Part shown: positions 1 through 64,000 of the stretch, in pieces
Layout of the letters: the number at the start of each line of letters is the position of its first letter
How positions within the stretch are numbered: position 1 is the first letter of the stretch
NCBI RefSeq assembly: GCF_940670765.1
Contig: NZ_CALNVW010000020.1
Span: 248,001-312,000 of the forward strand
DNA: 64,000 nucleotides
From: Streptomyces sp. A 4/2
Lineage (GTDB): Bacteria > Actinomycetota > Actinomycetes > Streptomycetales > Streptomycetaceae
Direction: 5' to 3'
Made by a program: the position numbers and the translations under genes
Notes under the pieces: generated by a model
Databases searched by the model: none
What the model was told of the DNA's origin: nothing
The model's input: the letters and a program-made list of their open reading frames with translations, nothing else

Positions 1-218
1 TCCGGAGCCGCGTCCTCCACCAGTACCGCCACGGCTCCGCGTGCCAGTGCCGAGCCGACGGCCTCGGGGCCCCCTTCGCGGTGACCGGGCACCGCGATGT
101 ACAGCGAACCGGGTGAGGCGCGGTGGGCGTCGAAGCAGGCTCCCGCGGTGATGTCCGTCCCGGGATCGCCGAGAAGAACCTCGTGGTCGTGCCCGGCCAG
201 CAACTCGCTCAACTTCAC
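1..218 (-). CDS. MurE-like Mur ligase, N-terminal fragment cut by window edge
   Basis: About 72 N-terminal residues are visible, beginning VKLSELLAGHDHEVLLGDPG and continuing with LYIAVPGHREGG. This is the N-terminal UDP-substrate-binding domain of UDP-MurNAc-tripeptide synthetases (MurE), which add the third amino acid to the peptidoglycan stem peptide in the cytoplasm. Streptomyces genomes usually carry such a MurE paralogue outside the dcw cluster. The GTG start is set by an AAAGGA ribosome-binding site a few bases upstream. The ATP-binding and C-terminal domains lie beyond the window, so housekeeping enzyme and paralogue cannot be told apart for certain. Confidence 0.75.
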   Translation of the reverse strand, partial: MKLSELLAGHDHEVLLGDPGTDITAGACFDAHRASPGSLYIAVPGHREGGPEAVGSALARGAVAVLVEDAAP

Positions 219-705
219 GGGGGGTCCTTTCGAGAGTGCGGCAGCCCGGCCCGGCGACCGTCGCCAGGAGCGATGCCGCCGATACGTCGAGTAGCCGCGT
301 GAGTGGTGCGGGATGCTGCGGGTTGCTGCCGAGCGGGCAGCCTGGCGGTGCGGAAGCCCCCGTGCGCGGGGCGGAGGAGGAAGAGGAGAAAGGGCGAACG
401 GCGGCGGAGAGCCGGCTAGCCGTGGCCGTGCAACGCGCGGCACCGCGCCCTGGGCGCGCTGGGGCCGAGCGGGCGGGGAGCCTGTCGCAGGCACTCCCTC
501 ACCGCACATGTGTGACCCATGTCTGGAGTGTACGTCCCACGGACAAGCCCGGATTCCGCTCCGGACGCGCCCGGCCACGGAACCCTTCCGCCGTGCCCAG
601 CAGGCGGACTGCCGTCCGGCCCGCGAAGATGGGCTGTGCCAGGCAGCGGTTGAGGGGGCAGGCGGGGAGGGGACGACCGTGCAGACCTGAGAAGGGACGA
701 ACACC
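219..705. other. Intergenic region between murE-like gene and NADH dehydrogenase
   Basis: This divergent region of 487 bases must hold promoters for both flanking genes. No convincing small gene was found; the reading frames here do not look like real proteins. I saw no Rex-type operator (TTGTGA-N-TCACAA), which might have been expected before a respiratory NADH dehydrogenase. Confidence 0.5.
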
Positions 706-2067
706 GTGGGACGACCCAGGATTCTCGTAGTGGGCGCAGGTTTCGCCGGAGTGGAGTGCGTACGCCGTCTGGAGCGCAGGCTCTCCGTGGGAGAGGCGCA
801 GATCGCACTGGTGGCGCCCTTCTCGTACCAGCTGTACCTGCCGTTGCTCCCCCAGGTCGCGTCGGGTGTTCTCACTCCGCAGTCGGTCGCCGTGTCGCTG
901 CGCCGCAGCCAGAAGCACCGCACCAGGATCATCCCCGGCGGCGCCATCGGGGTGGACACCGACGCGAAGGTCTGCGTGGTCCGCAAGATCACCGGCGAGA
1001 TCGTCAACGAGCCGTACGACTACATCGTGCTGTCCCCCGGCAGCGTCACCCGCACCTTCGACATCCCCGGGCTGGCCGACAACGCCCGCGGGATGAAGAC
1101 GCTCGCGGAAGCCGCGTACATCCGCGACCACGTGATCGCCCAGCTGGACCTGGCGGACGCCAGCCACGACGAGGCCGAGCGCGCCTCCCGGCTGCAGTTC
1201 GTGGTGGTCGGCGGCGGCTACGCCGGTACCGAGACGGCTGCTTGTCTGCAGCGGCTCACCACCAACGCCGTCAAGCACTATCCGCGCATCGATCCGAAGC
1301 TGATCAAGTGGCATCTGATCGACATCGCCCCGAAGCTGATGCCCGAACTGGGCGACAAACTGGGGCTCAGCGCGCTCGAAGTGTTGCGCGGGCGCGGCAT
1401 CGAGGTCTCCCTCGGCGTGTCGGTCGCCGAGGCCCGGGAGGACCAGGTGACCTTCACCGACGGCCGGGTCCTGCCGTGCCGCACCCTGATCTGGACCGCG
1501 GGTGTCACCGCCAGCCCGCTGATCGCCACCCTCGGCGCGGAGACGGTACGCGGACGCCTCGCGGTCACGCCGGAGATGAACCTGCCGGGATTCGACGGTG
1601 TCTTCTCGCTCGGCGACGCGGCTGCGGTCCCGGACCTCACCAAGGGGGACGGGGCCATCTGCCCGCCCACCGCGCAGCACTCGATGCGCCAGGGCCGCAG
1701 GCTCGCGGAAAACCTCGTGGCCACCCTGCGGCACCAGCCGCTGCAGCCCTACGTCCACAAGGACATGGGGCTCGTCGTCGACCTGGGCGGCACGGACGCG
1801 GTGTCCAAGCCGCTCGGTATCGAACTGCACGGGCTGTCGGCGCAGGCCGTGGCCCGCGGCTACCACTGGACAGCGCTGCGGACGAACGTCGCCAAGACCC
1901 GGGTGATGACCAACTGGCTGATCAACGCCATCGCCGGGGACGACTTCGTACGCACCGGATTCCAGTCCCAGAAGCCCGCCACGCTGCGCGACTTCGAGTA
2001 CACGGACTCGTATCTCACGCGGGAACAGATCCGCGAGCACACGGCGTCGCTCCACGCCCGCGGCTGA
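706..2067 (+). CDS. Type II NADH dehydrogenase / FAD-dependent oxidoreductase
   Basis: A 453-residue flavoprotein of the NDH-2 family, which passes electrons from NADH to quinone at the membrane without pumping protons. The N-terminal Rossmann motif ILVVGAGFAGVE binds FAD and a second one near residue 166 (VVVGGGYAGTE) binds NAD(P)H. The block FSLGDAAAV is the usual C-terminal FAD-contact motif. Length matches the family (400-460). The GTG start is preceded by GAAGGGA at the right distance. It may be a paralogue of the main ndh; quinone specificity cannot be read from sequence. A strong hairpin follows the stop codon. Confidence 0.88.
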   Translation: MGRPRILVVGAGFAGVECVRRLERRLSVGEAQIALVAPFSYQLYLPLLPQVASGVLTPQSVAVSLRRSQKHRTRIIPGGAIGVDTDAKVCVVRKITGEIVNEPYDYIVLSPGSVTRTFDIPGLADNARGMKTLAEAAYIRDHVIAQLDLADASHDEAERASRLQFVVVGGGYAGTETAACLQRLTTNAVKHYPRIDPKLIKWHLIDIAPKLMPELGDKLGLSALEVLRGRGIEVSLGVSVAEAREDQVTFTDGRVLPCRTLIWTAGVTASPLIATLGAETVRGRLAVTPEMNLPGFDGVFSLGDAAAVPDLTKGDGAICPPTAQHSMRQGRRLAENLVATLRHQPLQPYVHKDMGLVVDLGGTDAVSKPLGIELHGLSAQAVARGYHWTALRTNVAKTRVMTNWLINAIAGDDFVRTGFQSQKPATLRDFEYTDSYLTREQIREHTASLHARG

Positions 2068-2079
2068 CGGATCCCCCGG

Positions 2080-2123
2080 AGCGCACAGCCGCGGACCCCG
2101 GCCGGGGTCCGCGGCTGTGCGCT
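2080..2123. terminator. 20-bp perfect hairpin, bidirectional terminator
   Basis: The arms 2080-2099 and 2104-2123 pair perfectly around a 4-base loop. The hairpin sits between two convergent genes and overlaps the stop codon of the LigD-polymerase gene. There is no T-tract, as is usual in Streptomyces. Confidence 0.8.
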
Positions 2124-3138
2124 ACTCCTCGTGGTGCTTGGCGCGGCTGGGCTGGACGCGTTTGGGCTCGCCCGGCATCTTCGGGTACTCCGGCGGATAC
2201 GGCAGGTCGCCGAGCCCCCGGTCCTGTTCGTCCTTGTCGGCGAGTTCGAGCAGGGCGTCCAGCCGGAAGGCGTGGTCGTCCATGTCCGCGTGCACATCGC
2301 CGAGTTCGGCGTAACGCTCGGGCAGGGTGGCGATGTCGAAATCAGCGGGGCGCACATCGTCCACCTCCTCCCAGCGCAGCGGGGCCGAGACCTGCGCACG
2401 GGGGTGGGGGCGGACCGAGTAGGCGGAGGCGATCGTGCGGTCACGGGCCGTCTGGTTGAAGTCCACGAAGATGCGCTCGCCCCGTTCCTCCTTCCACCAG
2501 GCCGTGGTCACCCGCTCCGGCATGCGCCGCTCCAGTTCCCGGCCGCAGGCGATGACGGCCCGCCGCACCTCGGTGAAGGTCCACCGCGGCTCGATGGGCA
2601 CGAACAGATGGAGCCCGCGCCCGCCGGACGTCTTGGGCCAGCCACGCAGTCCGCCGAATTCGTCGAGCACGGACCGGAGCTCGTGCGCCGCGCGCACGGC
2701 GTCGGTGAAGTCGGTGCCCGGTTGCGGGTCGAGGTCGATACGGAGTTCGTCGGGATGGTCCGGGTCCTGCCTGCGCACCGGCCAGGGGTGGAAGGTGAAG
2801 GTCGCGAACTGCGCGGCCCACAGCACGGCGGCCGGTTCGGTGGGGCAGATCTCGTCCGCCGTGCGTCCGCTGGGGAAGGTGACCGTGCCGGTCGGGATCC
2901 AGTCAGGAAGGTTCTTCGGCGCGCGCTTCTGGTAGAACGATTCGCCGGACAGCCCGTCCGGGTAGCGCTGGAGCGTGGTGGGGCGGTCCCGCAGGGCGCG
3001 GGTGATGCCCGCGCCGACGGTGAGGTAGTAGCGGGCGAGATCGAGCTTCGTGAAGCCCCGCTCAGGAAAGTAGATCTTGTCGGGGCTGGACAGACGTACG
3101 GTCCGCTCCCCCGCTTCGAGCTCCACTGCTGCACCCAT
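2122..3138 (-). CDS. LigD-type DNA polymerase (AEP primase-polymerase domain)
   Basis: About 338 residues forming a stand-alone polymerase domain of the bacterial NHEJ protein LigD (archaeo-eukaryotic primase fold), which fills gaps at double-strand breaks and prefers ribonucleotides. SSPDKIYFPERGFTKLDLARY near the N-terminus and LRIDLDPQPG (the D-x-D metal site) are family signatures; FVDFNQTARDRTIASAYS follows later. I place the start at the ATG giving MGAAVELEAG, because upstream residues do not resemble the family. It is divergent from a LigC/LigD-type ligase gene 74 bases away, so the two activities fused in mycobacterial LigD are separate here. Ku is not in the window. Confidence 0.88.
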   Translation of the reverse strand: MGAAVELEAGERTVRLSSPDKIYFPERGFTKLDLARYYLTVGAGITRALRDRPTTLQRYPDGLSGESFYQKRAPKNLPDWIPTGTVTFPSGRTADEICPTEPAAVLWAAQFATFTFHPWPVRRQDPDHPDELRIDLDPQPGTDFTDAVRAAHELRSVLDEFGGLRGWPKTSGGRGLHLFVPIEPRWTFTEVRRAVIACGRELERRMPERVTTAWWKEERGERIFVDFNQTARDRTIASAYSVRPHPRAQVSAPLRWEEVDDVRPADFDIATLPERYAELGDVHADMDDHAFRLDALLELADKDEQDRGLGDLPYPPEYPKMPGEPKRVQPSRAKHHEE

Positions 3139-3212
3139 GCGCGTCACGCTAGGCGCAGGACACCTGGTGCGCATATCGGGCGCGACGCCCGGTGCGACCG
3201 CAGAATCGACGT

Positions 3213-4277
3213 ATGGATCTGCCGGTGATGCCGCCCGTCAAGCCGATGCTCGCCAAGTCCGTGAAGAAGATCCCACCCGGTATGCAGTACGAGGGGAAAT
3301 GGGACGGCTTCCGGGCGATCGTCTTCCGGGACGGTCCGGAGATCGAGCTGGGCAGCCGCACGGGCAAACCGCTCACCAGGTACTTCCCCGAGCTGGCCGA
3401 CGCGCTGCTGCGGAATCTTCCGCCGCGGTGCGTGCTGGACGGCGAGATCGTCATCGTCCGGGACGGGCAGCTGAACTTCGACGCCCTCACGGAACGGATC
3501 CACCCCGCGGAGTCCCGGGTGAAGCTCCTCGCAGAGCGGACCCCGGCCTCCTTCATGGCCTTCGACCTGCTGGCCCTGGGGGACGAGTCCCTGATGGGAA
3601 CCGCCCAGGCCGACCGTCGGCGCCGGCTGGTGACGGCGCTCTCCCCGGCCGGGGCTCCGGTCCATGTCGCCCCGGCCACCACCGATGCCGCCGTGGCCGA
3701 GGAGTGGTTCCGCACCTTCGAGGGCGCCGGGCTCGACGGGGTGGTCGCCAAACCGCTGGATCTGCCGTACCGGCCGAACGAACGGCTGATGTACAAGATC
3801 AAGCACGAGCGCACGGCGGACGTCGTCGTGGCCGGATACCGCCTTCACAAGAGCGGCCCGGTCGTCGGTTCGCTGCTGCTCGGTCTGTACGACGCCGACG
3901 GCATTCTCCAGCACGTCGGTGTCTGCGCGGCCTTCTCGATGAAGCGCCGCGAGGAACTGGTCACCGAACTGGAGCCGTTGCGGATGGACTCCGCCGACGC
4001 CCACCCCTGGGCCGCCTGGGCCGAGGAGTCCGCACACGAGAGCGCCCGGCTGCCCGGGGCCCCGAGCCGCTGGAGCGGGAAGAAGGATCTCTCCTGGGTT
4101 CCGCTGCGCCCCGAGCGGGTGCTGGAGGTGGCCTACGACCACATGGAGAACGGGGTGCGGTTCCGGCACACCACCCAGTGGCGCCGGTGGCGGCCCGACC
4201 GGGCCCCGGAAAGCTGTACGTACACGCAGCTGGACGAGCCGGCCGGCTATCGCCTGCCGGACATCCTCACCGGGTGA
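3213..4277 (+). CDS. ATP-dependent DNA ligase (LigC/LigD ligase-type)
   Basis: A 354-residue ATP-dependent ligase that seals nicks and, with LigD polymerase, acts in NHEJ. The nucleotidyl lysine is Lys29 in the motif EGKWDGFR. Further motifs are LDGEIV, FMAFDLLAL, GLDGVVAK and the OB-fold part MYKIKHERTADVVVAGYR. Start choice: the ATG giving MDLPVMPPVKPMLAKS matches the family N-terminus; a GTG 21 bases upstream is possible but unlikely. It shares a 74-base divergent promoter region with the polymerase gene, which suggests joint expression. Confidence 0.9.
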   Translation: MDLPVMPPVKPMLAKSVKKIPPGMQYEGKWDGFRAIVFRDGPEIELGSRTGKPLTRYFPELADALLRNLPPRCVLDGEIVIVRDGQLNFDALTERIHPAESRVKLLAERTPASFMAFDLLALGDESLMGTAQADRRRRLVTALSPAGAPVHVAPATTDAAVAEEWFRTFEGAGLDGVVAKPLDLPYRPNERLMYKIKHERTADVVVAGYRLHKSGPVVGSLLLGLYDADGILQHVGVCAAFSMKRREELVTELEPLRMDSADAHPWAAWAEESAHESARLPGAPSRWSGKKDLSWVPLRPERVLEVAYDHMENGVRFRHTTQWRRWRPDRAPESCTYTQLDEPAGYRLPDILTG

Positions 4278-4584
4278 ACCCCTGCCCAACAGCGGCCGAA
4301 TATCTATTTCTGCCGGTGCAGAATTTGAAGTGCTGTGTGTTGAGGTTTGGCCAGTCGGAGGCCGTGCCGAGAAAGCCCGCCCCACCTCACGACGCACAAC
4401 GTGCTACTGTCGTTACCAGTTGCAGTTGTGGTTCCCAAAGACTTCAAGTGCTCTCACTGGCTTTCTGTGCCGGTGAGCGCACTTTTGTATTTCCGGATAT
4501 TTCCGGACGTGGTAATCATCGCGGCGACGTGGGGTTCGCACAGTGCGGGCCTCCGGGCATTTTTGCCCCGAAGGAGAGTTTGAC
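4278..4584 (+). promoter_or_regulatory. Long untranslated region ahead of the cold-shock gene
   Basis: These 307 bases lie between the ligase stop and the cspA-type start, with no gene in them. They are markedly richer in A/T than the flanking genes. Cold-shock genes often have long structured leaders acting as thermosensors, so a leader is plausible, but the transcription start cannot be fixed by eye. The ribosome-binding site AAGGAGAG lies 7 bases before the start. Confidence 0.45.
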
Positions 4585-4788
4585 ATGGCTACTGGCACCG
4601 TTAAGTGGTTCAACGCGGAAAAGGGTTTCGGTTTCATCGAGCAGGAGGGTGGCGGCGCTGACGTCTTCGCCCACTACTCGAACATCGCCGCCCAGGGCTT
4701 CCGCGAGCTCCAGGAAGGCCAGAAGGTGACCTTCGACGTCACGCAGGGCCAGAAGGGCCCCCAGGCCGAGAACATCGTTCCCGCCTGA
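4585..4788 (+). CDS. CspA-family cold-shock protein
   Basis: A 67-residue single cold-shock domain (OB fold) that binds single-stranded RNA and DNA as a chaperone. RNP1 is KGFGFI and RNP2 is VFAHYS. The N-terminus [17 protein letters not shown] is the classic family start and fixes the ATG. An upstream extension in the same frame is excluded by the strong AAGGAGAG site directly before this start. A DEAD-box helicase gene follows; the pairing of a cold-shock protein with an RNA helicase fits RNA unfolding at low temperature. Confidence 0.95.
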
Positions 4789-4800
4789 CGCACGACACGC

Positions 4801-4834
4801 AGCTGGGCCCGCACCTTGGGGTGCGGGCCCAGCT
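4801..4834 (+). terminator. 15-bp hairpin terminator after cold-shock gene
   Basis: The arms 4801-4815 and 4820-4834 are perfectly complementary around a TTGG loop, starting 12 bases after the stop codon. A T-rich stretch (TTGCTTTG) follows. Confidence 0.85.
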
Positions 4835-5158
4835 CGTTGCTTTGTCCAGGCCGCACCCGGTTCGCTGTTACGGTTCCGGAGTCGGCCCGGCACCAGGCGT
4901 GCACCGTGGTCCTGTACGGGCCCGGGTGCACCGCCCGTCGCTCCCACAGAACGGACGAAGGCCCGCCTGAGCCTTACGAGCCAGCATTCCAGCCGCCTGT
5001 TCGGCAGGTGCTGGCTATTTCGATCTCTCCGCCCCGGCTCTTCACCGAACCGGCCGGCTTGGATTTCGTTATTTTCTTCGGCTCGTTCTTGCGATTCTTC
5101 GGCCCTGTATTCTCCGCTGAGAATTCCTCGATACGTGCCACATCGAGGGAGGATCCCT
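4835..5158. other. Upstream region of the RNA helicase gene
   Basis: This is 324 bases without a gene. The last 130 bases are unusually A/T rich (TTTCGTTATTTTCTTCGG), as expected of a promoter and 5' leader for the helicase. No defined operator was recognised. Confidence 0.4.
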
Positions 5159-6691
5159 ATGGACCGCACAGCGCGCACGAACGACCGTTATTCCCGTACC
5201 CGCACCGGTGGTGGCTCCGGCCGGGGCGGCTTCCGCTCCCAGGCCCCGAGCCGCTCGGGGGGGTCCGGCCGGTCCGGTGCACCCAACCGTTCCGGTGGCC
5301 GGGGCCGTCGGCCCGCCGCTCAGCAGGGCGAGTTCGCCCTGCCTGTCACCCTCACCCCGGCGCTGCCGCCGGCCGCGTCGTTCGCCGACATGGAGATGCC
5401 GTCCGAGCTGCTGAAGACGCTCGCCGGTCTGGGGATGACCGAACCGTTCCCCATCCAGTCCGCCACGCTGCCGAACTCGCTGGCCGGCCGGGACGTCCTG
5501 GGCCGCGGGCGCACCGGATCGGGCAAGACCCTCGCCTTCGGCCTGGGCATGCTCGCCCGTACCGCCGGACAGCGGGCCCAGCCCCGCCAGCCGCTGGCCC
5601 TGGTCCTGGTACCCACCCGTGAGCTGGCTCAGCAGGTCACCGACGCTCTGACGCCCTACGCCCGCTCGCTGAGGCTGCGCCTCGCCACCGTGGTGGGCGG
5701 TATGTCGATCGGCAGGCAGGCGAGCGCCCTGCGCGGTGGGGCCGAGATCGTCGTCGCGACCCCCGGCCGGCTCAAGGACCTCATCGAGCGTGGGGACTGC
5801 CGCCTCGACCGGGTCGGCATCACCGTGCTGGACGAGGCCGACCAGATGGCCGACATGGGCTTCATGCCGCAGGTCACCGAACTGCTCGACCAGGTACGTC
5901 CCGAAGGCCAGCGGATGCTGTTCTCGGCCACCCTGGACCGCAACGTCGACCTTCTGGTCCGCCGCTACCTGCACGACCCGGTGGTGCACTCGGTCGACCC
6001 GTCGGCCGGCGCGGTGACCACGATGGAGCACCATGTGCTGCACATCCACGGCACCGACAAGTACGCGACCACTACCGAGATCGCTGCCCGGGACGGCCGG
6101 GTGCTGATGTTCCTCGACACCAAGCACGCCGTGGACCAGCTCACCAAGCACCTCCTGAACAGCGGCGTACGGGCCGCGGCGCTGCACGGCGGCAAGTCCC
6201 AGCCGCAGCGCACCCGTACCCTCGCCCAGTTCAAGACCGGCCATGTCACCGTGCTGGTGGCCACCAACGTCGCGGCCCGCGGCATCCACATCGACAATCT
6301 GGACCTGGTCGTCAACGTCGACCCGCCCAGCGACCACAAGGACTACCTGCACCGTGGCGGGCGTACCGCCCGTGCCGGGGAGTCCGGCAGTGTCGTCACT
6401 CTGGTGCTGCCCAACCAGCGCCGTGAGATGAGCCGTCTGATGGCGGACGCCGGGATCACCCCGCACATCGCGCAGGTGCGGTCCGGGGAGGCCGAGCTGA
6501 GCCGGATCACCGGCGCACAGGCTCCCTCGGGTGTGCCTGTCACCATCTCCTCGCCGGTCGCGGAACGCGCGAAGGGCGGCTCGTCGTCGGCCCGCGGACG
6601 GCGCAGTCGGCCCGCTCAGGCCCGGCGCTCGTCCGGCTCGCCCCGTGGTCGCTCGGGCAATCCGCCGCAGCCGTTCAAGAACGCCGCCTGA
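5159..6691 (+). CDS. DEAD-box ATP-dependent RNA helicase
   Basis: A 510-residue RNA helicase. Motif order is standard: motif I RTGSGKT, Ia PTRELAQQ, Ib TPGRL, II VLDEAD, III SATLD, then C-terminal VLMFLDTKH, TNVAARGIHIDNLDLV and YLHRGGRTARAG. The N-terminal 60 residues are Arg/Gly/Ser rich, and the C-terminal tail is Ser/Arg rich; both probably bind RNA. The start ATG is set by GAGGGAGGA; an earlier GTG lies upstream of that site. It lies downstream of the cold-shock gene, though a terminator separates them, so it is probably a separate cold- or stress-induced unit. Confidence 0.92.
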   Translation: MDRTARTNDRYSRTRTGGGSGRGGFRSQAPSRSGGSGRSGAPNRSGGRGRRPAAQQGEFALPVTLTPALPPAASFADMEMPSELLKTLAGLGMTEPFPIQSATLPNSLAGRDVLGRGRTGSGKTLAFGLGMLARTAGQRAQPRQPLALVLVPTRELAQQVTDALTPYARSLRLRLATVVGGMSIGRQASALRGGAEIVVATPGRLKDLIERGDCRLDRVGITVLDEADQMADMGFMPQVTELLDQVRPEGQRMLFSATLDRNVDLLVRRYLHDPVVHSVDPSAGAVTTMEHHVLHIHGTDKYATTTEIAARDGRVLMFLDTKHAVDQLTKHLLNSGVRAAALHGGKSQPQRTRTLAQFKTGHVTVLVATNVAARGIHIDNLDLVVNVDPPSDHKDYLHRGGRTARAGESGSVVTLVLPNQRREMSRLMADAGITPHIAQVRSGEAELSRITGAQAPSGVPVTISSPVAERAKGGSSSARGRRSRPAQARRSSGSPRGRSGNPPQPFKNAA

Positions 6692-6720
6692 GCCAGAACC
6701 CGCGGTAGCCGAACAGCCAC

Positions 6721-6755
6721 GTGTCGCCGCTCCGGATTCCACGGAGCGGCGACAC
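6721..6755. terminator. 14-bp hairpin between convergent genes
   Basis: The arms 6721-6734 and 6742-6755 pair perfectly around a 7-base loop. It lies between the helicase and the flavin reductase and can serve both. Confidence 0.82.
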
Positions 6756-6768
6756 AGCTGTCTGCGGA

Positions 6769-7293
6769 CTACCCGCGGTGCGCCTCCAGTGGATCCGGAG
6801 CGGCGAAGGCACCCTCGTGGTGGACCAGCCCCGCCTCCTCGCTGCGGCTGCCGCCGGTCTCGACCTCTCCCACGACGAAGAGATGGTCACCGATGCGCTC
6901 CCGCAGCGTCACCCGTGCGGTGAGCCAGGCCGGAACGGTGTCGAGCAGCGGCAGCCCGTCGGGCTCCGCCGTCCATTCGGCGCCGGTGAAACGGTCGATG
7001 CCGCTGCGGGCGAACTGCCGCGCCAGCGTGGTGTTCTGCGGGCCGAGGACATGGACGGCGAAGCGCTCGGCACTCCGTACAGCGGCACTGGTGGATGCCG
7101 AGAGGCCCAGGCAGAAGGAGACCAGGGCCGGTTCCAGCGAGACCGAGGTGAAGGAGGTCGCGGTGAAACCGGCCGGGCCCGGCACCGTGATCACCGTGAC
7201 TCCCGCCGCGTGCCTCCGGAGGGTGCGGCGGAGTATCTCGTCGGGGGCCGGGCTCCCGGCGGACTGTGCGGATCGTTCAGCGAAGACGGTCAT
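6769..7293 (-). CDS. Flavin reductase family protein (FMN-binding split barrel)
   Basis: A 174-residue flavin reductase of the HpaC/SsuE-like split-barrel type, which makes reduced flavin for a partner monooxygenase. Typical stretches are LRRHAAGVTVITV, GFTATSFTSVSLEPALVSFC and HLFVVGEVE. The ATG start giving MTVFAERS has a GAGAGGG site upstream. No monooxygenase gene is adjacent. The same strand 333 bases upstream encodes a small leaderless peptide of the actinobacterial cysteine-containing leader family, often found before sulfur-assimilation genes, so sulfonate or sulfur metabolism is a reasonable guess for this enzyme. Confidence 0.85.
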   Translation of the reverse strand: MTVFAERSAQSAGSPAPDEILRRTLRRHAAGVTVITVPGPAGFTATSFTSVSLEPALVSFCLGLSASTSAAVRSAERFAVHVLGPQNTTLARQFARSGIDRFTGAEWTAEPDGLPLLDTVPAWLTARVTLRERIGDHLFVVGEVETGGSRSEEAGLVHHEGAFAAPDPLEAHRG

Positions 7294-7626
7294 ACCGCGT
7301 CCCTCTCGGGGTGTCGATGGTGGGGGTGCTGTTCCACGGGCCGGATCCGGAGTTCGGTGCGGGCAGGCCGGCGCCGACGCAGGCACGGCACAGCGGCCAC
7401 GCCGGGCAGCGGTCACGCCGGGCAGCGGGCGCTCGAAAAGCGGGAGTGACAGGAAGGCCGACGCCGGATGCGTACGGCTGCCGTCGGCGTCGGGTGACCC
7501 GCGTGGTGGGCTGACGCACTGCGGTGGACGTCAACGAGGGGGCCGGTGAACGGCCGCACGCCATCTCCGCGACGGCGGAGCGGGCCGGGGCGCCGTAGGG
7601 CCAAGAGGCCCGCTACGGCGGTGGGT
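7294..7626 (-). promoter_or_regulatory. Leader region between leader peptide and flavin reductase
   Basis: These 333 bases carry no gene. An 8-bp stem (7458-7465 with 7486-7493) with an inner region could act as an attenuator structure for the downstream flavin reductase. Folding prediction would be needed to see whether alternative structures depend on ribosome position on the leader peptide. Confidence 0.35.
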
Positions 7627-7701
7627 TCAGCGACAGAGGGCGCTGGAGGTGCGCCGGTAGTCCACGTAGCGGCAGACCACGCCGGGGTGCATCACATGCA
7701 T
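7627..7701 (-). CDS. Leaderless cysteine-containing leader peptide, 24 aa
   Basis: A 24-residue open frame starting MHVMHPGVVC and ending RRTSSALCR. The pattern R-[YH]-V-D-x-x-R-x-x-S-A-L-C-R at the C-terminus matches the family of Streptomyces putative leader peptides found before sulfur-metabolism genes. A near-consensus promoter (TTGACA, 17-base spacer, CAGGAT) lies so close that transcription would begin at the A of the ATG, giving a leaderless message. Two cysteines, one second from last, fit cysteine-dependent attenuation. The regulated gene is presumably the flavin reductase downstream. Function is inferred, not shown. Confidence 0.68.
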   Translation of the reverse strand: MHVMHPGVVCRYVDYRRTSSALCR

Positions 7702-7737
7702 GCCCCGTATCCTGCTGGGCCCGCCTGCCCCTGTCAA
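7702..7737 (-). promoter_or_regulatory. HrdB-type promoter driving a leaderless transcript
   Basis: On the minus strand the -35 TTGACA (7737-7732) and the -10 CAGGAT (7714-7709) are separated by 17 bases. Seven bases later comes the ATG of the leader peptide, so start of transcription and start of translation coincide. Confidence 0.7.
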
Positions 7738-7823
7738 CGGACACCTTCAGGTGTCTCATCGTCCGAGTCCTGGGGCTGTACGTCCGGGCGGGCCGGATGC
7801 CTGAGCTCCGCCCCACCGGCACG

Positions 7824-7857
7824 GCCCGCTCGCGCGAACCCGGACGCGCGAACGGGC
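7824..7857 (-). terminator. Hairpin terminator downstream of chitinase
   Basis: The arms 7824-7836 and 7845-7857 pair in 12 of 13 positions around an 8-base loop, 43 bases after the chitinase stop. Confidence 0.7.
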
Positions 7858-7900
7858 GGGGAGCCGACTCCGCCCCGCCCGTCCGGTCGCTGCACGCAGG

Positions 7901-8785
7901 TCAGCAGCTCAGGTTGGATCCCGCGGTGGTGCCCAGAATCCCGACGAACCGCTGGTAGGCGTCGATCCGGCTCTGCACCTGGGCCGGGTTGCCGCCATTG
8001 CACTCGATGCTGCCGTTGATGCTGCGGATGGTCTCACCGAATCCGGCGCCGTTGACCATCGCGTTGTGCGGGGTCATCGTGCCGGGGCCGGTCTGGGTGT
8101 TCCAGTACCAGAGGCCGGTCTGCCAGGCCACGGACGCGTCGGTCTGCACCAGGCCGGGATTGTCCAGCAGGTCGATCCCCAGAGCGTCGCCCGCCGCCTT
8201 GTAGTTGAAGTTCCAGCTGAGCTGGATCGGTCCGCGCCCGTAGTAGGCCGCCTGGCCCGCCGGGCAGCCGTAGGGCTGCGAAGTGTCGCAGTAGTGGGGG
8301 TAGTTGTCGGTGTTCTGCTCGACGACGTAGACGAGGCCGCCGGTCTCGTGGCTGACATTGGCGAGGAAGGCAGCCGCTTCCTGCTTCTTGACCGTGTCGC
8401 TGCCGGTGTTCGCGAAGGCCGGGTAGGAGCTGAGGGCGGCCGTCAGCCCGCTGTAGGTGTAGAAGGAATTCCGGTTCGGGAACATCTGGTTGAACTGGTC
8501 CTCGCTGACGACGAAGCCGGAGTTCGTGGGCGGCTCGGTACCGCCGTCACCGCAGACACCCTGGTCCGACCAGACGTCGGAGGTGCCCGGGGTCTCGTTC
8601 TGGGTCCACCATTTCGCCGACCAGTTGTGGCCGTTGTACGAGGCGACCAGTCCGCCGGTGTACACGGACGAGGAATTCCACGCCGTGGCACACGTCGCTG
8701 CCGACGCCGATGTCATCGGCAGGAAGACCGCGAATCCGATGGCCGCCACCAGGGCGGTGAGCAGAGCCGTGATGCGTCGTGACAC
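7901..8785 (-). CDS. Secreted GH19 chitinase with N-terminal chitin-binding domain
   Basis: A 294-residue secreted endochitinase. A Sec-type signal peptide ends near TSASA-A. It is followed by a CBM5/12 chitin-binding module (WNSSSVYTGGLVASYNGHNW, then WWTQNETPG), a short linker with PPTNSG, and a GH19 catalytic domain. The catalytic acid is the Glu of VSHETGG; AYYGRGPIQLSWNFNY is the family signature. The GTG start has AAGGAG upstream. Two DasR-like sites around the promoter predict induction by chitin or GlcNAc. This is the streptomycete ChiF/ChiG type that also attacks fungal walls. Confidence 0.95.
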   Translation of the reverse strand: MSRRITALLTALVAAIGFAVFLPMTSASAATCATAWNSSSVYTGGLVASYNGHNWSAKWWTQNETPGTSDVWSDQGVCGDGGTEPPTNSGFVVSEDQFNQMFPNRNSFYTYSGLTAALSSYPAFANTGSDTVKKQEAAAFLANVSHETGGLVYVVEQNTDNYPHYCDTSQPYGCPAGQAAYYGRGPIQLSWNFNYKAAGDALGIDLLDNPGLVQTDASVAWQTGLWYWNTQTGPGTMTPHNAMVNGAGFGETIRSINGSIECNGGNPAQVQSRIDAYQRFVGILGTTAGSNLSC

Positions 8786-8856
8786 GTGATCACTCCTTCG
8801 TGCGGCACATCGCGACAACGATGTCCGCTTGTGGGGGTGAGGGAACTCAAACGCCT

Positions 8857-8885
8857 TGGTCTGGACCTGTCAAGGGTCTAGACCA
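8857..8885 (-). promoter_or_regulatory. Paired DasR-type operators around the chitinase -35 box
   Basis: Two near-palindromic 12-mers, TGGTCTGGACCT (8857-8868) and GGGTCTAGACCA (8874-8885), flank TGTCAA, which on the minus strand is the -35 TTGACA (8873-8868). This is the paired direct-repeat arrangement known from Streptomyces chitinase promoters, where DasR (GntR family) binds and glucosamine-6-phosphate releases it. Confidence 0.82.
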
Positions 8886-8972
8886 AGACTGGTGCACGAC
8901 AGCAAGCCCGGTGGCGGCGGGAGTCTTCGGCGAGCCAGGCCTTAGGGTCGGACCCAGTCGTTCCGACACGGT

Positions 8973-9746
8973 ATGGAGGGTCTGTTGCAAGCCGTAGCCC
9001 TGCCCCTGTTCGATCCCGGCGCAGGTCAGGGAGCTCGTCAGTTCGCCGAACTGGGCCTGGCTCTCCTGCTGTCGACGCTCATCGGCGCCGAACGAGCCAC
9101 CAGACAGAAGAGCGCGGGACTGCGTACCCACACCCTGGTCGGAGTGGGAAGCGCCCTGTTCATGGAGGTGTCGCAGCACGGCTTCAACGCGGTTCTCGCC
9201 CTGAACAACGTCTCCTTCGACCCGTCACGGGTCGCGGCCCAGGTGGTCTCCGGGATCGGCTTCATCGGCGGCGGCCTGATCTTCGTACGCCGGGACGCCG
9301 TACGGGGGCTGACCACGGCTGCCACGGTCTGGCTCACCTGCGCCATCGGGATGGCCTGCGGCGGGGGGCTCGCCCTGCTGGCTGTCGGCGCGACCGTGGT
9401 CCACTTCCTCGTCGCCCAGGGCTACCCGTGGCTGACCCGGCGCATCCCCTCCATCGCGACCTCGGAGCAGACCCGGCTGCATCTGGCGTACACGATCGGC
9501 ACCAGCGTGCTGACCCGAATCCTGGAACGCGCAACTGCCCAGGGATTCCAGGTCGTTCAGGTACGCGTGGACCGCAGCGACGAAAAAGCACCGCAGGACA
9601 CGGAACTGCGGCACGACGAGGCCGGGACCGCGTTCGTGCACATGGACGTCGAGGGGACCGGCAGTGTGCACCAGCTGGTGGCGGAGCTGTCCGAGTTCGA
9701 AGGGGTGCTGAGCGTCTCGTCCGTCAAGGGCGAACTCGCCGAGTGA
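8973..9746 (+). CDS. MgtC/SapB family membrane protein
   Basis: A 257-residue integral membrane protein. The signature GAERATRQKSAGLRTHTLVG is followed by GSALFM, GIGFIGGGLIFVRR and GLTTAATVWLTCAIGMACG, covering four to five membrane segments in the first 150 residues. The last 90 residues form a soluble ACT-like C-terminal domain. MgtC proteins are linked to growth at low magnesium and to F-type ATPase control, not to magnesium transport itself. The ATG has only a poor ribosome-binding site. It is divergent from the chitinase gene and not obviously linked to it. Confidence 0.87.
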   Translation: MEGLLQAVALPLFDPGAGQGARQFAELGLALLLSTLIGAERATRQKSAGLRTHTLVGVGSALFMEVSQHGFNAVLALNNVSFDPSRVAAQVVSGIGFIGGGLIFVRRDAVRGLTTAATVWLTCAIGMACGGGLALLAVGATVVHFLVAQGYPWLTRRIPSIATSEQTRLHLAYTIGTSVLTRILERATAQGFQVVQVRVDRSDEKAPQDTELRHDEAGTAFVHMDVEGTGSVHQLVAELSEFEGVLSVSSVKGELAE

Positions 9747-9759
9747 GCCCGGCGTACAG

Positions 9760-9810
9760 CGGCCCCGGGCGGCGGAACCCGGATGTACCGGATCCCACCG
9801 CCCGGGGCCG
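9760..9810. terminator. 13-bp hairpin between convergent genes
   Basis: The arms 9760-9772 and 9798-9810 pair perfectly. The hairpin lies between the mgtC-type gene and the antitoxin-like gene and can stop both. Confidence 0.75.
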
Positions 9811-9854
9811 AGGTCGCCGTGGGCAGCGAACGAGGCGGGCGCGGAGCGGCGCGG

Positions 9855-10049
9855 TCAGGTCTTCGGCGGATCGCTCTGGTCACCCTTGGCGCCGAACTGG
9901 TTCTTGACCTGGTCCTGGGCCTTGTCGACCTGGCTGGTGTACTTGCCGTCGGTCTTCTTGTCGACGGCGTCTCCCGCCTTGTCGACCCCCTTCCCTGCCT
10001 GGTCCTCATGGCCCTTCATCATCTGCTTGAGCTTGTCCAACATGGACAT
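9855..10049 (-). CDS. Rv0909/MT0933-type antitoxin-like small protein
   Basis: A 64-residue charged helical protein, MSMLDKLKQMMKGHEDQAGK at the N-terminus and GDAVDKKTDGKYTSQVDKAQ after it. This composition matches the Rv0909/MT0933 antitoxin family and also resembles CsbD-like stress proteins. No toxin gene is adjacent, so an antitoxin role is uncertain; many Streptomyces have several solo copies. The start at the first of two close ATG codons follows a GAGGAGGAC site. Confidence 0.72.
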   Translation of the reverse strand: MSMLDKLKQMMKGHEDQAGKGVDKAGDAVDKKTDGKYTSQVDKAQDQVKNQFGAKGDQSDPPKT

Positions 10050-10146
10050 GAGTTGTCCTCCTCGCTGCGTTTCCCCCGCCACTCCAGGGTGTGCGCACTT
10101 GGCCCAGGGCGCATCCGGACCGGGCGCGGGGAGCGGAAGTCCGCTC

Positions 10147-10788
10147 TCAACGGGTACGGAGCCCACCGGCTGCGGGGTTCCGGGGGCCGCGCCGGACCCA
10201 GCCGAGCACGATCACGGCGGACACCGCGGCGAAGGCACACCAGGTGGAGACGAATTCCAGCTTCCAGAGCAGGAAACAGACCGCTGCCCCGGCCGCGACG
10301 ACAGCGCCGAACAACCGCAGCAGCGGATCACCCGCGAGCAGCAGAGATCCGACGGTGGCCAGCAGGTAGCCGACGACGATCAGCCACGGAAGCGGCAGAT
10401 CGACGACGTATCCGAGGGTGTGGCCACGGACCTCGGCCGTGACGGGCCGGACCGCGACGCAGAACGCGAGGGTGATGCCGGTGGCGAGCCCGGCCGCGGC
10501 GGGCACCAGGAGACGGCGCCGCGCGGGTGGCGGTGCGGCGAGCAGTACGCCCGCCGGCACCCACAACGCGAGCAGTGGCAGCGCGATGACCGCCCAGGCC
10601 GCGGTGGCCGGGCCCGCGCCACCACCGGAGTTCCAGACGGCCGCCTCGATGATCTGGTGGATCCCCAACAGCAACGGCAGGGCCGCCAGTGGCAGATCCT
10701 GGATCCGGCGCACCTGTGTCAGACAGGCCACTCCGACCGCGGCGATACAGGAGCCCGCCACCACATCGGCCGTCGGACTCCAGCACAT
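10147..10788 (-). CDS. DUF6629 family integral membrane protein
   Basis: A 213-residue protein with about seven predicted hydrophobic segments and an N-terminus MCWSPTADVVAG typical of the DUF6629 family of Streptomyces. It has a conserved HQIIEAAVW motif in the second segment. No activity is known for the family. The start ATG follows GGGGAGG. It stands alone on the minus strand, downstream of a stretch of 12-base repeats. Confidence 0.78.
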   Translation of the reverse strand: MCWSPTADVVAGSCIAAVGVACLTQVRRIQDLPLAALPLLLGIHQIIEAAVWNSGGGAGPATAAWAVIALPLLALWVPAGVLLAAPPPARRRLLVPAAAGLATGITLAFCVAVRPVTAEVRGHTLGYVVDLPLPWLIVVGYLLATVGSLLLAGDPLLRLFGAVVAAGAAVCFLLWKLEFVSTWCAFAAVSAVIVLGWVRRGPRNPAAGGLRTR

Positions 10789-10799
10789 GGCGCCTCCCC

Positions 10800-10859
10800 G
10801 TGATCAGGAACGTGATCGGGAACGTGATCGGGAACGTGATCGGGAACGTGACCGGAATC
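10800..10859. repeat. Five 12-bp tandem repeats (GTGATCGGGAAC)
   Basis: Units at 10800, 10812, 10824, 10836 and 10848 are near-identical; the three central ones match exactly. They lie 11 bases upstream of the DUF6629 start. Each contains TGATC(G/A). They could be an iterated protein-binding site or a slippage-prone minisatellite. Confidence 0.85.
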
Positions 10860-10954
10860 CGGCACCGGAAGCCGGCACCGTCCGTCCCGTACCCCGGTCC
10901 GGCGGCCGGGCACCATCGGGGACCGTGACAGGTGGCGCCCCGCCGGACGGCCGC

Positions 10955-11707
10955 TCACAGCAGCCGTTCGTTCGGGCGGACCGGCAGTGCGAGCGACAGC
11001 GCCGCCACAGCCAGCAGGGGTGGCGGCAGCGCCGCCCAGGCCGGGGCCCAGGTACGGAGCGCTGCTGCGCACACCGCGCCGGCCACCAGAGCGGCGAGCC
11101 GGGCCCCGGCCCGGCCGCCGCCCGCCGGATGCGTCAGAAGGGAGCTGAGCGTGCCGGTGAAGTACGTGGTCGGAGCCCCCGCCGGACCTGCGGCGAGCAT
11201 CGCGGCGGTCTGGAGGCCCATCGCCACGGACAGTACGGCGATCAGCGCACCACGTCCGGCACCGTCCGGGTGTCCGCCGACAGCCGCCCAGACAACGCCC
11301 ACGGAGGCGAGCAGGACGACTTCGACGGCGAGGCAGGCATACACCCTGAGCGTCCAGCCGCTTCGCGCTGCTCCCGTGCCGGGGCCGAGGCCGGGGCCGG
11401 GACGAGAGGCAGGGCTCAGGCCGGGGGCGCCCTCGATCCGGCGGCCCCGGCGGCCTTCGCTCCGGCAGAACCAGCCGCCGCCCCTCACGGCCAGTGAGAA
11501 GCCCGCCAGCGCGGCCAGCGGAAAGGCCGCGTCCCCCGGAGAACCACTGCCGAAACCGATCGCCATCAGGATCAGATTTCCGGTCATCACTCCTGCGAAG
11601 ACATGCCCCAGAGCGATGAAGGCCAGTGCGTCCACGGCTCCCGACGCCGCCGCGAGAAGGGGCAGCACCACGGCGTCCGACCGTCGGCCGGTACCTGACT
11701 TCTGCAA
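10955..11707 (-). CDS. DUF1275 (YoaK-type) membrane protein
   Basis: A 250-residue membrane protein of the DUF1275/YoaK family. The signature is GAVDALAFIALGHVFAGVMTG near the N-terminus, followed by NLILMAIGF; a later block MGLQTAAM and TTYFTGTL is also conserved. Six hydrophobic segments are expected. The TTG start giving MQKSGTGRRSDAVV has GGAGG seven bases ahead. A Pro/Gly-rich loop near residues 85-115 is longer than usual. Function of the family is unknown. Confidence 0.84.
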   Translation of the reverse strand: MQKSGTGRRSDAVVLPLLAAASGAVDALAFIALGHVFAGVMTGNLILMAIGFGSGSPGDAAFPLAALAGFSLAVRGGGWFCRSEGRRGRRIEGAPGLSPASRPGPGLGPGTGAARSGWTLRVYACLAVEVVLLASVGVVWAAVGGHPDGAGRGALIAVLSVAMGLQTAAMLAAGPAGAPTTYFTGTLSSLLTHPAGGGRAGARLAALVAGAVCAAALRTWAPAWAALPPPLLAVAALSLALPVRPNERLL

Positions 11708-12013
11708 GATCGACCTCCGAGCCCATGCTCGCCGCTTTCGGCAGCGGGCACAACGCCAGACGTCCGGAGCGCCTTGGCACGACAGTGCAAACCAGAAACC
11801 CTCCGCGCTTCACTCGGATGGCCTAACGCGGCGCCATCTTCGCAAGAGGGGCCCGAGAGTGCGCCAACCGCGCCTCCCGCCCCCGGCGGCAGTCGTACAG
11901 GCCCGTTCGTGGTTGCCGGGAGGCGGAAATGAGGACCCGATGGAAGAACGCGTGCATCCGCGGGCGGGGCCGTCCGAGCCTCTGCCGGACCACGTACAAG
12001 GGAGTGATCACAG
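11708..12013. other. Divergent promoter region, DUF1275 and PRC-barrel genes
   Basis: These 306 bases separate two divergent starts. No small gene stands out. A clear SigB-type promoter was looked for ahead of the PRC-barrel gene and not found with confidence. Confidence 0.4.
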
Positions 12014-13009
12014 ATGGCAGCCGACTTCCGCAGCCCCGATGAACTGACCGGCCTGATGGTCTACGACATCACCGGGGACAAGATCGGCGGCGTCGAGCAG
12101 GTCTACCTCGACGACCAGAGCGGTCGTCCCGAGTGGGCGACCGTGAAGACCGGCCTGTTCGGCACCAAGGAAACCTTCATCCCCCTCGAAGGTGCCCGGC
12201 GTGAGGAGAACGCCCTGCACATCCCCCACGCGAAGGAACTCGTCAAGGGCGCCCCGCGCCTGGACGCCGAGCAGCACCTCGATCTCGCCCAGGAGCAGGA
12301 GCTGTACGAGCACTACGGGCTCACCCATCCGGGAGTGGCCGGCGGCGTCGCGGGCGTGAGCAACAAGCGGGCCACCAGCCCCATGCACGGGGAGGCCGCG
12401 GACACCGCGGGCACTCGCGGGACGGCGAAGGCCACCGAGGGCACGGACACCCGTGCGGCGAAGCCGGCCCAGAGCGCCGGCGGCATGTACGGCGGGCTCA
12501 ACTCCCCCACCAGCACCACCACCGGCGCGCGAGGCGGCCAGAGCAGCGCAGCCGCGATGAGCGCGCGCGCGGGCGCGGACGCGGACGCCGACATGGAGAA
12601 GGCCGGCGCCAACGAGGAGCTCATCCGCTCCGAGGAGCAGCTGCGGGTCGCCACCGAAGAGCATGTGTCGGGGCGGGCGCGGCTGCGCAAGGTGGTGGTC
12701 ACGGAGAACGTGACGACCACCGTCCCGGTCAGCCACGAAGAGGTCCATGTGGTGCGTGAACCGATCAAGGAAAGCGACCGCACCGCCGCCGAACGGGCTC
12801 GCATCGGTGAGGCCGAATCCGAAGTGATCCTGCACGCGGAACGGCCGGTCATCCGCAAGGAGGCCGTGGCCGTCGAACGGGTCCGGATGGAGACGGAGAA
12901 GGTCACGGAGCAGAAGGAAGTCTCCGCGGAGGTCCGCAAGGAGCAGATCCAGTACGACGACGGTCAGGGCACGCAGGAACACGGCGACATGAAGGGCACC
13001 GGCCACTGA
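12014..13009 (+). CDS. PRC-barrel and DUF2382 domain stress protein
   Basis: A 331-residue cytoplasmic protein. Residues 8-80 form a PRC-barrel (LTGLMVYDITGDKIGGVEQV). Residues 110-195 are a low-complexity Ala/Gly/Thr linker. Residues 205-320 form a DUF2382 domain (EEQLRVATEEHVSGRARLRK, then VTENVTTTVPVSHEEVHVVR), which occurs in stress-induced YsnF-like proteins. The ATG follows AAGGGAGTGATCACAG. A very long hairpin lies after the stop. General-stress induction is likely by family, but nothing in the promoter proves it. Confidence 0.87.
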   Translation: MAADFRSPDELTGLMVYDITGDKIGGVEQVYLDDQSGRPEWATVKTGLFGTKETFIPLEGARREENALHIPHAKELVKGAPRLDAEQHLDLAQEQELYEHYGLTHPGVAGGVAGVSNKRATSPMHGEAADTAGTRGTAKATEGTDTRAAKPAQSAGGMYGGLNSPTSTTTGARGGQSSAAAMSARAGADADADMEKAGANEELIRSEEQLRVATEEHVSGRARLRKVVVTENVTTTVPVSHEEVHVVREPIKESDRTAAERARIGEAESEVILHAERPVIRKEAVAVERVRMETEKVTEQKEVSAEVRKEQIQYDDGQGTQEHGDMKGTGH

Positions 13010-13057
13010 GCCGTCGGCCCGACGCGTTCCGGACCGGCCCCGGCGGCACGGTCGGCC

Positions 13058-13116
13058 CCGCACGACGGAGGGTGGTGCGGCTCCCCTGCGGAGCCGCACC
13101 ACCCTCCGTCGTGCGG
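13058..13116. terminator. 27-bp perfect hairpin
   Basis: The arms 13058-13084 and 13090-13116 pair without a mismatch around a 5-base loop. It is unusually long for a terminator and lies 49 bases after the PRC-barrel gene stop. Confidence 0.85.
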
Positions 13117-13192
13117 TTGGCTGTGACCCCGCCTCCTCACCCGGCAGTACACCTGGCGTGGGGCGGGCCCATCGAGCTCGAACGACCACGGA

Positions 13193-13690
13193 GTGACTGC
13201 GCCCATGCCCCAGTTCCGGCCCGCCCCGGGCCCGCGCGTGACCGGCTTCCGCATCGAACGGTTCAGTGCGCTGTCCCCGGACGAGGCCTGGCACAGGCTC
13301 ACCCGGTGGGAGCTGCACGCGGCACATGTACCGCTGACCAGGATCAGAGTCGTCACCCCGGGTCCGGCCGGAACCGGGACCGGATTCGTGGCGCGTACCG
13401 GACTGGGCCGGGTCGGGTTCGACGATCCGATGGAGGTGGTGCGCTGGGAGCCGCCGGTCCCCGGCCGCGCGGGGGTCTGCCGTCTGGAGAAGCGCGGCAG
13501 GGTCGTGCTGGGCCGGGCCGAGATCGAGGTGATTCCCACGGATACCGGGTGCCGGGTCGTGTGGCGCGAGGAACTCCGTATCGCCGGGCTGCCGAGGATG
13601 TTCGACGGGCTCACCGCGTGGTCGGGCCGGTTGCTCTTCGGCCGTGCGGTGGCCGGGCTGCTCCGCGAACAGGACGCCGCCGAGGGGTGA
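13193..13690 (+). CDS. SRPBCC (START-like) family protein
   Basis: A 165-residue protein with a START-like ligand-binding fold: FRIERFSALSPDEAWHRLTR at the start of the domain, then strands ending in VEVVRWEPP-like sequence and a C-terminal helix (LTAWSGRLLFGRAVAGLL). Such proteins bind hydrophobic ligands or act as cyclase-like helpers; no specific role can be given. The GTG start follows CCACGGAG. It stands as a single gene bounded by hairpins on both sides. Confidence 0.75.
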   Translation: MTAPMPQFRPAPGPRVTGFRIERFSALSPDEAWHRLTRWELHAAHVPLTRIRVVTPGPAGTGTGFVARTGLGRVGFDDPMEVVRWEPPVPGRAGVCRLEKRGRVVLGRAEIEVIPTDTGCRVVWREELRIAGLPRMFDGLTAWSGRLLFGRAVAGLLREQDAAEG

Positions 13691-13734
13691 TCCACCCTCC
13701 AGGGCCGTCGTGAACGGGCCGCCCGGCACCACAC

Positions 13735-13769
13735 GTGCCCTGCGCGGCTGAACTGCCTACGCAGGGCAC
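13735..13769. terminator. 10-bp hairpin between convergent genes
   Basis: The arms 13735-13744 and 13760-13769 are perfectly complementary; flanking bases extend the stem imperfectly. It separates the SRPBCC gene and the ATPase gene. Confidence 0.7.
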
Positions 13770-13826
13770 GGTGGGAATCAGCACGGCCCCCGCGGTGCGG
13801 TGAGCACCACGGAGGCCGTCGACCGG

Positions 13827-14366
13827 CTAGGAGGTGGTGTCCACGAGCTCCGCGAACCGCACGTCCTCGACCCGCCGTTGCGGCAGCTCGGGGCTGTCGG
13901 CCGTCAGACTCTGGAGCGCCGCCGCGGAGACGGCCGGGGTGGGCGTACGGGGGCCACAGGGATGCCCGACGGCCGCTTCGGTACGGACCGTGAACCACAC
14001 GACCTTGCCGTCCTCGGTGGCGTGCGTGCCCCAGCTGTCGCTGAGGGTGGCGACCATCGGCAGCCCCGTGCCGAGTGTGACCAGCGGGCTGGCGCAGCGC
14101 AGCTGCGGCAGCTGCGGGCTGGCGTCCAGCACGGCAGCGGTCAGGTTCCGGCCGGTCCAGCGCAGTTCCAGGGTGCAGTGCTTGTCCTCACCCGCGTGCC
14201 GATGGACGTTGGTGAGCAGTTCACACACGCCCAGACTGACCGGCTGGATCAGCTCTTCGAGCTGCCAGTGGCGAAGATGCGCTGCGACGATACGCCGGAC
14301 CTGCGGCACCCGGGCGGGTGTTGCTTCCAGGTCCAGTACGTACTCGCGAGGTGCTTCAGTGATCAC
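13827..14366 (-). CDS. Histidine-kinase-like ATPase (anti-sigma-type regulator)
   Basis: A 179-residue protein with one HATPase_c domain. The N-box is CELLTNVHRHAG; LVTLGTGLPMVATLSDSWG is the G-box region. It resembles the SpoIIAB/RsbW-like kinases that are very numerous in Streptomyces and often act with anti-anti-sigma factors or phosphatases. There is no sensor or receiver domain. The GTG start follows GAGGAG. A C-terminal tail of about 40 residues carries no motif. No sigma factor or STAS gene is adjacent. Confidence 0.82.
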   Translation of the reverse strand: MITEAPREYVLDLEATPARVPQVRRIVAAHLRHWQLEELIQPVSLGVCELLTNVHRHAGEDKHCTLELRWTGRNLTAAVLDASPQLPQLRCASPLVTLGTGLPMVATLSDSWGTHATEDGKVVWFTVRTEAAVGHPCGPRTPTPAVSAAALQSLTADSPELPQRRVEDVRFAELVDTTS

Positions 14367-14630
14367 GACTGCGTCTCCTCATCAGGGTGAGCGGCGATGG
14401 GCCGACCTCACCTCGTCTGACATGACAGCCCCGAGGACACCGAAAGTAATGGGATGAACACACTCTGACTTCCACCAGGGTCACCCCATCCGGGTGAATT
14501 CGCAACGCGCAGCCACCACACCGCCCTGACCTGGGTCTTTCACCTCCCCCACGAGGACCGGATCAACCGGGAACAGCGCTGGAGCGCCATCTGTGGGCGG
14601 CCATTCGACCCGGCCGCCCACAGGTGCGGC

Positions 14631-16472
14631 TCAGGAGAGCGTCAGCTCCGGGTTGTACAGGTCGAGCCAGAGCGCGAGATCGAGAGTCCGCTCCAGACCT
14701 CGCCGGGACGCCTGGGTGATCTGCGGGACCTCGCGGCCCGCGGCGCGGCGTACCCGCTCCGCGTCGACGAGCTCGAAGACCCGGTGGGACGGGTTGGACA
14801 GCAGTTCCTTGGCATGCTCCTGGAGAGCGATGGCGTACTTGGGGTCCTGGGTGGAGGGGTACGGGCTCTTCACCCGGTCGTAGACCGACTTCGGCAGGAC
14901 GTCCGCCGTCGCCTCCCGCAGCAGGCTCTTCTCCCTGCCGTCGAAGGACTTGAGGGACCAGGGGGCGTTGTACACGTACTCCACCAGGCGGTGGTCACAG
15001 AACGGAACCCGGACCTCCAGGCCGACCGCCATGCTCGCCCGGTCCTTGCGGTCGAGCAGGATCCGTACGAACCGGGTGAGGTGCAGATGGCAGATCTTGC
15101 GCATCCGGTACTCGAAGTCGCTCTCGCCGCCGAGCCGTTCGATGCCCGACACCGCACCCGCGTAGCTCTCACGGATGAACGACGGAAGGTCGAGCGCGGC
15201 TGTCACATCCGGGCGCAGCACACCGGCGTCGTCCCCGAAGTGCTGGGCGAAGCGCACCAGCCAGGGGAACATGTCGGCGTTCCTGGCCTCTTCGTCGAAG
15301 AACTGGAGGTAACCGCCGAAGACTTCGTCGGCCGACTCCCCCGAGAGTGCGACGGTCGACTGCTCCCGGATGGCGCGGAAGAGCAGGTACAGGGAGGCGT
15401 CCATGTCGCCGAAGCCCATAGGCATGTCGCGGGCCCGGATCATGTGGGAGCGCACATCCGGGTCGGCCAGCGCGTTCGAGTCGAGCACGATGTCGCTGTG
15501 GTCCGTACGGGAAGCACGTGCCACATCGTGGACGAAGGGGGTGTCGGGGGTGCCACGCAGTTCGTCGGCGACGAAGTTCTCCGCCTGTCCGACGAAGTCG
15601 ACGGCGAAACTGCGGACCGTCTCGCCGGTCTCGGCGAGCTGGCGGGCCGCGATGGCGGTCATCGCGGAGGAGTCGAGACCGCCGGAGAGCAGCGTGCAGC
15701 GCGGCACGTCGGACACGAGCTGACGGCGGACGATGTCGTCGAGGAGTTCACGCACCTTGGCGATCGACGCGTCCTTGTCGTCGGTGTGCGGCCGGGTCTC
15801 CAGGGACCAGTACACATGGCGGCGCAGGCCGCCGTGGTCAACGGTCACCACGGTGCCCGGTTCGACCTCGTGCATGCCCTCCCAGAAGCCGTGACCAGGA
15901 GTCTTGACCATGGCGAAGAGCTCACGCATACCGTCGAGTCCGACCTTGGCCCGCGCCAGCGGGTTGGCGAGTATCGCCTTCGGCTCGGAGCCGAACAGCA
16001 CTCCGTCCGGGGTCGGGTAGTAGTAGAACGGCTTGATGCCCATACGGTCGCGGATCATCACGAGCTTCTGGTGACGGCTGTCCCAGACGGCGAAGGCGTA
16101 CATGCCGTTGAGCCGTTCCGCGACACCTTCGCCCCACTCCAGATAGCCGTGGAGTACGACCTCCGTGTCGGATTCGGTGGTGAACCGATGGCCGCGTCCG
16201 GTGAGTTCACGGCGCAGCTCGGTGAAGTTGTACGCCTCTCCCGAGTAGACGATCGCGACGTCGCCCTGCGGTGTCTCCACGGTCATCGGCTGACGTCCGC
16301 CCGGCAGGTCGATAATGGCCAGGCGGCGGTGTCCGAGGCCCGCCGGGCCGCTGATCCAGGTGCCGCGGTCGTCCGGGCCACGGCAGGACATCGTCTCCGT
16401 CATCGCGTCCAACGTCCCGGACTCGGCGCGCAGATCGCGGTCGAAGGAGACCCAGCCGGTGATGCCACACAT
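14631..16472 (-). CDS. asnB: Asparagine synthase (glutamine-hydrolysing)
   Basis: A 613-residue cytoplasmic enzyme converting aspartate, glutamine and ATP to asparagine. Cys2 of the N-terminus MCGITGWVSF is the glutaminase nucleophile (class II amidotransferase); RGPDDRG follows. The synthetase half has the PP-loop LLSGGLDSSA and later LEVRVPFCDHRLVEYV. The start is fixed by the need for Met-Cys and by an AGGAGG site. Length is typical. The upstream region carries two palindromes that may be operators. It may serve cell-wall or antibiotic tailoring as well as housekeeping. Confidence 0.93.
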   Translation of the reverse strand: MCGITGWVSFDRDLRAESGTLDAMTETMSCRGPDDRGTWISGPAGLGHRRLAIIDLPGGRQPMTVETPQGDVAIVYSGEAYNFTELRRELTGRGHRFTTESDTEVVLHGYLEWGEGVAERLNGMYAFAVWDSRHQKLVMIRDRMGIKPFYYYPTPDGVLFGSEPKAILANPLARAKVGLDGMRELFAMVKTPGHGFWEGMHEVEPGTVVTVDHGGLRRHVYWSLETRPHTDDKDASIAKVRELLDDIVRRQLVSDVPRCTLLSGGLDSSAMTAIAARQLAETGETVRSFAVDFVGQAENFVADELRGTPDTPFVHDVARASRTDHSDIVLDSNALADPDVRSHMIRARDMPMGFGDMDASLYLLFRAIREQSTVALSGESADEVFGGYLQFFDEEARNADMFPWLVRFAQHFGDDAGVLRPDVTAALDLPSFIRESYAGAVSGIERLGGESDFEYRMRKICHLHLTRFVRILLDRKDRASMAVGLEVRVPFCDHRLVEYVYNAPWSLKSFDGREKSLLREATADVLPKSVYDRVKSPYPSTQDPKYAIALQEHAKELLSNPSHRVFELVDAERVRRAAGREVPQITQASRRGLERTLDLALWLDLYNPELTLS

Positions 16473-16581
16473 GTGATTCCTCCTGCTTCCGATCCCGGGC
16501 CGGAGCACCGGACCCCCGCGATGAGCAGCGGATCCACGAGTGAGAGGTGCCCCGGACCGGGTCAGTTGTAATCAGCACCTA

Positions 16582-16616
16582 TGTGACGAGCGTGTGTCAC
16601 ACGACTGCATGCAGTC
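16582..16616. promoter_or_regulatory. Two palindromes upstream of asnB
   Basis: TGTGAC and GTCACA (16582-16587 and 16596-16601) form an inverted repeat with 8 bases between. Immediately beside it GACTGCATGCAGTC (16603-16616) is a perfect 14-base palindrome. They lie 110-145 bases upstream of the asnB start, inside a 319-base gap (16473-16791) that holds nothing else recognisable. Likely binding sites; the regulator is not known. Confidence 0.5.
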
Positions 16617-16791
16617 AACGCGCCGTTAACACGGCTGCCGTCGGCTACCCGGGCATTTCAGCCGTCCGGGGCAACCGACGGCGGCACCGGCCGGAAGCGG
16701 AATCCGTGTTGTTCCCGGCGGGTGGCCGTACGTCCGCACGACGGAAGGGCATGTTCAAGCCACGGGCAAAGACTTCCTCAATCCCGCGGGA

Positions 16792-17298
16792 TCAGGCCCC
16801 GACCGTCCCGTCGACCCCTTCGCGGAGGAAGTCGGCGTGACCGTTGTGCCGGGCGTACTCGTGAATCATGTGCAGCATGACCAGCCGCAGGGAGACGTCC
16901 TCGGCCCATCTGGCGTTGTGCGCCGTCACATCGAGCGACTCGGCGTCCCGCTCGATGCGCCGGGCGTGCTCCACCTCCGACTGCCAGGCGCCGAACGCCT
17001 CGGCACGGGTGGACCCGGTCGCGTCGTACGCCACCTGGAAGTCCTCGTCGTCCGACCACACGAGCGGAATGTCCTCGCCGTTCACCACCCGGCGGAACCA
17101 GGTGCGCTCCACCTCGGCCATGTGCCTCACGAGGCCGAGAAGTGAAAGCGCCGACGGCGGCATCGACTTGAGGCGCAGCTCGTCGTCGGTGAGACCGTCG
17201 CACTTCATCGCCAGAGTCGCGCGGTGGAAGTCGAGAAAAGCGCGCAGCATCTCCCGCTCCCCCGCGATGAGAGGCGGCCCTGTTCGTTCGGTCGTCAC
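16792..17298 (-). CDS. DinB superfamily (DUF664-type) protein
   Basis: A 168-residue four-helix DinB-like protein: LRAFLDFHRATLAMKCDGL near the start, the His of LLGLVRHMAEVERTWF and the late HMIHEYARHNGHADFLRE. The His residues match the three-His metal site of bacillithiol/mycothiol-dependent DinB enzymes, so a thiol-transferase role is possible. The GTG start follows GAAGGGA. It lies 28 bases downstream of the NTF2-like gene on the same strand, so the two are probably one operon. Confidence 0.82.
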   Translation of the reverse strand: MTTERTGPPLIAGEREMLRAFLDFHRATLAMKCDGLTDDELRLKSMPPSALSLLGLVRHMAEVERTWFRRVVNGEDIPLVWSDDEDFQVAYDATGSTRAEAFGAWQSEVEHARRIERDAESLDVTAHNARWAEDVSLRLVMLHMIHEYARHNGHADFLREGVDGTVGA

Positions 17299-17326
17299 TT
17301 TCGGAATCCCTTCGGGGGGCAACACT

Positions 17327-17677
17327 TCAGGACTTCGGGAGGCGCCCCCCGAAGAAGACCTGTGTCTCGACGAGTTGCCCGTCCCGTACCGTGCTCAACT
17401 CCACGTTGCGATGGCGTTCGCCGGTCTTGAGCTCGTATTCGTACATGATGAAGACGCCGTCGCCACCGGCGGGTACGACCGTGCGGATCTCCTGCCACCG
17501 CAGACGGTCCGCCGTGGGGAAACAACGCTCGAAGAACGCCGCCCTGTCGATGCGGTCGTCCTGCGGGCTGGTGAAGACGAAACTCTCCGCGATCAGCTTC
17601 TCGGCCGCTGCGCGGTCCTGAGCGATATAGCTCTCCAGGCACTTGCGCACGACATCTGCATTCGGCTGCTGTGACAT
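17327..17677 (-). CDS. NTF2-like / SnoaL-type protein
   Basis: A 116-residue protein with the cone-shaped NTF2 fold: VVRKCLESYIAQDRAAAEKL, the FxSPxDD stretch FVFTSPQDDRIDRAAFFERC and a C-terminal strand VETQVFFG. Such proteins are limonene-epoxide-hydrolase-like or merely ligand-binding. The ATG follows GAGGGAG. First gene of a probable two-gene unit with the DinB-like gene. A block of 15-base repeats lies directly upstream, where the promoter should be. Confidence 0.8.
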   Translation of the reverse strand: MSQQPNADVVRKCLESYIAQDRAAAEKLIAESFVFTSPQDDRIDRAAFFERCFPTADRLRWQEIRTVVPAGGDGVFIMYEYELKTGERHRNVELSTVRDGQLVETQVFFGGRLPKS

Positions 17678-17695
17678 GGTGACTCCCTCGTCGCA

Positions 17696-17770
17696 CGGAT
17701 TCGGGTCATACCGATTCGGGGCGTACGGATTCTGGGCGTACGGATTCTGGGCGTACGGATTCGGGTCTTC
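17696..17770. repeat. Five 15-bp tandem repeats upstream of NTF2-like gene
   Basis: Units starting at 17696, 17711, 17726, 17741 and 17756 follow the pattern CGGATTCTGGGCGTA; the third and fourth are identical. The block starts 19 bases upstream of the NTF2-like start codon, so it is likely within its 5' region or promoter. Confidence 0.85.
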
Positions 17771-17836
17771 TGGTTGTACGAAACCCGGCCCCGAGAAGGT
17801 ACGTGTTCCCCCATGAGTCGGGCCCGCAGGTGTTTT

Positions 17837-19075
17837 CTACTTCTGCCGGGAGGCCCCGGTGCTGCGGATCTGCAGCTGCTCCAGACGGCTCTCCAGCAGC
17901 TGAAGGGCCCCACGCTGACGTCCGGGAACCCGGCGGCGCAGCTCGACGAGGTCCGCGGCGAGCTCATGGGCCCGCCCCGCCTCCGTTATCTGGCCCCATT
18001 CGTGGTGCGCCCGGTCCACGGCCGCCTCGACCTCGGGGTCGTTCTCGGCCTGTCCACCGGAGAGACGCGCGCCGGCGGCCATCATCCACAACTCGCAGCT
18101 GCGGGCGGCGTCCTGGGCGAGGTGGGCGAGGTCGGCCCGCACCTCCAGCCAGTGGAGTGCCTGCCCGGAGCCCGGTCCGTATGTGCGCAGCGCCTCGCTC
18201 TCCCAGGCGGCGGCTGCGGCGGCGGCCTCGGTGTGCCGCCCCGCGTGGGCCGCCGAGAGGATCGCCGGGTGCGGATCGGGCGTGGCAGCTGCGGCGGGGG
18301 GCGGTGGCGTCCCTGCGGCGGCGTCCCTGCTGGCCTGCGGCGGGACGGCCGCTCGTACGCTCGGCTGCTCCACAGCGAACGCTGGGGCCGACGGGGCGCC
18401 CGGTGCCGGGCCGAACAGCAGGGCGCCTTCGGATCCGCTCTGTGCCACGGCCAGTTCATGGAGTTGGTCCATCGGCGGTCTGGCCCCGCTGCGCCAGATC
18501 TCGGCCATGGCCTTCAGATAGCCGGGGGCGCCGGTCGTACGGCGTCCGGGCGGCGGCGCGACACGCCCGTACATCCGGACCCCGGGGCCCAGACCGATAC
18601 CGCCACCGGTGAGCTGCTGCCAGGCTTCGGCGTCGGCCACCAGGTCCACGACCACCGTCGTGCTGCCTGGCGGCCGGATTCCGAGTTCGGTCGCCAGCCA
18701 GTGCCATGGCAGACCGGTGTAACGCACGGTCGTCGGCGTCGTACGGGCGAGCGCCAGGTGAATCAGGCGTTGTTTACGGTCGAGTTGCAGTTGTCCCGCG
18801 ATGTACAGGAAAAGCGGGCCGGGGGTCGCCGCGACGGCGCGCACCCTGGTCAGCACGGTCTGCGGCTCCCTCGGATCCGCCAGTTCGACGACGGTCGCGA
18901 CCTCGGTGCCGGTGAGCACGCTCGGGGGCACCACGGCGAGCGTCGCCAGCACCGATGTCGCGTCTGTCAGACGGCCTTTGCCCTCCGGAGCGGCTGCGAG
19001 CAGCAGCGCGGTTCCCGGTGTCCTGTCGTCCCCGTTGATCACCACACCAGAACCGTAGCCGGTGGGAGGCGACAT
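17837..19075 (-). CDS. Caspase-like protein lacking catalytic residues, helical C-terminus
   Basis: A 412-residue protein not assigned to a named family. Residues 20-150 follow the pattern of Streptomyces caspase-like (peptidase C14) domains: GTALLLAAAP, then VVELADPREPQTVLTRV, then PLFLYIAGQLQL. In active members the last reads YxGHG; here the His is Gln95. The strand that should end in D-C-C reads VVVDLVADAE, so the Cys is gone too. Residues 260-400 are Ala-rich helices that look like TPR-type repeats. I chose the ATG giving MSPPTGYGS; its ribosome-binding site is weak and a Pro/Glu-rich in-frame extension exists upstream. Probably a non-proteolytic scaffold. Confidence 0.6.
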   Translation of the reverse strand: MSPPTGYGSGVVINGDDRTPGTALLLAAAPEGKGRLTDATSVLATLAVVPPSVLTGTEVATVVELADPREPQTVLTRVRAVAATPGPLFLYIAGQLQLDRKQRLIHLALARTTPTTVRYTGLPWHWLATELGIRPPGSTTVVVDLVADAEAWQQLTGGGIGLGPGVRMYGRVAPPPGRRTTGAPGYLKAMAEIWRSGARPPMDQLHELAVAQSGSEGALLFGPAPGAPSAPAFAVEQPSVRAAVPPQASRDAAAGTPPPPAAAATPDPHPAILSAAHAGRHTEAAAAAAAWESEALRTYGPGSGQALHWLEVRADLAHLAQDAARSCELWMMAAGARLSGGQAENDPEVEAAVDRAHHEWGQITEAGRAHELAADLVELRRRVPGRQRGALQLLESRLEQLQIRSTGASRQK

Positions 19076-19443
19076 CAGAACCGCAGGCTTTGGCTCCGGT
19101 TTACGGACGGGTGGTTCATAAACCCCGAGCGGCTCCGGGAACGGCTCATGGAACGGCTCGGGGAACAACAGCCGTCCGCAGCCGATCGGGGCGGCCCACC
19201 GGGCCGCTCGACGGCCCGACAGCCGGGCAGCCCGGCTTTCGCGCCGTGAGAGCACCGTGGGCACCGCTCGGACCGAGTGGTGCCCACATGCCGCTCTGAC
19301 CCGGCACTCAGCCCGTCGGCGAAGAACGCCTGGCCCGATCATCACGAATGACGCCTGGTTCGGATGTCTTCATGCAGCACGCCGACCGTAGCGGCTGAGC
19401 GAGAGCCCACGCACTCGGGCGACTCGACCGAAACCGAGCCGAC
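19076..19443. other. Intergenic gap with hairpin and imperfect 12-bp repeats
   Basis: These 368 bases have no convincing gene. Between 19130 and 19170 there are imperfect repeats of CGGCTC(C/A)GGGAA type. If the caspase-like gene starts further upstream than called, this stretch would encode a Pro/Glu-rich N-terminus. Confidence 0.4.
19257..19287 (-). terminator. Hairpin downstream of Clp-N gene
   Basis: The 9-bp arms 19257-19265 and 19279-19287 pair perfectly and continue inward with CTCGG/CCGAG. It is 157 bases beyond the stop of the Clp-N gene, so the assignment is tentative. Confidence 0.55.
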
Positions 19444-20184
19444 TCACTTCTTCTCGTGGGCGACCGCCAAGGACGCCAGCCAGCTGGCCACCTGAACCTC
19501 GGTGGCGGCCTTGTCGACACCCGTATCGGCGAGCACCCCGTTACCGTCCTCGAATTCGAGGAGCGCGAGCAGGACGTGCTCGGTACCGATGAAGTTGTGC
19601 CCGAGCCGCAAGGCTTCCCGGAAGGTCAGCTCCAGCACCTTCCGCGCGCCCGCGTCGTAAGGAACGAGATCGGGCACCTCGTCGACCGCAGGCGGCAAGG
19701 TGGCGGTCACGGCCTGGCGCAGGTCGTCCAACCGCACGCCCTGCGCCACGATCGCCTGGGCACCGAGGGCCTCCGGCTGGGTCAGGAGCCCCAGCACCAG
19801 ATGCGCCGGACCGATTTCGGCGTGGCCGGCCGCTCGGGCCTCGTTCTGCGCCGCCATCACGACGTTCTTCGCCCGGTCCGTGAATCGGCCGAACCCCTGG
19901 CTGAGGTCGAGAGGTGGCGCCTCGCCGCCCGCCTTGGGGACGAACCGCTTCTGAGCCGCCTGCCTGGTCACACCCATGCTCTTGCCGATGTCCGTCCAGG
20001 AGGCGCCCGAGCGCCTCGCCTGATCCACGAAGTGGCCGATCAGGTGGTCGGCCACATCGCCCAGGTGGTCGGCGGCGATGACTGCGTCGGTCAGCTGTTC
20101 CAGTGCGTCGGAGTGAGCCTTCTTGATGGCCTCGATCAGGTCGTCGAGCCGGACCGGATTCGCCATGGGAGTTGGATTCACCAT
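19444..20184 (-). CDS. Clp N-terminal-domain protein with HTH region
   Basis: A 246-residue protein without AAA+ modules. Residues 10-85 form a helical region with an HTH-like stretch (ASWTDIGKSMGVTRQAAQKR). Residues 100-240 carry two Clp-N repeats (RAKNVVMAAQNEARAAGHAE, then IGTEHVLLALLE), which in ClpA/ClpC bind substrates or adaptors. The promoter is covered by two palindromic operators, and the predicted transcript begins at the ATG itself, so the message is leaderless. Autoregulation by the HTH region is possible. It may be an adaptor or a regulator of the Clp system; this is inference. Confidence 0.82.
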   Translation of the reverse strand: MVNPTPMANPVRLDDLIEAIKKAHSDALEQLTDAVIAADHLGDVADHLIGHFVDQARRSGASWTDIGKSMGVTRQAAQKRFVPKAGGEAPPLDLSQGFGRFTDRAKNVVMAAQNEARAAGHAEIGPAHLVLGLLTQPEALGAQAIVAQGVRLDDLRQAVTATLPPAVDEVPDLVPYDAGARKVLELTFREALRLGHNFIGTEHVLLALLEFEDGNGVLADTGVDKAATEVQVASWLASLAVAHEKK

Positions 20185-20185
20185 G

Positions 20186-20232
20186 TGTCAACCTCAGGTT
20201 GACAGTAGGCGGGTGTCAACCTGGGGTTGTCA
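20186..20232 (-). promoter_or_regulatory. Promoter overlapped by two palindromic operators
   Basis: TGTCAACCTCAGGTTGACA (20186-20204) is a perfect 19-base palindrome. A second, imperfect copy covers 20214-20232, with centres 28 bases apart. On the minus strand the -35 TTGACA (20219-20214) and the -10 TGAGGT (20196-20191) lie within them, 17 bases apart, and the ATG follows after 6 bases. The stop codon of the upstream DUF6397 gene (20216-20218) is inside the second operator. Confidence 0.75.
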
Positions 20233-21256
20233 CTGATTCCGGTGTCGAAGCGGGAAGTGGTGACGGGAAGTGGTGATCATCCAACAGGGACGGACGCCGC
20301 CCGCCGCGGGCTTCGGGCCTGCCCGTCAGGCCACGGTGCGACGCACCGGGTCGGCGGCCGTTCCGGGGCCCGGGGCCACATCTCGCCGGGAGGCCCCTCG
20401 CCCGCCCTTCCTCGGCGGATCGAGGCATCGCCGCCGTTCCACGACCACTCCCCTCCGGACGGGGAGCCGGCCGGTCCGCGCGGGCTTCGTCCAGCGCGAG
20501 AATCAGGCTCCCGCGATGCCACAAGATCTCGTCCGGGTCGTCCGCCGACAGCAGCCGCTCCACCACCTCCCGCGCCACCGGAGAGTCCGGCAGCTCCCGA
20601 ACGGGCTCCGGCGGCCGGAGCCTGCTCAGGTACGCGCGCTCGTACGGATCGTCCACCACCTCAGCGAGCTCCACCGGATCGAGGGCACCGGCCGCCACCG
20701 CCGCCCGAGCCCAAGGATCCTCGGCAAGTCGCAGCAACAGCCCCAGACGGCGCCCACGCCAGTTGCGCGCTCGCCAGTCCTCCCCAGCGGCAAGCCTTTC
20801 CCGCAGCACCTCCGGGGTACGGCCCGTGAGCAGTTCCGGCTCGCGGGCCGCGAACTCCCTTACTTCTTCGGCGAGATACATCCAGACCACCGCGCGGTAG
20901 CGGTTCAGCCAGAACCTGACCGGCGTGAAGCAGCCGGCCCTGGCCAGCCTGGTGAAGCGGGCCGGGCCGACACCGATGAGCCCGGCCGCATCGGCCGTAC
21001 CCACCGTCCTCACCCGCTCCCGCAGCGCATCGGGGAAACCCTTGAGCGACTGGAGCCGGCCGATCTCGTCACGCGCGACGCGGCGCCGCCCCCCACCCAC
21101 GCCCGGCGTGGACCGGATGTGCCCGAGATGCACGGCCAGATCGAACTCGCCTCGCCTCAGCCCGAGTTGCTGAGCCGCGTGCCCCAAAGACAATGACGCG
21201 GCCGACGTGGCGAGCGCCGCGGTCACGGCACCACGATCCGCTTCGGTTACCGACAT
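20216..21256 (-). CDS. DUF6397 family protein
   Basis: About 346 residues. The N-terminal half has HTH-like segments (LSLGHAAQQLGLRRGEFDLA, then IGVGPARFTRLARAGCF) and a conserved FWLNRYRAVVWMYLAEEV block; the rest is Arg/Ala-rich with WRARNWRGRRLGLLLRL. This matches the Streptomyces DUF6397 family, of unknown function but DNA-binding-like in layout. The last 90 residues are low-complexity Pro/Arg/Gly. I chose the ATG giving MSVTEADRG because GGGGGAGG sits before it. Its stop codon lies in the operator of the next gene. Confidence 0.75.
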   Translation of the reverse strand: MSVTEADRGAVTAALATSAASLSLGHAAQQLGLRRGEFDLAVHLGHIRSTPGVGGGRRRVARDEIGRLQSLKGFPDALRERVRTVGTADAAGLIGVGPARFTRLARAGCFTPVRFWLNRYRAVVWMYLAEEVREFAAREPELLTGRTPEVLRERLAAGEDWRARNWRGRRLGLLLRLAEDPWARAAVAAGALDPVELAEVVDDPYERAYLSRLRPPEPVRELPDSPVAREVVERLLSADDPDEILWHRGSLILALDEARADRPAPRPEGSGRGTAAMPRSAEEGRARGLPARCGPGPRNGRRPGASHRGLTGRPEARGGRRPSLLDDHHFPSPLPASTPESVTTPG

Positions 21257-21376
21257 GAAGCCCTCCCCCATGAGGTACGAATACTCTCTGTAATCACCGT
21301 AACTCAGGGGAGCCGCTGCCCGCCCGGCCTGTGGACAACTCTCCGGACCGGGCGAACAGCGCAGGTCAGCCGCTTC

Positions 21377-21790
21377 TCACCAACGCGCGGTGGGGGTGTC
21401 GTCGGGCTGCCGGGCAGCAACAGCGAGGTGCTCGCCGACCCGGTTGACGAGCAGAGTCATCTCGTATGCGATCTGTCCGATGTCCGCGTCGGCGGTGCCC
21501 AGAATGCAGAGGCAACTTCCTTCACCCGCCGCCGTGACGAAAAGGACTCCTTCGTCGAATTCGACCATCGTCTGCCGGACTCTGCCGGTCCGGAAATGCC
21601 GCCCCGACCCCTTGGCGAGGCTGTGCATGCCTGAAGCAACAGCTGCGAGATGTTCCGCGTCCTCCTGGGCGAGCTCCTTGCTCGCTCCGGTCACCAGCCC
21701 GTCGTTGGACAGCACCAGTGCGTACCGCACGTGATCGACCCGGTTCGTCAGGTCGTCCAGAAGCCAGTCAAGTCCCTTGCTCAGCGCCAT
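21377..21790 (-). CDS. Roadblock/LC7 domain protein, orphan
   Basis: A 137-residue roadblock/LC7 protein (GLDWLLDDLTNRVDHVRYAL, then LVLSNDGLVTG). In Streptomyces these normally sit in conservons with a sensor-like kinase, a DUF742 protein and a small Ras-like GTPase, where the roadblock protein is a likely GTPase-activating or dimerising partner. None of those genes is adjacent here, so this is a solo copy. The ATG follows GGGGAGGGGCGGGAC. It is divergent from the PPOX gene. Confidence 0.88.
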   Translation of the reverse strand: MALSKGLDWLLDDLTNRVDHVRYALVLSNDGLVTGASKELAQEDAEHLAAVASGMHSLAKGSGRHFRTGRVRQTMVEFDEGVLFVTAAGEGSCLCILGTADADIGQIAYEMTLLVNRVGEHLAVAARQPDDTPTARW

Positions 21791-21930
21791 GTCCCGCCCC
21801 TCCCCGTTCAATTCGTTCCCCGTGTCCATGTATGACGGCCAGCCTTCACCACTGCCGCGCTCCGGGCAAGAAGACACATTCCCGGAGCGTTCGGTTCGCG
21901 ATGCCGTCCAGGACGGCCGATGATGTCGCC

Positions 21931-22359
21931 ATGGCACAGCAGATGAGTGAAGACCAGTGGCGTGCGTTCGTCTCGGAGTCCACGCGCACGGCCAAGCTGT
22001 CGACCGTACGGGCGGACGGCAGCCCGCACATCGCGCCTGTCTGGTTCGTCCTCGACGGCGCGGATCTCGTGTTCAACACGGGCAGGGGAACAGTCAAGGG
22101 GCACAACCTCGCACGCGACGGACGCGTCGCGCTGTGTGTGGACGACGACCGGCCGCCGTTCGCGTTCGTGGTGATCCAGGGGCGCGCGACGCTGAGTGAG
22201 GACCTGGACGAGGTGGGTCTCTGGGCCGGTCGCATCGGAGCCCGGTACATGGGCGCGGAGCGCGCCGCGGAGTTCGCTGCCCGCAACGGCGTACCGGGCG
22301 AGCTCCTCGTACGCGTGACGATCGAGAAGGTCCTCGCCCAGGCCCGGGTAGCGGATTGA
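21931..22359 (+). CDS. PPOX-class F420/FMN-dependent protein
   Basis: A 142-residue split-barrel protein of the pyridoxamine-phosphate-oxidase-like class, subset often F420-dependent in actinobacteria. Typical stretches are ARTAKLSTVRADGSPHIAPV-like sequence, FNTGRGTVKGHNL and VIQGRATLSED. It probably reduces a small molecule using F420 or FMN; the substrate is unknown. I chose the ATG giving MAQQMSEDQWRAF; an ATG 30 bases upstream is possible. It is divergent from the roadblock gene. Confidence 0.82.
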   Translation: MAQQMSEDQWRAFVSESTRTAKLSTVRADGSPHIAPVWFVLDGADLVFNTGRGTVKGHNLARDGRVALCVDDDRPPFAFVVIQGRATLSEDLDEVGLWAGRIGARYMGAERAAEFAARNGVPGELLVRVTIEKVLAQARVAD

Positions 22360-22462
22360 GGACCGGCCCGCCGGCCCCTCGTCGCTGAGCCGAATGCCCC
22401 TGGGATCACTCATCCGCGTGAGGAAACCAATCCGGCGGGCCATCGGTTCCGAAGACCAGAGC

Positions 22463-24055
22463 GTGACGAAAACACCCAGCAAGTGGATCCGCCTGCCACT
22501 GGCAGCGCTCTCCGGGCTGCTCGCCGGCTACGCGGCGCTCGCCGTCGCGGAACTGGTGTCGGCGGCGGTCCGCCCCGAGTCGGAGCCGATCGTCGCGGTG
22601 GGCGCCGCGGCCATCGACCGCACTCCCCCGGGGCTGAAGGACTGGGCGATCCGCCATTTCGGCACCAACGACAAGCTGGTGCTCCAGCTCGGCATCCTCG
22701 CCGTTCTTGCCGTCATCGCCGCGCTCCTCGGACTCCTGGCGCTGTACAACCGCCGGGTCGGCGCGAGCGGCGTGCTGGTGTTCGGTGTCGTCGGGGCCTC
22801 CGCGGCGACCACCCGCCCCGACTCGACCGGTCTGGTGGACGCGGTGCCCTCGGTGGTCGGCGCGGTGGCCGGGGCCCTGCTGCTGTACTGGCTCGCCGGA
22901 CGGCTCACCTCGGCCTTCCCCTTCCGGAGGTCCGGGCACCCGGCGCCCTCGGAGGCCGGCTGGGACCGCCGGGGCTTCGTCGTCGCGGCGACCGCCGCAG
23001 CCGCCGCGTCCACCGGCGCCGGGATCCTGGGCAGGGCGCTCAACGACGCCAAGGGGAACAACGCCGTCGCGTCACGGAACGCCGTACGGCTGCCCAGGCC
23101 GACGTCCCCGGCGGCTCCCGTGCCGAAGGGAGCCCAGGTCCGGGTCCCGGGCGTCAGTTCCTTCATCACTCCCGACTCCACGTTCTACCGGGTCGACACC
23201 GCACTGGTCGTGCCCAAGGTCGATGCGAACAGCTGGAAGCTGCGCATTCACGGCAAGGGCGTCACCCGCCCGCTCACGCTCGACTTCAGGGACCTCCTGC
23301 ACCGGGACCTGATCGAGCGGACGATCACTCTGACCTGCGTGTCGAACGAGGTCGGCGGGCCGTACGTGGGCAACGCCCGCTGGATCGGTGTCAGGCTGGC
23401 CGATGTCCTCAAGGAGGCGGGTGTGAAGCCGCCTTCCCGGGGCGGCCCGGCGAACCAGCTGGTGGCCCGCTCCGTGGACGGAATGACGATCGGGAGTCCG
23501 GTCGAGGACCTGATGGACGGCCGCGACGCGATGCTCGCCCTCGGCATGAACGGTGAGCCGCTCCCCTTCGCGCACGGCTTCCCGGTCCGGATGGTCGTCC
23601 CCGGCCTGTACGGATATGTCTCCGCGTGCAAGTGGATCCAGGACATCGAACTCACCACGTTCGACGCCTACGACCCGTACTGGGTGAACCACGGCTGGTC
23701 CAAGCAGGCACCCATCAAGACGGAGTCACGGATCGACACGCCCAAGTCCTTCGCCCGCCTCAAGGCGGGCACCACCGTCATGATCGCCGGAGTCGCCTGG
23801 GCACAGCACCGTGGCATCGAACGCGTCGAGGTACGCATCGACGACGGACCCTGGAGCAAGGCCCATCTGGCCGCTCAGGACACCACGGACACCTGGCGCC
23901 AGTGGTCCTTCCCCTGGAAGCCCACTTCGTCCGGAACCCACACACTGACCGTCCGCGCGACCGACCGTACGGGCGCGACCCAGACCGGCAAACGCGTCGG
24001 CACCATCCCGAACGGCGCGACCGGCTGGCACTCGGTGGTGGTGACAGTGGAATGA
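22463..24055 (+). CDS. Membrane-anchored molybdopterin oxidoreductase (sulfite-oxidase fold)
   Basis: About 530 residues. The first 150 contain four hydrophobic segments (AALSGLLAGYAALAVAELV, then LGILAVLAVIAALLGLLALY and others). A Tat-like WDRRGFVVAATAAAAA follows, after which a sulfite-oxidase-type molybdopterin domain faces outside; its Mo-binding Cys is in ITLTCVSNEVGG. A C-terminal Mo-co dimerisation (Ig-like) domain ends the chain. Family members are uncharacterised; sulfite or methionine-sulfoxide reduction is possible. The GTG start gives VTKTPSKWIRLP; ribosome-binding site is weak. Confidence 0.87.
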   Translation: MTKTPSKWIRLPLAALSGLLAGYAALAVAELVSAAVRPESEPIVAVGAAAIDRTPPGLKDWAIRHFGTNDKLVLQLGILAVLAVIAALLGLLALYNRRVGASGVLVFGVVGASAATTRPDSTGLVDAVPSVVGAVAGALLLYWLAGRLTSAFPFRRSGHPAPSEAGWDRRGFVVAATAAAAASTGAGILGRALNDAKGNNAVASRNAVRLPRPTSPAAPVPKGAQVRVPGVSSFITPDSTFYRVDTALVVPKVDANSWKLRIHGKGVTRPLTLDFRDLLHRDLIERTITLTCVSNEVGGPYVGNARWIGVRLADVLKEAGVKPPSRGGPANQLVARSVDGMTIGSPVEDLMDGRDAMLALGMNGEPLPFAHGFPVRMVVPGLYGYVSACKWIQDIELTTFDAYDPYWVNHGWSKQAPIKTESRIDTPKSFARLKAGTTVMIAGVAWAQHRGIERVEVRIDDGPWSKAHLAAQDTTDTWRQWSFPWKPTSSGTHTLTVRATDRTGATQTGKRVGTIPNGATGWHSVVVTVE

Positions 24056-24064
24056 CCGGGCGCG

Positions 24065-24568
24065 TCAGCGTTGCGCGTGCCGGGCGCGCCAGTACGGGTT
24101 GTCGTGAGGAAGGCCGCCGGACACCCGCCCGTACATGCCGAACGTCATCAGCAGAAGGCCGACGACAAAGCTGAACAGGACGTTCTGCATGTGGAAGGCC
24201 AGGAAGTTGAAACGGGTACCGATCAGGGCGAGGTTGACGAAGCCGCTGACGATGAAGGCCACGCCGATCACCATGTTCATCATCGATGCGACGTTCCCGC
24301 CGATGGCGGCGCCCACGAGCAGCAGTCCCCCGATCACGATCGACAGGACACTGAGCGCTCCGTTGGTGTTGAGGCCGGCCACCATGTCGCCGCCGGTGTT
24401 GAAGAAGCCGATCTTGTCGATCAGGCCCAGTATGCCGAAGGCCACCAGGACCAGACCCATGAGTCCGGCGCCGAAACGGTAGACACGGCTGAGTTTGTGG
24501 TCGACGGGCAGATGCTCGTCCAGCACGAAGTGGCGTCGGGGCGCGCGCACTGCATGGCTCGTAGCCAT
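24065..24568 (-). CDS. DUF4383 membrane protein
   Basis: A 167-residue protein with four hydrophobic helices and the DUF4383 motifs KLSRVYRFGAGLMGLVLVAF, then GFVNLALIGTRFNFLAFH. Function unknown. The ATG giving MATSHAVRAP has GGAGGAGG upstream. It converges on the molybdopterin gene with only 9 bases between, and no hairpin separates them. Confidence 0.85.
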   Translation of the reverse strand: MATSHAVRAPRRHFVLDEHLPVDHKLSRVYRFGAGLMGLVLVAFGILGLIDKIGFFNTGGDMVAGLNTNGALSVLSIVIGGLLLVGAAIGGNVASMMNMVIGVAFIVSGFVNLALIGTRFNFLAFHMQNVLFSFVVGLLLMTFGMYGRVSGGLPHDNPYWRARHAQR

Positions 24569-24732
24569 CTCGTTCCTCCTCCGCTCCGGAGGCATCCCAC
24601 CCGATCGGCCGTTCAGGAAAAACGAAGGGCCAACATGCCCCATTTGCTGCTCTTTATGGTAAGCGAAACCACGTACTGAAGAGAGACTGAAGAGAGGGGA
24701 CGCCCAGGCACCGGCTGCGGGATCATCGCTCC

Positions 24733-25335
24733 ATGGCCGATGACCACCACACACATGTCCAGCAGTTCTTCGGCGTGCGGGCTGCCGGCTGGGACGCACG
24801 CTTCCCCGACGACGCGCCCGCCTTCGCCACTGCTGTCGCCGCACTGGGGCTGCGCCCCGGTGACGCCGTCCTCGACGCGGGCTGCGGTACCGGAAGGGCC
24901 CTGCCCGCACTGCGCGAGGCCGTGGGGCCGGCCGGTCTCGTCATCGGGGCCGACCTGACCCCCGAGATGCTGGCGTCCGCCGCACGTGCGGGACGGCAGC
25001 GCGAGGCACAGCTCCTGCTCGCGGACGTCGCACAACTTCCGCTGCTCACACAGTCGCTGGATGCCGTGTTCGCCGCCGGGCTGATCGCCCATCTGCCGCG
25101 GCCGGAAGCAAATCTGCGCGAGTTGGCGCGAGTTGTCCGACCGGGAGGCCTACTGGCGCTCTTCCACCCGATCGGCAGGGCCGCCCTCGCGGCCCGGCAG
25201 GGGCGGCAGCTCGGCGCGAACGACCTGCGCGCGGAGTCGATGCTGCGTCCGCAGCTCGCCTCCGCGGGCTGGCAGTTGACCTCGTACAGCGACGAACCCG
25301 GCCGGTTCCTCGCGGTGGCTGTGCACCAGGGCTGA
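24733..25335 (+). CDS. Class I SAM-dependent methyltransferase
   Basis: A 200-residue methyltransferase. Motif I is VLDAGCGTGRALPAL, the acidic residue after strand 2 is in VIGADLTPEML, and the post-motif LARVVRPGGLLALFHP is typical of methyltransferase type 11. The substrate cannot be predicted. The gene is divergent from DUF4383; the next gene downstream on the same strand has its own ribosome-binding site 98 bases later. Confidence 0.85.
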   Translation: MADDHHTHVQQFFGVRAAGWDARFPDDAPAFATAVAALGLRPGDAVLDAGCGTGRALPALREAVGPAGLVIGADLTPEMLASAARAGRQREAQLLLADVAQLPLLTQSLDAVFAAGLIAHLPRPEANLRELARVVRPGGLLALFHPIGRAALAARQGRQLGANDLRAESMLRPQLASAGWQLTSYSDEPGRFLAVAVHQG

Positions 25336-25433
25336 ACGCACCTGCCGGGCGGAGCCGGTTCGTCCGCTCCTCTCGACGGCGGGGTTACCCACTGGTTAAG
25401 GTGCGCCGACGACTGATCGACCAGGAGGCCGCC

Positions 25434-26228
25434 GTGACCGGGAAGGGCGCTGCCGAGGAGGACGCACTGTATGTGCTGACCGCGGTACTGCTGACACCAG
25501 CGCAGTTTCCGGGTGTGCTCGGCGACGACTTCCCGGCGGCGTGCGGGTCACTCGGTCTCGATCCGCATCCGGGCGGATACGGGCTGGTACTGGGGCAGGA
25601 CGGACTCGGTGCACGCTGGACCGTGGTGATCGACGACGTGCCGCTGGTCGCGGTGGCCATCGCGTCCTGGGACTGCGGTATGGAGTACGGCCTCTCGCCG
25701 GAGGACCGGTCCATCGTCGTGTCCCTACCCGGCTGGCCCCTCGACGTCGCGGTCGCCGCGCCGGATGTGCCCGCGCCGCACGACCCCGCAGGACTGACGG
25801 AGGGCAGCCGCCCGCCGCTCGCCCCGCCCGGCGCCGACACCTGGGGGCCCGCCCAACGACGGCTCGGGGCCGACGAGATCGCCCTGCGGTGGGCGGACTG
25901 GCGGGCGCAGATCGGCGACGGGATCTCGTTCGTCGCCGCGGAGGGTTCCGGGGGCAGGCCGTCGGGCCCGGCCCGGCGGGTCATCGAGGAGTTGCACGGC
26001 TATGTGGACTCCCCGCCGCCGCTGGGACGTATCCGGTCGGCCTTCGCACCGGGCGGGGCGCGCACGCTGCGGGCCGACGGCCCCGGCTGGTCCCTGGTCG
26101 CCAGGACCGACGACATCGCCTTCGTTCTCCTCGACGACCGCCCCGGCGACGTGGTGCCGGTCGGGCGCGGGCCCGAGCTGCCCGGTCTGCTCGCGGCGCT
26201 GGACGAAATGGCGGCACGGCCCGCCTGA
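25434..26228 (+). CDS. Hypothetical protein, unrecognised
   Basis: A 264-residue protein with strong Streptomyces codon bias and a GTG start after CCAGGAGG. I do not recognise a family. It is soluble, acidic, with Trp-rich stretches (GPGWSLVARTDDIAFVLLDD near the C-terminus and ALRWADWRAQIGDG in the middle). A conserved-looking WTVVIDDVPLVAVAIASWDC near residue 60 suggests a globular beta-rich fold. A 10-bp hairpin follows. Confidence 0.7.
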   Translation: MTGKGAAEEDALYVLTAVLLTPAQFPGVLGDDFPAACGSLGLDPHPGGYGLVLGQDGLGARWTVVIDDVPLVAVAIASWDCGMEYGLSPEDRSIVVSLPGWPLDVAVAAPDVPAPHDPAGLTEGSRPPLAPPGADTWGPAQRRLGADEIALRWADWRAQIGDGISFVAAEGSGGRPSGPARRVIEELHGYVDSPPPLGRIRSAFAPGGARTLRADGPGWSLVARTDDIAFVLLDDRPGDVVPVGRGPELPGLLAALDEMAARPA

Positions 26229-26294
26229 CGGGGACCGTGCCGCTTCGACAGCCACGCGACCAGAAACTGTCTGTCCGGGCCGCACTCCGCCCTT

Positions 26295-26339
26295 CCGCGT
26301 CGGCTGCGCTTCCGGCATTCACCGACGCGGCCGACGCGG
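26295..26339. terminator. Hairpin between convergent genes
   Basis: The arms 26295-26304 and 26330-26339 (CCGCGTCGGC / GCCGACGCGG) pair perfectly with a 25-base loop. Confidence 0.5.
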
Positions 26340-26356
26340 CCGGGCGAGCCGACCGG

Positions 26357-26539
26357 TCAGCGGCCTATCTCCTTGCGGGTGATCCTGCGCAGCCGCCTGC
26401 GCTGGCTCGGGTCGAGCAGCAGATACGCCGCCACAGGCACCCCGACCAGGACCAGCAGTGCAGGCAGGAATCCGATCAGTGGGATCAGAATGACGCCGAG
26501 GACCACACCACCGACAGCGATCATTGCGGGTTTGGACAT
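26357..26539 (-). CDS. Small membrane protein, 60 aa
   Basis: The frame starts MSKPAMIAVGGVVLGVILIP and ends in a basic tail RRRLRRITRKEIGR. It has two closely spaced hydrophobic segments, probably one hairpin in the membrane with the basic tail inside. The ribosome-binding site GAGGAGG precedes the ATG. Function unknown. A long open frame reading through it upstream is a shadow of the desaturase. Confidence 0.72.
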   Translation of the reverse strand: MSKPAMIAVGGVVLGVILIPLIGFLPALLVLVGVPVAAYLLLDPSQRRRLRRITRKEIGR

Positions 26540-26607
26540 CGCACGCCTCCTCAGCGGCCAATGCCGCTCTCTGTACATGAAACGCACAGGAGCTCCCAAC
26601 AGTTCCG

Positions 26608-27660
26608 CTACGCGGAGCGCAACGGTGCGCCGACCTCGTACATGTGGGTCAGAGCCTGCCGGTACGAATCGGTCAGCGACGTCTGCGCGTACGGAATTCC
26701 CAGCGAGCGGCAGTGCTCGCTCACCAGCGACTGGGCGAGCCGGAGATGCGGTCGCGGCATGCTCGGGAAGAGATGGTGCTCGATCTGGTAGTTCAGCCCG
26801 CCGAGGAACCAGTCGGTGAGGACTCCCCCGCGTACGTTGCGCGAGGTCAGCACCTGACGCTGCAGGTGTCCCCAGCGGTCGCCGTCCGGGTCGGGCATCT
26901 CCATGCCCTTGTGGTTCGGTGCGAAGGTCATGCCGAGGTGCAGCCCGAACAGCGCGTGGTGCGCCAGGGCGAAGACGACCGCCTTGCCGGGTGACATCAC
27001 CGTCAGTAGCAGCGCGGCGTACGCGGCGAGATGGGTGAGCAGCAGAAGTCCCTCGACGACCCGCTCGCGGGTGGGCTGGCGGCACTCGTCCTTCGAGAGC
27101 ACGGTCTGGAATCCGTAGATCTTCAGAGCTATGCCTTCGAGCAGCAGCAGCGGGAAGAAGAGCTGTGCCTGGTTGCGGGTGAGCCAGCGGGAGAAGCCCT
27201 CGCGGTCCGCCGCCTGCTTCTGCGTCCACACCATGACACCGACACCGACGTCGGGATCCTTGTCCACGTGGTTGGGGTTGGCGTGATGGCGGTTGTGCTT
27301 GTCGTTCCACCAGCCGTAACTCATACCGAGCAGCAGATTGCTGTGGAAGAGCCCGACCGCCCGGCTCACCCGGCGGTCGCCGGAGATCTGCGCGTGTCCG
27401 GCGTCGTGCCCGAAGAAGGCGGTGCGCGACCAGAAGACCGCCAGCGGGAGCGCGAGCAGGAGCGTCCACCACGAGTCCCCGACGAGGACCATGCCGGCGA
27501 CCGTCGCGGCGAGCGCCAGCAGATTGGTACTCATGCTGAGGACGTACCAGCCGGTACGGCGCGCCAGGAGTCCATGTGCCTTCACCGTCCTCAACAGGGG
27601 GGCGAAGTCACTGCCCGTCTTCTGCTCGGGCTCGGCGAGCATCGAGGCGGTCTCTGGCAT
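26608..27660 (-). CDS. Membrane fatty acid desaturase
   Basis: A 350-residue integral membrane acyl-CoA/lipid desaturase. The three histidine boxes that hold the di-iron centre are present: HDAGHA, HNRHHAN and QIEHHLFPSMPR. Several hydrophobic segments lie between them (NLLALAATVAGMVLVG, then TLLLALPLAVF). It introduces a double bond into membrane acyl chains, probably in response to cold or stress. The ATG giving MPETASM follows CGGAGA. It is divergent from the Snf2 helicase gene. Confidence 0.92.
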   Translation of the reverse strand: MPETASMLAEPEQKTGSDFAPLLRTVKAHGLLARRTGWYVLSMSTNLLALAATVAGMVLVGDSWWTLLLALPLAVFWSRTAFFGHDAGHAQISGDRRVSRAVGLFHSNLLLGMSYGWWNDKHNRHHANPNHVDKDPDVGVGVMVWTQKQAADREGFSRWLTRNQAQLFFPLLLLEGIALKIYGFQTVLSKDECRQPTRERVVEGLLLLTHLAAYAALLLTVMSPGKAVVFALAHHALFGLHLGMTFAPNHKGMEMPDPDGDRWGHLQRQVLTSRNVRGGVLTDWFLGGLNYQIEHHLFPSMPRPHLRLAQSLVSEHCRSLGIPYAQTSLTDSYRQALTHMYEVGAPLRSA

Positions 27661-27907
27661 GTCGGTCTCCGGTCTGTTGGCCCATGCGCTGACCTCATGA
27701 AACGTATGGTTTCGAGACTCCGGGGACCATGGCGTCACCACCCGGCACAGCAGGGGTGCCAGCCCCCCGTCGCAGGGGTGGGCTGCCTGCACCGTGAACC
27801 GGGGAGGGACGTGCCGCACGGTGGCGGCGTCACCGGCAGCACCTCTGGTGAGGTACCCTCGGCGATCCCGGCCCACAGTAGTCAAATTTGAGGAATGCGC
27901 TATCGCT

Positions 27908-30796
27908 GTGCACGGACTCCCCACGGCAACGCTCTCCGAGATCGCCCAACTGTCCCGCTGCTCCGCGGTCTTCCTGCCTGCGGACCCTGCCCGTACCGGA
28001 CGGGTCGCCTTCTGGCACCCCGATAGCAACGAGCCGCCCACGAGCCCCGGCTCCATGGAGGAACTGCTCGTCGTCGGCGGCGACACACGCCCGTACTCCG
28101 TACGAACGATGGTGCTGACCGTACAGGAAGCCCTGCCCGTTCTCACCCGGGGTCGCGCTGCCGGACACTCCTCACCGGCTGTCGCCTTCTGGGGCTCGGC
28201 CGCCGTGCTCGCGCTCCAACTCGCCGCCCGTGGGCGGCTGCTGCCCGGACTGAGCGCCACCGGCCACGACGCATGGCGGGCCGGCCCCCTCGACGCCGAT
28301 GACCTGCGGCGCGTCCGGGAACTCGCCGCCGCCATGCCGCCGACCGCCCACGCGGTGCCGCTGGACCCCGAGGAGGAGCCCGTACGCCTGCCCGCGCCCG
28401 AGGAGTTGGTACGCGCCTTCCTCGATGCCGTGGCCGACGCACTGCCACGCACACCCGCCGCTCCCTTCGCCGCGGGCGGCGCCGCCTTCGCCACCGCCGC
28501 ACCGCAGTACCTGCCCGAACAGCAGGCCTGGGCGGCCGATGTCGCGGCAGGCCAGGACGCGGGCGTACGCATCTCCCTGCGGGTGGAGGTGTCGGGCCTC
28601 ACCGCGTCAGGTGGCGAGGGGGCTGTGGGGCCCGCCTTCCGGGCGGTGTTGCAGATGCACAGCGTCAGCGACCCGTCCCTGATGGCCGATGCCGCGGACG
28701 TCTGGTCGGGTACCGCGACCGGATTCGCCCCACGGGCCCGGATGGACGCCCTGCTCGCACTGCGCCGGGCCGCGCGCGCCTGGACGCCCCTCGCCCCTCT
28801 GCTGTCGGCCGCCGTGCCCGACACGGTCGAACTCGCCGACGAGGAAGTCACCGAGCTGCTCGGTGAGGCAGCTCGGGCGCTCGCCGCCGGAGGCGTGCAG
28901 GTGCACTGGCCCAGGGAGCTGTCGCGCAAGCTCACCGCGCGCGCCGTCATCGGCCCGGCCGACAGTCCGCCGGGCGAGGACTCCGCCGCGCCCGACGCCG
29001 CACAGCGCTCCACGTCGGACCTGCCCCCTCTTCTGTCGGCCGACGCGCTGCTCGCCTTCAACTGGCGGTTCGCGCTGGGCGGTCAGCAGCTGAGCCGTGC
29101 CGAGCTGGACCTCGTCGCCGAGGCGAGCAGGCCCGTGGTGCGGCTGCGCGACCAGTGGGTGCTGATCGACCCCGAAGAGGCCCGGCGCGCTCGCGGTACC
29201 CAGGACCGCAAGGTCACTGCGATCGACGCGCTGGGGGCCGCGCTGACCGGTACGGCCGAGGTCGACGGCGCGCGGGTGGAGGTCACCGCGACGGGCTGGC
29301 TGGCCCGGTTGCGCGACCGGCTCGCCGACCCCGAGGGGCGGGAGGACACCGGACAGCTGACGATCCCTCAGCCCGCCGCGCTGGCCGCGGTCCTGCGCGA
29401 CTACCAGGTGCGCGGGCTGAACTGGCTGCACCGGATGACGTCGCTCGGCCTCGGTGCCTGCCTCGCCGACGACATGGGCCTCGGCAAGACCGTCACCTTG
29501 ATCGCACTGCATCTGCACCGCCAGAGCGACGAGGCTTCCGCGGGCCCCACCCTGGTGGTCTGCCCTGCCTCCCTGATGGGCAACTGGCAGCGCGAGATCG
29601 AGAAGTTCGCGCCGGGTACCGCCGTACGCCGCTTCCACGGTTCCGCACGGAGCCTGGAGGCCCTTGAGGACGGCGAGTTCGTCCTCACCACGTACGGCAC
29701 CATGCGGCTGGACACCGCGAAGCTGGCCGACGTGGGGTGGGGGCTCGTCGTCGCCGACGAAGCGCAGCACGTCAAGAACCCGTACTCCGCCACGGCCCGG
29801 CAGCTGCGGACCATCGGCGCTCATGCACGCGTGGCGCTCACCGGCACTCCGGTGGAGAACAACCTCTCCGAGCTGTGGGCGATCCTGGACTGGACCACCC
29901 CGGGACTGCTGGGCAAGCTGGGCAGTTTCCGTACCCGGTACGCCCAGGCCGTCGAAGGCGGCAAGGACCCCGGGGCGGCCGAGCGGCTGTCCCGGCTGGT
30001 CGCCCCCTTCCTGCTGCGGCGGCGCAAGTCCGATCCGGGCATCGCGCCCGAGCTGCCGCCGAAGACCGAGACCGATCTGGCGGTCTCGCTCACCAGGGAA
30101 CAGACCGGCCTGTACGAGGCGGTGGTACGGGAGACCCTCGCGGAGATCTCGGGCACCGACGGCTTCGCCCGCCGCGGCCTCGTGGTGAAACTGCTGACGG
30201 CGCTGAAGCAGATCTGCAACCATCCCGCGCAGTACCTCAAGGAGAACGAGCCCCGGATCGAGGGGCGTTCGGGCAAGCTGGAGCTGCTGGACGAGCTGCT
30301 CGACACGATCCTCGCCGAAGGCGCGGGCGTGCTGGTCTTCACGCAGTACGTGCAGATGGCGCGGCTGATCGAGCAGCATCTGGCGGCTCGTGGGGTGGCC
30401 ACCCTGTTCCTGCACGGAGGCACGCCGATCCCGCGCCGTCAGGAGATGGTGGACCGCTTCCAGGACGGTGAAGTGCCGGTGTTCCTGCTGTCGTTGAAGG
30501 CTGCGGGTACCGGGCTCAACCTCACCCGTGCGGGGCACGTGGTGCACTTCGACCGCTGGTGGAACCCGGCCGTCGAAGCGCAGGCCACCGACCGGGCGTA
30601 CCGGATCGGGCAGACCCAGCCGGTCCAGGTGCACCGGCTGATCGCCGAGGGCACCGTCGAGGACCGGATCGCCGCCATGCTCCATCGCAAACGCGAACTG
30701 GCGGATGCGGTGCTCGGCTCGGGCGAGGCCGCACTGACCGAACTGACCGACGCCGAACTGGCGGACCTGGTCGAGCTGCGAGGGAGCCGACGATGA
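27908..30796 (+). CDS. Snf2/SWI2-family DEAQ-box helicase
   Basis: About 962 residues. The first 500 are a Snf2-associated region of Streptomyces type; residues from 530 on are the helicase: motif I DDMGLGKTVTLIAL, Ia VVCPASLMGNWQ, II VADEAQH, III ALTGTPVEN, then IV-VI LVFTQYVQMARLIEQHL, GTGLNLTRAGHVVHFDRWWN and QATDRAYRIGQ. It is a DNA translocase that remodels or strips DNA-bound proteins. Its stop codon overlaps the start of the SWIM gene (ATGA), so the two are translationally coupled and probably form one complex. Start GTG chosen by family; weak ribosome-binding site. Confidence 0.9.
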   Translation: MHGLPTATLSEIAQLSRCSAVFLPADPARTGRVAFWHPDSNEPPTSPGSMEELLVVGGDTRPYSVRTMVLTVQEALPVLTRGRAAGHSSPAVAFWGSAAVLALQLAARGRLLPGLSATGHDAWRAGPLDADDLRRVRELAAAMPPTAHAVPLDPEEEPVRLPAPEELVRAFLDAVADALPRTPAAPFAAGGAAFATAAPQYLPEQQAWAADVAAGQDAGVRISLRVEVSGLTASGGEGAVGPAFRAVLQMHSVSDPSLMADAADVWSGTATGFAPRARMDALLALRRAARAWTPLAPLLSAAVPDTVELADEEVTELLGEAARALAAGGVQVHWPRELSRKLTARAVIGPADSPPGEDSAAPDAAQRSTSDLPPLLSADALLAFNWRFALGGQQLSRAELDLVAEASRPVVRLRDQWVLIDPEEARRARGTQDRKVTAIDALGAALTGTAEVDGARVEVTATGWLARLRDRLADPEGREDTGQLTIPQPAALAAVLRDYQVRGLNWLHRMTSLGLGACLADDMGLGKTVTLIALHLHRQSDEASAGPTLVVCPASLMGNWQREIEKFAPGTAVRRFHGSARSLEALEDGEFVLTTYGTMRLDTAKLADVGWGLVVADEAQHVKNPYSATARQLRTIGAHARVALTGTPVENNLSELWAILDWTTPGLLGKLGSFRTRYAQAVEGGKDPGAAERLSRLVAPFLLRRRKSDPGIAPELPPKTETDLAVSLTREQTGLYEAVVRETLAEISGTDGFARRGLVVKLLTALKQICNHPAQYLKENEPRIEGRSGKLELLDELLDTILAEGAGVLVFTQYVQMARLIEQHLAARGVATLFLHGGTPIPRRQEMVDRFQDGEVPVFLLSLKAAGTGLNLTRAGHVVHFDRWWNPAVEAQATDRAYRIGQTQPVQVHRLIAEGTVEDRIAAMLHRKRELADAVLGSGEAALTELTDAELADLVELRGSRR

Positions 30797-32064
30797 GTAC
30801 GGACACACCCGGGCGCACCTTCGCCGCCCTGGCGCCCGCAGGTGGCCGGGGGTTCGCACAGACCTGGTGGGGCCACGCCTGGCTGAAGGCCCTTGAGGAG
30901 ACGGCGCTCGACGGCGCGCAGCTGAAGAAGGGCCGCAGATACGCGCGCGAGGGCGCGGTCGGAGCGGTGTCCGTACGGCCCGGCCGGATCACCGCTGTCG
31001 TACGGGGATCCGACTCCACTCCGTACCGCAGTGATGTGCTGTTGCAACAGCTGACGGAGCAGGAGTGGGACCGCTTCCTGGACATGGCGGTCGACAGCGC
31101 GGGCCACATCGCGGCGCTGCTGGACCGGGAGATGCCGCCCCATCTGGTGGAGGACGCGGCGGCGGCCGGGGTGGAACTTCTGCCCGGCATCGGCGATCTG
31201 GAGCCGGAGTGTTCCTGTGAGGCCTGGGACCACTGCTCGCACACGGCGGCGCTCTGCTATCAGCTGGCACGGCTTCTGGACCAGGATCCGTTCGTACTGC
31301 TGCTGATGCGCGGCAAGGACGAGCGCGAGCTGCTCGACGAGTTGCAGGTGCGGAGCGTCGCCCGTGCGGCGCAGCCGGCGGACGGCGGGGCGCACGAGGA
31401 GCCGCGCGCGCCCGAGGGCGTGCGGGCCGACGAGGCGTTCGCCGCCTGGGACACGCTGCCTCCGCTGCCCTCTCCGCCGCCGGTGCCCGACGAGCCCGGA
31501 CAGCCACCGTCCCTCGACACGGAGTCGGGCCCGGCCCCGGGGATCGACCCCGACGCCCTGGAGTTCCTGGCGGCGGACGCAGCCGCACGCGCGGCGACCC
31601 TGCTGGCCGACGCCCTGGCACCGGAGCACGAACACCAGCCCGTCGAGGGCGAGTTGACTTCGCGGCAGGACGCTGTACGGATGGCTGCCGGCACGTCGGA
31701 CATACGGATCACAGCCCGCCTCGCCACGGGCTCGGGGCGGGAGCGCGCCGAACTGGCTCTCGCCGTTCGGGCCTGGCGCTGCGGCGGTTCGACAGCGCTG
31801 TCGGTGCTGGAGGAGCGGTGGGCCCCCGGACCCACAGAGCTGACGCGGGCCCTCGCCCAGCTCGACCACGCCTGGGAGGGGGGTTCGCGCCCGAGGCTCC
31901 GGGCCGACGGCAACCGCTGGACGGTGGTGGGGACCGATGCGCAGCTCCGCTACGGGCAGGACGGCCGCTGGTGGCCGTACCGCAAGGAGCGCGGACGATG
32001 GACGCCCGCGGGACCGGCCGATCACGACCCGGCGGCGGCGCTGGCCGCGGTGGCCGACGCGTAG
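30793..32064 (+). CDS. SWIM zinc-finger protein, partner of Snf2 helicase
   Basis: A 423-residue protein. The N-terminal third is QTWWGHAWLKALEETALDG and similar; the SWIM finger is C-x-C-x5-C-x-H, in ECSCEAWDHCSH near residue 140. The remainder is Ala/Pro-rich with a C-terminal region holding two Trp-rich repeats (ERWAPGPTELTRALAQLD and RWTVVGTDAQLRY). SWIM proteins linked to Snf2 helicases occur across bacteria and are thought to give DNA or protein binding. ATG overlaps the helicase stop by 4 bases. Confidence 0.88.
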   Translation: MSTDTPGRTFAALAPAGGRGFAQTWWGHAWLKALEETALDGAQLKKGRRYAREGAVGAVSVRPGRITAVVRGSDSTPYRSDVLLQQLTEQEWDRFLDMAVDSAGHIAALLDREMPPHLVEDAAAAGVELLPGIGDLEPECSCEAWDHCSHTAALCYQLARLLDQDPFVLLLMRGKDERELLDELQVRSVARAAQPADGGAHEEPRAPEGVRADEAFAAWDTLPPLPSPPPVPDEPGQPPSLDTESGPAPGIDPDALEFLAADAAARAATLLADALAPEHEHQPVEGELTSRQDAVRMAAGTSDIRITARLATGSGRERAELALAVRAWRCGGSTALSVLEERWAPGPTELTRALAQLDHAWEGGSRPRLRADGNRWTVVGTDAQLRYGQDGRWWPYRKERGRWTPAGPADHDPAAALAAVADA

Positions 32065-32511
32065 GGGTGGGACCGCGAAGGCCGGACGGGTGCGGCTCCG
32101 GTCCCCGGTGAACACGCCGGGGGCAGAGCGGCGGACGCCGGGGCGCGGGGGGCCGGTCCGCACGCGCCTCGAACACAGTTCCGCGCACCCACCCGCGCGG
32201 GCGATTGATCACACATCTGACCTGCGGCAACGTTATCCAAGCCGGTTCGGGGGGATCGACTCGAGGACAACGACAAAGAGCAACGTGCCCCACCACTGCT
32301 GACCATCCTCGATCTCCGTACAGGAGATGACGGCGGCGTCTCCCGTTCCTCCCGGGAGGCGCCGCCGTTCTGTTCGACGGCTCGGGGGCGTCGGCGTCGA
32401 CGGGCTCCCACGACTGTTTCGTCACGGCTGTGAACAAATTAGTATCCAGAGGCATCACGATGCCCCCGTAGCAGCGCCCGCGCGAACGGCCCTCAGAGCG
32501 GAGAACGACCG
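32065..32511. other. Gap upstream of xylulokinase
   Basis: These 447 bases contain a strong hairpin and an A/T-rich element near 32430 (GAACAAATTAGTATCC), which holds a possible -10 TAGTAT. ROK-type repressors bind such A/T-rich sites, so it may be the control site of the kinase gene. No gene was found. Confidence 0.45.
32330..32368 (+). terminator. 15-bp hairpin terminator followed by T-rich run
   Basis: The arms 32330-32344 and 32354-32368 pair in 14 of 15 positions and TCTGTTC follows. It is 265 bases after the SWIM gene, suggesting it ends either that operon or a separate short leader transcript. Confidence 0.7.
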
Positions 32512-33966
32512 ATGGCAGCACCCGAAGGCCCCCTTGTCGTCGGCGTGGACTCCTCCACCCAGTCCACCAAGGTGCTGGTCGTCGACTCCGGGACCGGGCA
32601 GGTCGTCGCGAGCGGGCAGGCGCCGCACTCCGTCTCGGGGTCCGGCGGCGCGCGGGAGAGTGATCCCGAGCAGTGGTGGCAGGCGCTCATGTCCGCGCTC
32701 CAGCAGTGCGGACCCGCTGTCGGCCGGGCCGCCGCCGTCGCGATCGGCGGGCAGCAGCACGGACTCGTCACACTCGACGGACAAGGCCGTCCGGTCCGCC
32801 CCGCGCTGCTGTGGAACGACGTCCGCTCCGCGCCGCAGAGCGAGCGCCTCATCGAAGAGCTCGGCGGCCCGGACACCTGGGCCGAGCGGACCGGGGGGCT
32901 GCCGGGACCGGCCACGACCGTCACCAAGTGGGCCTGGCTGCTGGAGAACGAGCCGGAGGCGGCCCGCGCCGCCGCAGCGGTCCGCCTGCCGCACGACTAC
33001 CTCACCGAACGGCTCACCGGGCACGGGACGACCGATCGCGGCGACGCGTCGGGCACCGGCTGGTGGGCCACGGCGACGGAGGCGTACGACGAGGAGATCC
33101 TCTCGCTGGCCCGCCTCTCCCCCGCCCTGCTACCGACCGTCGTACGCCCCACGGAACCCGCGGGCAGCGTACGCCGGCTGACCGGCCTCCCGCTCGCTCC
33201 GGGCACCCTGGTGGCCCCCGGGACCGGTGACAACGCAGCCGCGGCGCTCGGGCTGGGGCTGCGCCCCGGACAGCCGGTACTCAGCCTCGGCACCTCGGGC
33301 ACGGTGTACGCGGTCTCCCGGCGACGGCCCGTCGACCCCTCGGGCACGGTGTCCGGCTTCGCCGACGCGCGCGGCGACTGGCTGCCGCTCGCCTGCACAC
33401 TCAACTGCACCCTGGCCGTCGACCGGATCGCCGCACTGCTCCAGCTGGACCGGGAAGCGGTCGAGGCGGGCGGCAGCCCGGTGGTGCTGCCCTTCCTGGA
33501 CGGCGAGCGCACGCCTCATCTGCCGCGTGCGGCAGGCCTGTTGTACGGGCTGCGCCACGACACCACGGGCGGTCAGCTGCTCCAGGCGGCCTACGACGGC
33601 GCGGTCTTCGCCCTGCTGGCCGCGCTGGACCAGGTACTCGACGCGGACGCCGACCCTGCCGCAGCGCTGCTGCTGATAGGCGGCGGCGCGCAGGGCACGG
33701 CGTGGCGGGAGACCGTACGGCGGCTGTCGGGCCGGTCCGTCCGGGTGCCCGACGCGAAGGAGCTGGTCGCGCTGGGCGCGGCGGCGCAGGCCGCCGGTGT
33801 GCTGCTCGGCGAGGATCCGGCCGAGGTCGCACGCCGGTGGGACACCGCGCGCGGGCCCGTGTTCGCCCCGCTCGCGGTGGACGAGGCAGCTCTGCACCGG
33901 ATCGGGTCCACCCTCTCGGAGGCCGGCCCACTGCTACGTCAGGAATCACTCAACTCGCCCTCCTGA
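32512..33966 (+). CDS. xylB: Xylulokinase
   Basis: A 484-residue FGGY-family carbohydrate kinase that phosphorylates D-xylulose. GVDSSTQSTKVLVVD is the N-terminal phosphate motif; IGGQQHGLVTLD and WNDVRSAPQ follow, and the C-terminal half has APGTGDNAAAALGLGL, SLGTSGTVY and LLIGGGAQGTAWRE. Length and motifs fit xylulokinase better than glycerol or gluconate kinase. No xylose isomerase gene is next to it, unusual because xylA and xylB are normally adjacent. The ATG follows GCGGAGAACGACC. Confidence 0.88.
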   Translation: MAAPEGPLVVGVDSSTQSTKVLVVDSGTGQVVASGQAPHSVSGSGGARESDPEQWWQALMSALQQCGPAVGRAAAVAIGGQQHGLVTLDGQGRPVRPALLWNDVRSAPQSERLIEELGGPDTWAERTGGLPGPATTVTKWAWLLENEPEAARAAAAVRLPHDYLTERLTGHGTTDRGDASGTGWWATATEAYDEEILSLARLSPALLPTVVRPTEPAGSVRRLTGLPLAPGTLVAPGTGDNAAAALGLGLRPGQPVLSLGTSGTVYAVSRRRPVDPSGTVSGFADARGDWLPLACTLNCTLAVDRIAALLQLDREAVEAGGSPVVLPFLDGERTPHLPRAAGLLYGLRHDTTGGQLLQAAYDGAVFALLAALDQVLDADADPAAALLLIGGGAQGTAWRETVRRLSGRSVRVPDAKELVALGAAAQAAGVLLGEDPAEVARRWDTARGPVFAPLAVDEAALHRIGSTLSEAGPLLRQESLNSPS

Positions 33967-34103
33967 CAAGGGAGATGGAGGATTCATTGCAACCTGGGGA
34001 TCCGCCTCGTCACACGCCCTGGCCTCTTCCACCCCGCCTGGTTCTGCCCGTACGGTATGGCCCGCGGGACTCGTGCCGGCCGACGGACACAGGGAGTCGA
34101 AGA

Positions 34104-35585
34104 ATGCCGGGGGAACCGAACCCAGGGCTACGGCGCGATGCCGTCGGGCTGCGTGAGGTCCTCTTCCAGAGCATCACGGCGATGGCCCCCGCCGCGGCCA
34201 TCGCCGCCTCCATCCCGTCGGGTGCCGCTTTCGCGGGCGGGAGTCTGCCGCTGTCCGTACTGGTCGCGCTGGTCGCCTGTCTGTTCACGGCCTCCGGCGT
34301 CGCCGAGCTGGCACGGGAGTTACCCGCGGCGGGCTCGGTGGCGACCTACTCCGCGCGGGGACTGCACCCGGCGGTCGGGTTCCTGGTCGGATGGGGATAC
34401 GTCTTCGTCGAGGCGCTGGTACCAGCCCTCCTGCTGCTCCAGCTCGGCTTCACCACGGCCGGCACCCTGCACCAGGAGTGGGCGTCCTTCCCGACGGACC
34501 TGTGGTGGCCGTGGTCGCTGGCAGGGGCCGTGATCATCGCGCTGGCGGGCTTCTTCGGCGTACGGGCGTCCGCCCGCCTCGGCACGGTCCTCGGCATTTT
34601 CGAGGTGCTCGTCTTCCTCGTCTTCGCCGTGCTGTTGATCGCGAAGGCCGGTGACGCCAACACCCTCTCGGTCTTCGGCAGTTCGCACACGGCGAGCGGA
34701 TACAGCGGGATCAGCGGCGTCTTCGCCGGTTCGGTCTACACGGTGCTGGCCTTCTCCGGATTCGAGGCGGCGGCGCCCCTCGCCGAGGAGGCCAGGGACC
34801 CGCGACGGACCACGCGGCGGGCGGTGCTCGGAGCGGCGCTGGCGATCGGTCTGGTCTACGTCCTGACGACGTACGCCATGTCGGTGTACTTCGGCCCGGA
34901 CCGTTTCGCCGGGTTCGGCGTGTCCGGGGCGGCCTCCTGGGAGGGGGTGGCCCGCGCGTCGTTCGGACTGTTCTGGGTGGTGCTCTTCCTCGCCGTGGTC
35001 AACTCGACCATCGCCAACGCCAACGCGTGCTCCAACGTCTCGACCCGGACCGCCTTCGCACTCGGCCGCATCGGGGTGTTCCCGCGCCCCTTCGCCCGCG
35101 TCCATCCGCGACACCGGTCCCCGGTGGTCGGTGTCGCCGTGCAGTTCGTCGTCGCGGTGGCCACGGTGCTGGGGCTCGGCCTCGCCTACGACCCGGTGAC
35201 GGCGTTCGCCCTGCTCGCCACGGTCATCGTGACGGTGGTCATCGGGGTGTACATCGTGGTGAACCTGGCCTGCGCCGGGTACTTCCTGCGGCGCAGACGC
35301 GAGGCGTTCCGTCCGGTGCTGCATCTGCTCTTCCCGCTGCTGGGCATCGCCGCTTTCGTCCCGGCACTGCTGACGGCCGCCGGGATACCCGCCTTCGACT
35401 TCGTCTCGGAGCTGAAACCGCCCGTCTCGTACGCGGGTCCGGTCGTCGGTGGCTGGATGCTGATCGGCGTCGTGGTCCTCGCCGTACTGGCACGCAGGCA
35501 TCCGGAACGGCTGGCGGAGACCGGACGGGTCCACCTGGACGAACCGCAGGACCCCGAGGAGATCACAGGAGAGGCAAACCGATGA
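34104..35585 (+). CDS. APC-family amino acid/amine permease (one TTA codon)
   Basis: A 493-residue transporter with twelve hydrophobic segments. The N-terminus LREVLFQSITAMAPAAAIAA and the FAGSVYTVLAFSGFEAAAPL block fit the APC superfamily. Leu73 is encoded by TTA (34320-34322), the rare codon that needs bldA tRNA, so translation should be development-linked. The stop overlaps the start of the formamidase gene (ATGA), implying translational coupling. The substrate is probably an amine or amide-bearing compound. ATG preceded by AGGGAG. Confidence 0.88.
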   Translation: MPGEPNPGLRRDAVGLREVLFQSITAMAPAAAIAASIPSGAAFAGGSLPLSVLVALVACLFTASGVAELARELPAAGSVATYSARGLHPAVGFLVGWGYVFVEALVPALLLLQLGFTTAGTLHQEWASFPTDLWWPWSLAGAVIIALAGFFGVRASARLGTVLGIFEVLVFLVFAVLLIAKAGDANTLSVFGSSHTASGYSGISGVFAGSVYTVLAFSGFEAAAPLAEEARDPRRTTRRAVLGAALAIGLVYVLTTYAMSVYFGPDRFAGFGVSGAASWEGVARASFGLFWVVLFLAVVNSTIANANACSNVSTRTAFALGRIGVFPRPFARVHPRHRSPVVGVAVQFVVAVATVLGLGLAYDPVTAFALLATVIVTVVIGVYIVVNLACAGYFLRRRREAFRPVLHLLFPLLGIAAFVPALLTAAGIPAFDFVSELKPPVSYAGPVVGGWMLIGVVVLAVLARRHPERLAETGRVHLDEPQDPEEITGEANR

Positions 35586-36598
35586 CCGATCCGCGCATCC
35601 TGAAGGTACGGCCCCAGGAGGGCGACTACGCCTGGACGTTCGGCGGGGCGGCCCCGGTGGCGCGCATCGCGCCCGGCACCGTCCTCGACCTGTTCACCGA
35701 GGACTGCTTCGCGGGACGGGTCCGCTCCACGAAGGACCTGGTGTCCGAGGTCTGCGAGTTCCCCTTCCTCAATCCGCAGACCGGCCCCTTCCACGTCGAG
35801 GGGGCGGAGCCCGGTGACACCGTGGCCGTGCACTTCGTGTCCGTCGAACCGGCCCGTGACTGGGCGGCGTCGACGACCGTCCCGCTCTTCGGGGCGCTGA
35901 CCTCCACGCATACGACGGCCACCTTGCAGCCGCCGCTGCCCGAGGTCGTATGGATGTGGGAGCTCGACAGGGAGCGGCGTACCTGCCTCTTCCGGGCGCG
36001 GGACAGCGACATCGAGATCGCCCTGCCGATGGACCCGATGCACGGCACGGTCGGCGTGGCGCCCGCGAATCTGGAGGTACGGTCCGCGCTGGTGCCCGAC
36101 GCGCACGGAGGGAACATGGACACCCCGGAGATGCGCGCGGGCGTCACGTGTTACCTCGGGGTGAATGTCGAGGGAGCGCTGCTCAGTCTCGGCGACGGTC
36201 ATGCCCGTCAGGGGGAGGGCGAGACCTGCGGGGTAGCTGTGGAGTGCGCCATGAACACGGTCGTGGTGGTGGAACTGCTCAAGGGTGTGGCAACCCCCTG
36301 GCCCCGGCTGGAGTCCGACACCCATCTCCTCTCGACCGGCTCCGCGCGGCCCCTCGAAGACGCCTTCCGCATCTCGCAGTTGGACCTGGTGCAGTGGCTG
36401 TCCCGTGATTACGGACTGTCCGAACTGGACGCGTACCAACTGATCTCGCAGGCGGGCGAGGCCCCGCTCGCCAATGTCTGCGACACCAACTACACCTGCG
36501 TGGCCAAGATCCGCAAGGAGTGGCTGCCCGCGGGCGAACCCCACCGCGGCCTGCACCGGCACCTGAGGGAGGTCGCCGCCGTACTGCCCCGTCCGTGA
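35582..36598 (+). CDS. Acetamidase/formamidase family protein
   Basis: A 338-residue FmdA/AmdA-family amidohydrolase that splits formamide or acetamide to ammonia and the acid. The stretch LDLFTEDCFAGRVRS is near the start; MDPMHGTVGVAP, GGNMDTPEM and LSLGDGHARQGEGE are family signatures carrying likely metal ligands. Translation is coupled to the permease by an ATGA overlap, which supports uptake and hydrolysis of the same compound. Confidence 0.9.
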   Translation: MTDPRILKVRPQEGDYAWTFGGAAPVARIAPGTVLDLFTEDCFAGRVRSTKDLVSEVCEFPFLNPQTGPFHVEGAEPGDTVAVHFVSVEPARDWAASTTVPLFGALTSTHTTATLQPPLPEVVWMWELDRERRTCLFRARDSDIEIALPMDPMHGTVGVAPANLEVRSALVPDAHGGNMDTPEMRAGVTCYLGVNVEGALLSLGDGHARQGEGETCGVAVECAMNTVVVVELLKGVATPWPRLESDTHLLSTGSARPLEDAFRISQLDLVQWLSRDYGLSELDAYQLISQAGEAPLANVCDTNYTCVAKIRKEWLPAGEPHRGLHRHLREVAAVLPRP

Positions 36599-36694
36599 CC
36601 TGCGCGGACGTCGCAAACCCAGGTGCGCGCACCGGTCCTCCGGCCTCTGCGTTCCCCGACACAACGCGTTCCCCCCACACAAGGAGAGAGACAC

Positions 36695-37297
36695 ATGGCA
36701 CGCAACGGATCAGGTCCCAGCCGCAGACGACTCCTCCAGAGCGCGGCGCTCGCGGTGACGGCCGGCGTGGTGCTGCCCGCCACCCACGCCGAAGCGGGTT
36801 CCACGGACGGCACCGACTACCCCCTCGCCCACTGGACACCCGCGTCGACCGCCAACTACACGGCCTCCAACCGCCCTTCGGCCTATGCCATCGACCGGGT
36901 GGTCATCCATGTCACGCAGGAGACCTTCGCCAATACACTGACGATCTTCCAGGACCCGGCGAAAGCGGTCACCGCCCACTACGTGGTGCGCTCCGCCGAC
37001 GGATACGTCGCGCAGTGCGTCCGTGAGCACGACATCGCCTGGCACGCCGGGAACTGGGACTACAACACCCGCAGCGTCGGGATCGAGCACGAGGGCTGGG
37101 TCGACCAGCCCGCGTACTTCACCGACGCCCTGTACGCGAAGTCGGCGGCCCTGACCGCCTCCGTCTGCGACCGGTACGGCATTCCGAAGGACCGTACCCA
37201 CATCATCGGGCACGTCGAGGTCCCCGGGACGGATCACACCGACCCCGGACCCCACTGGGACTGGGTCCGTTACATCCGACTGGTCAACCTCGCCTGA
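36695..37297 (+). CDS. Tat-exported N-acetylmuramoyl-L-alanine amidase
   Basis: A 200-residue amidase_2/PGRP-type enzyme. A twin-arginine signal (SRRRLLQSAALAVTAGVV) precedes the mature domain. VVIHVTQET carries the first Zn ligand His; WNYDTRSVGIEHEGW-like sequence is the core, and HVEVPGTDHTDPGPHWDW carries the second His and the Asp. It cuts the amide between MurNAc and the stem peptide, probably in wall turnover. The ribosome-binding site AAGGAGAG is strong. Confidence 0.92.
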   Translation: MARNGSGPSRRRLLQSAALAVTAGVVLPATHAEAGSTDGTDYPLAHWTPASTANYTASNRPSAYAIDRVVIHVTQETFANTLTIFQDPAKAVTAHYVVRSADGYVAQCVREHDIAWHAGNWDYNTRSVGIEHEGWVDQPAYFTDALYAKSAALTASVCDRYGIPKDRTHIIGHVEVPGTDHTDPGPHWDWVRYIRLVNLA

Positions 37298-37373
37298 CAG
37301 GAAGCTTGCCCGGCCCCGCCGCCGGGGTGACGATGGGCCGTGTCCGGAGCACCCGGGGGCCGGGGAGGCCGAG

Positions 37374-38627
37374 TTGACCGACACATGGGTGGCTCTCGAA
37401 GCGGGTGCCGACCCCGCACGCCGCCGCAGAGCGCTGCGCGGGGCGTACGAATCGTTCGCGGCGGCGGGACGGGTCGAGCACCCGGTACGGAAGGTGGTGG
37501 CCGACTCCTGGCAGCGCTCCGCCCGCGCGCACGTCAGCCGGGAGGGCACCGCGAGCGTCGAGCTGTCCGGTGACGGGCTCGCGGCCTACCGGGACGGGCA
37601 TCCGCTGGCCCGTGTGATGCCGCTGTTCCGGGAGCTGATGGGCGCCTACGCCATGGACGGAGAACACCTGCTCGCGGTGTGCGACGCCCACGGCCGGCTG
37701 CTGTGGGTGGAGGGCCACGCCACGCCCCGGCGGCAGGCGGGCCGGATGAATTTCGTCCCGGGGGCCCGCTGGGCGGAGTCGGCAACCGGGACCAACGCAC
37801 CCGGTACGGCGATCGCCGTGGACCGTCCCGTGCAGGTCTTCGCCGCCGAGCACTTCCAGCGCCCCGTCCACCCCTGGACCTGCGCGGCGGCACCGGTCCA
37901 CGACCCGGTCACCGGCCGGCTGCTGGGGGCGGTGGACATCACGGGCGGCGACCGGCTCGCCCATCCGCACAGCCTGGCCTTCGTGGGAGCGGTGGCGCGG
38001 GCCGCGGAGTCGCAACTCGCGCTGCTGGCGCCGCCGCCCGCCACGGGCTCCGTACAGCTGTCCGTACTGGGACGGGACGAGGCACTGCTCGTGGCGGACG
38101 GCCGCAAGACCGCGCTCAGCCGCCGGCACAGCGAGATCCTCACCCTCCTCGCCCGGCGTCCGGAGGGCGTCACCGGTGACGAGCTGCTGGTGCAGCTGTA
38201 CGAGGACGAGTCGGTGACCCCGGTCACCCTGCGCGCGGAGCTCTTCCGGCTGCGCGGGGTGCTCGGCCCCGAGCTGCTGCGCTCGCGCCCGTACCGGCTG
38301 ACCGCGCCCGTCGACACGGACTTCGACGGTGTGGCACGCCGACTGGCCTCCGGCGCGGTCACCTCGGCGATGAGCGCCTACACCGGTCCGTTGTTACCCG
38401 GGTCCCGGGCACCCGGGGTGGTCCGGCTGCGCGAGCGGCTGGCGGCCGAGCTGCGTTCGGCACTGATCGCGCGGGGCGATCCGGGGCTGCTGGCGGACTG
38501 GGCGTACAGCCCGTGGGGCGAGGACGACCTGTCCGTCTGGCGCGCCCTCGCCGTCTCGCTGCCCGTGTCCCAGCGCTCGTCCGCGCTCGCCCGGGTGCAC
38601 GAGCTCGACTCCTGGCAGCGTTCCTGA
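37374..38627 (+). CDS. GAF-domain transcriptional regulator (one TTA codon)
   Basis: A 417-residue regulator of the type often found beside aldehyde dehydrogenase genes in Streptomyces. Residues 35-215 form an AcoR-like GAF sensor with SWQRSARAHV and LLAVCDAHGRLLWVEG. The C-terminal 170 residues are a winged-helix/response-like output (LSRRHSEILTLLARRPEGVT) without an AAA+ sigma-54 domain. A TTA codon encodes Leu341. The TTG start follows GGGGAGG. It precedes an aldehyde dehydrogenase gene which it probably activates. Confidence 0.85.
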   Translation: MTDTWVALEAGADPARRRRALRGAYESFAAAGRVEHPVRKVVADSWQRSARAHVSREGTASVELSGDGLAAYRDGHPLARVMPLFRELMGAYAMDGEHLLAVCDAHGRLLWVEGHATPRRQAGRMNFVPGARWAESATGTNAPGTAIAVDRPVQVFAAEHFQRPVHPWTCAAAPVHDPVTGRLLGAVDITGGDRLAHPHSLAFVGAVARAAESQLALLAPPPATGSVQLSVLGRDEALLVADGRKTALSRRHSEILTLLARRPEGVTGDELLVQLYEDESVTPVTLRAELFRLRGVLGPELLRSRPYRLTAPVDTDFDGVARRLASGAVTSAMSAYTGPLLPGSRAPGVVRLRERLAAELRSALIARGDPGLLADWAYSPWGEDDLSVWRALAVSLPVSQRSSALARVHELDSWQRS

Positions 38628-38753
38628 CCGGGTGCCCCCGGCCTGGCCGCTCTCCCGAGCGCCGCCGCAACCAGGTTGCAACCTCGCGCTCCCTAACGTC
38701 GGCCCCGGGCGCCGTCCGACGGCGGGCGGCGCGGAATCCGGGAGGCCACTGAG

Positions 38754-40277
38754 ATGACCCGTTACGCAGCGCCGGGTACCGAGGGCGCGATCGTCACGTA
38801 CGAGTCGCGCTACGACCACTGGATCGGCGGGGAGTTCGTCCCGCCCGCCCGCGGCCAGTACTTCGAGAACCCGAGCCCGGTCAACGGCCGGCCCTTCACC
38901 GAGATCGCCCGAGGCACCGCCGAGGACGTCGAACGCGCCCTGGACGCCGCCCACGCCGCGGCCCCGGCCTGGGGCCGGACGTCGGCGGGTGACCGCGCGA
39001 ACATCCTCAACAAGATCGCCGACCGGATGGAGGCGCATCTGGAGGAACTCGCGGTCGCCGAGAGCTGGGAGAACGGCAAGCCGGTACGCGAGACCCTCGC
39101 GGCCGACATCCCGCTCGCCGTCGACCACTTCCGTTACTTCGCGGGGGCGCTGCGGGCCCAGGAGGGAACGCTCAGCGAGGTCGACGACGACACCGTCGCA
39201 TACCACTTCCACGAGCCGCTGGGCGTGGTCGGTCAGATCATCCCGTGGAACTTCCCGATCCTGATGGCCGTCTGGAAGCTGGCGCCCGCGCTGGCCGCCG
39301 GCAACGCGGTGGTGCTCAAGCCGGCCGAACAGACCCCGGCCTCCGTCCACTTCTGGATGAGCCTGGTCTCCGATCTGCTGCCGGCCGGGGTCGTCAACAT
39401 CGTCAACGGTTTCGGCTCGGAGGCGGGCAAGCCTCTGGCGTCGAGCCCGCGCGTCGCGAAGATCGCGTTCACCGGCGAGACCACCACGGGGCGGCTGATC
39501 ATGCAGTACGCCTCCGAGAACATCAAGCCGGTCACCCTCGAACTCGGTGGCAAGTCCCCGAACATCTTCTTCGACGACGTGTGGTCGGCGGACGACGACT
39601 TCCGGGACAAGGCGCTCGAAGGCTTCACGATGTTCGCGCTCAACCAGGGCGAGGTGTGCACCTGCCCTTCGCGTGCGCTGATCCAGCGTGGCCATTACAG
39701 CGAGTTCCTGGAGGCGGGCATCGCCCGCACCCAGCAGATCGTGCCCGGCCACCCGCTGGACACGGACACGATGATCGGCGCGCAGGCCTCCAACGACCAG
39801 TTGCAGAAGATCCTCTCGTACCTCGACATCGGCCAGCAGGAAGGCGCCAAGATCCTGACCGGCGGGCAGCGCATCGAGTACGACGGTGAGCTGGCGGGCG
39901 GTTACTACGTCCAGCCGACGATCTTCGAGGGCGACAACCGGATGCGGGTCTTCCAGGAGGAGATCTTCGGCCCGGTCGTCGCGGTGACGTCCTTCTCGGA
40001 CTTCGACGACGCGATCAGCACGGCGAACGACACGCTGTACGGCCTCGGCGCGGGCGTCTGGACCCGGGACATGAACACCGCCTACCGGGCGGGCCGTGCC
40101 ATCCAGGCGGGCCGGGTCTGGACGAACTGCTACCACGCGTATCCGGCGCACGCGGCGTTCGGCGGCTACAAGCAGTCGGGCATCGGCCGGGAGAACCACC
40201 GGATGATGCTCGACCACTACCAGCAGACGAAGAACATTCTGGTGTCGTACTCGCCGAAGAAGCTGGGCTTCTTCTAG
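38754..40277 (+). CDS. NAD-dependent aldehyde dehydrogenase (ExaC/AldB-like)
   Basis: A 507-residue aldehyde dehydrogenase that oxidises acetaldehyde or similar aldehydes. Motifs: [49 protein letters not shown] (general-base Glu) and the nucleophile Cys302 in GEVCTCPSR. The [20 protein letters not shown] end block is typical. It lies directly after its probable regulator. The DUF779 gene that usually follows in Streptomyces is absent. A hairpin follows the stop. Confidence 0.92.
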
Positions 40278-40290
40278 ACGCAGAAGAGGG

Positions 40291-40322
40291 GCGCCTGACC
40301 AGGGCAGATGCCCGGCAGGCGC
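40291..40322 (+). terminator. Hairpin after aldehyde dehydrogenase
   Basis: The arms GCGCCTG (40291-40297) and CAGGCGC (40316-40322) pair perfectly; adjacent GAG/CTC bases partly extend the stem. Confidence 0.65.
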
Positions 40323-40419
40323 TCTCCACGTCGTCATCGTCCGTGACCTCCCCCTATCGCCGCACGGAGCCTTCGATCAGGGTGCCGGCGTGGTTCCGCG
40401 CATCAGCCAGGGCCTGGCA

Positions 40420-40800
40420 TCACCGGACGTCGCAGCCCTGTGACGACAAGGGCGCCCAGGTGTACCGGACGCGCACGCCCTGGCCGTGGAGCCAGTCGGC
40501 CTCACGGTGCCGGAGTTCGCGCGCGGACTCCGGGGCGATGGCGCAGGGCCAGCGGACGAGTACCGCGGTGACGTGGCCCGTCTGTACCAGCTGTCTCACC
40601 CGCCGCCATCCTCTGCGCCGGGCCGGATCGGGCTCACCGTACGTGTCGGTGACGACCTCGGCGATCGTCAGTCCGCGCTCCTGGGCGAACGCGTGACCCT
40701 CCGCCTGCGCGCGCTGCGCGGCTCCCCCGACCGCGCCCCGGGCGCGGTCGGCGCACACGTACAGAACGACGGGAGAAGCGGTTTCACCGTGGGGAGTCAT
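40420..40800 (-). CDS. Resolvase-like small protein without catalytic Ser
   Basis: A 126-residue protein, MTPHGETASPVVLYVCADRA at the N-terminus, with the overall plan of a serine-recombinase N-terminal domain. The position of the catalytic Ser (usually in YxRxSxxxQ) is Cys/Ala in YVCADR, so it is probably not an active recombinase. A GTG at 40926 would extend it by 42 residues with good codon bias. It lies on the same strand as the ATPase and beside the XRE/DUF397/methyltransferase group, a frequent Streptomyces neighbourhood. Confidence 0.65.
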   Translation of the reverse strand: MTPHGETASPVVLYVCADRARGAVGGAAQRAQAEGHAFAQERGLTIAEVVTDTYGEPDPARRRGWRRVRQLVQTGHVTAVLVRWPCAIAPESARELRHREADWLHGQGVRVRYTWAPLSSQGCDVR

Positions 40801-40991
40801 GGGCGCCCTCTGCAGACGGATCGGGGTGGAGAGGTTCCGCCCCGCGAAGGGGACGTAGCAGGCCGTACGTTCGCTGTCGTCGGACGGAGCGGCCGGCCCT
40901 GTGCGCGGCCGACCGGTTCTGGTCACGCTCCATCCGGGCTGTCGCCGACGGGACCGGCGCCATGTGCGGCGTCGTCCGGTTTGCCACCGCA

Positions 40992-41450
40992 TCAGGGGTG
41001 GGTCGCCAACTCGGCCCAGACGAACTTCCCTTCGGCCCGTGTCGAGCGTGCGGAGCCCCAGCTGTCCGCGAGCTGCTGGACGATGAGCAGCCCTCGCCCG
41101 CTCTCCCCACCGGGACCGATGTGGTGCTCGGGCGGGCGGACCGGGGTGCTGCCCTCGTCGTGAAGTTCGATGCGCAGACGCCGCTCGTCGCTGGTCAGCG
41201 TGAGGCCGCACAGGACATGACCGCTGCCGGTGTGGAGTACGGCGTTCGTGGTCAGCTCGGAGACCAGCAGCACCGCGTCGCAACATGTGTCGCCGGGCAG
41301 CTTCCAAGCACGGAGCCGGTCGCGCACGGTGTCGCGGGCGGATCTCGCACTGGTACGCAGGGCGGGCAGGCCGAACCAGTACTCCCGGCGCGGCACGGTC
41401 CCGGCTAAGGCAGGGGTCGAGGCCGGGGCCGAGGGCGTGGACAGAGTCAC
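40992..41450 (-). CDS. Histidine-kinase-like ATPase
   Basis: A 152-residue single HATPase_c protein. The N-box is LVSELTTNAVLHTGSGHVLC; GGESGRGLLIVQQLADSWGS is the G-box. It is divergent from an XRE/DUF5753 regulator; such pairs recur in Streptomyces (BldB/WhiJ-like clusters), where they influence development. The GTG start giving VTLSTPSAPA has GGAAGGA upstream. No sigma factor is adjacent. Confidence 0.85.
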   Translation of the reverse strand: MTLSTPSAPASTPALAGTVPRREYWFGLPALRTSARSARDTVRDRLRAWKLPGDTCCDAVLLVSELTTNAVLHTGSGHVLCGLTLTSDERRLRIELHDEGSTPVRPPEHHIGPGGESGRGLLIVQQLADSWGSARSTRAEGKFVWAELATHP

Positions 41451-41668
41451 GAATGTCCTTCCAGCGCCTTCCAGAGGGCGCGGTGAGGGGATGCGGGACC
41501 GAATCGAGCGGTGAGAGGCGTATGCCGGGGCAGGCACCCGGCAGCGGGGTGCTGATGCCGGCATCGACATCACACGCCCTCTCCGGACCGGATCCCGTGC
41601 CATTGCTGTGACTTGACCGCTCACCCGTCCACTATGCGCGTGACGGAGCTCATGCTGCAACCGACTCC

Positions 41669-41740
41669 CTGATAATTTCAGCAGCACTGTTATCAGCCTG
41701 GCGTCAACATCAAATCGCTGTAACAATGGCGCTGTTGACG
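41669..41740. promoter_or_regulatory. Two inverted repeats in the divergent ATPase/XRE promoter
   Basis: CTGATAA/TTATCAG (41669-41675 and 41690-41696) and CGTCAACA/TGTTGACG (41702-41709 and 41733-41740) are perfect inverted repeats of 7 and 8 bp. The 309-base gap (41451-41759) between the two genes is A/T rich here and otherwise empty. These are likely operator sites, possibly for the XRE protein itself. Confidence 0.55.
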
Positions 41741-41759
41741 GTTTCCCAGGAGGTTGGGC

Positions 41760-42626
41760 GTGAGCGAAGCCCGTTCCAGCACCAGTGCGCCGACAGTTCT
41801 GCGCATGATCCTCGGCCGTCGGCTGCAGGAAATGCGGCTAGGCGCCGGTGCCTCGCTGGAGGACGCGGCAAAGGCTCTGCGCGTGACGACCCTGACGGTC
41901 CGCCGGCTGGAAAAGGCCGAGGTCGCGCTGAAGCCTCTCTACGCGGAGAAGCTCCTGGAGACCTTCGGCGCGGGCCGCCAGGAGATCGACGAGTTCGTCG
42001 ACCTGGCCGAGCAGGCCAACAAGCCCGGCTGGTGGCACTCCTATCGCGATGCCGTCCCCAGCTGGTTCACGGCGTACATCAGCCTGGAGACGAGCGCCAA
42101 GATCCTCCGCACGTATGAACCCCAGTACGTCACCGGTCTTCTGCAGACCCCCGACTACGCGCACGCCGTACTGCGCGGCGGGATGCCGAACGGCAGCGAC
42201 GAGGAGCTCGCACGCCGTGTGGAGCTGCGGCTGCGCCGCCAGAGCCTGCTGGAGCGGGAGGACGCCCCCACGTTGTGGGTGGTCATGGAGGAAGCCGTTC
42301 TGCACCGGGTGGTGGACGGCCCTCACGTCATGCGCGAGCAGCTCGAACGACTTCTGGACGTCTCCGATCTCGCGCACGTCAGCCTCGACATCGTGCCCTT
42401 CACCGCGGGCGCGCATGTCGGAGCGTGCGCACCGTTCACATACTTCCGGTTCGAAGAACCCGAATTGCCCGACATTGTCTACAGCGAACTCCTGTCCGCC
42501 TCGGTCTACCTGGACCAGCGCGCGGACGTCGTCTCCCATCTGGAGGCACATTCCCGCATGGCGCTGCTGACATCGTCCGAGGACAGCAAGGCGCTCTTGA
42601 ACCGCATGCGCAAGGAGTACTCATGA
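41760..42626 (+). CDS. XRE/DUF5753 transcriptional regulator
   Basis: A 288-residue regulator. Residues 15-75 are an HTH-XRE domain (LGRRLQEMRLGAGASLEDAA, then LRVTTLTVRRLEKAEV). Residues 95-275 are DUF5753 (YRDAVPSWFTAYISLETSAK, then YEPQYVTGLLQTPDYAHAVL). Proteins of this class (WhiJ-like) work with DUF397 proteins. The GTG start after AGGAGG is preferred to the earlier TTG. The stop overlaps the DUF397 start (ATGA). Confidence 0.93.
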   Translation: MSEARSSTSAPTVLRMILGRRLQEMRLGAGASLEDAAKALRVTTLTVRRLEKAEVALKPLYAEKLLETFGAGRQEIDEFVDLAEQANKPGWWHSYRDAVPSWFTAYISLETSAKILRTYEPQYVTGLLQTPDYAHAVLRGGMPNGSDEELARRVELRLRRQSLLEREDAPTLWVVMEEAVLHRVVDGPHVMREQLERLLDVSDLAHVSLDIVPFTAGAHVGACAPFTYFRFEEPELPDIVYSELLSASVYLDQRADVVSHLEAHSRMALLTSSEDSKALLNRMRKEYS

Positions 42627-42874
42627 CGATCACCGACGAGGGCGTCTACAACGGCATGCCGGCCCGCAATCTCGGGGAACAGGGCTGGGAGCACCCCTGG
42701 AGCGGGCCGAACGGCGGTCAGTGCGTCGAGGCGAAACAACTCGCCGACGGCCGCGTGGCCGTACGCCAGTCCACCGACCCGGCCGGACCGGCGCTGATCT
42801 ACACGCCGGAGGAGATCGCGGCGTTCGTCCGCGGGGTCAAAGAGGGCCTGGCCGATCACTTGGCCACCGGATGA
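42623..42874 (+). CDS. DUF397 protein
   Basis: An 83-residue DUF397 protein, MTITDEGVYNGMPARNLGEQ at the start and QCVEAKQLADGRVAVRQSTD in the middle. It overlaps the XRE stop by 4 bases. DUF397 proteins are thought to antagonise the adjacent XRE/DUF5753 protein as part of a paired switch (BldB/WhiJ model). Confidence 0.92.
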   Translation: MTITDEGVYNGMPARNLGEQGWEHPWSGPNGGQCVEAKQLADGRVAVRQSTDPAGPALIYTPEEIAAFVRGVKEGLADHLATG

Positions 42875-42956
42875 TCCGACGGCGGGCAGAAGGAACGGCG
42901 GCACCGGTCCCGTACCCGGTCTGCGAACCGACCGACACACACATGAAGGGGGCAAC

Positions 42957-43775
42957 ATGACCACCAGTCAGGCCGGCCGCGATCTCGACACGAGCAAGGC
43001 ACACTCGGCCCGGATGTACGACTACTTCCTCGGCGGCAAGGACCACTTCGAGATCGACAAGGAGGCGGCCCTGGTCGCCGCCCGGGCCCACCCCGGCATC
43101 TACCTGACCGCGCGCGAGAACCGGGCGTTCATGCACCGGGCCACCCGGGTCCTGGCGCAGGAGCACGGCATCCGCCAGTGGCTCGACATCGGTACGGGCA
43201 TCCCGACCGAGCCCAACCTGCACCAGGTCGCCCAGTCCGTCGCGCGCGACGCCCGCATCGTGTACGCGGACAACGACCCGCTCGTCCTCAAGTACGCCGA
43301 ACGCCTCATGCGCAGCACGACACAGGGACGCACGGCCTACGTCGAGGCCGACATCACCGACCCCGATGCGCTGATGAGCGCCGTGGAGGACGCGGGGGTC
43401 CTGGACTTCGACCAGCCCATCGCCCTCTCCCTCAACGCGCTCATGCACTTCATCACCGACCCGCACGACCCGTACGCCATCGTCCGCCGGCTGCTCGACC
43501 CGCTCCCGGCGGGCAGCGCCCTCGCCATGAACCACTGCACGCCCGACTTCGACCCCGTCACCTGGAACAAGGTCGCGGAGGTCTACACGAAGTCCGGGTC
43601 TCCGGTGCAGTTCCGTTCGCACAGCGACGTCCGTCGCTTCTTCGAGGGACTCGACCTGGTCGCCCCCGGCATATGCTGCTGCCACCGCTGGCGGTCCGCC
43701 GGGCCCGCCACCCAGGGGGCGGAGGTCACGGACGCGCAGATCAGCCTGCTGGCAGGCGTAGGCATCAAACGCTAG
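42957..43775 (+). CDS. SAM-dependent methyltransferase (PF04672-type)
   Basis: A 272-residue methyltransferase of the actinobacterial family with an N-terminal SARMYDYFLGGKDHFEIDKE, the motif I WLDIGTGIPTEPNLH and the acidic IVYADNDPLVL. ALSLNALMHFI follows. Members are common next to XRE/DUF397 pairs; their targets are unknown. It begins 82 bases after the DUF397 stop on the same strand. Two close Cys (CCCHRW) near the C-terminus are unusual but of unknown meaning. Confidence 0.88.
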   Translation: MTTSQAGRDLDTSKAHSARMYDYFLGGKDHFEIDKEAALVAARAHPGIYLTARENRAFMHRATRVLAQEHGIRQWLDIGTGIPTEPNLHQVAQSVARDARIVYADNDPLVLKYAERLMRSTTQGRTAYVEADITDPDALMSAVEDAGVLDFDQPIALSLNALMHFITDPHDPYAIVRRLLDPLPAGSALAMNHCTPDFDPVTWNKVAEVYTKSGSPVQFRSHSDVRRFFEGLDLVAPGICCCHRWRSAGPATQGAEVTDAQISLLAGVGIKR

Positions 43776-43855
43776 CCGGAGCCGGCCCCAAGCATCCGCC
43801 CCGCAGAGCACCATCAGGAGCGGCGTTGGGCCAGTGGCATCGGGCCAAGGTCGGT

Positions 43856-45076
43856 TCAGCCTGGTCGGCAGGAACGGTCGGACAGAAGCTGAGGGGCGTC
43901 GGCGAGGACGAGACCGGCGGCGCCGCGGACTTCGGCGCCGTCGCCGAGACCGCCGGTGACGATCTCGACGCTCTCCGCGGCGGAGGGCAGTGTGTGGTTG
44001 CACACGCCGGCGCGCATCGGTTCGAGGATGTCCTTGCCCGCGCGCGCGAGGTCGCCGCCGACCACGATGAGCCGAGGGTTGAGGAGGGTGACCAGGTTGG
44101 ACAGGGCGCGGCCGACCGCGTCGCCGGCGTCGCGAACGGCTCGCAGGGCGCCCGGGTTGCGCTGTTCGATGAGTCCGGGCAGGTCGCGGGCGGCGACCGG
44201 ATGGCCCCAACTGTCCGCCAGCAGGCGGGCGATGGCGACGGGGCTGGCCACCGTCTCCAGGCAACCGCGGTTGCCGCAGCGGCAGATGAGGCCATCGGCG
44301 ATGAGCGGGATGTGCCCGATCTCGCCCGCGAGTCCGCGGGCGCCGAGCAGCAGCCGCCCATTGCTGACGATGCCCGCGCCGATGCCCGCCGACAGCCGGA
44401 CGTAGACCATGTCGCCGGTCTGCCGGCCGGCGCCGTACATCCGCTCGGCGAGGGCGCCGGCGTTGGCGTCGTTGGTGACGCGGACCGGCAGCGCGGTACG
44501 GCGCTCGAGCTCTTCGGTCAGCCGCATGCCGACCCAGCCGGACATGATGCCCTCGGCACCGAGGGCGCCGCTGTCCTTCTCCACCGGCGAGGCGATACCG
44601 ACCCCTGCCCCCAGCACCCGGGAGCGCTCGATCCCGCTCTCCTGGAGGGCGCGCGCGACCAGTGCGGCGACCAGGTCGAGGGTCTCCTCGGGCGCCCGGT
44701 CCACTTCCTTGGCCACGCAGTGCTCCCACTGGACCGACCCGAACAGGTCGCAAAGGATCACCCGGACGTGTTGGTGACCGATGTCCGCGCCGATCGCATA
44801 GCCCGCGGTCGGCACCAACGACAGGGACTGTGCGGGTCTGCCGGTGCGGCGCGGTTCCGGGCCCTCCGGTCCCTCGTCCTCGATGACCAGACCGACGGAG
44901 ATCAGGTCGGCGATCAGAGAGGAGACGGTAGCCCGGGACAGCCCGGTGGCCCGGAGCAGCTCGGGACGGCTGCTGTGCGTGGTGGAGTGCAGGGCCTCAA
45001 GGACCCGCAGCCGTCCTACCTCACGCAGGTTGACTGGCGTTTCGATCGTGGCCCCCGGGGTGTTGCGAATGGTCAG
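43856..45076 (-). CDS. ROK-family repressor with non-canonical start codon
   Basis: A full ROK repressor of about 406 residues is encoded only if reading begins at a CTG (45076) or similar. The ROK sugar-binding part is clear: IGADIGHQHVRVILCDLFG, VTNDANAGALAERMYG and the zinc motif CRCGNRGCLE. Upstream in the same frame the sequence continues without a stop through an HTH (RPELLRATGLSRATVSSLIA, then LISVGLVIEDEG), but no ATG, GTG or TTG exists between the upstream stop codon and a TTG at 44818, which would cut off the HTH. GAGAAGG lies 10 bases before the CTG. It lies downstream of the GH3 gene and probably controls sugar genes nearby. Confidence 0.78.
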   Translation of the reverse strand: MTIRNTPGATIETPVNLREVGRLRVLEALHSTTHSSRPELLRATGLSRATVSSLIADLISVGLVIEDEGPEGPEPRRTGRPAQSLSLVPTAGYAIGADIGHQHVRVILCDLFGSVQWEHCVAKEVDRAPEETLDLVAALVARALQESGIERSRVLGAGVGIASPVEKDSGALGAEGIMSGWVGMRLTEELERRTALPVRVTNDANAGALAERMYGAGRQTGDMVYVRLSAGIGAGIVSNGRLLLGARGLAGEIGHIPLIADGLICRCGNRGCLETVASPVAIARLLADSWGHPVAARDLPGLIEQRNPGALRAVRDAGDAVGRALSNLVTLLNPRLIVVGGDLARAGKDILEPMRAGVCNHTLPSAAESVEIVTGGLGDGAEVRGAAGLVLADAPQLLSDRSCRPG

Positions 45077-45232
45077 CCGCAGGCTGCCTTCTCGGTGTTC
45101 CCGCCGTCAAGAACCTTGTCCGTGAAGCTCAGGCAGAGAGTTCGTCGGCCGCCGCCGTTCGCCGTGCTGCCGTCGGCGGCGGCACAGCCCGGCAGGAGGC
45201 AGTACCTGCTCCCCTGATCCTGGTGGGACAAC

Positions 45233-45259
45233 CAGGCACCGTGCACCCCACGGTGCCTG
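45233..45259 (-). terminator. 11-bp hairpin after GH3 gene
   Basis: The arms 45233-45243 and 45249-45259 (CAGGCACCGTG / CACGGTGCCTG) pair perfectly around CACCC, 44 bases past the GH3 stop. Confidence 0.8.
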
Positions 45260-45302
45260 ACCTACGTCTGCTGCGGCTGCCGGCCCCTTCCAGCGACAGG
45301 GG

Positions 45303-48300
45303 TCAGCCGCCGACGGCCACGGAGAAGAGGTGCATGGCGAGTACCTTGTCGGTCGCGCTGCTGCTGACGTTCGGCAGGGTGACGGCCTGCACGGTCTTGC
45401 CGGGCAGCAGGTCGACCGTCGCGGCATAGATGTTCACGGGCTGCTGCGACTGCCCGCCGCTGTTGTTGAGGTACGGCAGGCCGGCTGCGATGTCACTGCC
45501 CGGGGAAGCGGTCTTCGACCACCAGTCGGCGAGAGTCAGCGCGTACCTCTGGGTGGTGCCGTCGGTATAGGTGATGGTGCCGCTGCCGGACGCGCTGCCG
45601 AAGGCACTCGCGCCGACGAAACCCAGCTTGGTACCGGTGCCGGTGATCTCGATCGCCTGGCCACCGGCCACCACGTTGTCGGGCCTTCCGGTACCGGCGG
45701 TGGCCGGCCACGGGAAGGAGATCCCGTCATGGGCGGTGCTCTTGCCGGGAGTCCAGCCGACGGCCTGTAGCGCCTGGCTGGAGAGGCTGGCGCCCCCGCC
45801 GTCGAAGTTGCCGGCCCCGGTGTTGTCGTCGCTGCTGATTCCAGGGTTGGTGGAGGCGGCGGTCAGTGAGGCGTACGGCACGGTGACCGCCGCATCCGCG
45901 GTGTGGTCGCCGCCAGGTGTGCTGACGGTGGCGCCCAGCGTGAAGGAGGCCGGGTCGGCGGCGGCCGGGACGGTCACCGACCAGGTGGTGCTGACGGCCT
46001 CTCCTGCGCCGACCTGGTGGAAGGTGGCCGGGGTGTCGGCGGTGGCGGTCCAGCCGTCGGGCGCCGTCAGCCCAACCCTGATGTTGTTCACTGCGGCGGC
46101 CGAGCCGTTGGTGTAGGTGGTGGTCGCGGTGAGTGTGGAACCGGCCTCGGCGACCGTCGGCGCGCCGAGCTTCAGGGAGTTGCGCACCACGACGGGGGTC
46201 GAGCCGGACACCCCACTGACCGTGACGGAGATGGTGGCGACACCGTCGGCGACCGCGTGCACGGTGCCGTTCTTGTCGACGGTGGCGACCTTGGTGTCAC
46301 TACTCCTGTAGGTGGGCCTGGTGGTGTTCAGGTTCACGAAGGACTGGTCGTTGTTGACCGCCTCCACGACGTTGTCCGCGGTGATCGACGTGTCGCGCTG
46401 CTCCTTGGAGTGGTCGGTGTCGTCCTTGATCCACTGGTTCTTGCCGGTGAGGCTGAATGTGTCGCCCGCGTTGTGGACGACGCTCTCCGGCTGCACCGTG
46501 ACGGTCCGCACCTTCGGGGTGAGGCGACCGCTGATGCGTACGGTCGCGGTGCCCGCGGGGTGCGCGGAGTCCGGGCCGACCTGGAACTGGTAGGGACCGT
46601 TGTAGACCGTCTGCCGGGATTTCGCGGCGTCCCAGCTCGACAGGTCGGAGGCTTTGACGGTGATGTTCAGGTGCTGGGTCCGGCCGGGTTCGAGTACGTC
46701 GGTCTTCGCGAAGCCGGCCAGCCGCTTCTGCGGCAACTGGACACCCTGGACCTTGAACGGCGTGGCCGCGTAGAGCTGCGCGACGGTCGCGCCGGCAGCC
46801 TTGCCGGTGTTCTTGACGTCGACGCCGATCTTCACCGAGCCGTCCGGAGTGATCTGCGTGTGGTCGGCGTCGATGTGCGAGTAGGAGAAGGAGCTGTAGC
46901 TCAGGCCGTAGCCGAACGGGTAGGTGGGGGTGCCGGTGAAGTACTGGTAGGTGCGGCCGAGGCCACCGGTCTCACCGGGGGTCAGCCCGTAGTCGGACTT
47001 GTCCGGAAGCTGCGACTCGTCCTTGTACCAGGTGAAGTTGAGGCGCCCGGACGGGTTCTGCTTGCCGAAGAGCACGTCGGCGAGCGCGGTGCCCTGGGCC
47101 TGGCCGTTGAAGCCGCTGAAGACGATCGAGGAGACCTTCGCCTGCTGGTCGTCGATCTTCACCGGGCCGTCGGACTGGATGACCAGCGCCAGCTTCCTGT
47201 TGCCCAGAGCGGAGGTCTGGTCGATCAGCGAGTCGTAGTTGCCGGGCATGGCGAGGTTGGTGCGGTCCTTGCCCTCGTCGGCGTTGCCCGTGTTGGTACC
47301 GGCGAATATCACGACCAGGTCGGCGGCCTTGATGTCGGCCTTCGTCCGGTCGCTGAGCGTCGCCGCGGTGGTGGAGGTCGAGGAGGTGCCGGCGGCGTCG
47401 AAGACCACATCGGCGCCCGGGTCGGCGGCCTTCACCTCGTCGGTGATGCCCTGCACCGGGCTCGTGGTGTGATCCGGTTCGCCCGAATACAGTCCGAGGG
47501 AAGTGGTGTTCGCCATGTCGCCCAGGATGACGACCTTCTTCGTCTTCGACGGGTCGACCGGGAGCAACGGGCTCGCGGCGGCCGGTGCGGAGTTCTTCAG
47601 CAGCACCAGCGAGTTGTCGGCGACCTTCGCCGCCAACTGCTGGTGAGCCGGGCTTTCGATCTGGTCCTTGGTGATCGAGGTGTACTTCACGCTCCCGGCC
47701 GGGTCGAACTCACCGGTCTCCATGCGGATGGTGAAGACCTTCACCAACGCGGTGTCGATGACGCCCTCGCTGAGCGCGCCGGCGTCGATGGCCTGCTCGA
47801 TGTTCGCGGTAGTGGCCTCGTCGCCGGTGCAGTTGAGGTCGGTGCCCGCCCGCAGCGAGTACGCCTGGCCGCCCGCCTGGCCCGACATGGTCCTGCCGGT
47901 GGCGGTCCGGGTCCAGGTCGGGCTGTCGGCGTCGTGGTCGGTGGTCCAGCCGGGCGGTGCCCAGTCGTGGCCACCGGGGAACTGCCTCCAGTTGGTACCG
48001 ACCGCGCCGCAGTCCGAGGTGATGTAGCCGTTGAAACCGTAGGTGCGCTGGGCGAGTTCGTTGGTGGTGTAGGTGTCCGAGGTGGACGGGGTGCCGTTGA
48101 TCGCGTTGTACGAGGTCATCAGGCCGGACACGTGCGCGTTCTCGATGAGGTCGCGGAACTGGGCGGTGTAGTAGTCGCGCAGGTCGGTGTCGTTGACGTC
48201 GGAGCTGATGCCGGTGCGGTCGTCCTCGACGTTGTTGAGCGCGTAGTGCTTGGCGGTCGCGGCGACCTTGAGGTAGCCGGTCTGCGAGCTGCCGTCCTGG

Positions 48301-48953
48301 TTGTTGCCCTCGTAGCCGTCGATGAACTGGCCGGCCATCTGGCCGACGAGGTACGGGTCCTCGCCGAACGCCTCGTCCGTGCGACCCCACCGCGGGTCGC
48401 GGTCCAGGTTGACCGTCGGGGCCCAGTAGGTCAGATCGCCGTAGTCGTCGGCGGAGGGACCCAGATTGTTCTGCCCGGTGCCGAACAGGGACTTGTCCAG
48501 GAAGCCGCGCGCCTCATCCGAAATCGCGGTGCTCTCCTGGTACATCAGGTCCTTGTCCCAGGACATGGACGCGGCGAAGTTGGTCGGGAAGCTGGTGGAG
48601 TGCACGCCTCCCTTCACCCCGCCGTTGTTCTGGTCGGCACCCAGGCTGTTGACGCCGTGCTGCCCCTCGCTCCAGTACGTGTACTGCTGGACGCCCAGCC
48701 GTGGGATGGCGGGCCCGCTGTTCGTGCTGAGCTGTTGCGCCTTCTCCTGGAGCGTCATTCTCGACACCAGGTCCGCGGCACGCTCCTGGAACGAGTAGTG
48801 CGTGTCCAGGTAGGCCGGGGTACTTGGCGCCATGTGCGAGGTCTGCGCCACGGCGGGACTGCCGTAGGTGGCGCTCAGCCCCACCGCGCATGCGATCGCG
48901 CAGACCGCGGCCACGCTCGGCCGCCGAAGCCTGCGTCGCTTCCGCTCGTCCAT
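45303..48953 (-). CDS. Secreted multidomain GH3 glycosidase (xylosidase/glucosidase-like)
   Basis: A 1216-residue secreted enzyme. A signal peptide (SVAAVCAIACAVGLSATYGS) is followed by the GH3 N-domain with YWSEGQHGVNSLG, close to the WSEALHGV of beta-xylosidases, and the nucleophile Asp314 in YITSDCGAVG. The GH3 C-domain with VILGDMANTTSLGLYSGEPD follows, then a fibronectin-like domain, a Big2 Ig-like domain (VATVDKNGTVHAVADGVATI) and a NEW3-like domain before a final beta region. Most GH3 enzymes are 700-900 residues. The ATG giving MDERKRRRLRR has GGAGGACAGG; an ATG 63 bases upstream lies amid 7-base repeats. Confidence 0.9.
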   Translation of the reverse strand: MDERKRRRLRRPSVAAVCAIACAVGLSATYGSPAVAQTSHMAPSTPAYLDTHYSFQERAADLVSRMTLQEKAQQLSTNSGPAIPRLGVQQYTYWSEGQHGVNSLGADQNNGGVKGGVHSTSFPTNFAASMSWDKDLMYQESTAISDEARGFLDKSLFGTGQNNLGPSADDYGDLTYWAPTVNLDRDPRWGRTDEAFGEDPYLVGQMAGQFIDGYEGNNQDGSSQTGYLKVAATAKHYALNNVEDDRTGISSDVNDTDLRDYYTAQFRDLIENAHVSGLMTSYNAINGTPSTSDTYTTNELAQRTYGFNGYITSDCGAVGTNWRQFPGGHDWAPPGWTTDHDADSPTWTRTATGRTMSGQAGGQAYSLRAGTDLNCTGDEATTANIEQAIDAGALSEGVIDTALVKVFTIRMETGEFDPAGSVKYTSITKDQIESPAHQQLAAKVADNSLVLLKNSAPAAASPLLPVDPSKTKKVVILGDMANTTSLGLYSGEPDHTTSPVQGITDEVKAADPGADVVFDAAGTSSTSTTAATLSDRTKADIKAADLVVIFAGTNTGNADEGKDRTNLAMPGNYDSLIDQTSALGNRKLALVIQSDGPVKIDDQQAKVSSIVFSGFNGQAQGTALADVLFGKQNPSGRLNFTWYKDESQLPDKSDYGLTPGETGGLGRTYQYFTGTPTYPFGYGLSYSSFSYSHIDADHTQITPDGSVKIGVDVKNTGKAAGATVAQLYAATPFKVQGVQLPQKRLAGFAKTDVLEPGRTQHLNITVKASDLSSWDAAKSRQTVYNGPYQFQVGPDSAHPAGTATVRISGRLTPKVRTVTVQPESVVHNAGDTFSLTGKNQWIKDDTDHSKEQRDTSITADNVVEAVNNDQSFVNLNTTRPTYRSSDTKVATVDKNGTVHAVADGVATISVTVSGVSGSTPVVVRNSLKLGAPTVAEAGSTLTATTTYTNGSAAAVNNIRVGLTAPDGWTATADTPATFHQVGAGEAVSTTWSVTVPAAADPASFTLGATVSTPGGDHTADAAVTVPYASLTAASTNPGISSDDNTGAGNFDGGGASLSSQALQAVGWTPGKSTAHDGISFPWPATAGTGRPDNVVAGGQAIEITGTGTKLGFVGASAFGSASGSGTITYTDGTTQRYALTLADWWSKTASPGSDIAAGLPYLNNSGGQSQQPVNIYAATVDLLPGKTVQAVTLPNVSSSATDKVLAMHLFSVAVGG

Positions 48954-48960
48954 CCTGTCC

Positions 48961-48991
48961 TCCGTCGTCCGTCGTCCGTCGTGCGTCGTCC
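48961..48991. repeat. 7-bp tandem repeat (CGTCGTC) before GH3 start
   Basis: About four copies of CGTCCGT/CGTCGTC stand 8-38 bases upstream of the GH3 ATG. If a farther start were used they would encode a Thr/Arg-rich stretch; more likely they are untranslated. Confidence 0.6.
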
Positions 48992-49116
48992 GGGACGTGT
49001 CATCAGGCTTGGCCATGAAGGGCAGCCCAGGGCCTGTGCCGGACCTGAACCAGCGATGACGTCATTCGGTGCAACTCCGACACAACTCAGGCCTCACGCC
49101 CCGCAGTTCGGCAGTT

Positions 49117-49155
49117 TGTTGTCCGAATTGACGCATAGTCAAGTACCTGACAACA
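49117..49155 (-). promoter_or_regulatory. Nested inverted repeats upstream of GH3 gene
   Basis: TTGAC/GTCAA (49128-49132 and 49138-49142) lies inside TGTTGTC/GACAACA (49117-49123 and 49149-49155), nearly concentric. The 467-base region 48954-49420 is A/T rich here and has no gene. This is a good candidate for the binding site of the ROK repressor or another sugar regulator. Confidence 0.5.
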
Positions 49156-49225
49156 CCAATGACCATCATTTTGACCAGTGGCGGAAGAAGCCTGTTGCGG
49201 CGATGCCGACCGGCGCAGGCGTCGC

Positions 49226-49255
49226 GCCTGCCGCCGTTCGACCCCGGCGGCAGGC
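49226..49255. terminator. 10-bp hairpin between GH3 promoter and GntR gene
   Basis: GCCTGCCGCC (49226-49235) pairs with GGCGGCAGGC (49246-49255). It lies 166 bases after the GntR stop, on the minus-strand downstream side. Confidence 0.6.
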
Positions 49256-49420
49256 TTGACGGTGGCGACAGGCCCGATGGTGGCGTCGGCCGCCTCGGTG
49301 ATCGACGAACCGGCCGCACGGACCGGCACTGCGGGGAACATCTGCGGTCACAGCATCGCGGCAGGAATCAGCAGTGCCGGTGTTCCGGACGCCCGGTCCT
49401 ACGGTCGGATGTCCGCCGGT

Positions 49421-50200
49421 TCAGGGCTTGGGCTCGTCGCCGGGTACGACGCGGCGCCAGATCTCCTGCTGGAACTGCTGGGCGGTCATGTCGATGTGCT
49501 CGGCCATCAGCGCTTCGGCGCGGCTGGTCTCTCCGGAAGCGATGGCCTCGGCGATGGCCTCGTGCTGTTCGGCGGCCACCCGCAGGGATCCTCCCGCGAT
49601 GCCGGCCAGCCCTATGGTCGTGACCTGCCGCTGCAGACGCCGCATCGCCTCCACCGTCGACGCGAAGAACATATTGGCAGCAGCGGCCGCGATACCGGTA
49701 TGGAAGGCCTCGTCGGCAAGGGTGAAAGCATCGATGTCACCCTGCCCCGCCGCCTCCACGGACTGGCGCGCAGCTTCGCGCACGGCCCTGACCTGCGCGG
49801 GAGTGGCACGCTGCGAAGCCAGGTTCGTGGTGGTGGTCTCCAGATGGCGGCGGAACTCGAAGAGCTCGTCCACCTGCCGCAGATCCGCGGGCAAGAAGTT
49901 GACGAGCGACTGCTGCCAGGAGGACTGCTCCGGCTCGGCCACATAGATGCCGCGCCCCTTCTGCACGGACAGCCGCCCCAACGCCGAAAGGATCTTCACC
50001 GCCTCCCGCACCACGGTCCGGCTCATCTGCACCTCATCGGCCAGATCCTTCTCCGTGGGCAGCCGGTCACCCGGCTGCAACCCCTCCCGGACGATGAACT
50101 CAAGGACACGCTCAGCTGCAACCTCGTACCCGGGACGGTAGCCGCCTCCCGCGCCCGCAGGCACAGGGGCCGGCGCGGTGGCCTTCTCTGAGTGGGTCAA
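49421..50200 (-). CDS. GntR/FCD (FadR-type) transcriptional regulator
   Basis: About 259 residues. The winged-helix part is VAAERVLEFIVREGLQPGDR, then LPTEKDLADEVQMSRTVVRE and GRGIYVAEPEQ. The FCD ligand domain has DELFEFRRHLETTTTNLAS, ADEAFHTGIAAAAANMF and EHIDMTAQQF; its His residues are placed for metal and a sugar-acid ligand. I chose the TTG start giving MTHSEKATAP; other in-frame starts exist upstream. A 15-base operator candidate stands 66 bases before this start and recurs before the enolase-superfamily gene. Confidence 0.87.
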   Translation of the reverse strand: MTHSEKATAPAPVPAGAGGGYRPGYEVAAERVLEFIVREGLQPGDRLPTEKDLADEVQMSRTVVREAVKILSALGRLSVQKGRGIYVAEPEQSSWQQSLVNFLPADLRQVDELFEFRRHLETTTTNLASQRATPAQVRAVREAARQSVEAAGQGDIDAFTLADEAFHTGIAAAAANMFFASTVEAMRRLQRQVTTIGLAGIAGGSLRVAAEQHEAIAEAIASGETSRAEALMAEHIDMTAQQFQQEIWRRVVPGDEPKP

Positions 50201-50809
50201 CGGCTTTGCCTCGCTTCCCTCTTGAGGCCGCCGGTCCGGCAGACCTTGGTCTCGACGCCGGCCAAATGTTTCAGATACATCATGCGACACTGGCTCAGTG
50301 AATCATATTCAAACCCTTGACGCCAGAATCCGATGACCCCAGACTTTCCTCCGTCCCGGTCGCGCCGTCTCCTCCACGTCGTTCCATCCCTACCCGGCCG
50401 TTATACCGCTCCTGGGCGACCACTCTCGATTCTCCGCAGCACATCGTCGACGCGAGTAGAACCCCCGATGTCACCGCGCCGGCGCCGGGAGTCCAGCGGA
50501 CGGCGGCGGTCGGTCCGCCGTCTCATCCACGCCGCCTCGCCAAAAGGACATCAGCCTTCATCACCCCCCGGGGGGGGGAACTGCGGACATCCGTATCCCA
50601 CCGTTCCCCCCAGGGCCCTCCCCCGCTGCCCCTCTGCGACGGCCCGGCCGGCCTGCAGGACGAACCCATCACCGGCCACTGGTTCCGCCGGGGCGCCGGT
50701 GGCCTCCGCATCGGAGCCGGCCCTCGTGCCGCACCACGGCATTCCCTCCAGGGCGTCGCCCTCACAACAGCAACCATAACTTGTCGAAATCCCTTGAAAG
50801 GGGAGCACG
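50201..50809. other. 609-base gap between GntR gene and oxidoreductase gene
   Basis: It holds the GntR promoter and operator (50266-50305) and a run of C6 then G9 at 50564-50578. No gene is evident in the rest; frames here are shadows. The downstream half must carry the oxidoreductase promoter, which was not resolved. Confidence 0.45.
50266..50305 (-). promoter_or_regulatory. GntR-gene copy of the shared operator module
   Basis: ATGTTTCAGATACAT (50266-50280) is an imperfect palindrome of FadR-family type (TGT-N-ACA). The element AGTGAATCA stands at 50297-50305. Read on the minus strand both recur in the same order and spacing before the enolase gene at 52721-52759. Confidence 0.7.
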
Positions 50810-51979
50810 TTGGACGACATGAAGCTCGGCGCCATCGGACTGGGCATGCGCAGCGATCTGGTCGAGCTGGCCCATCGGCCGGGCTCAGGAAGCGTGGTGG
50901 CCGCGGCCTGCGACCGCGATCCACGGATGCTCGCACAGGCCGGGAATCGCTTCGGCGAACAGGTGCGGACCACTGCGGACCACCACGAGCTGCTCGATGC
51001 CGGGCTCGACGGCGTGTTCGTCCTGACGCCCGACCACACGCACGAGGAGATCGGCCTGGACTTCCTCGCGGCCGGTGTTCCGGTGTTCCTGGACAAGCCG
51101 ATGGCGATCAGCATCGAGGGCTGCGACCGGCTCCTCGCGGCGGCCCGCTCGTACCGGACCCCGCTGTACATCGGCCACAACATGCGGCACATGCCGGTCG
51201 TGGTGGCCATGCGCGAGCTGATCGACAGCGGGGCCATCGGCGAGGTGAAGGCCATCTGGTGCCGCCACTTCGTCGGCCACGGCGGAGATTTCTACTTCAA
51301 GGACTGGCACGCCGACCGGCGCAACACCACTGGCCTGCTCCTGCAGAAGGGGGCCCACGACATCGACGTCATCCACTGGCTGGCCGGTGGATACACCCGG
51401 CGCGTGAACGCCATGGGAGGGCTGACCGTCTACGGCGACATCACCTCGCGCCAGGACCGCGGCGGGCAGCTGATGATCGACTGGTTGTCGAAGGACAACT
51501 GGCCGCCCCTCGGCCTGACCGGTCTGAACCCGGTGGTGGACGTGGAGGACCTGAGCATGATGCAGATGCAGCTGGACAACGGCGTCCTCGCCAGCTACCA
51601 GCAGTGCCACTACACACCGGACTACTGGCGCAACTACACGGTGATCGGCACCGAGGGGCGAATCGAGAACTTCGGCGACTCCGAGGGAGCGGAGGTCCGG
51701 GTGTGGAACCGCCGCTCCGAATACCGCGCCGAAGCCGACCTGGTGGTCCCCGTCCACACTCCGACCGGCACCCACGGCGGTGCCGATCCGCTGCTGGTAG
51801 CGGAGTTCCTGCGGTTCGTCCGGGAGGGCGGGAGCACCGTCACCTCACCGGTGGCGGCCCGGGAAGCGGTGGCCGCCGGCTACGCGGCCACCATGTCACT
51901 GCGGGACGGAGGAAAGGCCGTCGACATCGCTCCCGTACCGGCGGACCTGGCCGCCTACTTCGCACACGGTCAGCAGTGA
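50810..51979 (+). CDS. Gfo/Idh/MocA family oxidoreductase
   Basis: A 389-residue NAD(P)-dependent sugar or sugar-acid dehydrogenase. The Rossmann motif KLGAIGLGMRSDLVELAH is at the N-terminus; FLDKPMAISIEGCDRLL carries the conserved catalytic Lys-Pro; QKGAHDIDVIHWLAGG carries the conserved Asp and His. The TTG start is set by GGGGAG 5 bases ahead; the next ATG would be too far from it. The adjacent GntR regulator suggests a catabolic role. The substrate is not predictable. Confidence 0.88.
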   Translation: MDDMKLGAIGLGMRSDLVELAHRPGSGSVVAAACDRDPRMLAQAGNRFGEQVRTTADHHELLDAGLDGVFVLTPDHTHEEIGLDFLAAGVPVFLDKPMAISIEGCDRLLAAARSYRTPLYIGHNMRHMPVVVAMRELIDSGAIGEVKAIWCRHFVGHGGDFYFKDWHADRRNTTGLLLQKGAHDIDVIHWLAGGYTRRVNAMGGLTVYGDITSRQDRGGQLMIDWLSKDNWPPLGLTGLNPVVDVEDLSMMQMQLDNGVLASYQQCHYTPDYWRNYTVIGTEGRIENFGDSEGAEVRVWNRRSEYRAEADLVVPVHTPTGTHGGADPLLVAEFLRFVREGGSTVTSPVAAREAVAAGYAATMSLRDGGKAVDIAPVPADLAAYFAHGQQ

Positions 51980-52114
51980 TCCCACTCCCGGTGAATCAAT
52001 CTGTGACTGAGCGCCTCGGCATGCCCAGGTGAACGCACCGCCTGGAGAAGCCAGTTGAGCCGAACAGCGCCGCATGAGCCGGAGGGCCCGGGACGGTGAC
52101 GGCCTCCGATTCCG

Positions 52115-52513
52115 GTGGGGGATGCGTGGACCGTCGTCCGGCCAAGCCCCTTCCTGGACGTCCTGCTCATGCTGCTCGGGGCACTGTTGGGCATGGCGGC
52201 CAACCAGGCCACCAGTCAGACGGATCATGTCCCGTGGCCACTGCGCCTGTTGCGGGAATGGTCGGTACCTCTGGTGGCGGTCGCGCTCTTGCTTCTCGTC
52301 GCGGGACAGGTGTGGCTGTACTTCCTGGAACGGCCCGCGGCGATCACGCGGACGTGGAACTCCTCGCTGGTGCGGGGCGGAAGTGCTGACCGCCCCGGGA
52401 GCCGCGGTACCGCCCGATACGACCGTCGAGCAGGCCCCGGAGGAAACCGGCCCTGGGGGCCGCGGGCGTACGGCGGTGCCGGGACCGGCTGCGGACCGGA
52501 TACCTGCCCATGA
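52115..52513 (+). pseudogene. Fragment of a membrane-anchored STAND-like protein
   Basis: The first 65 residues of this frame form two membrane segments (FLDVLLMLLGALLGMAANQA, then WSVPLVAVALLLLVAGQVWL) followed by ERPAAITRTWNSSL, the typical N-terminus of large Streptomyces NTPase proteins. After that the frame loses any sensible character, so the rest of the gene is missing. It is the only coding-like piece in the 863-base gap from 51980 to 52842. It may be a decayed gene; the call is tentative. Confidence 0.35.
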
Positions 52514-52710
52514 GCGAAGGTACGGCCGCACGATAGATCTGACACATGGCCAGGCCTTTACGAGCCTGAACGGCGCGAGGCCCTGGAAACCCCGACGCGG
52601 CGACAGCGGGTTCAACGGCATTGACCGGCGACGGAGCCGCTCGGGGCGGCGCGATCGAACAACTCAGCCGAGACGGGAAGAGCCTGGAGCTACTGGACCC
52701 TGGTATCGCG

Positions 52711-52759
52711 AGTTTGAGTGTGATTCACTAACTCGGATCGCATCATGTATCTGAAACAT
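52711..52759 (+). promoter_or_regulatory. Enolase-gene copy of the shared operator module
   Basis: TGATTCACT (52721-52729) and ATGTATCTGAAACAT (52745-52759) repeat, in order, spacing and flanking bases (GTTTGA ahead), the control region of the GntR gene. The module ends 84 bases before the start codon. Confidence 0.72.
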
Positions 52760-52842
52760 ACGAATGGTGCCGAGGCCGGAATGTGACGACCAGCGGCCTC
52801 GTCCTCTCCTGAACTCCGGACCTCCAGCCGTGAAGGACATCC

Positions 52843-53886
52843 ATGCGAATCACCGATGTGACCGTGGAAATGGTCGACCTGCCCGCCCAGCCGCCCTTCC
52901 GGTGGCGGGCCGGGCTGCCCGGTTCAGAGCCTGCGGTAGTGGGCGGGATCCTGCGCGTCCACACCGACGAGGGCCTGGTGGGTGAAGCACACACACGGCG
53001 CGGAGTGATCGTCTCCGACCTGGTGAACCGTCGCATCCGTGCGGACCTGACCGGCCGCGACCCGCTGATGCGCGAACTGCTCTGGCACCGGCTGTGGGAA
53101 CTCGACCGCATCGAAGAACTTCCGATCTACGCGCTCGGCCTCGTCGACGTAGCCCTGTGGGACCTGGCGGGCAAAGCAACTGGACAGCCGGTCCACCGGC
53201 TCCTCGGCCCGTACCGCGAAGCCATACCCGCCTACGCGAGCACAGTCACCTTCAACAGCACCGAGGAGTACCTCGACGTAGCCGACCAGTGCCTGGAACT
53301 GGGCTACGCAGCCATCAAACTCCACGGCTGGGGCGACCCGAAAGCAGATGCAGCACTCTGCCAGAGGCTACGCGCACACGTCGGCGACGACGTCCCGCTC
53401 ATGTACGACGGATCAGCCGGATTCGATCTCGCCGACTCGATCCACCTCGGCCACGCCCTCTCCGAATCCGGGTACCTCTGGTACGAGGAACCCATGCGCG
53501 AATTCAGCGTCACCTCCTACCGCTGGCTGGCCGAACAAGTCGACATCCCCCTCCTCGTCGCAGAAACCTCCGACGGCGCACACCTGAACGCCGGCGACTT
53601 CATCGCCGCAGGCACCGCGGGCCGCATCAGGACCAGCGCACAGTACAAGGGCGGCATCACCGGAGCACTCCGCATCGCCCACCTCGCCGACAGCTACCAA
53701 CTGCGTGCCGAAGTGCACGGCACCGGAATCGTCAACGCCCATCTCTGCATGGCCATACCCAACACCACCTACTACGAGTCCCTCGTCTACACCAACCCCG
53801 TCATACGCGAACCCGCAGTGGGTGCCGACGGTCTGGTCCGAGCCCCCACAGCCCCCGGCATCGGATTCGACCAGCCGGGCTGGTAA
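52843..53886 (+). CDS. Enolase-superfamily (mandelate racemase-like) enzyme
   Basis: A 347-residue member of the mandelate-racemase/muconate-lactonising group, probably a sugar-acid dehydratase or epimerase. Metal ligands are Asp189 (MYDGSAG), Glu215/216 (WYEEP) and Glu241 (LVAETSDG). The base pair is Lys159-x-His161 (AIKLHGW) where many members have Lys-x-Lys, and His292 (AEVHGTG) faces it. The ATG is the only good start. It carries the same operator as the GntR gene, so the regulator most likely controls it. The product may be a keto-deoxy sugar acid. Confidence 0.87.
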   Translation: MRITDVTVEMVDLPAQPPFRWRAGLPGSEPAVVGGILRVHTDEGLVGEAHTRRGVIVSDLVNRRIRADLTGRDPLMRELLWHRLWELDRIEELPIYALGLVDVALWDLAGKATGQPVHRLLGPYREAIPAYASTVTFNSTEEYLDVADQCLELGYAAIKLHGWGDPKADAALCQRLRAHVGDDVPLMYDGSAGFDLADSIHLGHALSESGYLWYEEPMREFSVTSYRWLAEQVDIPLLVAETSDGAHLNAGDFIAAGTAGRIRTSAQYKGGITGALRIAHLADSYQLRAEVHGTGIVNAHLCMAIPNTTYYESLVYTNPVIREPAVGADGLVRAPTAPGIGFDQPGW

Positions 53887-53893
53887 CGACCGT

Positions 53894-53935
53894 CGGCCTG
53901 CGGTCCGTTACCGGCCCTTGGTCTGCCGCAGGCCG
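53894..53935 (+). terminator. 10-bp hairpin after enolase gene
   Basis: CGGCCTGCGG (53894-53903) pairs with CCGCAGGCCG (53926-53935), 8 bases after the stop. Confidence 0.7.
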
Positions 53936-53959
53936 GTGGTCTGCCGTTGGGCCGGCTGG

Positions 53960-54228
53960 GGCGAGCGCCCTTATAGACGTACAGCCGGAGGATTTCGACG
54001 GGCAGAGTCTCGAACTCTGCTGCGGACAAGGAAGCGTCCACCGCGACAGCGTGGGCAGCCGAGGCCGCGAAGACCTCGATGAGTCGTTCCCCCACCGCCG
54101 TGCAGATGCCCCAGGACCGCAGCCGCTCTCGGCGCGATCCTGACGCCACACTCCTGGTCCAGTAGTGGCGGCAGGACGCGACCCAGGTACGCGCAGCGAC
54201 GCCACAGCATGTCGTCGTCCGAGGTCAT
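53960..54228 (-). pseudogene. Hypothetical gene split by a frameshift
   Basis: Reading from an ATG (54228) after AGAGGATCG gives MTSDDDMLWRRCAYLGRVLP and LLDQECGVRIAPR. Good coding character then continues in another frame as GERLIEVFAASAAHAVAVDA and AAEFETLPVEILRLYVYKGA. The switch falls near a run of G5 at 54088-54092. Either a one-base change inactivated the gene or it is a sequencing error. The real C-terminus is unknown, since the second frame runs on into the enolase gene. I do not recognise the family. Confidence 0.5.
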
Positions 54229-54331
54229 GTTCGATCCTCTCCGCAGCAGTTGGAGAGCTCGCAGCCCGAGCGCCGCAGGCCCTGGTCCTCGTGGGCTCCT
54301 TGCTGTTGCGGAGCAGGTGACCCGGCCTGCG

Positions 54332-54364
54332 CCGAAGCCCCGGGGCACTTGCCCCGGGCTTCGG
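54332..54364. terminator. Strong hairpin after the ABC importer operon
   Basis: CCGAAGCCCCGGGGC (54332-54346) pairs with GCCCCGGGCTTCGG (54351-54364) with one bulge and a 4-base loop. Confidence 0.75.
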
Positions 54365-54471
54365 ATCAGATTGTCTGTCAGCACGCCGGGTCCGGTAGCA
54401 GCCGGAGCACACTGGCCCGAGCGGCCAGGCCGCCTTCGTGCGCCGGTCGCCCGACGTCGTCCTGCGGCCGA

Positions 54472-55299
54472 TCAGCCCTTCGTCGCTCCACCCGTGAGGC
54501 CCTTGACGAATTGCTTCTGGAAGGCCAGGTAGAACACGAGGATGGGCAGTGTCGCCAGGAACATGAGGGCGAAGACCGTGCCGAAGTCCGCCTGGTGTTC
54601 GCCGATGGCGCGATAGATCCCGACGGTCACCGTGGTGCCGGTGGCCGGACCCAGGATGATCAGCGGGTTGAGGAAGTCGTTCCAGATCCAGACGCCGAGG
54701 AAGATCAGCACACTGGCCGATGCCGGTCGCATCAAGGGGAAGACCACCTGCCAGAAGGCACGAAATGCGCTTGCGCCGTCGATGGCCGCTGCCTCTTCCA
54801 CTTCGCGTGGGATCGTCTTGGCGAAGCCGGCGAAGACGAAGACGCCGAACGGCATGTAGTAGCCGACGTACGCCAGGATCAGGCCGGGCACGGTACTCAT
54901 GAGGCCAAGAGCCCTGAGCACCTCGGTGATCGGGGTGAGGATGACCGCCGGCGGCACCATCAGGCCGCACAGCAGCGCCACCATGGCGACCTTGGCGAGG
55001 ACCCCGGTCGCCCGCGCCAGGTAGTGGCCGAGCATGGCGGAGATCGCGGTGATGACGAGGATGGAGATCACGGTGACCTCCGTGCTGTTGACCAGGCCGT
55101 ACCAGAAGAGGTGGTCCGGTCGGGACAGCACACTGTGGATGTTGTCCAAGGTCGGCGGGATCGGCAGACCCATCGGGTTCGAAACGATCTCCGAACCGTT
55201 CTTGAACACATTGACCAGCACGAGGTAGATCGGCACGATGAACAGGATGCCTGCGAGCAGTGCGGCAACCGGACGGAGCCAAGTCCTGGGTTCGTTCAT
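54472..55299 (-). CDS. Carbohydrate ABC transporter permease (MalG-type)
   Basis: A 275-residue permease with six hydrophobic segments, starting MNEPRTWLRPVAALLAGILF. The EAA loop EEAAAIDGASAFRAFWQVVF contacts the ATPase. Third gene of the importer operon; its start is 3 bases before the MalF-type stop. The shared MsiK-like ATPase is not in the locus, as is normal for Streptomyces sugar importers. Confidence 0.92.
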   Translation of the reverse strand: MNEPRTWLRPVAALLAGILFIVPIYLVLVNVFKNGSEIVSNPMGLPIPPTLDNIHSVLSRPDHLFWYGLVNSTEVTVISILVITAISAMLGHYLARATGVLAKVAMVALLCGLMVPPAVILTPITEVLRALGLMSTVPGLILAYVGYYMPFGVFVFAGFAKTIPREVEEAAAIDGASAFRAFWQVVFPLMRPASASVLIFLGVWIWNDFLNPLIILGPATGTTVTVGIYRAIGEHQADFGTVFALMFLATLPILVFYLAFQKQFVKGLTGGATKG

Positions 55300-55301
55300 G
55301 A

Positions 55302-56300
55302 TCAGGAAGAAACCTCGCGTTTCTGCAACAGCCCGAGCGCGATCACCGAAATAGCCGCTACCAGGACCAGCATCGCCACAGCCATGGCGGAGGCATAGCC
55401 GACGTGGTTCCCGTTGAACGCGGTCTGGATCACCTGAAAGGCCAGGGTGGATGTGGTGCCGGGGCCGGGGCCGCCGTTGGTGAGGACCTGGATCTGGTCG
55501 TATGCCTTGAATCCGCCGATCAGCGACATCACCGTGTTGATGGTGACGGCGGGCGCCAGCATCGGCCAGGTGACATGGCGGAACCGCATGAATGGTCCAC
55601 AGCCGTCGATCGCCGCCGCTTCCTGCAACTCCTGTGGGATTCCCTGCAGTCCGGCCAGGTAGATGACCACGCAGAAGCCGAGGCTCTGCCAGGCGATGAC
55701 CCACGAGACCGTGTAGAGGGCCAGGCTCGGATCGGAGAGCCATCCCGGCGGGTTGCTCACCCCCAGCTGACGCAGCATCGAATTGAGCAGGCCGTCGTCG
55801 ACGAGGATCGCCTGCCAGATGACGCTGACCACCACGGCGCTGAGAACGACCGGGACGAAGAACACGCTGCGGAGTGCGTTGTACAGCCAGCCCCGCCGGT
55901 CGAGGAGCATGGCCAGAGCCAGTCCGCCCGCGTTGGTGACGACGGTCACGATTGCCGTGACCAGGGCGGTGTTCCCGAGTGCCTTGAGGAATTCGTCGTC
56001 GGAGAAGAGGCTGGTCAGATTGGACAGGCCTACCCACTGGGTCGGCGGGTTGAAGGGGTTCTTGTTGGTGAAGCTGTAGCCGACCGTGATGCCGATGGGC
56101 ACGAGCACAAGGGCCAGGTAGACCAGGAGACCCGGCACCGCGAAGAGGGCGAAGCGGCTCAGTCCGTCTCTCGAACGTGCCTGCCGGGGCCGTCGTGGCG
56201 ACCGCTTCAGGGCAATGGTCGGCTGCGGTCCTCCTGGAGCGCCCGGTTTCCCGGGCGTGGCAGGCGAACCTTCCGGTCGGGTGAGGGTGCGGATTCGCAT
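55302..56300 (-). CDS. Carbohydrate ABC transporter permease (MalF-type)
   Basis: A 332-residue permease with an N-terminal basic extension of 45 residues and six hydrophobic segments. The EAA loop is LQEAAAIDGCGPFMRFRHVT. The start is TAATG-coupled to the binding-protein stop (shared A at 56300). Together with MalG-type permease it forms the membrane pore of the importer. Confidence 0.93.
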   Translation of the reverse strand: MRIRTLTRPEGSPATPGKPGAPGGPQPTIALKRSPRRPRQARSRDGLSRFALFAVPGLLVYLALVLVPIGITVGYSFTNKNPFNPPTQWVGLSNLTSLFSDDEFLKALGNTALVTAIVTVVTNAGGLALAMLLDRRGWLYNALRSVFFVPVVLSAVVVSVIWQAILVDDGLLNSMLRQLGVSNPPGWLSDPSLALYTVSWVIAWQSLGFCVVIYLAGLQGIPQELQEAAAIDGCGPFMRFRHVTWPMLAPAVTINTVMSLIGGFKAYDQIQVLTNGGPGPGTTSTLAFQVIQTAFNGNHVGYASAMAVAMLVLVAAISVIALGLLQKREVSS

Positions 56301-57592
56301 TACCGGGTGGCCTTGTCCCACTGCTCGTCCATGTAGGCGCCGAACTGTGCGGCTGTCATACGGCCGCTGAGGAGTTTCTGGACTCCTGCTGCTGCCTTGT
56401 CGGACAGGCCGGGCGGCATGGAGCCGTCGCCGGTCTCCTGGGAGAACGAGTTGACGATCCCGTCAGCCTTCTGGGCCTGCCGGTACGCCGCGACGGTCGC
56501 TTTGTAGACCGGTCCCATGTTGTCCGGCGGTGTGTAGCCCTTGATGTCGATGATGAGCCCGTCGGCCTTGACGGCGGCGTCGAGGTTCTTGTGGTCCTCC
56601 ATGAAGGCCTTCGCCCATTTCTTGGCGAGTTTCACATCTGACGCCTTGGAACTCACCGTCATCCCGCCGCCGGTGACGCCAGGGAGCGCAGGCGCTCCCT
56701 GGTCGGTGGGCCATGCGAAGACACCCGTGTCGAAGCTCGGCTTCTTGGCGTCGGCCGAGGCGGAGAACCAACTGCCCATCGGGTACATGGCGCCCTTGCC
56801 GTCGCGGAATGCCTGCTCGGTGTCCGCGTAGGAACGCGACAGCCCCGCCCGGTCCACGTAACCCTTGTGGGCCAGGTCGGCGACCTTCCCGGCAGCGGTG
56901 ACGAACGCCCGGTCGGTGAACTTGACTTTGCCCGCCGTGCGTTGGGACAGCCAGTCCGGGGTCTTCTTGTACACGTCGGTGGCCACCGTGCAGATCAGCG
57001 GGAACATATCCGCCCAGGAGTCCTTGCCGCCACCGCCGACCACCATCGGATTGATCCCCTTCGCCTTCAACTTGGCGTTGTCGGCCAGCAGTTCGGCGTA
57101 GGTACGTGGCGGAGCGCCGATGCCGGCCTTGGTGAAGTCGCCCTTGTTGTAGTAGACCAGCGTCGTCTGGGCGGCATAGGGCAGCTGGTAGACCTTTCCG
57201 TCGTACGTGTTGGCGTGGGGCTCGGCGTACGTGGCGAGCTCGCTGTCCGACCATGCCGCCAGCTTGTGCGCCTCGGCGAACCCGGCGGGGTTCAAGCCGA
57301 TCATGATGTCCGGGAACTGGCCCGTACTGTCCAGTTGCTTCGCGTATCCGGTGCGGTCCGCGCTGGGTGACACGAGCTTCTTGATGGTCACCCCGGGCAC
57401 CTTCGCCGAGGCCCTGGCGATCGCCGCGTCCCAGTACTTCGCATCGAGGTTCGGCGTTTCGAAGGTGAGGAAGGTCAGGGTGACTTTGTCGCCCGAGGAC
57501 GCACTCCCGCCGGCGCCGCCGGCCGTGCATCCGGTCAGGACCAGTGCACCTGCGAGGGCGGCTGCCCCCAGGAGTGTCGGTTTGCGTGTCAT
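56300..57592 (-). CDS. Carbohydrate ABC transporter, substrate-binding lipoprotein
   Basis: A 430-residue extracytoplasmic family 1 binding protein. The lipobox ends in LVLTGC with Cys22. The start TLTFLTFETPN and later QLPYAAQTTLVYYNKGDFTK and GAMYPMGSWFSASAD are typical of sugar binders. First gene of the importer operon; the two permeases follow with overlapping ends. The ATG follows AAGGGAAGAG. The bound sugar is unknown. Confidence 0.93.
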   Translation of the reverse strand: MTRKPTLLGAAALAGALVLTGCTAGGAGGSASSGDKVTLTFLTFETPNLDAKYWDAAIARASAKVPGVTIKKLVSPSADRTGYAKQLDSTGQFPDIMIGLNPAGFAEAHKLAAWSDSELATYAEPHANTYDGKVYQLPYAAQTTLVYYNKGDFTKAGIGAPPRTYAELLADNAKLKAKGINPMVVGGGGKDSWADMFPLICTVATDVYKKTPDWLSQRTAGKVKFTDRAFVTAAGKVADLAHKGYVDRAGLSRSYADTEQAFRDGKGAMYPMGSWFSASADAKKPSFDTGVFAWPTDQGAPALPGVTGGGMTVSSKASDVKLAKKWAKAFMEDHKNLDAAVKADGLIIDIKGYTPPDNMGPVYKATVAAYRQAQKADGIVNSFSQETGDGSMPPGLSDKAAAGVQKLLSGRMTAAQFGAYMDEQWDKATR

Positions 57593-58165
57593 GCGTCTCT
57601 TCCCTTACCCGTCGCTTTCGGAGGCGGCGGCGTGTCGCTGCCCTGTCGTTCCATGACGAGGTGGGGAAATCCCGCTCCCGGCCGTCCGCCGATCCCGCCA
57701 CATGCTTCGGACTCCCCGGAGAGTCCTACTGCGTTCGAGGGTGGCCGCTCCCCCGAGCGTTCCTCCATCGAAAGCGCTCTGAGTATCGAAGTCCGTCCAC
57801 AACAGTGTCAAGGGATAAAGCGCAACTATCTGTCGCGGATTGACACGATAGATGTGATGCATTGAATGGCCGGCTGCGGGACGAACACTCCTGCGCCTGC
57901 CCGGGAAGCCCGTACGCGAGTGATCGAACTCCAGATAGATCCTAACTAAGCCTTGACTCGCCCCGCGGTCAGCTGCACGCTAGGTCGCACTTGTGCTGGG
58001 CGTCCGCCCGGGAGAGGCAAGGGATCTCGACCCAGGCACAGCCGCAGGGATGCACGTTCGTCGTCCCCCTTGCTGTTCGTATCCCACGGAAATGCCCGAA
58101 CCGTGCGGGTGCCGCCGGTCGATACCCCTTTCCGGCACGAAATTCGCTTCGGCCTCGGAGGAAAT
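57593..58165. other. Divergent control region of importer and secreted protein
   Basis: This 573-base gap has A/T-rich stretches with several TTGAC elements. The importer promoter is at 57782-57811. A possible plus-strand -35 TTGACA stands at 57840. No gene was found. Confidence 0.5.
57769..57811 (-). promoter_or_regulatory. Promoter and LacI-like site of the ABC importer operon
   Basis: On the minus strand TTGACA (57811-57806), an 18-base spacer and GATACT (57787-57782) form a good HrdB promoter. The predicted start lies in AAAGCGCTCT (57771-57780), which has the AGCGCT centre of LacI-family operators in sugar operons. Confidence 0.6.
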
Positions 58166-60544
58166 ATGGACAGACGTCGCTTTCTGGCTGTCAGCGGCCT
58201 GAGTTCGATCACGGCGATGGGGACGCTGGTGCCTGCCGCCGCCACCGCTCAGGCGGTGCAGACAGGCACCGGTGGGACGTCTCAGGCGCAGCGGATCATC
58301 GCGGGCTTCCTGTCGGTGGGGCTCAGCAACTCCGGCCGGGTGAACAGCCTGGTGGATCTGCGCAGTGACACCGACTATCTGGCGGCAGGCACATCGGTGC
58401 CGCTGGTCAGCGTGGTGGCCGACGGCACGCAGGAGGTTCCTGTCGAGGTGAAGGCCTCACCGCGCGACCGGCGAGTCCTGGTTTTCCGCAGCGCGAGGAC
58501 GACGATCGAGGTAAAGGTCGTCAGGTTCGCCACCCACTCCACACTCGAAGTGGTCGGCCTGACGGCAGCACCCGGTGTGGACGTGCAGACACTGCTGTGG
58601 GGCCCGCTGCCGACGAAGATCGCCCAGACGATCGGTGAGACCGCCGGAGTGGTCGGTAACAGCGAAGTCGTCCTCGGGGTTCGCCCGCTCAACGACAAGA
58701 CCGTGGGCGGGTGGCCGAACGAGCACCTGGCCTACGGGTTCGGCCCGGATCTCATCTGGAACCCGTACGGACTGCAGACCGGCGCGAAGGACGAGTGGCT
58801 GGCGAGCAACGTCGCGGCGAAGACCACCTGGGGCAGCGTTCTGCGTGCCACGACCTACGACTACAGCCGTGTGCGTCTCCGTCAGCGCACCAACGGATAC
58901 GAGATCCCGCTCGGGCCGCTTCCCGCGCCGGAAGGCCGCATCGTCGGGTCGAAGATCGCGCTGTTCGGCAGTGCACCGGAGCTCGCGCTCACCGTGCTGA
59001 GTCAGATCGCCGAGGAGCACGGCCAGGCGTACCCGACCATCGGAGGCCAGTGGCAGAAGGCGGCCCAGCGCACGTCTCAGTCCCACTTCTGGATCCACGA
59101 CCTCGACACGAGCAATGCCGCCGCCGCCGGGCGCTACGCCGTGCAGGCCGGGGTCAGGAACATCTACGCCATCACCGGTGACGGCCCCTGGGTGTCGCAC
59201 GGGCACTACCAGTTCAACAGCTCGTTCGGCGGATCCGACGCCGCTGCGGCCCAGTTGGTGGCCACGGCGGCCAAGGAGGGAGCCGAGGTCGGCGTGCACA
59301 CCCTGTCCGACTTCATCGACGCCGACGACCCGTACGTGAAGGCGCCTGCCGATCCGCGGCTCGCGGAGGGAGGGAGCTTCACACTGACCCGCCCGCTCGG
59401 CGGTTCGGACACCACCCTGTACGTGGACGCCGACCGCCCGCTGGGGCCCGGCGTCGATGGCACCCGGCTGCGGATCGGGGACGAGATCCTCACCTACGGC
59501 ACGGTCACGAAGGTCGGTACGTCCGAGTGGCGGGTCGACGGACTGGCGCGGGCGCAGTGGGGATCGGCCGCCCGGCCCTGTCCGGCCGGCACCCGTGGCG
59601 CCCGGCTCATCCAGAACGGCTACGGCGGCGCGATAGGCGGGCTGCCGATCATCGACGAGATGGCGACCCGGCTGGCCACCGCGTACAACGACACCGGCGT
59701 CCGGGCCACGTCCTACGACGGACTGGAGTCGGCGGGCTACAACGGCTGGGGCGGTTACGGATTCGCCCGCCTGGTCAACGGCGTCTACCGGCAGCTCGGC
59801 TCCAAGGAGTTCATCACCGAGTGCAGCAACCTCTCTTCCAACACCTGGGATGCCCAGTCCCGGGCCAGCTGGGGCGAGATCGGCAGCACGAGCTACGAAC
59901 AGCTCATCCGCAGCAACACGTTCTACCGCGCCAACTACCTGCCCGGGATGATGGGCCAGCAGGGATTCTCCGGCGACGACAGCCTTCAGACGATCGAAGT
60001 CACCATGGCGCGCGCGGCGTCCCTGAACGCCGGAATCAACTTCGAAACCAGCGTGCAGAGCCTCGCTTCCGGATCGAACACGGCCGCGTTGCTACAGGCG
60101 GTCAAGACCTGGGAGTCCGCGCGCAGGAGCGGCGCGTTCACCGCCGATCAGAAGCAGAAGTTGGGCGACCCGAGCACGTACTGGCACTTGAGCGAGGTGA
60201 CGCCCGATCAGGAATGGTCGCTGCGCCCGGTGGACTCGTCCGGCCGGCCGATCGGCGAGCCGCAGCAGGTCAAGGCCCCGACGCCGGGGTTCACGACGCC
60301 GGAGCCGCCGGATGCCCGCGCCGGTGAGTTGTACGCGTTCAAGGTGACCTCGAGCACTCCGCAGACCACCCGGTACGAGGTCACGTCCGGTGGCCTTCCG
60401 GCCGGTCTCACCCTCAACAAGGACACCGGCGGTATCACCGGCGTTCCGACCCGCACCGGCGCGAGCAGGTTCACCATCACCGCCCGCAACGGTGGCACCA
60501 CCGCCGACGCCGAAATCGCCTACCGGGTGACGACCAGGCCCTGA
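58166..60544 (+). CDS. Large Tat-exported protein, probable carbohydrate-active, unknown
   Basis: A 792-residue protein. The signal DRRRFLAVSGLSSITAMGTL is of Tat type. Residues 40-270 are beta-rich. Residues 290-690 look like a TIM barrel, with HFWIHDLDTSNAAAAGRYAV, GVHTLSDFIDADDPYVKAPA and RATSYDGLESAGYNGWGGYG. Residues 730-792 form a putative Ig (He_PIG) domain (SGGLPAGLTLNKDTGGITGV). The plan resembles uncharacterised secreted glycan-acting proteins; I cannot name a CAZy family. It faces the importer operon divergently, so it probably releases the imported sugar. The ATG follows GGAGGAAAT. Confidence 0.8.
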   Translation: MDRRRFLAVSGLSSITAMGTLVPAAATAQAVQTGTGGTSQAQRIIAGFLSVGLSNSGRVNSLVDLRSDTDYLAAGTSVPLVSVVADGTQEVPVEVKASPRDRRVLVFRSARTTIEVKVVRFATHSTLEVVGLTAAPGVDVQTLLWGPLPTKIAQTIGETAGVVGNSEVVLGVRPLNDKTVGGWPNEHLAYGFGPDLIWNPYGLQTGAKDEWLASNVAAKTTWGSVLRATTYDYSRVRLRQRTNGYEIPLGPLPAPEGRIVGSKIALFGSAPELALTVLSQIAEEHGQAYPTIGGQWQKAAQRTSQSHFWIHDLDTSNAAAAGRYAVQAGVRNIYAITGDGPWVSHGHYQFNSSFGGSDAAAAQLVATAAKEGAEVGVHTLSDFIDADDPYVKAPADPRLAEGGSFTLTRPLGGSDTTLYVDADRPLGPGVDGTRLRIGDEILTYGTVTKVGTSEWRVDGLARAQWGSAARPCPAGTRGARLIQNGYGGAIGGLPIIDEMATRLATAYNDTGVRATSYDGLESAGYNGWGGYGFARLVNGVYRQLGSKEFITECSNLSSNTWDAQSRASWGEIGSTSYEQLIRSNTFYRANYLPGMMGQQGFSGDDSLQTIEVTMARAASLNAGINFETSVQSLASGSNTAALLQAVKTWESARRSGAFTADQKQKLGDPSTYWHLSEVTPDQEWSLRPVDSSGRPIGEPQQVKAPTPGFTTPEPPDARAGELYAFKVTSSTPQTTRYEVTSGGLPAGLTLNKDTGGITGVPTRTGASRFTITARNGGTTADAEIAYRVTTRP

Positions 60545-60637
60545 GTACCACGGCACCGACGGGTCTGCCCGGCATGCGCAGGGACGCTGCCTCCTCCGGG
60601 AGGGAGCAACCCTGCACCTACTGAGGGGAGTCGAGCG

Positions 60638-62401
60638 ATGGTACCGCCACCGTTCGTTGAGGGAGCGTTCCAGGAGGATGGCGCGGTGCAGGAGCGGGAT
60701 CCGCATGTGTATGACGCCGAGCCGTGCTACCCGCCCGTGGGCGGCAGCATCGGAGCGGGCTGGGCTGCGGCCGTCGCGACCTTGCCGACCGGCGGAGTCG
60801 TACTGGCCGTGGACGGCCCCGCATTCGCCGGATGGGACGCAGTCGCGACCGGTCTGTCCACTGCGCTGAGCTCGCTGGGCAGACCGGTGGATCTGCTGGA
60901 TCTGCGCGCATGGTTCGCGCCCTGGGAGAAGATCGCGGCAGGAACCGCCCGCGACACCCTGGCCGACGACCCGGACTTCGCCGCCCTGGAGACCAGGATG
61001 CTGGCCGACTTCTTCGACGCGCTGCCCCAGCCGGAGCAGCGGCCCGGATCGGTGCTGGTCGTCTTCGGGCCGGGCGCAGCCCTCGTACAGCACGACGTGT
61101 TGTGGTACGCGGATCTCCCCAAGCGCTACGCCGAGGAAGCCGTCTCCGCTGGAAGAGGGTCGAATCTGGGCCGGCCCGAAGGTGGTGGCCCGGCGACGAA
61201 GCGACGGTTGTTCTACATCGACTGGCCGGTCCTGGACCGGCACCGCGATGCCATCGCCGCGGACATCGCCCTGTGGGCCGACGTCCAGGCTCCCGACCGG
61301 CCCCAGTGGCTGGACGGCCCGACCCTGCGGCGCAGTCTGGCCGCATTGGCTGGGCGCCCGTTCCGTACCCGACCGACCTTCAACTCAACTCCGTGGGGAG
61401 GACATTGGGCGCAGAGCGCACTCGGCTTCCATCGGCAGCAACCCAACACCGCTCTCGGCTACGAGCTGATCGCACCCGAGAGCGGTGTTCTGCTCGGGGC
61501 ACGCGGCGGCGGCCAGGTCGAGGTCCCCTTCCAACTGCTGGTGGCCCGGCATCCCGAGAGCGTCATGGGCGAGCAGGTGCATGCCGTGTTCGGCACCTCG
61601 TTCCCGATCCGCTTCGACTACCTGGACACTCTCGGCGGCGGCAATCTGTCGGTGCACTGCCACCCGCAGCAGGACTACATGAGGGAGGTCTTCGGCTGGC
61701 CCTACACCCAGCACGAGACCTACTACATGATGGTGAGCGAGCCCGGCAGCCGGGTTTTCCTGGGCCTCAACGCCCACACCGACGTCGAGGAGTTCCGGCG
61801 CGACGCGCACGGTGCCCACGACCACGGTCGCGCCATCACGATGGACGATCACGTGCAGAGCTTCCCGGCCGACCTCCATCAGCTGTATCTGATACCGGCC
61901 GGCACTCCGCACGGAAGCGGCGAGGGCAACGTCGTACTGGAGATCAGCGCCACTCCCTACCTGTACAGCCTGCGCTTCTACGACTGGCTGCGGCGCGGCC
62001 AGGACGGCACCCGACGGCCGGTGCATGTCGAGCACGCGTTCAACAACCTCGACACGGAGCGCACCGGGGAGCGGATCGCCGAGGACCTGGTCCAACAGCC
62101 GCGCACGCTGCGCCAGGGGTCCGGTTGGCGCGAGGAGACCATCGGGAGTCTCCCGGAGATGTTCTTCGATGTGCGGCGTATCGCCCTGGAGGCGGACGAG
62201 GCAGCCGACGACGACACCGCAGGCAGGTTCCATGTGATCAATGTGGTGGAAGGCGAGGGCGTGCTGCTGGAGACCGAGGACGGCCACCGTCACACCCTCG
62301 CCTACGCGGAGACCTTGACCGTCCCTGCGGCAGTGGGCCGCTACACCCTCCGCCGGCTGGGCTCCGGTCGGGTCCGCGTCGTCAAAGCACTGGTCCGGTG
62401 A
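60638..62401 (+). CDS. Phosphomannose-isomerase-like protein with N-terminal fusion
   Basis: A 587-residue cytoplasmic protein. The C-terminal 350 residues are a class I mannose-6-phosphate-isomerase-like cupin: FNSTPWGGHW, then LSVHCHPQQDYMRE with metal-binding His, HETYYMMVSE and IPAGTPHGSGEGNV. The first 220 residues have GGVVLAVDGPAFAGWDAVAT and SVLVVFGPGAALVQHDVLWY, like a uridine-kinase or phosphoribulokinase fold, but no clear Walker A. PMI enzymes are normally 300-400 residues, so this is a fusion. Its stop overlaps the ROK-kinase start (GTGA). The true substrate need not be mannose-6-phosphate. Confidence 0.85.
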   Translation: MVPPPFVEGAFQEDGAVQERDPHVYDAEPCYPPVGGSIGAGWAAAVATLPTGGVVLAVDGPAFAGWDAVATGLSTALSSLGRPVDLLDLRAWFAPWEKIAAGTARDTLADDPDFAALETRMLADFFDALPQPEQRPGSVLVVFGPGAALVQHDVLWYADLPKRYAEEAVSAGRGSNLGRPEGGGPATKRRLFYIDWPVLDRHRDAIAADIALWADVQAPDRPQWLDGPTLRRSLAALAGRPFRTRPTFNSTPWGGHWAQSALGFHRQQPNTALGYELIAPESGVLLGARGGGQVEVPFQLLVARHPESVMGEQVHAVFGTSFPIRFDYLDTLGGGNLSVHCHPQQDYMREVFGWPYTQHETYYMMVSEPGSRVFLGLNAHTDVEEFRRDAHGAHDHGRAITMDDHVQSFPADLHQLYLIPAGTPHGSGEGNVVLEISATPYLYSLRFYDWLRRGQDGTRRPVHVEHAFNNLDTERTGERIAEDLVQQPRTLRQGSGWREETIGSLPEMFFDVRRIALEADEAADDDTAGRFHVINVVEGEGVLLETEDGHRHTLAYAETLTVPAAVGRYTLRRLGSGRVRVVKALVR

Positions 62402-63372
62402 CGTCCCGGCGCCCAGCCCGGCCGGTCGGCCTCAGCGCCTCCTGGATCCCCGCACTGGACGTCGGGGGTACGCATGTGACGGCGGGGATGGTCGACCTCA
62501 CGACGGGGCAGGTCCGCACCACGGACACGTCGCGCCGTCCGGTGCCCCCGAACGGCTCCGCGGAGCAGATCGTGGGCGCCATCGCGGAGGGCGCCCTCGG
62601 CCTCGGCGCCGGTCCGGGCAGGAGCTGGGCGATCGCGATGCCCGGCCCCTTCGACTACGAGCGGGGCATCGCCCATTTCCACGGGGTGGGCAAGTTCCAG
62701 TCCCTGTACGGGCTGGACCTGCGCGCGGAGTTGATGGCGGCGCTGCCCCGGCCCTCGGCCATCACGTTCGTCAACGACGCCGACGCCTTCCTGCTCGGAG
62801 AGCACTGGGTGGGCGCGGCCCGGGGCCATGAACGCGCGGTCGGGATCACACTCGGAAGCGGTGTCGGCTCGTCCTTCCTGGCGGAGGGCGCAGTCGTCGA
62901 CCAGGGGCCCACCGTGCCCCCGCAGGGACGCGTGGATCTCCTGACGTACCGGGGCCGGCCGCTGGAGGACGCTGTCTCCCGGCGAGCGATCCGCGCCGCT
63001 TACGCGCGGGCGAGCGGGCTCGCGGACGTGCCCCTCGCCGATGTCAAGGAGATCGCCGACAGGGCGCGCGCCGGGGACCTGGTGGCCCGTCGGGTACTGA
63101 CCCGCTCCATGAGTGTCCTGGGCCGGGCGATCGCGCCCTGGCTCGCCCGGTTCCGGGCGACCGTCCTGGTGGTGGGCGGATCCGTCACCGGCTCCTGGGA
63201 CCTGATCGCCCCGCCGCTGCGCACCGTGATCGGCGTGCCACGACCGCTCCGGTCCACCGGCTTCGTCCTGCTCCCCGCTGCCCGTCCCGTCCAGGCGCCG
63301 CTGCTGGGAGCCGCCCTGTGTCTGGCTGCCGAGGCGACTCCCCCGCACTTGGCCCGTCGTCTCCGCAGGTGA
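62398..63372 (+). CDS. ROK-fold sugar kinase, zinc motif absent
   Basis: A 324-residue ROK-type kinase. ALDVGGTHVTAGMVDLTTGQ is the phosphate-1 motif, AIAMPGPFDYERGI and FVNDADAFLLGEHW (catalytic Asp) follow, then VGITLGSGVGSSFLAEG. The usual ROK zinc motif C-x-C-G-x2-G-C is missing; GRVDLLTYRGRPLEDAVSRR stands in its place. The GTG start overlaps the isomerase stop by 4 bases, so the two act together: phosphorylation then isomerisation, or the reverse order. No HTH domain is present, so this is an enzyme, not a repressor. Confidence 0.87.
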   Translation: MTSRRPARPVGLSASWIPALDVGGTHVTAGMVDLTTGQVRTTDTSRRPVPPNGSAEQIVGAIAEGALGLGAGPGRSWAIAMPGPFDYERGIAHFHGVGKFQSLYGLDLRAELMAALPRPSAITFVNDADAFLLGEHWVGAARGHERAVGITLGSGVGSSFLAEGAVVDQGPTVPPQGRVDLLTYRGRPLEDAVSRRAIRAAYARASGLADVPLADVKEIADRARAGDLVARRVLTRSMSVLGRAIAPWLARFRATVLVVGGSVTGSWDLIAPPLRTVIGVPRPLRSTGFVLLPAARPVQAPLLGAALCLAAEATPPHLARRLRR

Positions 63373-63431
63373 CTGGGAGAGCGGGCCGGCGCGTGCACCG
63401 CGGACACAGCCAGAACCCGATGGCCGTGGTC

Positions 63432-63477
63432 AGGGAAGGCGCCCGAGCCGGGCTTCCGCCCGTCAGGCGCCTTCCCT
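63432..63477. terminator. 12-bp hairpin between convergent genes
   Basis: AGGGAAGGCGCC (63432-63443) pairs with GGCGCCTTCCCT (63466-63477) perfectly. It lies between the ROK kinase and the beta-helix gene. Confidence 0.82.
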
Positions 63478-63484
63478 CGTACGG

Positions 63485-64000
63485 CTACTGAGTCCTGGTG
63501 CAGCCGGCGGAGGCCGCTCCGACCTTGAGCGTGACCGGTGTGCCACGGACGTCGCCGAGCCGGCTGCTCGTGACGGGCGTGATGGTGACGGTGCCTGCGG
63601 CCTTGGCGGTGACCTTGCCGTTGCGGTCGACGACAGCGACGTGCCGGTCGCTGCTGGTGTAGGTGACCGACGGCACGAGCGGCAGGATGCGGTCGGTGCC
63701 GTTCTTGGTCACCTCGTCGGTGCTGACCTGGTCGGCGTCGGTGGCGTCGAGGTCGGCACGCAGGTTCAGTCCGTTGTCGAAGTTGTTGTCCTTGATCAGG
63801 ACTCCGGAGGAACCGCGGTAGGAGAACAACGAGGTGGTGTACGGCGCGGCGGAGGCGACGGCGCTCACCTCCGTGGTGGTGCCCGGTGCGGGGCAGAGGT
63901 TCCCGGCCTGAGCGGTGACCGCCGTCCTGCGGTCGAGCCGGAAGACGTCATTGCGCTCGAAGGTGATGCCGCCGACGCTCTTGGCGTCGAGGAGCCGTAC
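63485..64000 (-). CDS. Secreted beta-helix protein, C-terminal fragment
   Basis: The visible 171 residues are the C-terminus of a larger protein that enters from beyond the window. GVLIKDNNFDNG and GGITFERNDVFRLDRRT are rungs of a right-handed parallel beta-helix (pectate-lyase-like fold). The last 75 residues form a Big2-type Ig-like domain (VAVVDRNGKVTAKAAGTVTI), closely similar in design to the one in the GH3 enzyme. Such proteins are polysaccharide lyases or hydrolases of the cell exterior. It probably belongs to the same locus. Confidence 0.8.
   Translation of the reverse strand, partial: VRLLDAKSVGGITFERNDVFRLDRRTAVTAQAGNLCPAPGTTTEVSAVASAAPYTTSLFSYRGSSGVLIKDNNFDNGLNLRADLDATDADQVSTDEVTKNGTDRILPLVPSVTYTSSDRHVAVVDRNGKVTAKAAGTVTITPVTSSRLGDVRGTPVTLKVGAASAGCTRTQ

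Follow-up and report, generated by a model that had tools for sequence, protein, structure and literature searches.

Within the window, the 64,000-nucleotide stretch of Streptomyces DNA analysed here, a short minus-strand leader frame lies between a promoter-like block and a gene for a flavin reductase (Table 1). The neighbours are a class I chitinase gene (PF00182) upstream on the minus strand and a convergent DEAD-box helicase gene (PF00270) downstream; the chitinase ORF (window 7901-8818, minus strand) also carries a carbohydrate-binding module (PF02839). When we re-read the window's sequence and ORFs, the coordinates and distances in a preliminary description of the locus proved correct: CAGGAT is read as a -10 box 7 nt before the leader ATG, a 24-residue minus-strand frame ending in SSALCR runs from its ATG at 7701 to a stop ending at 7627, and the ATG of the reductase (7293, minus strand) begins 333 nt past the leader stop. 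A palindrome at 7755-7740 falls just beyond the interval covered by that description, yet is part of the conserved unit.

A generic sigma-70 scan of positions 6500-8500 listed no promoter on either strand, so our promoter assignment rests on conservation. The leader frame can be extended upstream to a TTG at 7737, and the position of the promoter argues against this codon as its start. We found no intrinsic terminator (hairpin plus U tract) in 6500-8500 on either strand, and a search of 7200-7900 against Rfam gave nothing at E up to 1.

Table 1 Features of the leader and reductase locus in window coordinates
Feature	Position	Strand	Remarks
Palindrome GACACCTGAAGGTGTC, candidate operator	7740..7755	.	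Perfect; 2 nt upstream of the -35 box
-35 box TTGACA	7732..7737	-	Conserved as TTGACA/G in 31 of 35 alignment rows
-10 box CAGGAT	7709..7714	-	17 nt from the -35 box; 7 nt to the ATG
Leader frame MHVMHPGVVCRYVDYRRTSSALCR plus stop, 24 codons	7627..7701	-	ATG is the predicted transcription start
Leader codon 10, TGC (Cys)	7672..7674	-	Always Cys among the 27 distinct leaders (26 TGC)
Leader codon 23, TGT (Cys), proposed stall codon	7633..7635	-	TGT in every one of the 27 distinct leaders
Untranslated spacer, 333 nt, C-rich	7294..7626	-	Sequence not conserved
Predicted hairpin in spacer	about 7620-7591	-	
SD-like GAGAGGG in spacer	7307-7301	-	Ahead of the reductase
Flavin reductase, 174 aa	6769..7293	-	PF01613, 116.5 bits (cut-off 27), E 1.5e-33

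Conservation of the promoter and leader peptide

Searched against 295 genomes of the genus, the upstream DNA had 36 matching places (E ≤ 1.3e-19), distributed over 33 genomes including the window's own. Identity over the 35 other matches was 75-87%, and 12 of them ended exactly at the leader stop (7627), 22 at 1-20 nt after it and one at 50 nt after it. Across these genomes, the conserved block comprises the promoter and the leader; the rest of the spacer is not conserved. A leader peptide profile built from 13 peptides recovered 36 full-length places in the same 33 of the 295 genomes, beyond which came three partial matches (36-53 bits) and then scores of at most 25 bits. We aligned the window with all but one of the other 35 full-length places, giving 35 rows and 27 distinct coding sequences. 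Among the latter, all-pairs differences at codon positions 1, 2 and 3 numbered 594, 828 and 1650, and residues besides cysteine were also conserved.

Upstream of the frame, the -35 box was recognised in 31 of the 35 rows, and in all 31 the palindrome ends 2 nt upstream of it and the -10 box stands 6 or 7 nt before the ATG; the same gap of 6-7 nt was seen in 95 of 96 matches from a wider pattern search of species genomes (below). A tolerant pattern matched the palindrome in 34 of 35 rows. Of the four rows that lack a recognised -35 box, three keep the palindrome but have no TTGAC, and that of S. niphimycinicus has neither. As judged from this comparison, the leader and its promoter are a real, conserved unit of the cysteine type, and the promoter geometry predicts a leaderless message whose transcript would start at the leader AUG. 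We also considered a conserved structure in the spacer and rejected it, since folding of its first 110 nt gave a mean z of -0.86 over the 35 rows and an alignment of 22 spacers conserved little past the spacer start.

Relation to known cysteine leaders and the terminal UGU codon

The preliminary description had likened the C-terminal end of the peptide to Streptomyces leader peptides linked to sulfur genes, and this resemblance holds in pattern, not in score: residues 11-23 align with the last 13 positions (7-19 of 19) of NF042934 (putative leader peptide, cis_reg_atten), but at 15.4 bits (E 0.011) against a cut-off of 27. Four relatives' peptides likewise scored 15.2-15.9 bits against that cut-off. 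In terms of these scores, the window peptide is a divergent relative of NF042934 and not a member. Common to both are the C-terminal core, a terminal cysteine encoded by TGT, and sulfur or cysteine genes behind the members in the same genome, whereas the window type has tyrosine in place of the usual leucine after aspartate, its own N-terminal half (MHxxHPGVVC) and its own promoter block with the palindrome. Against NF042936 (Ms4527A Cys-rich leader; cut-off 45), the window peptide gave no match at E up to 10 and one relative scored 17.3 bits.

Like NF042936 and the mycobacterial cysteine leaders, as presented in the accessible text of PMC9094748, PMC13236596 and PMC4633059, the window type is a short, presumably leaderless frame with Cys codons near its end and probable sulfur genes behind it; unlike them, it has no run of Cys codons and stands before different genes. 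The leaders of Mycobacterium, Propionibacterium and Bifidobacterium (PMC1262725) also place Cys codons near the stop and lack a conserved terminator, with Rho proposed, but they have runs of Cys codons, and the accessible part of that report gives no Streptomyces case. In S. lividans TK24, several leaders are reported to be transcribed leaderless and some to have no obvious terminator; the eight leaders in the accessible part of that report concern Leu, Trp, Ala, Ile, Met and Thr, none being given there as cysteine-dependent (PMC8079986). In the open-licence literature that we searched, we found no report of this leader ahead of a flavin reductase, nor of the fixed UGU codon described below. 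The comparison supports reading the frame as a cysteine attenuator; the preliminary description had the anatomy right and probably the role as well, and our additions to it are the palindrome, the fixed UGU codon and a proposed origin from an operon.

Within the window genome, NF042934 itself finds six leaders, five of them above cut-off. Behind them stand a cysteine synthase gene (TIGR01136, above cut-off), a gene that we take to encode a cysteine dioxygenase (no NCBIfam match at 1e-10) and, each below cut-offs, genes for proteins resembling sulfite/nitrite reductase, a sulfurtransferase and a dicarboxylate symporter. One canonical cysteine leader, on contig C28 (98500-106000), is followed by a pair of genes for luciferase-type monooxygenases; the first, of which the reading is incomplete, is NtaA/DmoA-like (below cut-off) and the second a PF00296 member. 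Because the surrounding 7.5 kb showed no flavin reductase, these two enzymes would be natural candidate partners of the window reductase.

The terminal cysteine is encoded by TGT in all 27 distinct window-type leaders, which are recoverable at the peptide level. The last conserved cysteine of NF042934 is likewise TGT at 35 of 35 genus loci (the 30 best-scoring and five more from the window genome) and at the 30 best-scoring loci of the class, 27 of which lie outside the genus (65/65 together with the genus loci); so is that of all 14 motif-found leaders before a second flavin reductase family (see below). These counts are not independent trials, as the leaders have a common ancestry and our reading was confined to the best-scoring; but in the window genome alone, 7 of 7 leaders, ahead of seven different genes or operons, have TGT. 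TGT in the 107 matches of the wider pattern search is no evidence, as the pattern itself demands it. As background, the 66 Cys codons in 17 ORFs of the window include 7 TGT, and the class matches have TGT at 10 of their 51 other Cys positions; in 34 genus leaders, it accounts for 0 of 24 Cys codons in the 12 codons upstream of the terminal cysteine and 2 of 15 downstream. Since the flanking bases vary, the constraint looks confined to the codon. For an alphaproteobacterial cysS leader, UGC is reported to dominate (PMC8632094).

Genes behind the leader in relatives

Scanning 84,980 species genomes with a DNA pattern for the leader core yielded 107 matches at 106 loci, those with a genus name all in Streptomycetaceae (Streptomyces, Actinacidiphila, Kitasatospora and Streptacidiphilus). 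Carriers of the element include S. albidoflavus and Streptomyces sp. SirexAA-E. Thirteen matches had less than 450 nt of downstream sequence and met no seed family. In all 94 remaining, readable places, the first recognised same-strand gene, 42-946 nt past the leader stop, encodes a transporter solute-binding protein or a flavin enzyme or SfnB-like protein, a figure that is a description and not an independent test, because the seeds came from nine leader loci plus the window, partly of the same species, and intervening non-seed genes would be missed. An ABC solute-binding protein comes first in 76 of the 94, followed by an SsuD-type monooxygenase (5), an SsuE-type FMN reductase (4), an NtaA/DmoA-type monooxygenase (3), a PF01613 reductase (3, of which one is in fragments), an SfnB-like protein (2) and another luciferase-type enzyme (1). 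The leader's DNA signature thus pointed to transporter and flavin-enzyme operons at every readable place of one large scan.

Above cut-off, the relatives' operons hold SBP_bac_5, BPD_transp_1 (two permeases), ABC_tran (two ATPases), FAD_binding_3, Bac_luciferase, FMN_red, Cupin_2, Thioredoxin_5 and Rrf2, and among NCBIfam models TIGR03567 (SsuE), TIGR03860 (NtaA/DmoA) and TIGR00738 (Rrf2). Below cut-offs, their SsuD-like protein is nearest to alkanesulfonate monooxygenase, their SfnB-like protein to TIGR04022, and their Rrf2 protein matches the CymR and IscR models. They share the SsuE and NtaA/DmoA components with the SsuE/SsuD and SfnB sulfur-acquisition systems, but their SsuD-like and SfnB-like proteins do not reach the cut-offs, and the window reductase belongs to an unrelated fold family, PF01613. 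To judge by their enzymes, which suggest a sulfur substrate, these operons resemble sulfur-scavenging gene sets. Two points count against this: their solute-binding protein belongs to a family for peptides (SBP_bac_5), and enzymes of the NtaA/DmoA type have substrates without sulfur as well.

The window reductase itself has eight NCBIfam matches, all below cut-offs, and we therefore name no partner enzyme for it. Pairwise dN/dS against six relatives is 0.24-0.43; the gene is under purifying selection. Its closest orthologues are in two relatives, G028 (76%) and G021 (71%). In G021, the reductase is the last gene of a run (SfnB-like, SsuD-like, hydrolase, reductase) and lies 13.4 kb from a same-strand leader; in G028, the same four genes share one contig, and the leader lies near the end of another. 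No leader was found around a further orthologue (G003, 63%). Conservation of the leader at orthologous loci, which the preliminary description had made a check of its proposal, is therefore indirect: no leader stands directly before the closest orthologues, but that of G021 heads the operon-like run to which the reductase belongs.

In the window genome, the reductase stands alone behind the leader. The Rrf2 protein of the relatives' operon had no match in this assembly, while five control genomes gave matches; the best SsuD-like match reached 32% identity and the best SsuE-like match 35%, so that no close gene of either type was seen, absence from an assembly of 144 contigs not being proof. 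The simplest reading would be that the operon was lost in this strain and that its head and last gene were retained. Similar arrangements occur elsewhere: the leader directly precedes a PF01613 reductase in S. shenzhenensis (67% identity, start codon 272 nt after the leader stop) and S. hoynatensis (904 nt), and an SsuE-type reductase, at 160-353 nt, in Streptomyces sp. KL109B, Streptomyces sp. SPB074, S. griseoflavus and S. pilosus, the sequence beyond the gene being short for some of these. We do not claim that the lone arrangements arose independently, given that the reductase tree leaves 9 of its 11 inner branches open.

A second family of flavin reductases also has its own cysteine-type leader (motif M..ELLLxGRVHVDLARTASARCP; L314:4858-4956). 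We examined 29 reductase loci in other genomes, 28 within the genus and one from another family. In 14 of the 29, the end of such a leader lies 42-116 nt ahead of the matched region, and one more was recovered with a looser motif and NF042934. With 15 of 29 loci showing one, a cysteine-type leader before a flavin reductase is a recurring arrangement. These 15 reductases are about 44-50% identical to that of the window; before a 47% paralogue in the window genome, no such leader was seen. One genome with this second family has the reductase between a thioredoxin-like gene and genes that presumably encode electron-transfer flavoprotein subunits.

A proposed cysteine-responsive attenuator and its alternatives

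We consider it probable that the leader acts in cis as a cysteine-responsive attenuator: once the head of a larger operon of transporter and flavin-monooxygenase genes, it would now drive a lone flavin reductase. Ribosomes would load on the leaderless AUG of the leader. When charged tRNA-Cys is scarce, they would stall at UGU23, close to the stop, and the downstream message would be made or translated; with ample cysteine, they would finish the leader and leave, and expression would drop, Rho-dependent termination within the C-rich, untranslated spacer being the likeliest means. We infer stalling near the stop from the position of the UGU and from mycobacterial precedent in the accessible text of PMC4633059 and PMC13236596. 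Two things favour Rho: the length and C-richness of the spacers, and its proposed part in mycobacterial cysteine leaders (PMC1262725, accessible part). The C excess of the spacer ranks in the top 1% of local windows in 22 of 35 rows, with the window's own at 2.4% and five of the 35 unremarkable (7.7-25%). Reduced flavin from the reductase would serve, here in trans, monooxygenases that release sulfur from organic molecules. The palindrome next to the -35 box probably adds transcriptional control, in relatives by way of the neighbouring Rrf2 regulator. If so, the locus connects leader peptides of a class that has received little study with the supply of flavin and, probably, with the use of organic sulfur.

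A wider proposal, to which we give an even chance, is that cysteine sensing by actinobacterial leaders is codon-specific, in that the stall codon must be UGU and selection keeps this rarer synonym where nearby Cys codons are mostly UGC, and that the window has kept the whole sensing head for a lone flavin reductase after the rest of the operon was lost. Perhaps UGU responds more strongly to shortage because tRNA-Cys decodes it by wobble. With UGU fixed where most Cys codons are UGC, the question of leader-codon tuning becomes testable by a single synonymous base change.

Among other explanations, the end of the leader might pair with the SD region of the reductase, which a stalled ribosome would free; such translation attenuation has been described for cysteine genes of Mycobacterium smegmatis. 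For the window, pairing of the leader end with the 30 nt that precede the reductase comes to -20.4 kcal/mol, this SD region ranks second of 94 for the leader, the leader ranks first of 94 for the SD region, and the site is the best in the spacer when scanned as 30-mers. Swapping SD regions among all loci gave p 0.05, but swapping them within families gave p 0.68, and 5.1% of 6398 random 30-mers pair as strongly. With 14-nt windows, the best site fell at the SD in 4 of 94 loci, as often as for shuffled leader ends (4/94), and elsewhere in the window spacer; in full-length folds, the probability that the SD pairs with the leader end was 0.001 in the window and exceeded 0.2 in 7 of 93 loci. SD sequestration as a general step is thus not supported, and we regard it as unlikely for the window. 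Leader and reductase could instead be the remains of the deleted operon, with no regulated work left in this strain. The missing Rrf2-type protein and the low SsuD and SsuE identities given above would fit, as would S. niphimycinicus, where a decaying leader copy stands before reductase fragments and has lost promoter and palindrome. In the window, however, palindrome, promoter, frame and TGT codon are all intact, the reductase is complete and constrained, and six other species have similar lone arrangements, so that we hold this, too, for rather unlikely.

That the palindrome and its regulator alone exert control, the leader frame being incidental, draws on the frequency of both elements: the palindrome matches at 12 of 12 positions in 88 of the 107 pattern matches, and an Rrf2 gene lies in the upstream stretch of 60 of the 72 loci with at least 2.6 kb there. 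Of these 72, both elements occur in 59 and neither in two, the palindrome is present but no Rrf2 in that stretch in 10, and Actinacidiphila guanduensis has Rrf2 with a palindrome of 9/12; the two co-occur only loosely. Peptide-level conservation and the fixed TGT speak against an incidental frame, and two lone SsuE loci, in KL109B and S. pilosus, keep the leader while their palindrome has decayed to 8/12. We thus find control by the palindrome alone improbable. In these two strains, the best Rrf2 matches are 46 and 45% identical, compared with 60-76% in six others; the window departs from their pattern, with an intact palindrome and no Rrf2 found. Least credible, in our view, is a 24-residue peptide acting in trans as a functional product: residues other than cysteine are indeed conserved, but same-strand transporter or flavin-enzyme genes follow the leader in 94 of 94 readable places, and its C-terminal end is common to leaders before other genes of the same genome.

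We also searched the window genome for a palindrome regulon and claim no further targets, with 29 places at up to one mismatch against 27 for a control pattern; the sole other exact copy falls within an open frame.

In one relative (G120), a second operon copy is seemingly broken, with a partial leader and the solute-binding gene in pieces. In S. shenzhenensis, two leader copies lie on opposite strands of one 8-kb stretch, one before the lone PF01613 reductase and the other before a solute-binding protein gene.
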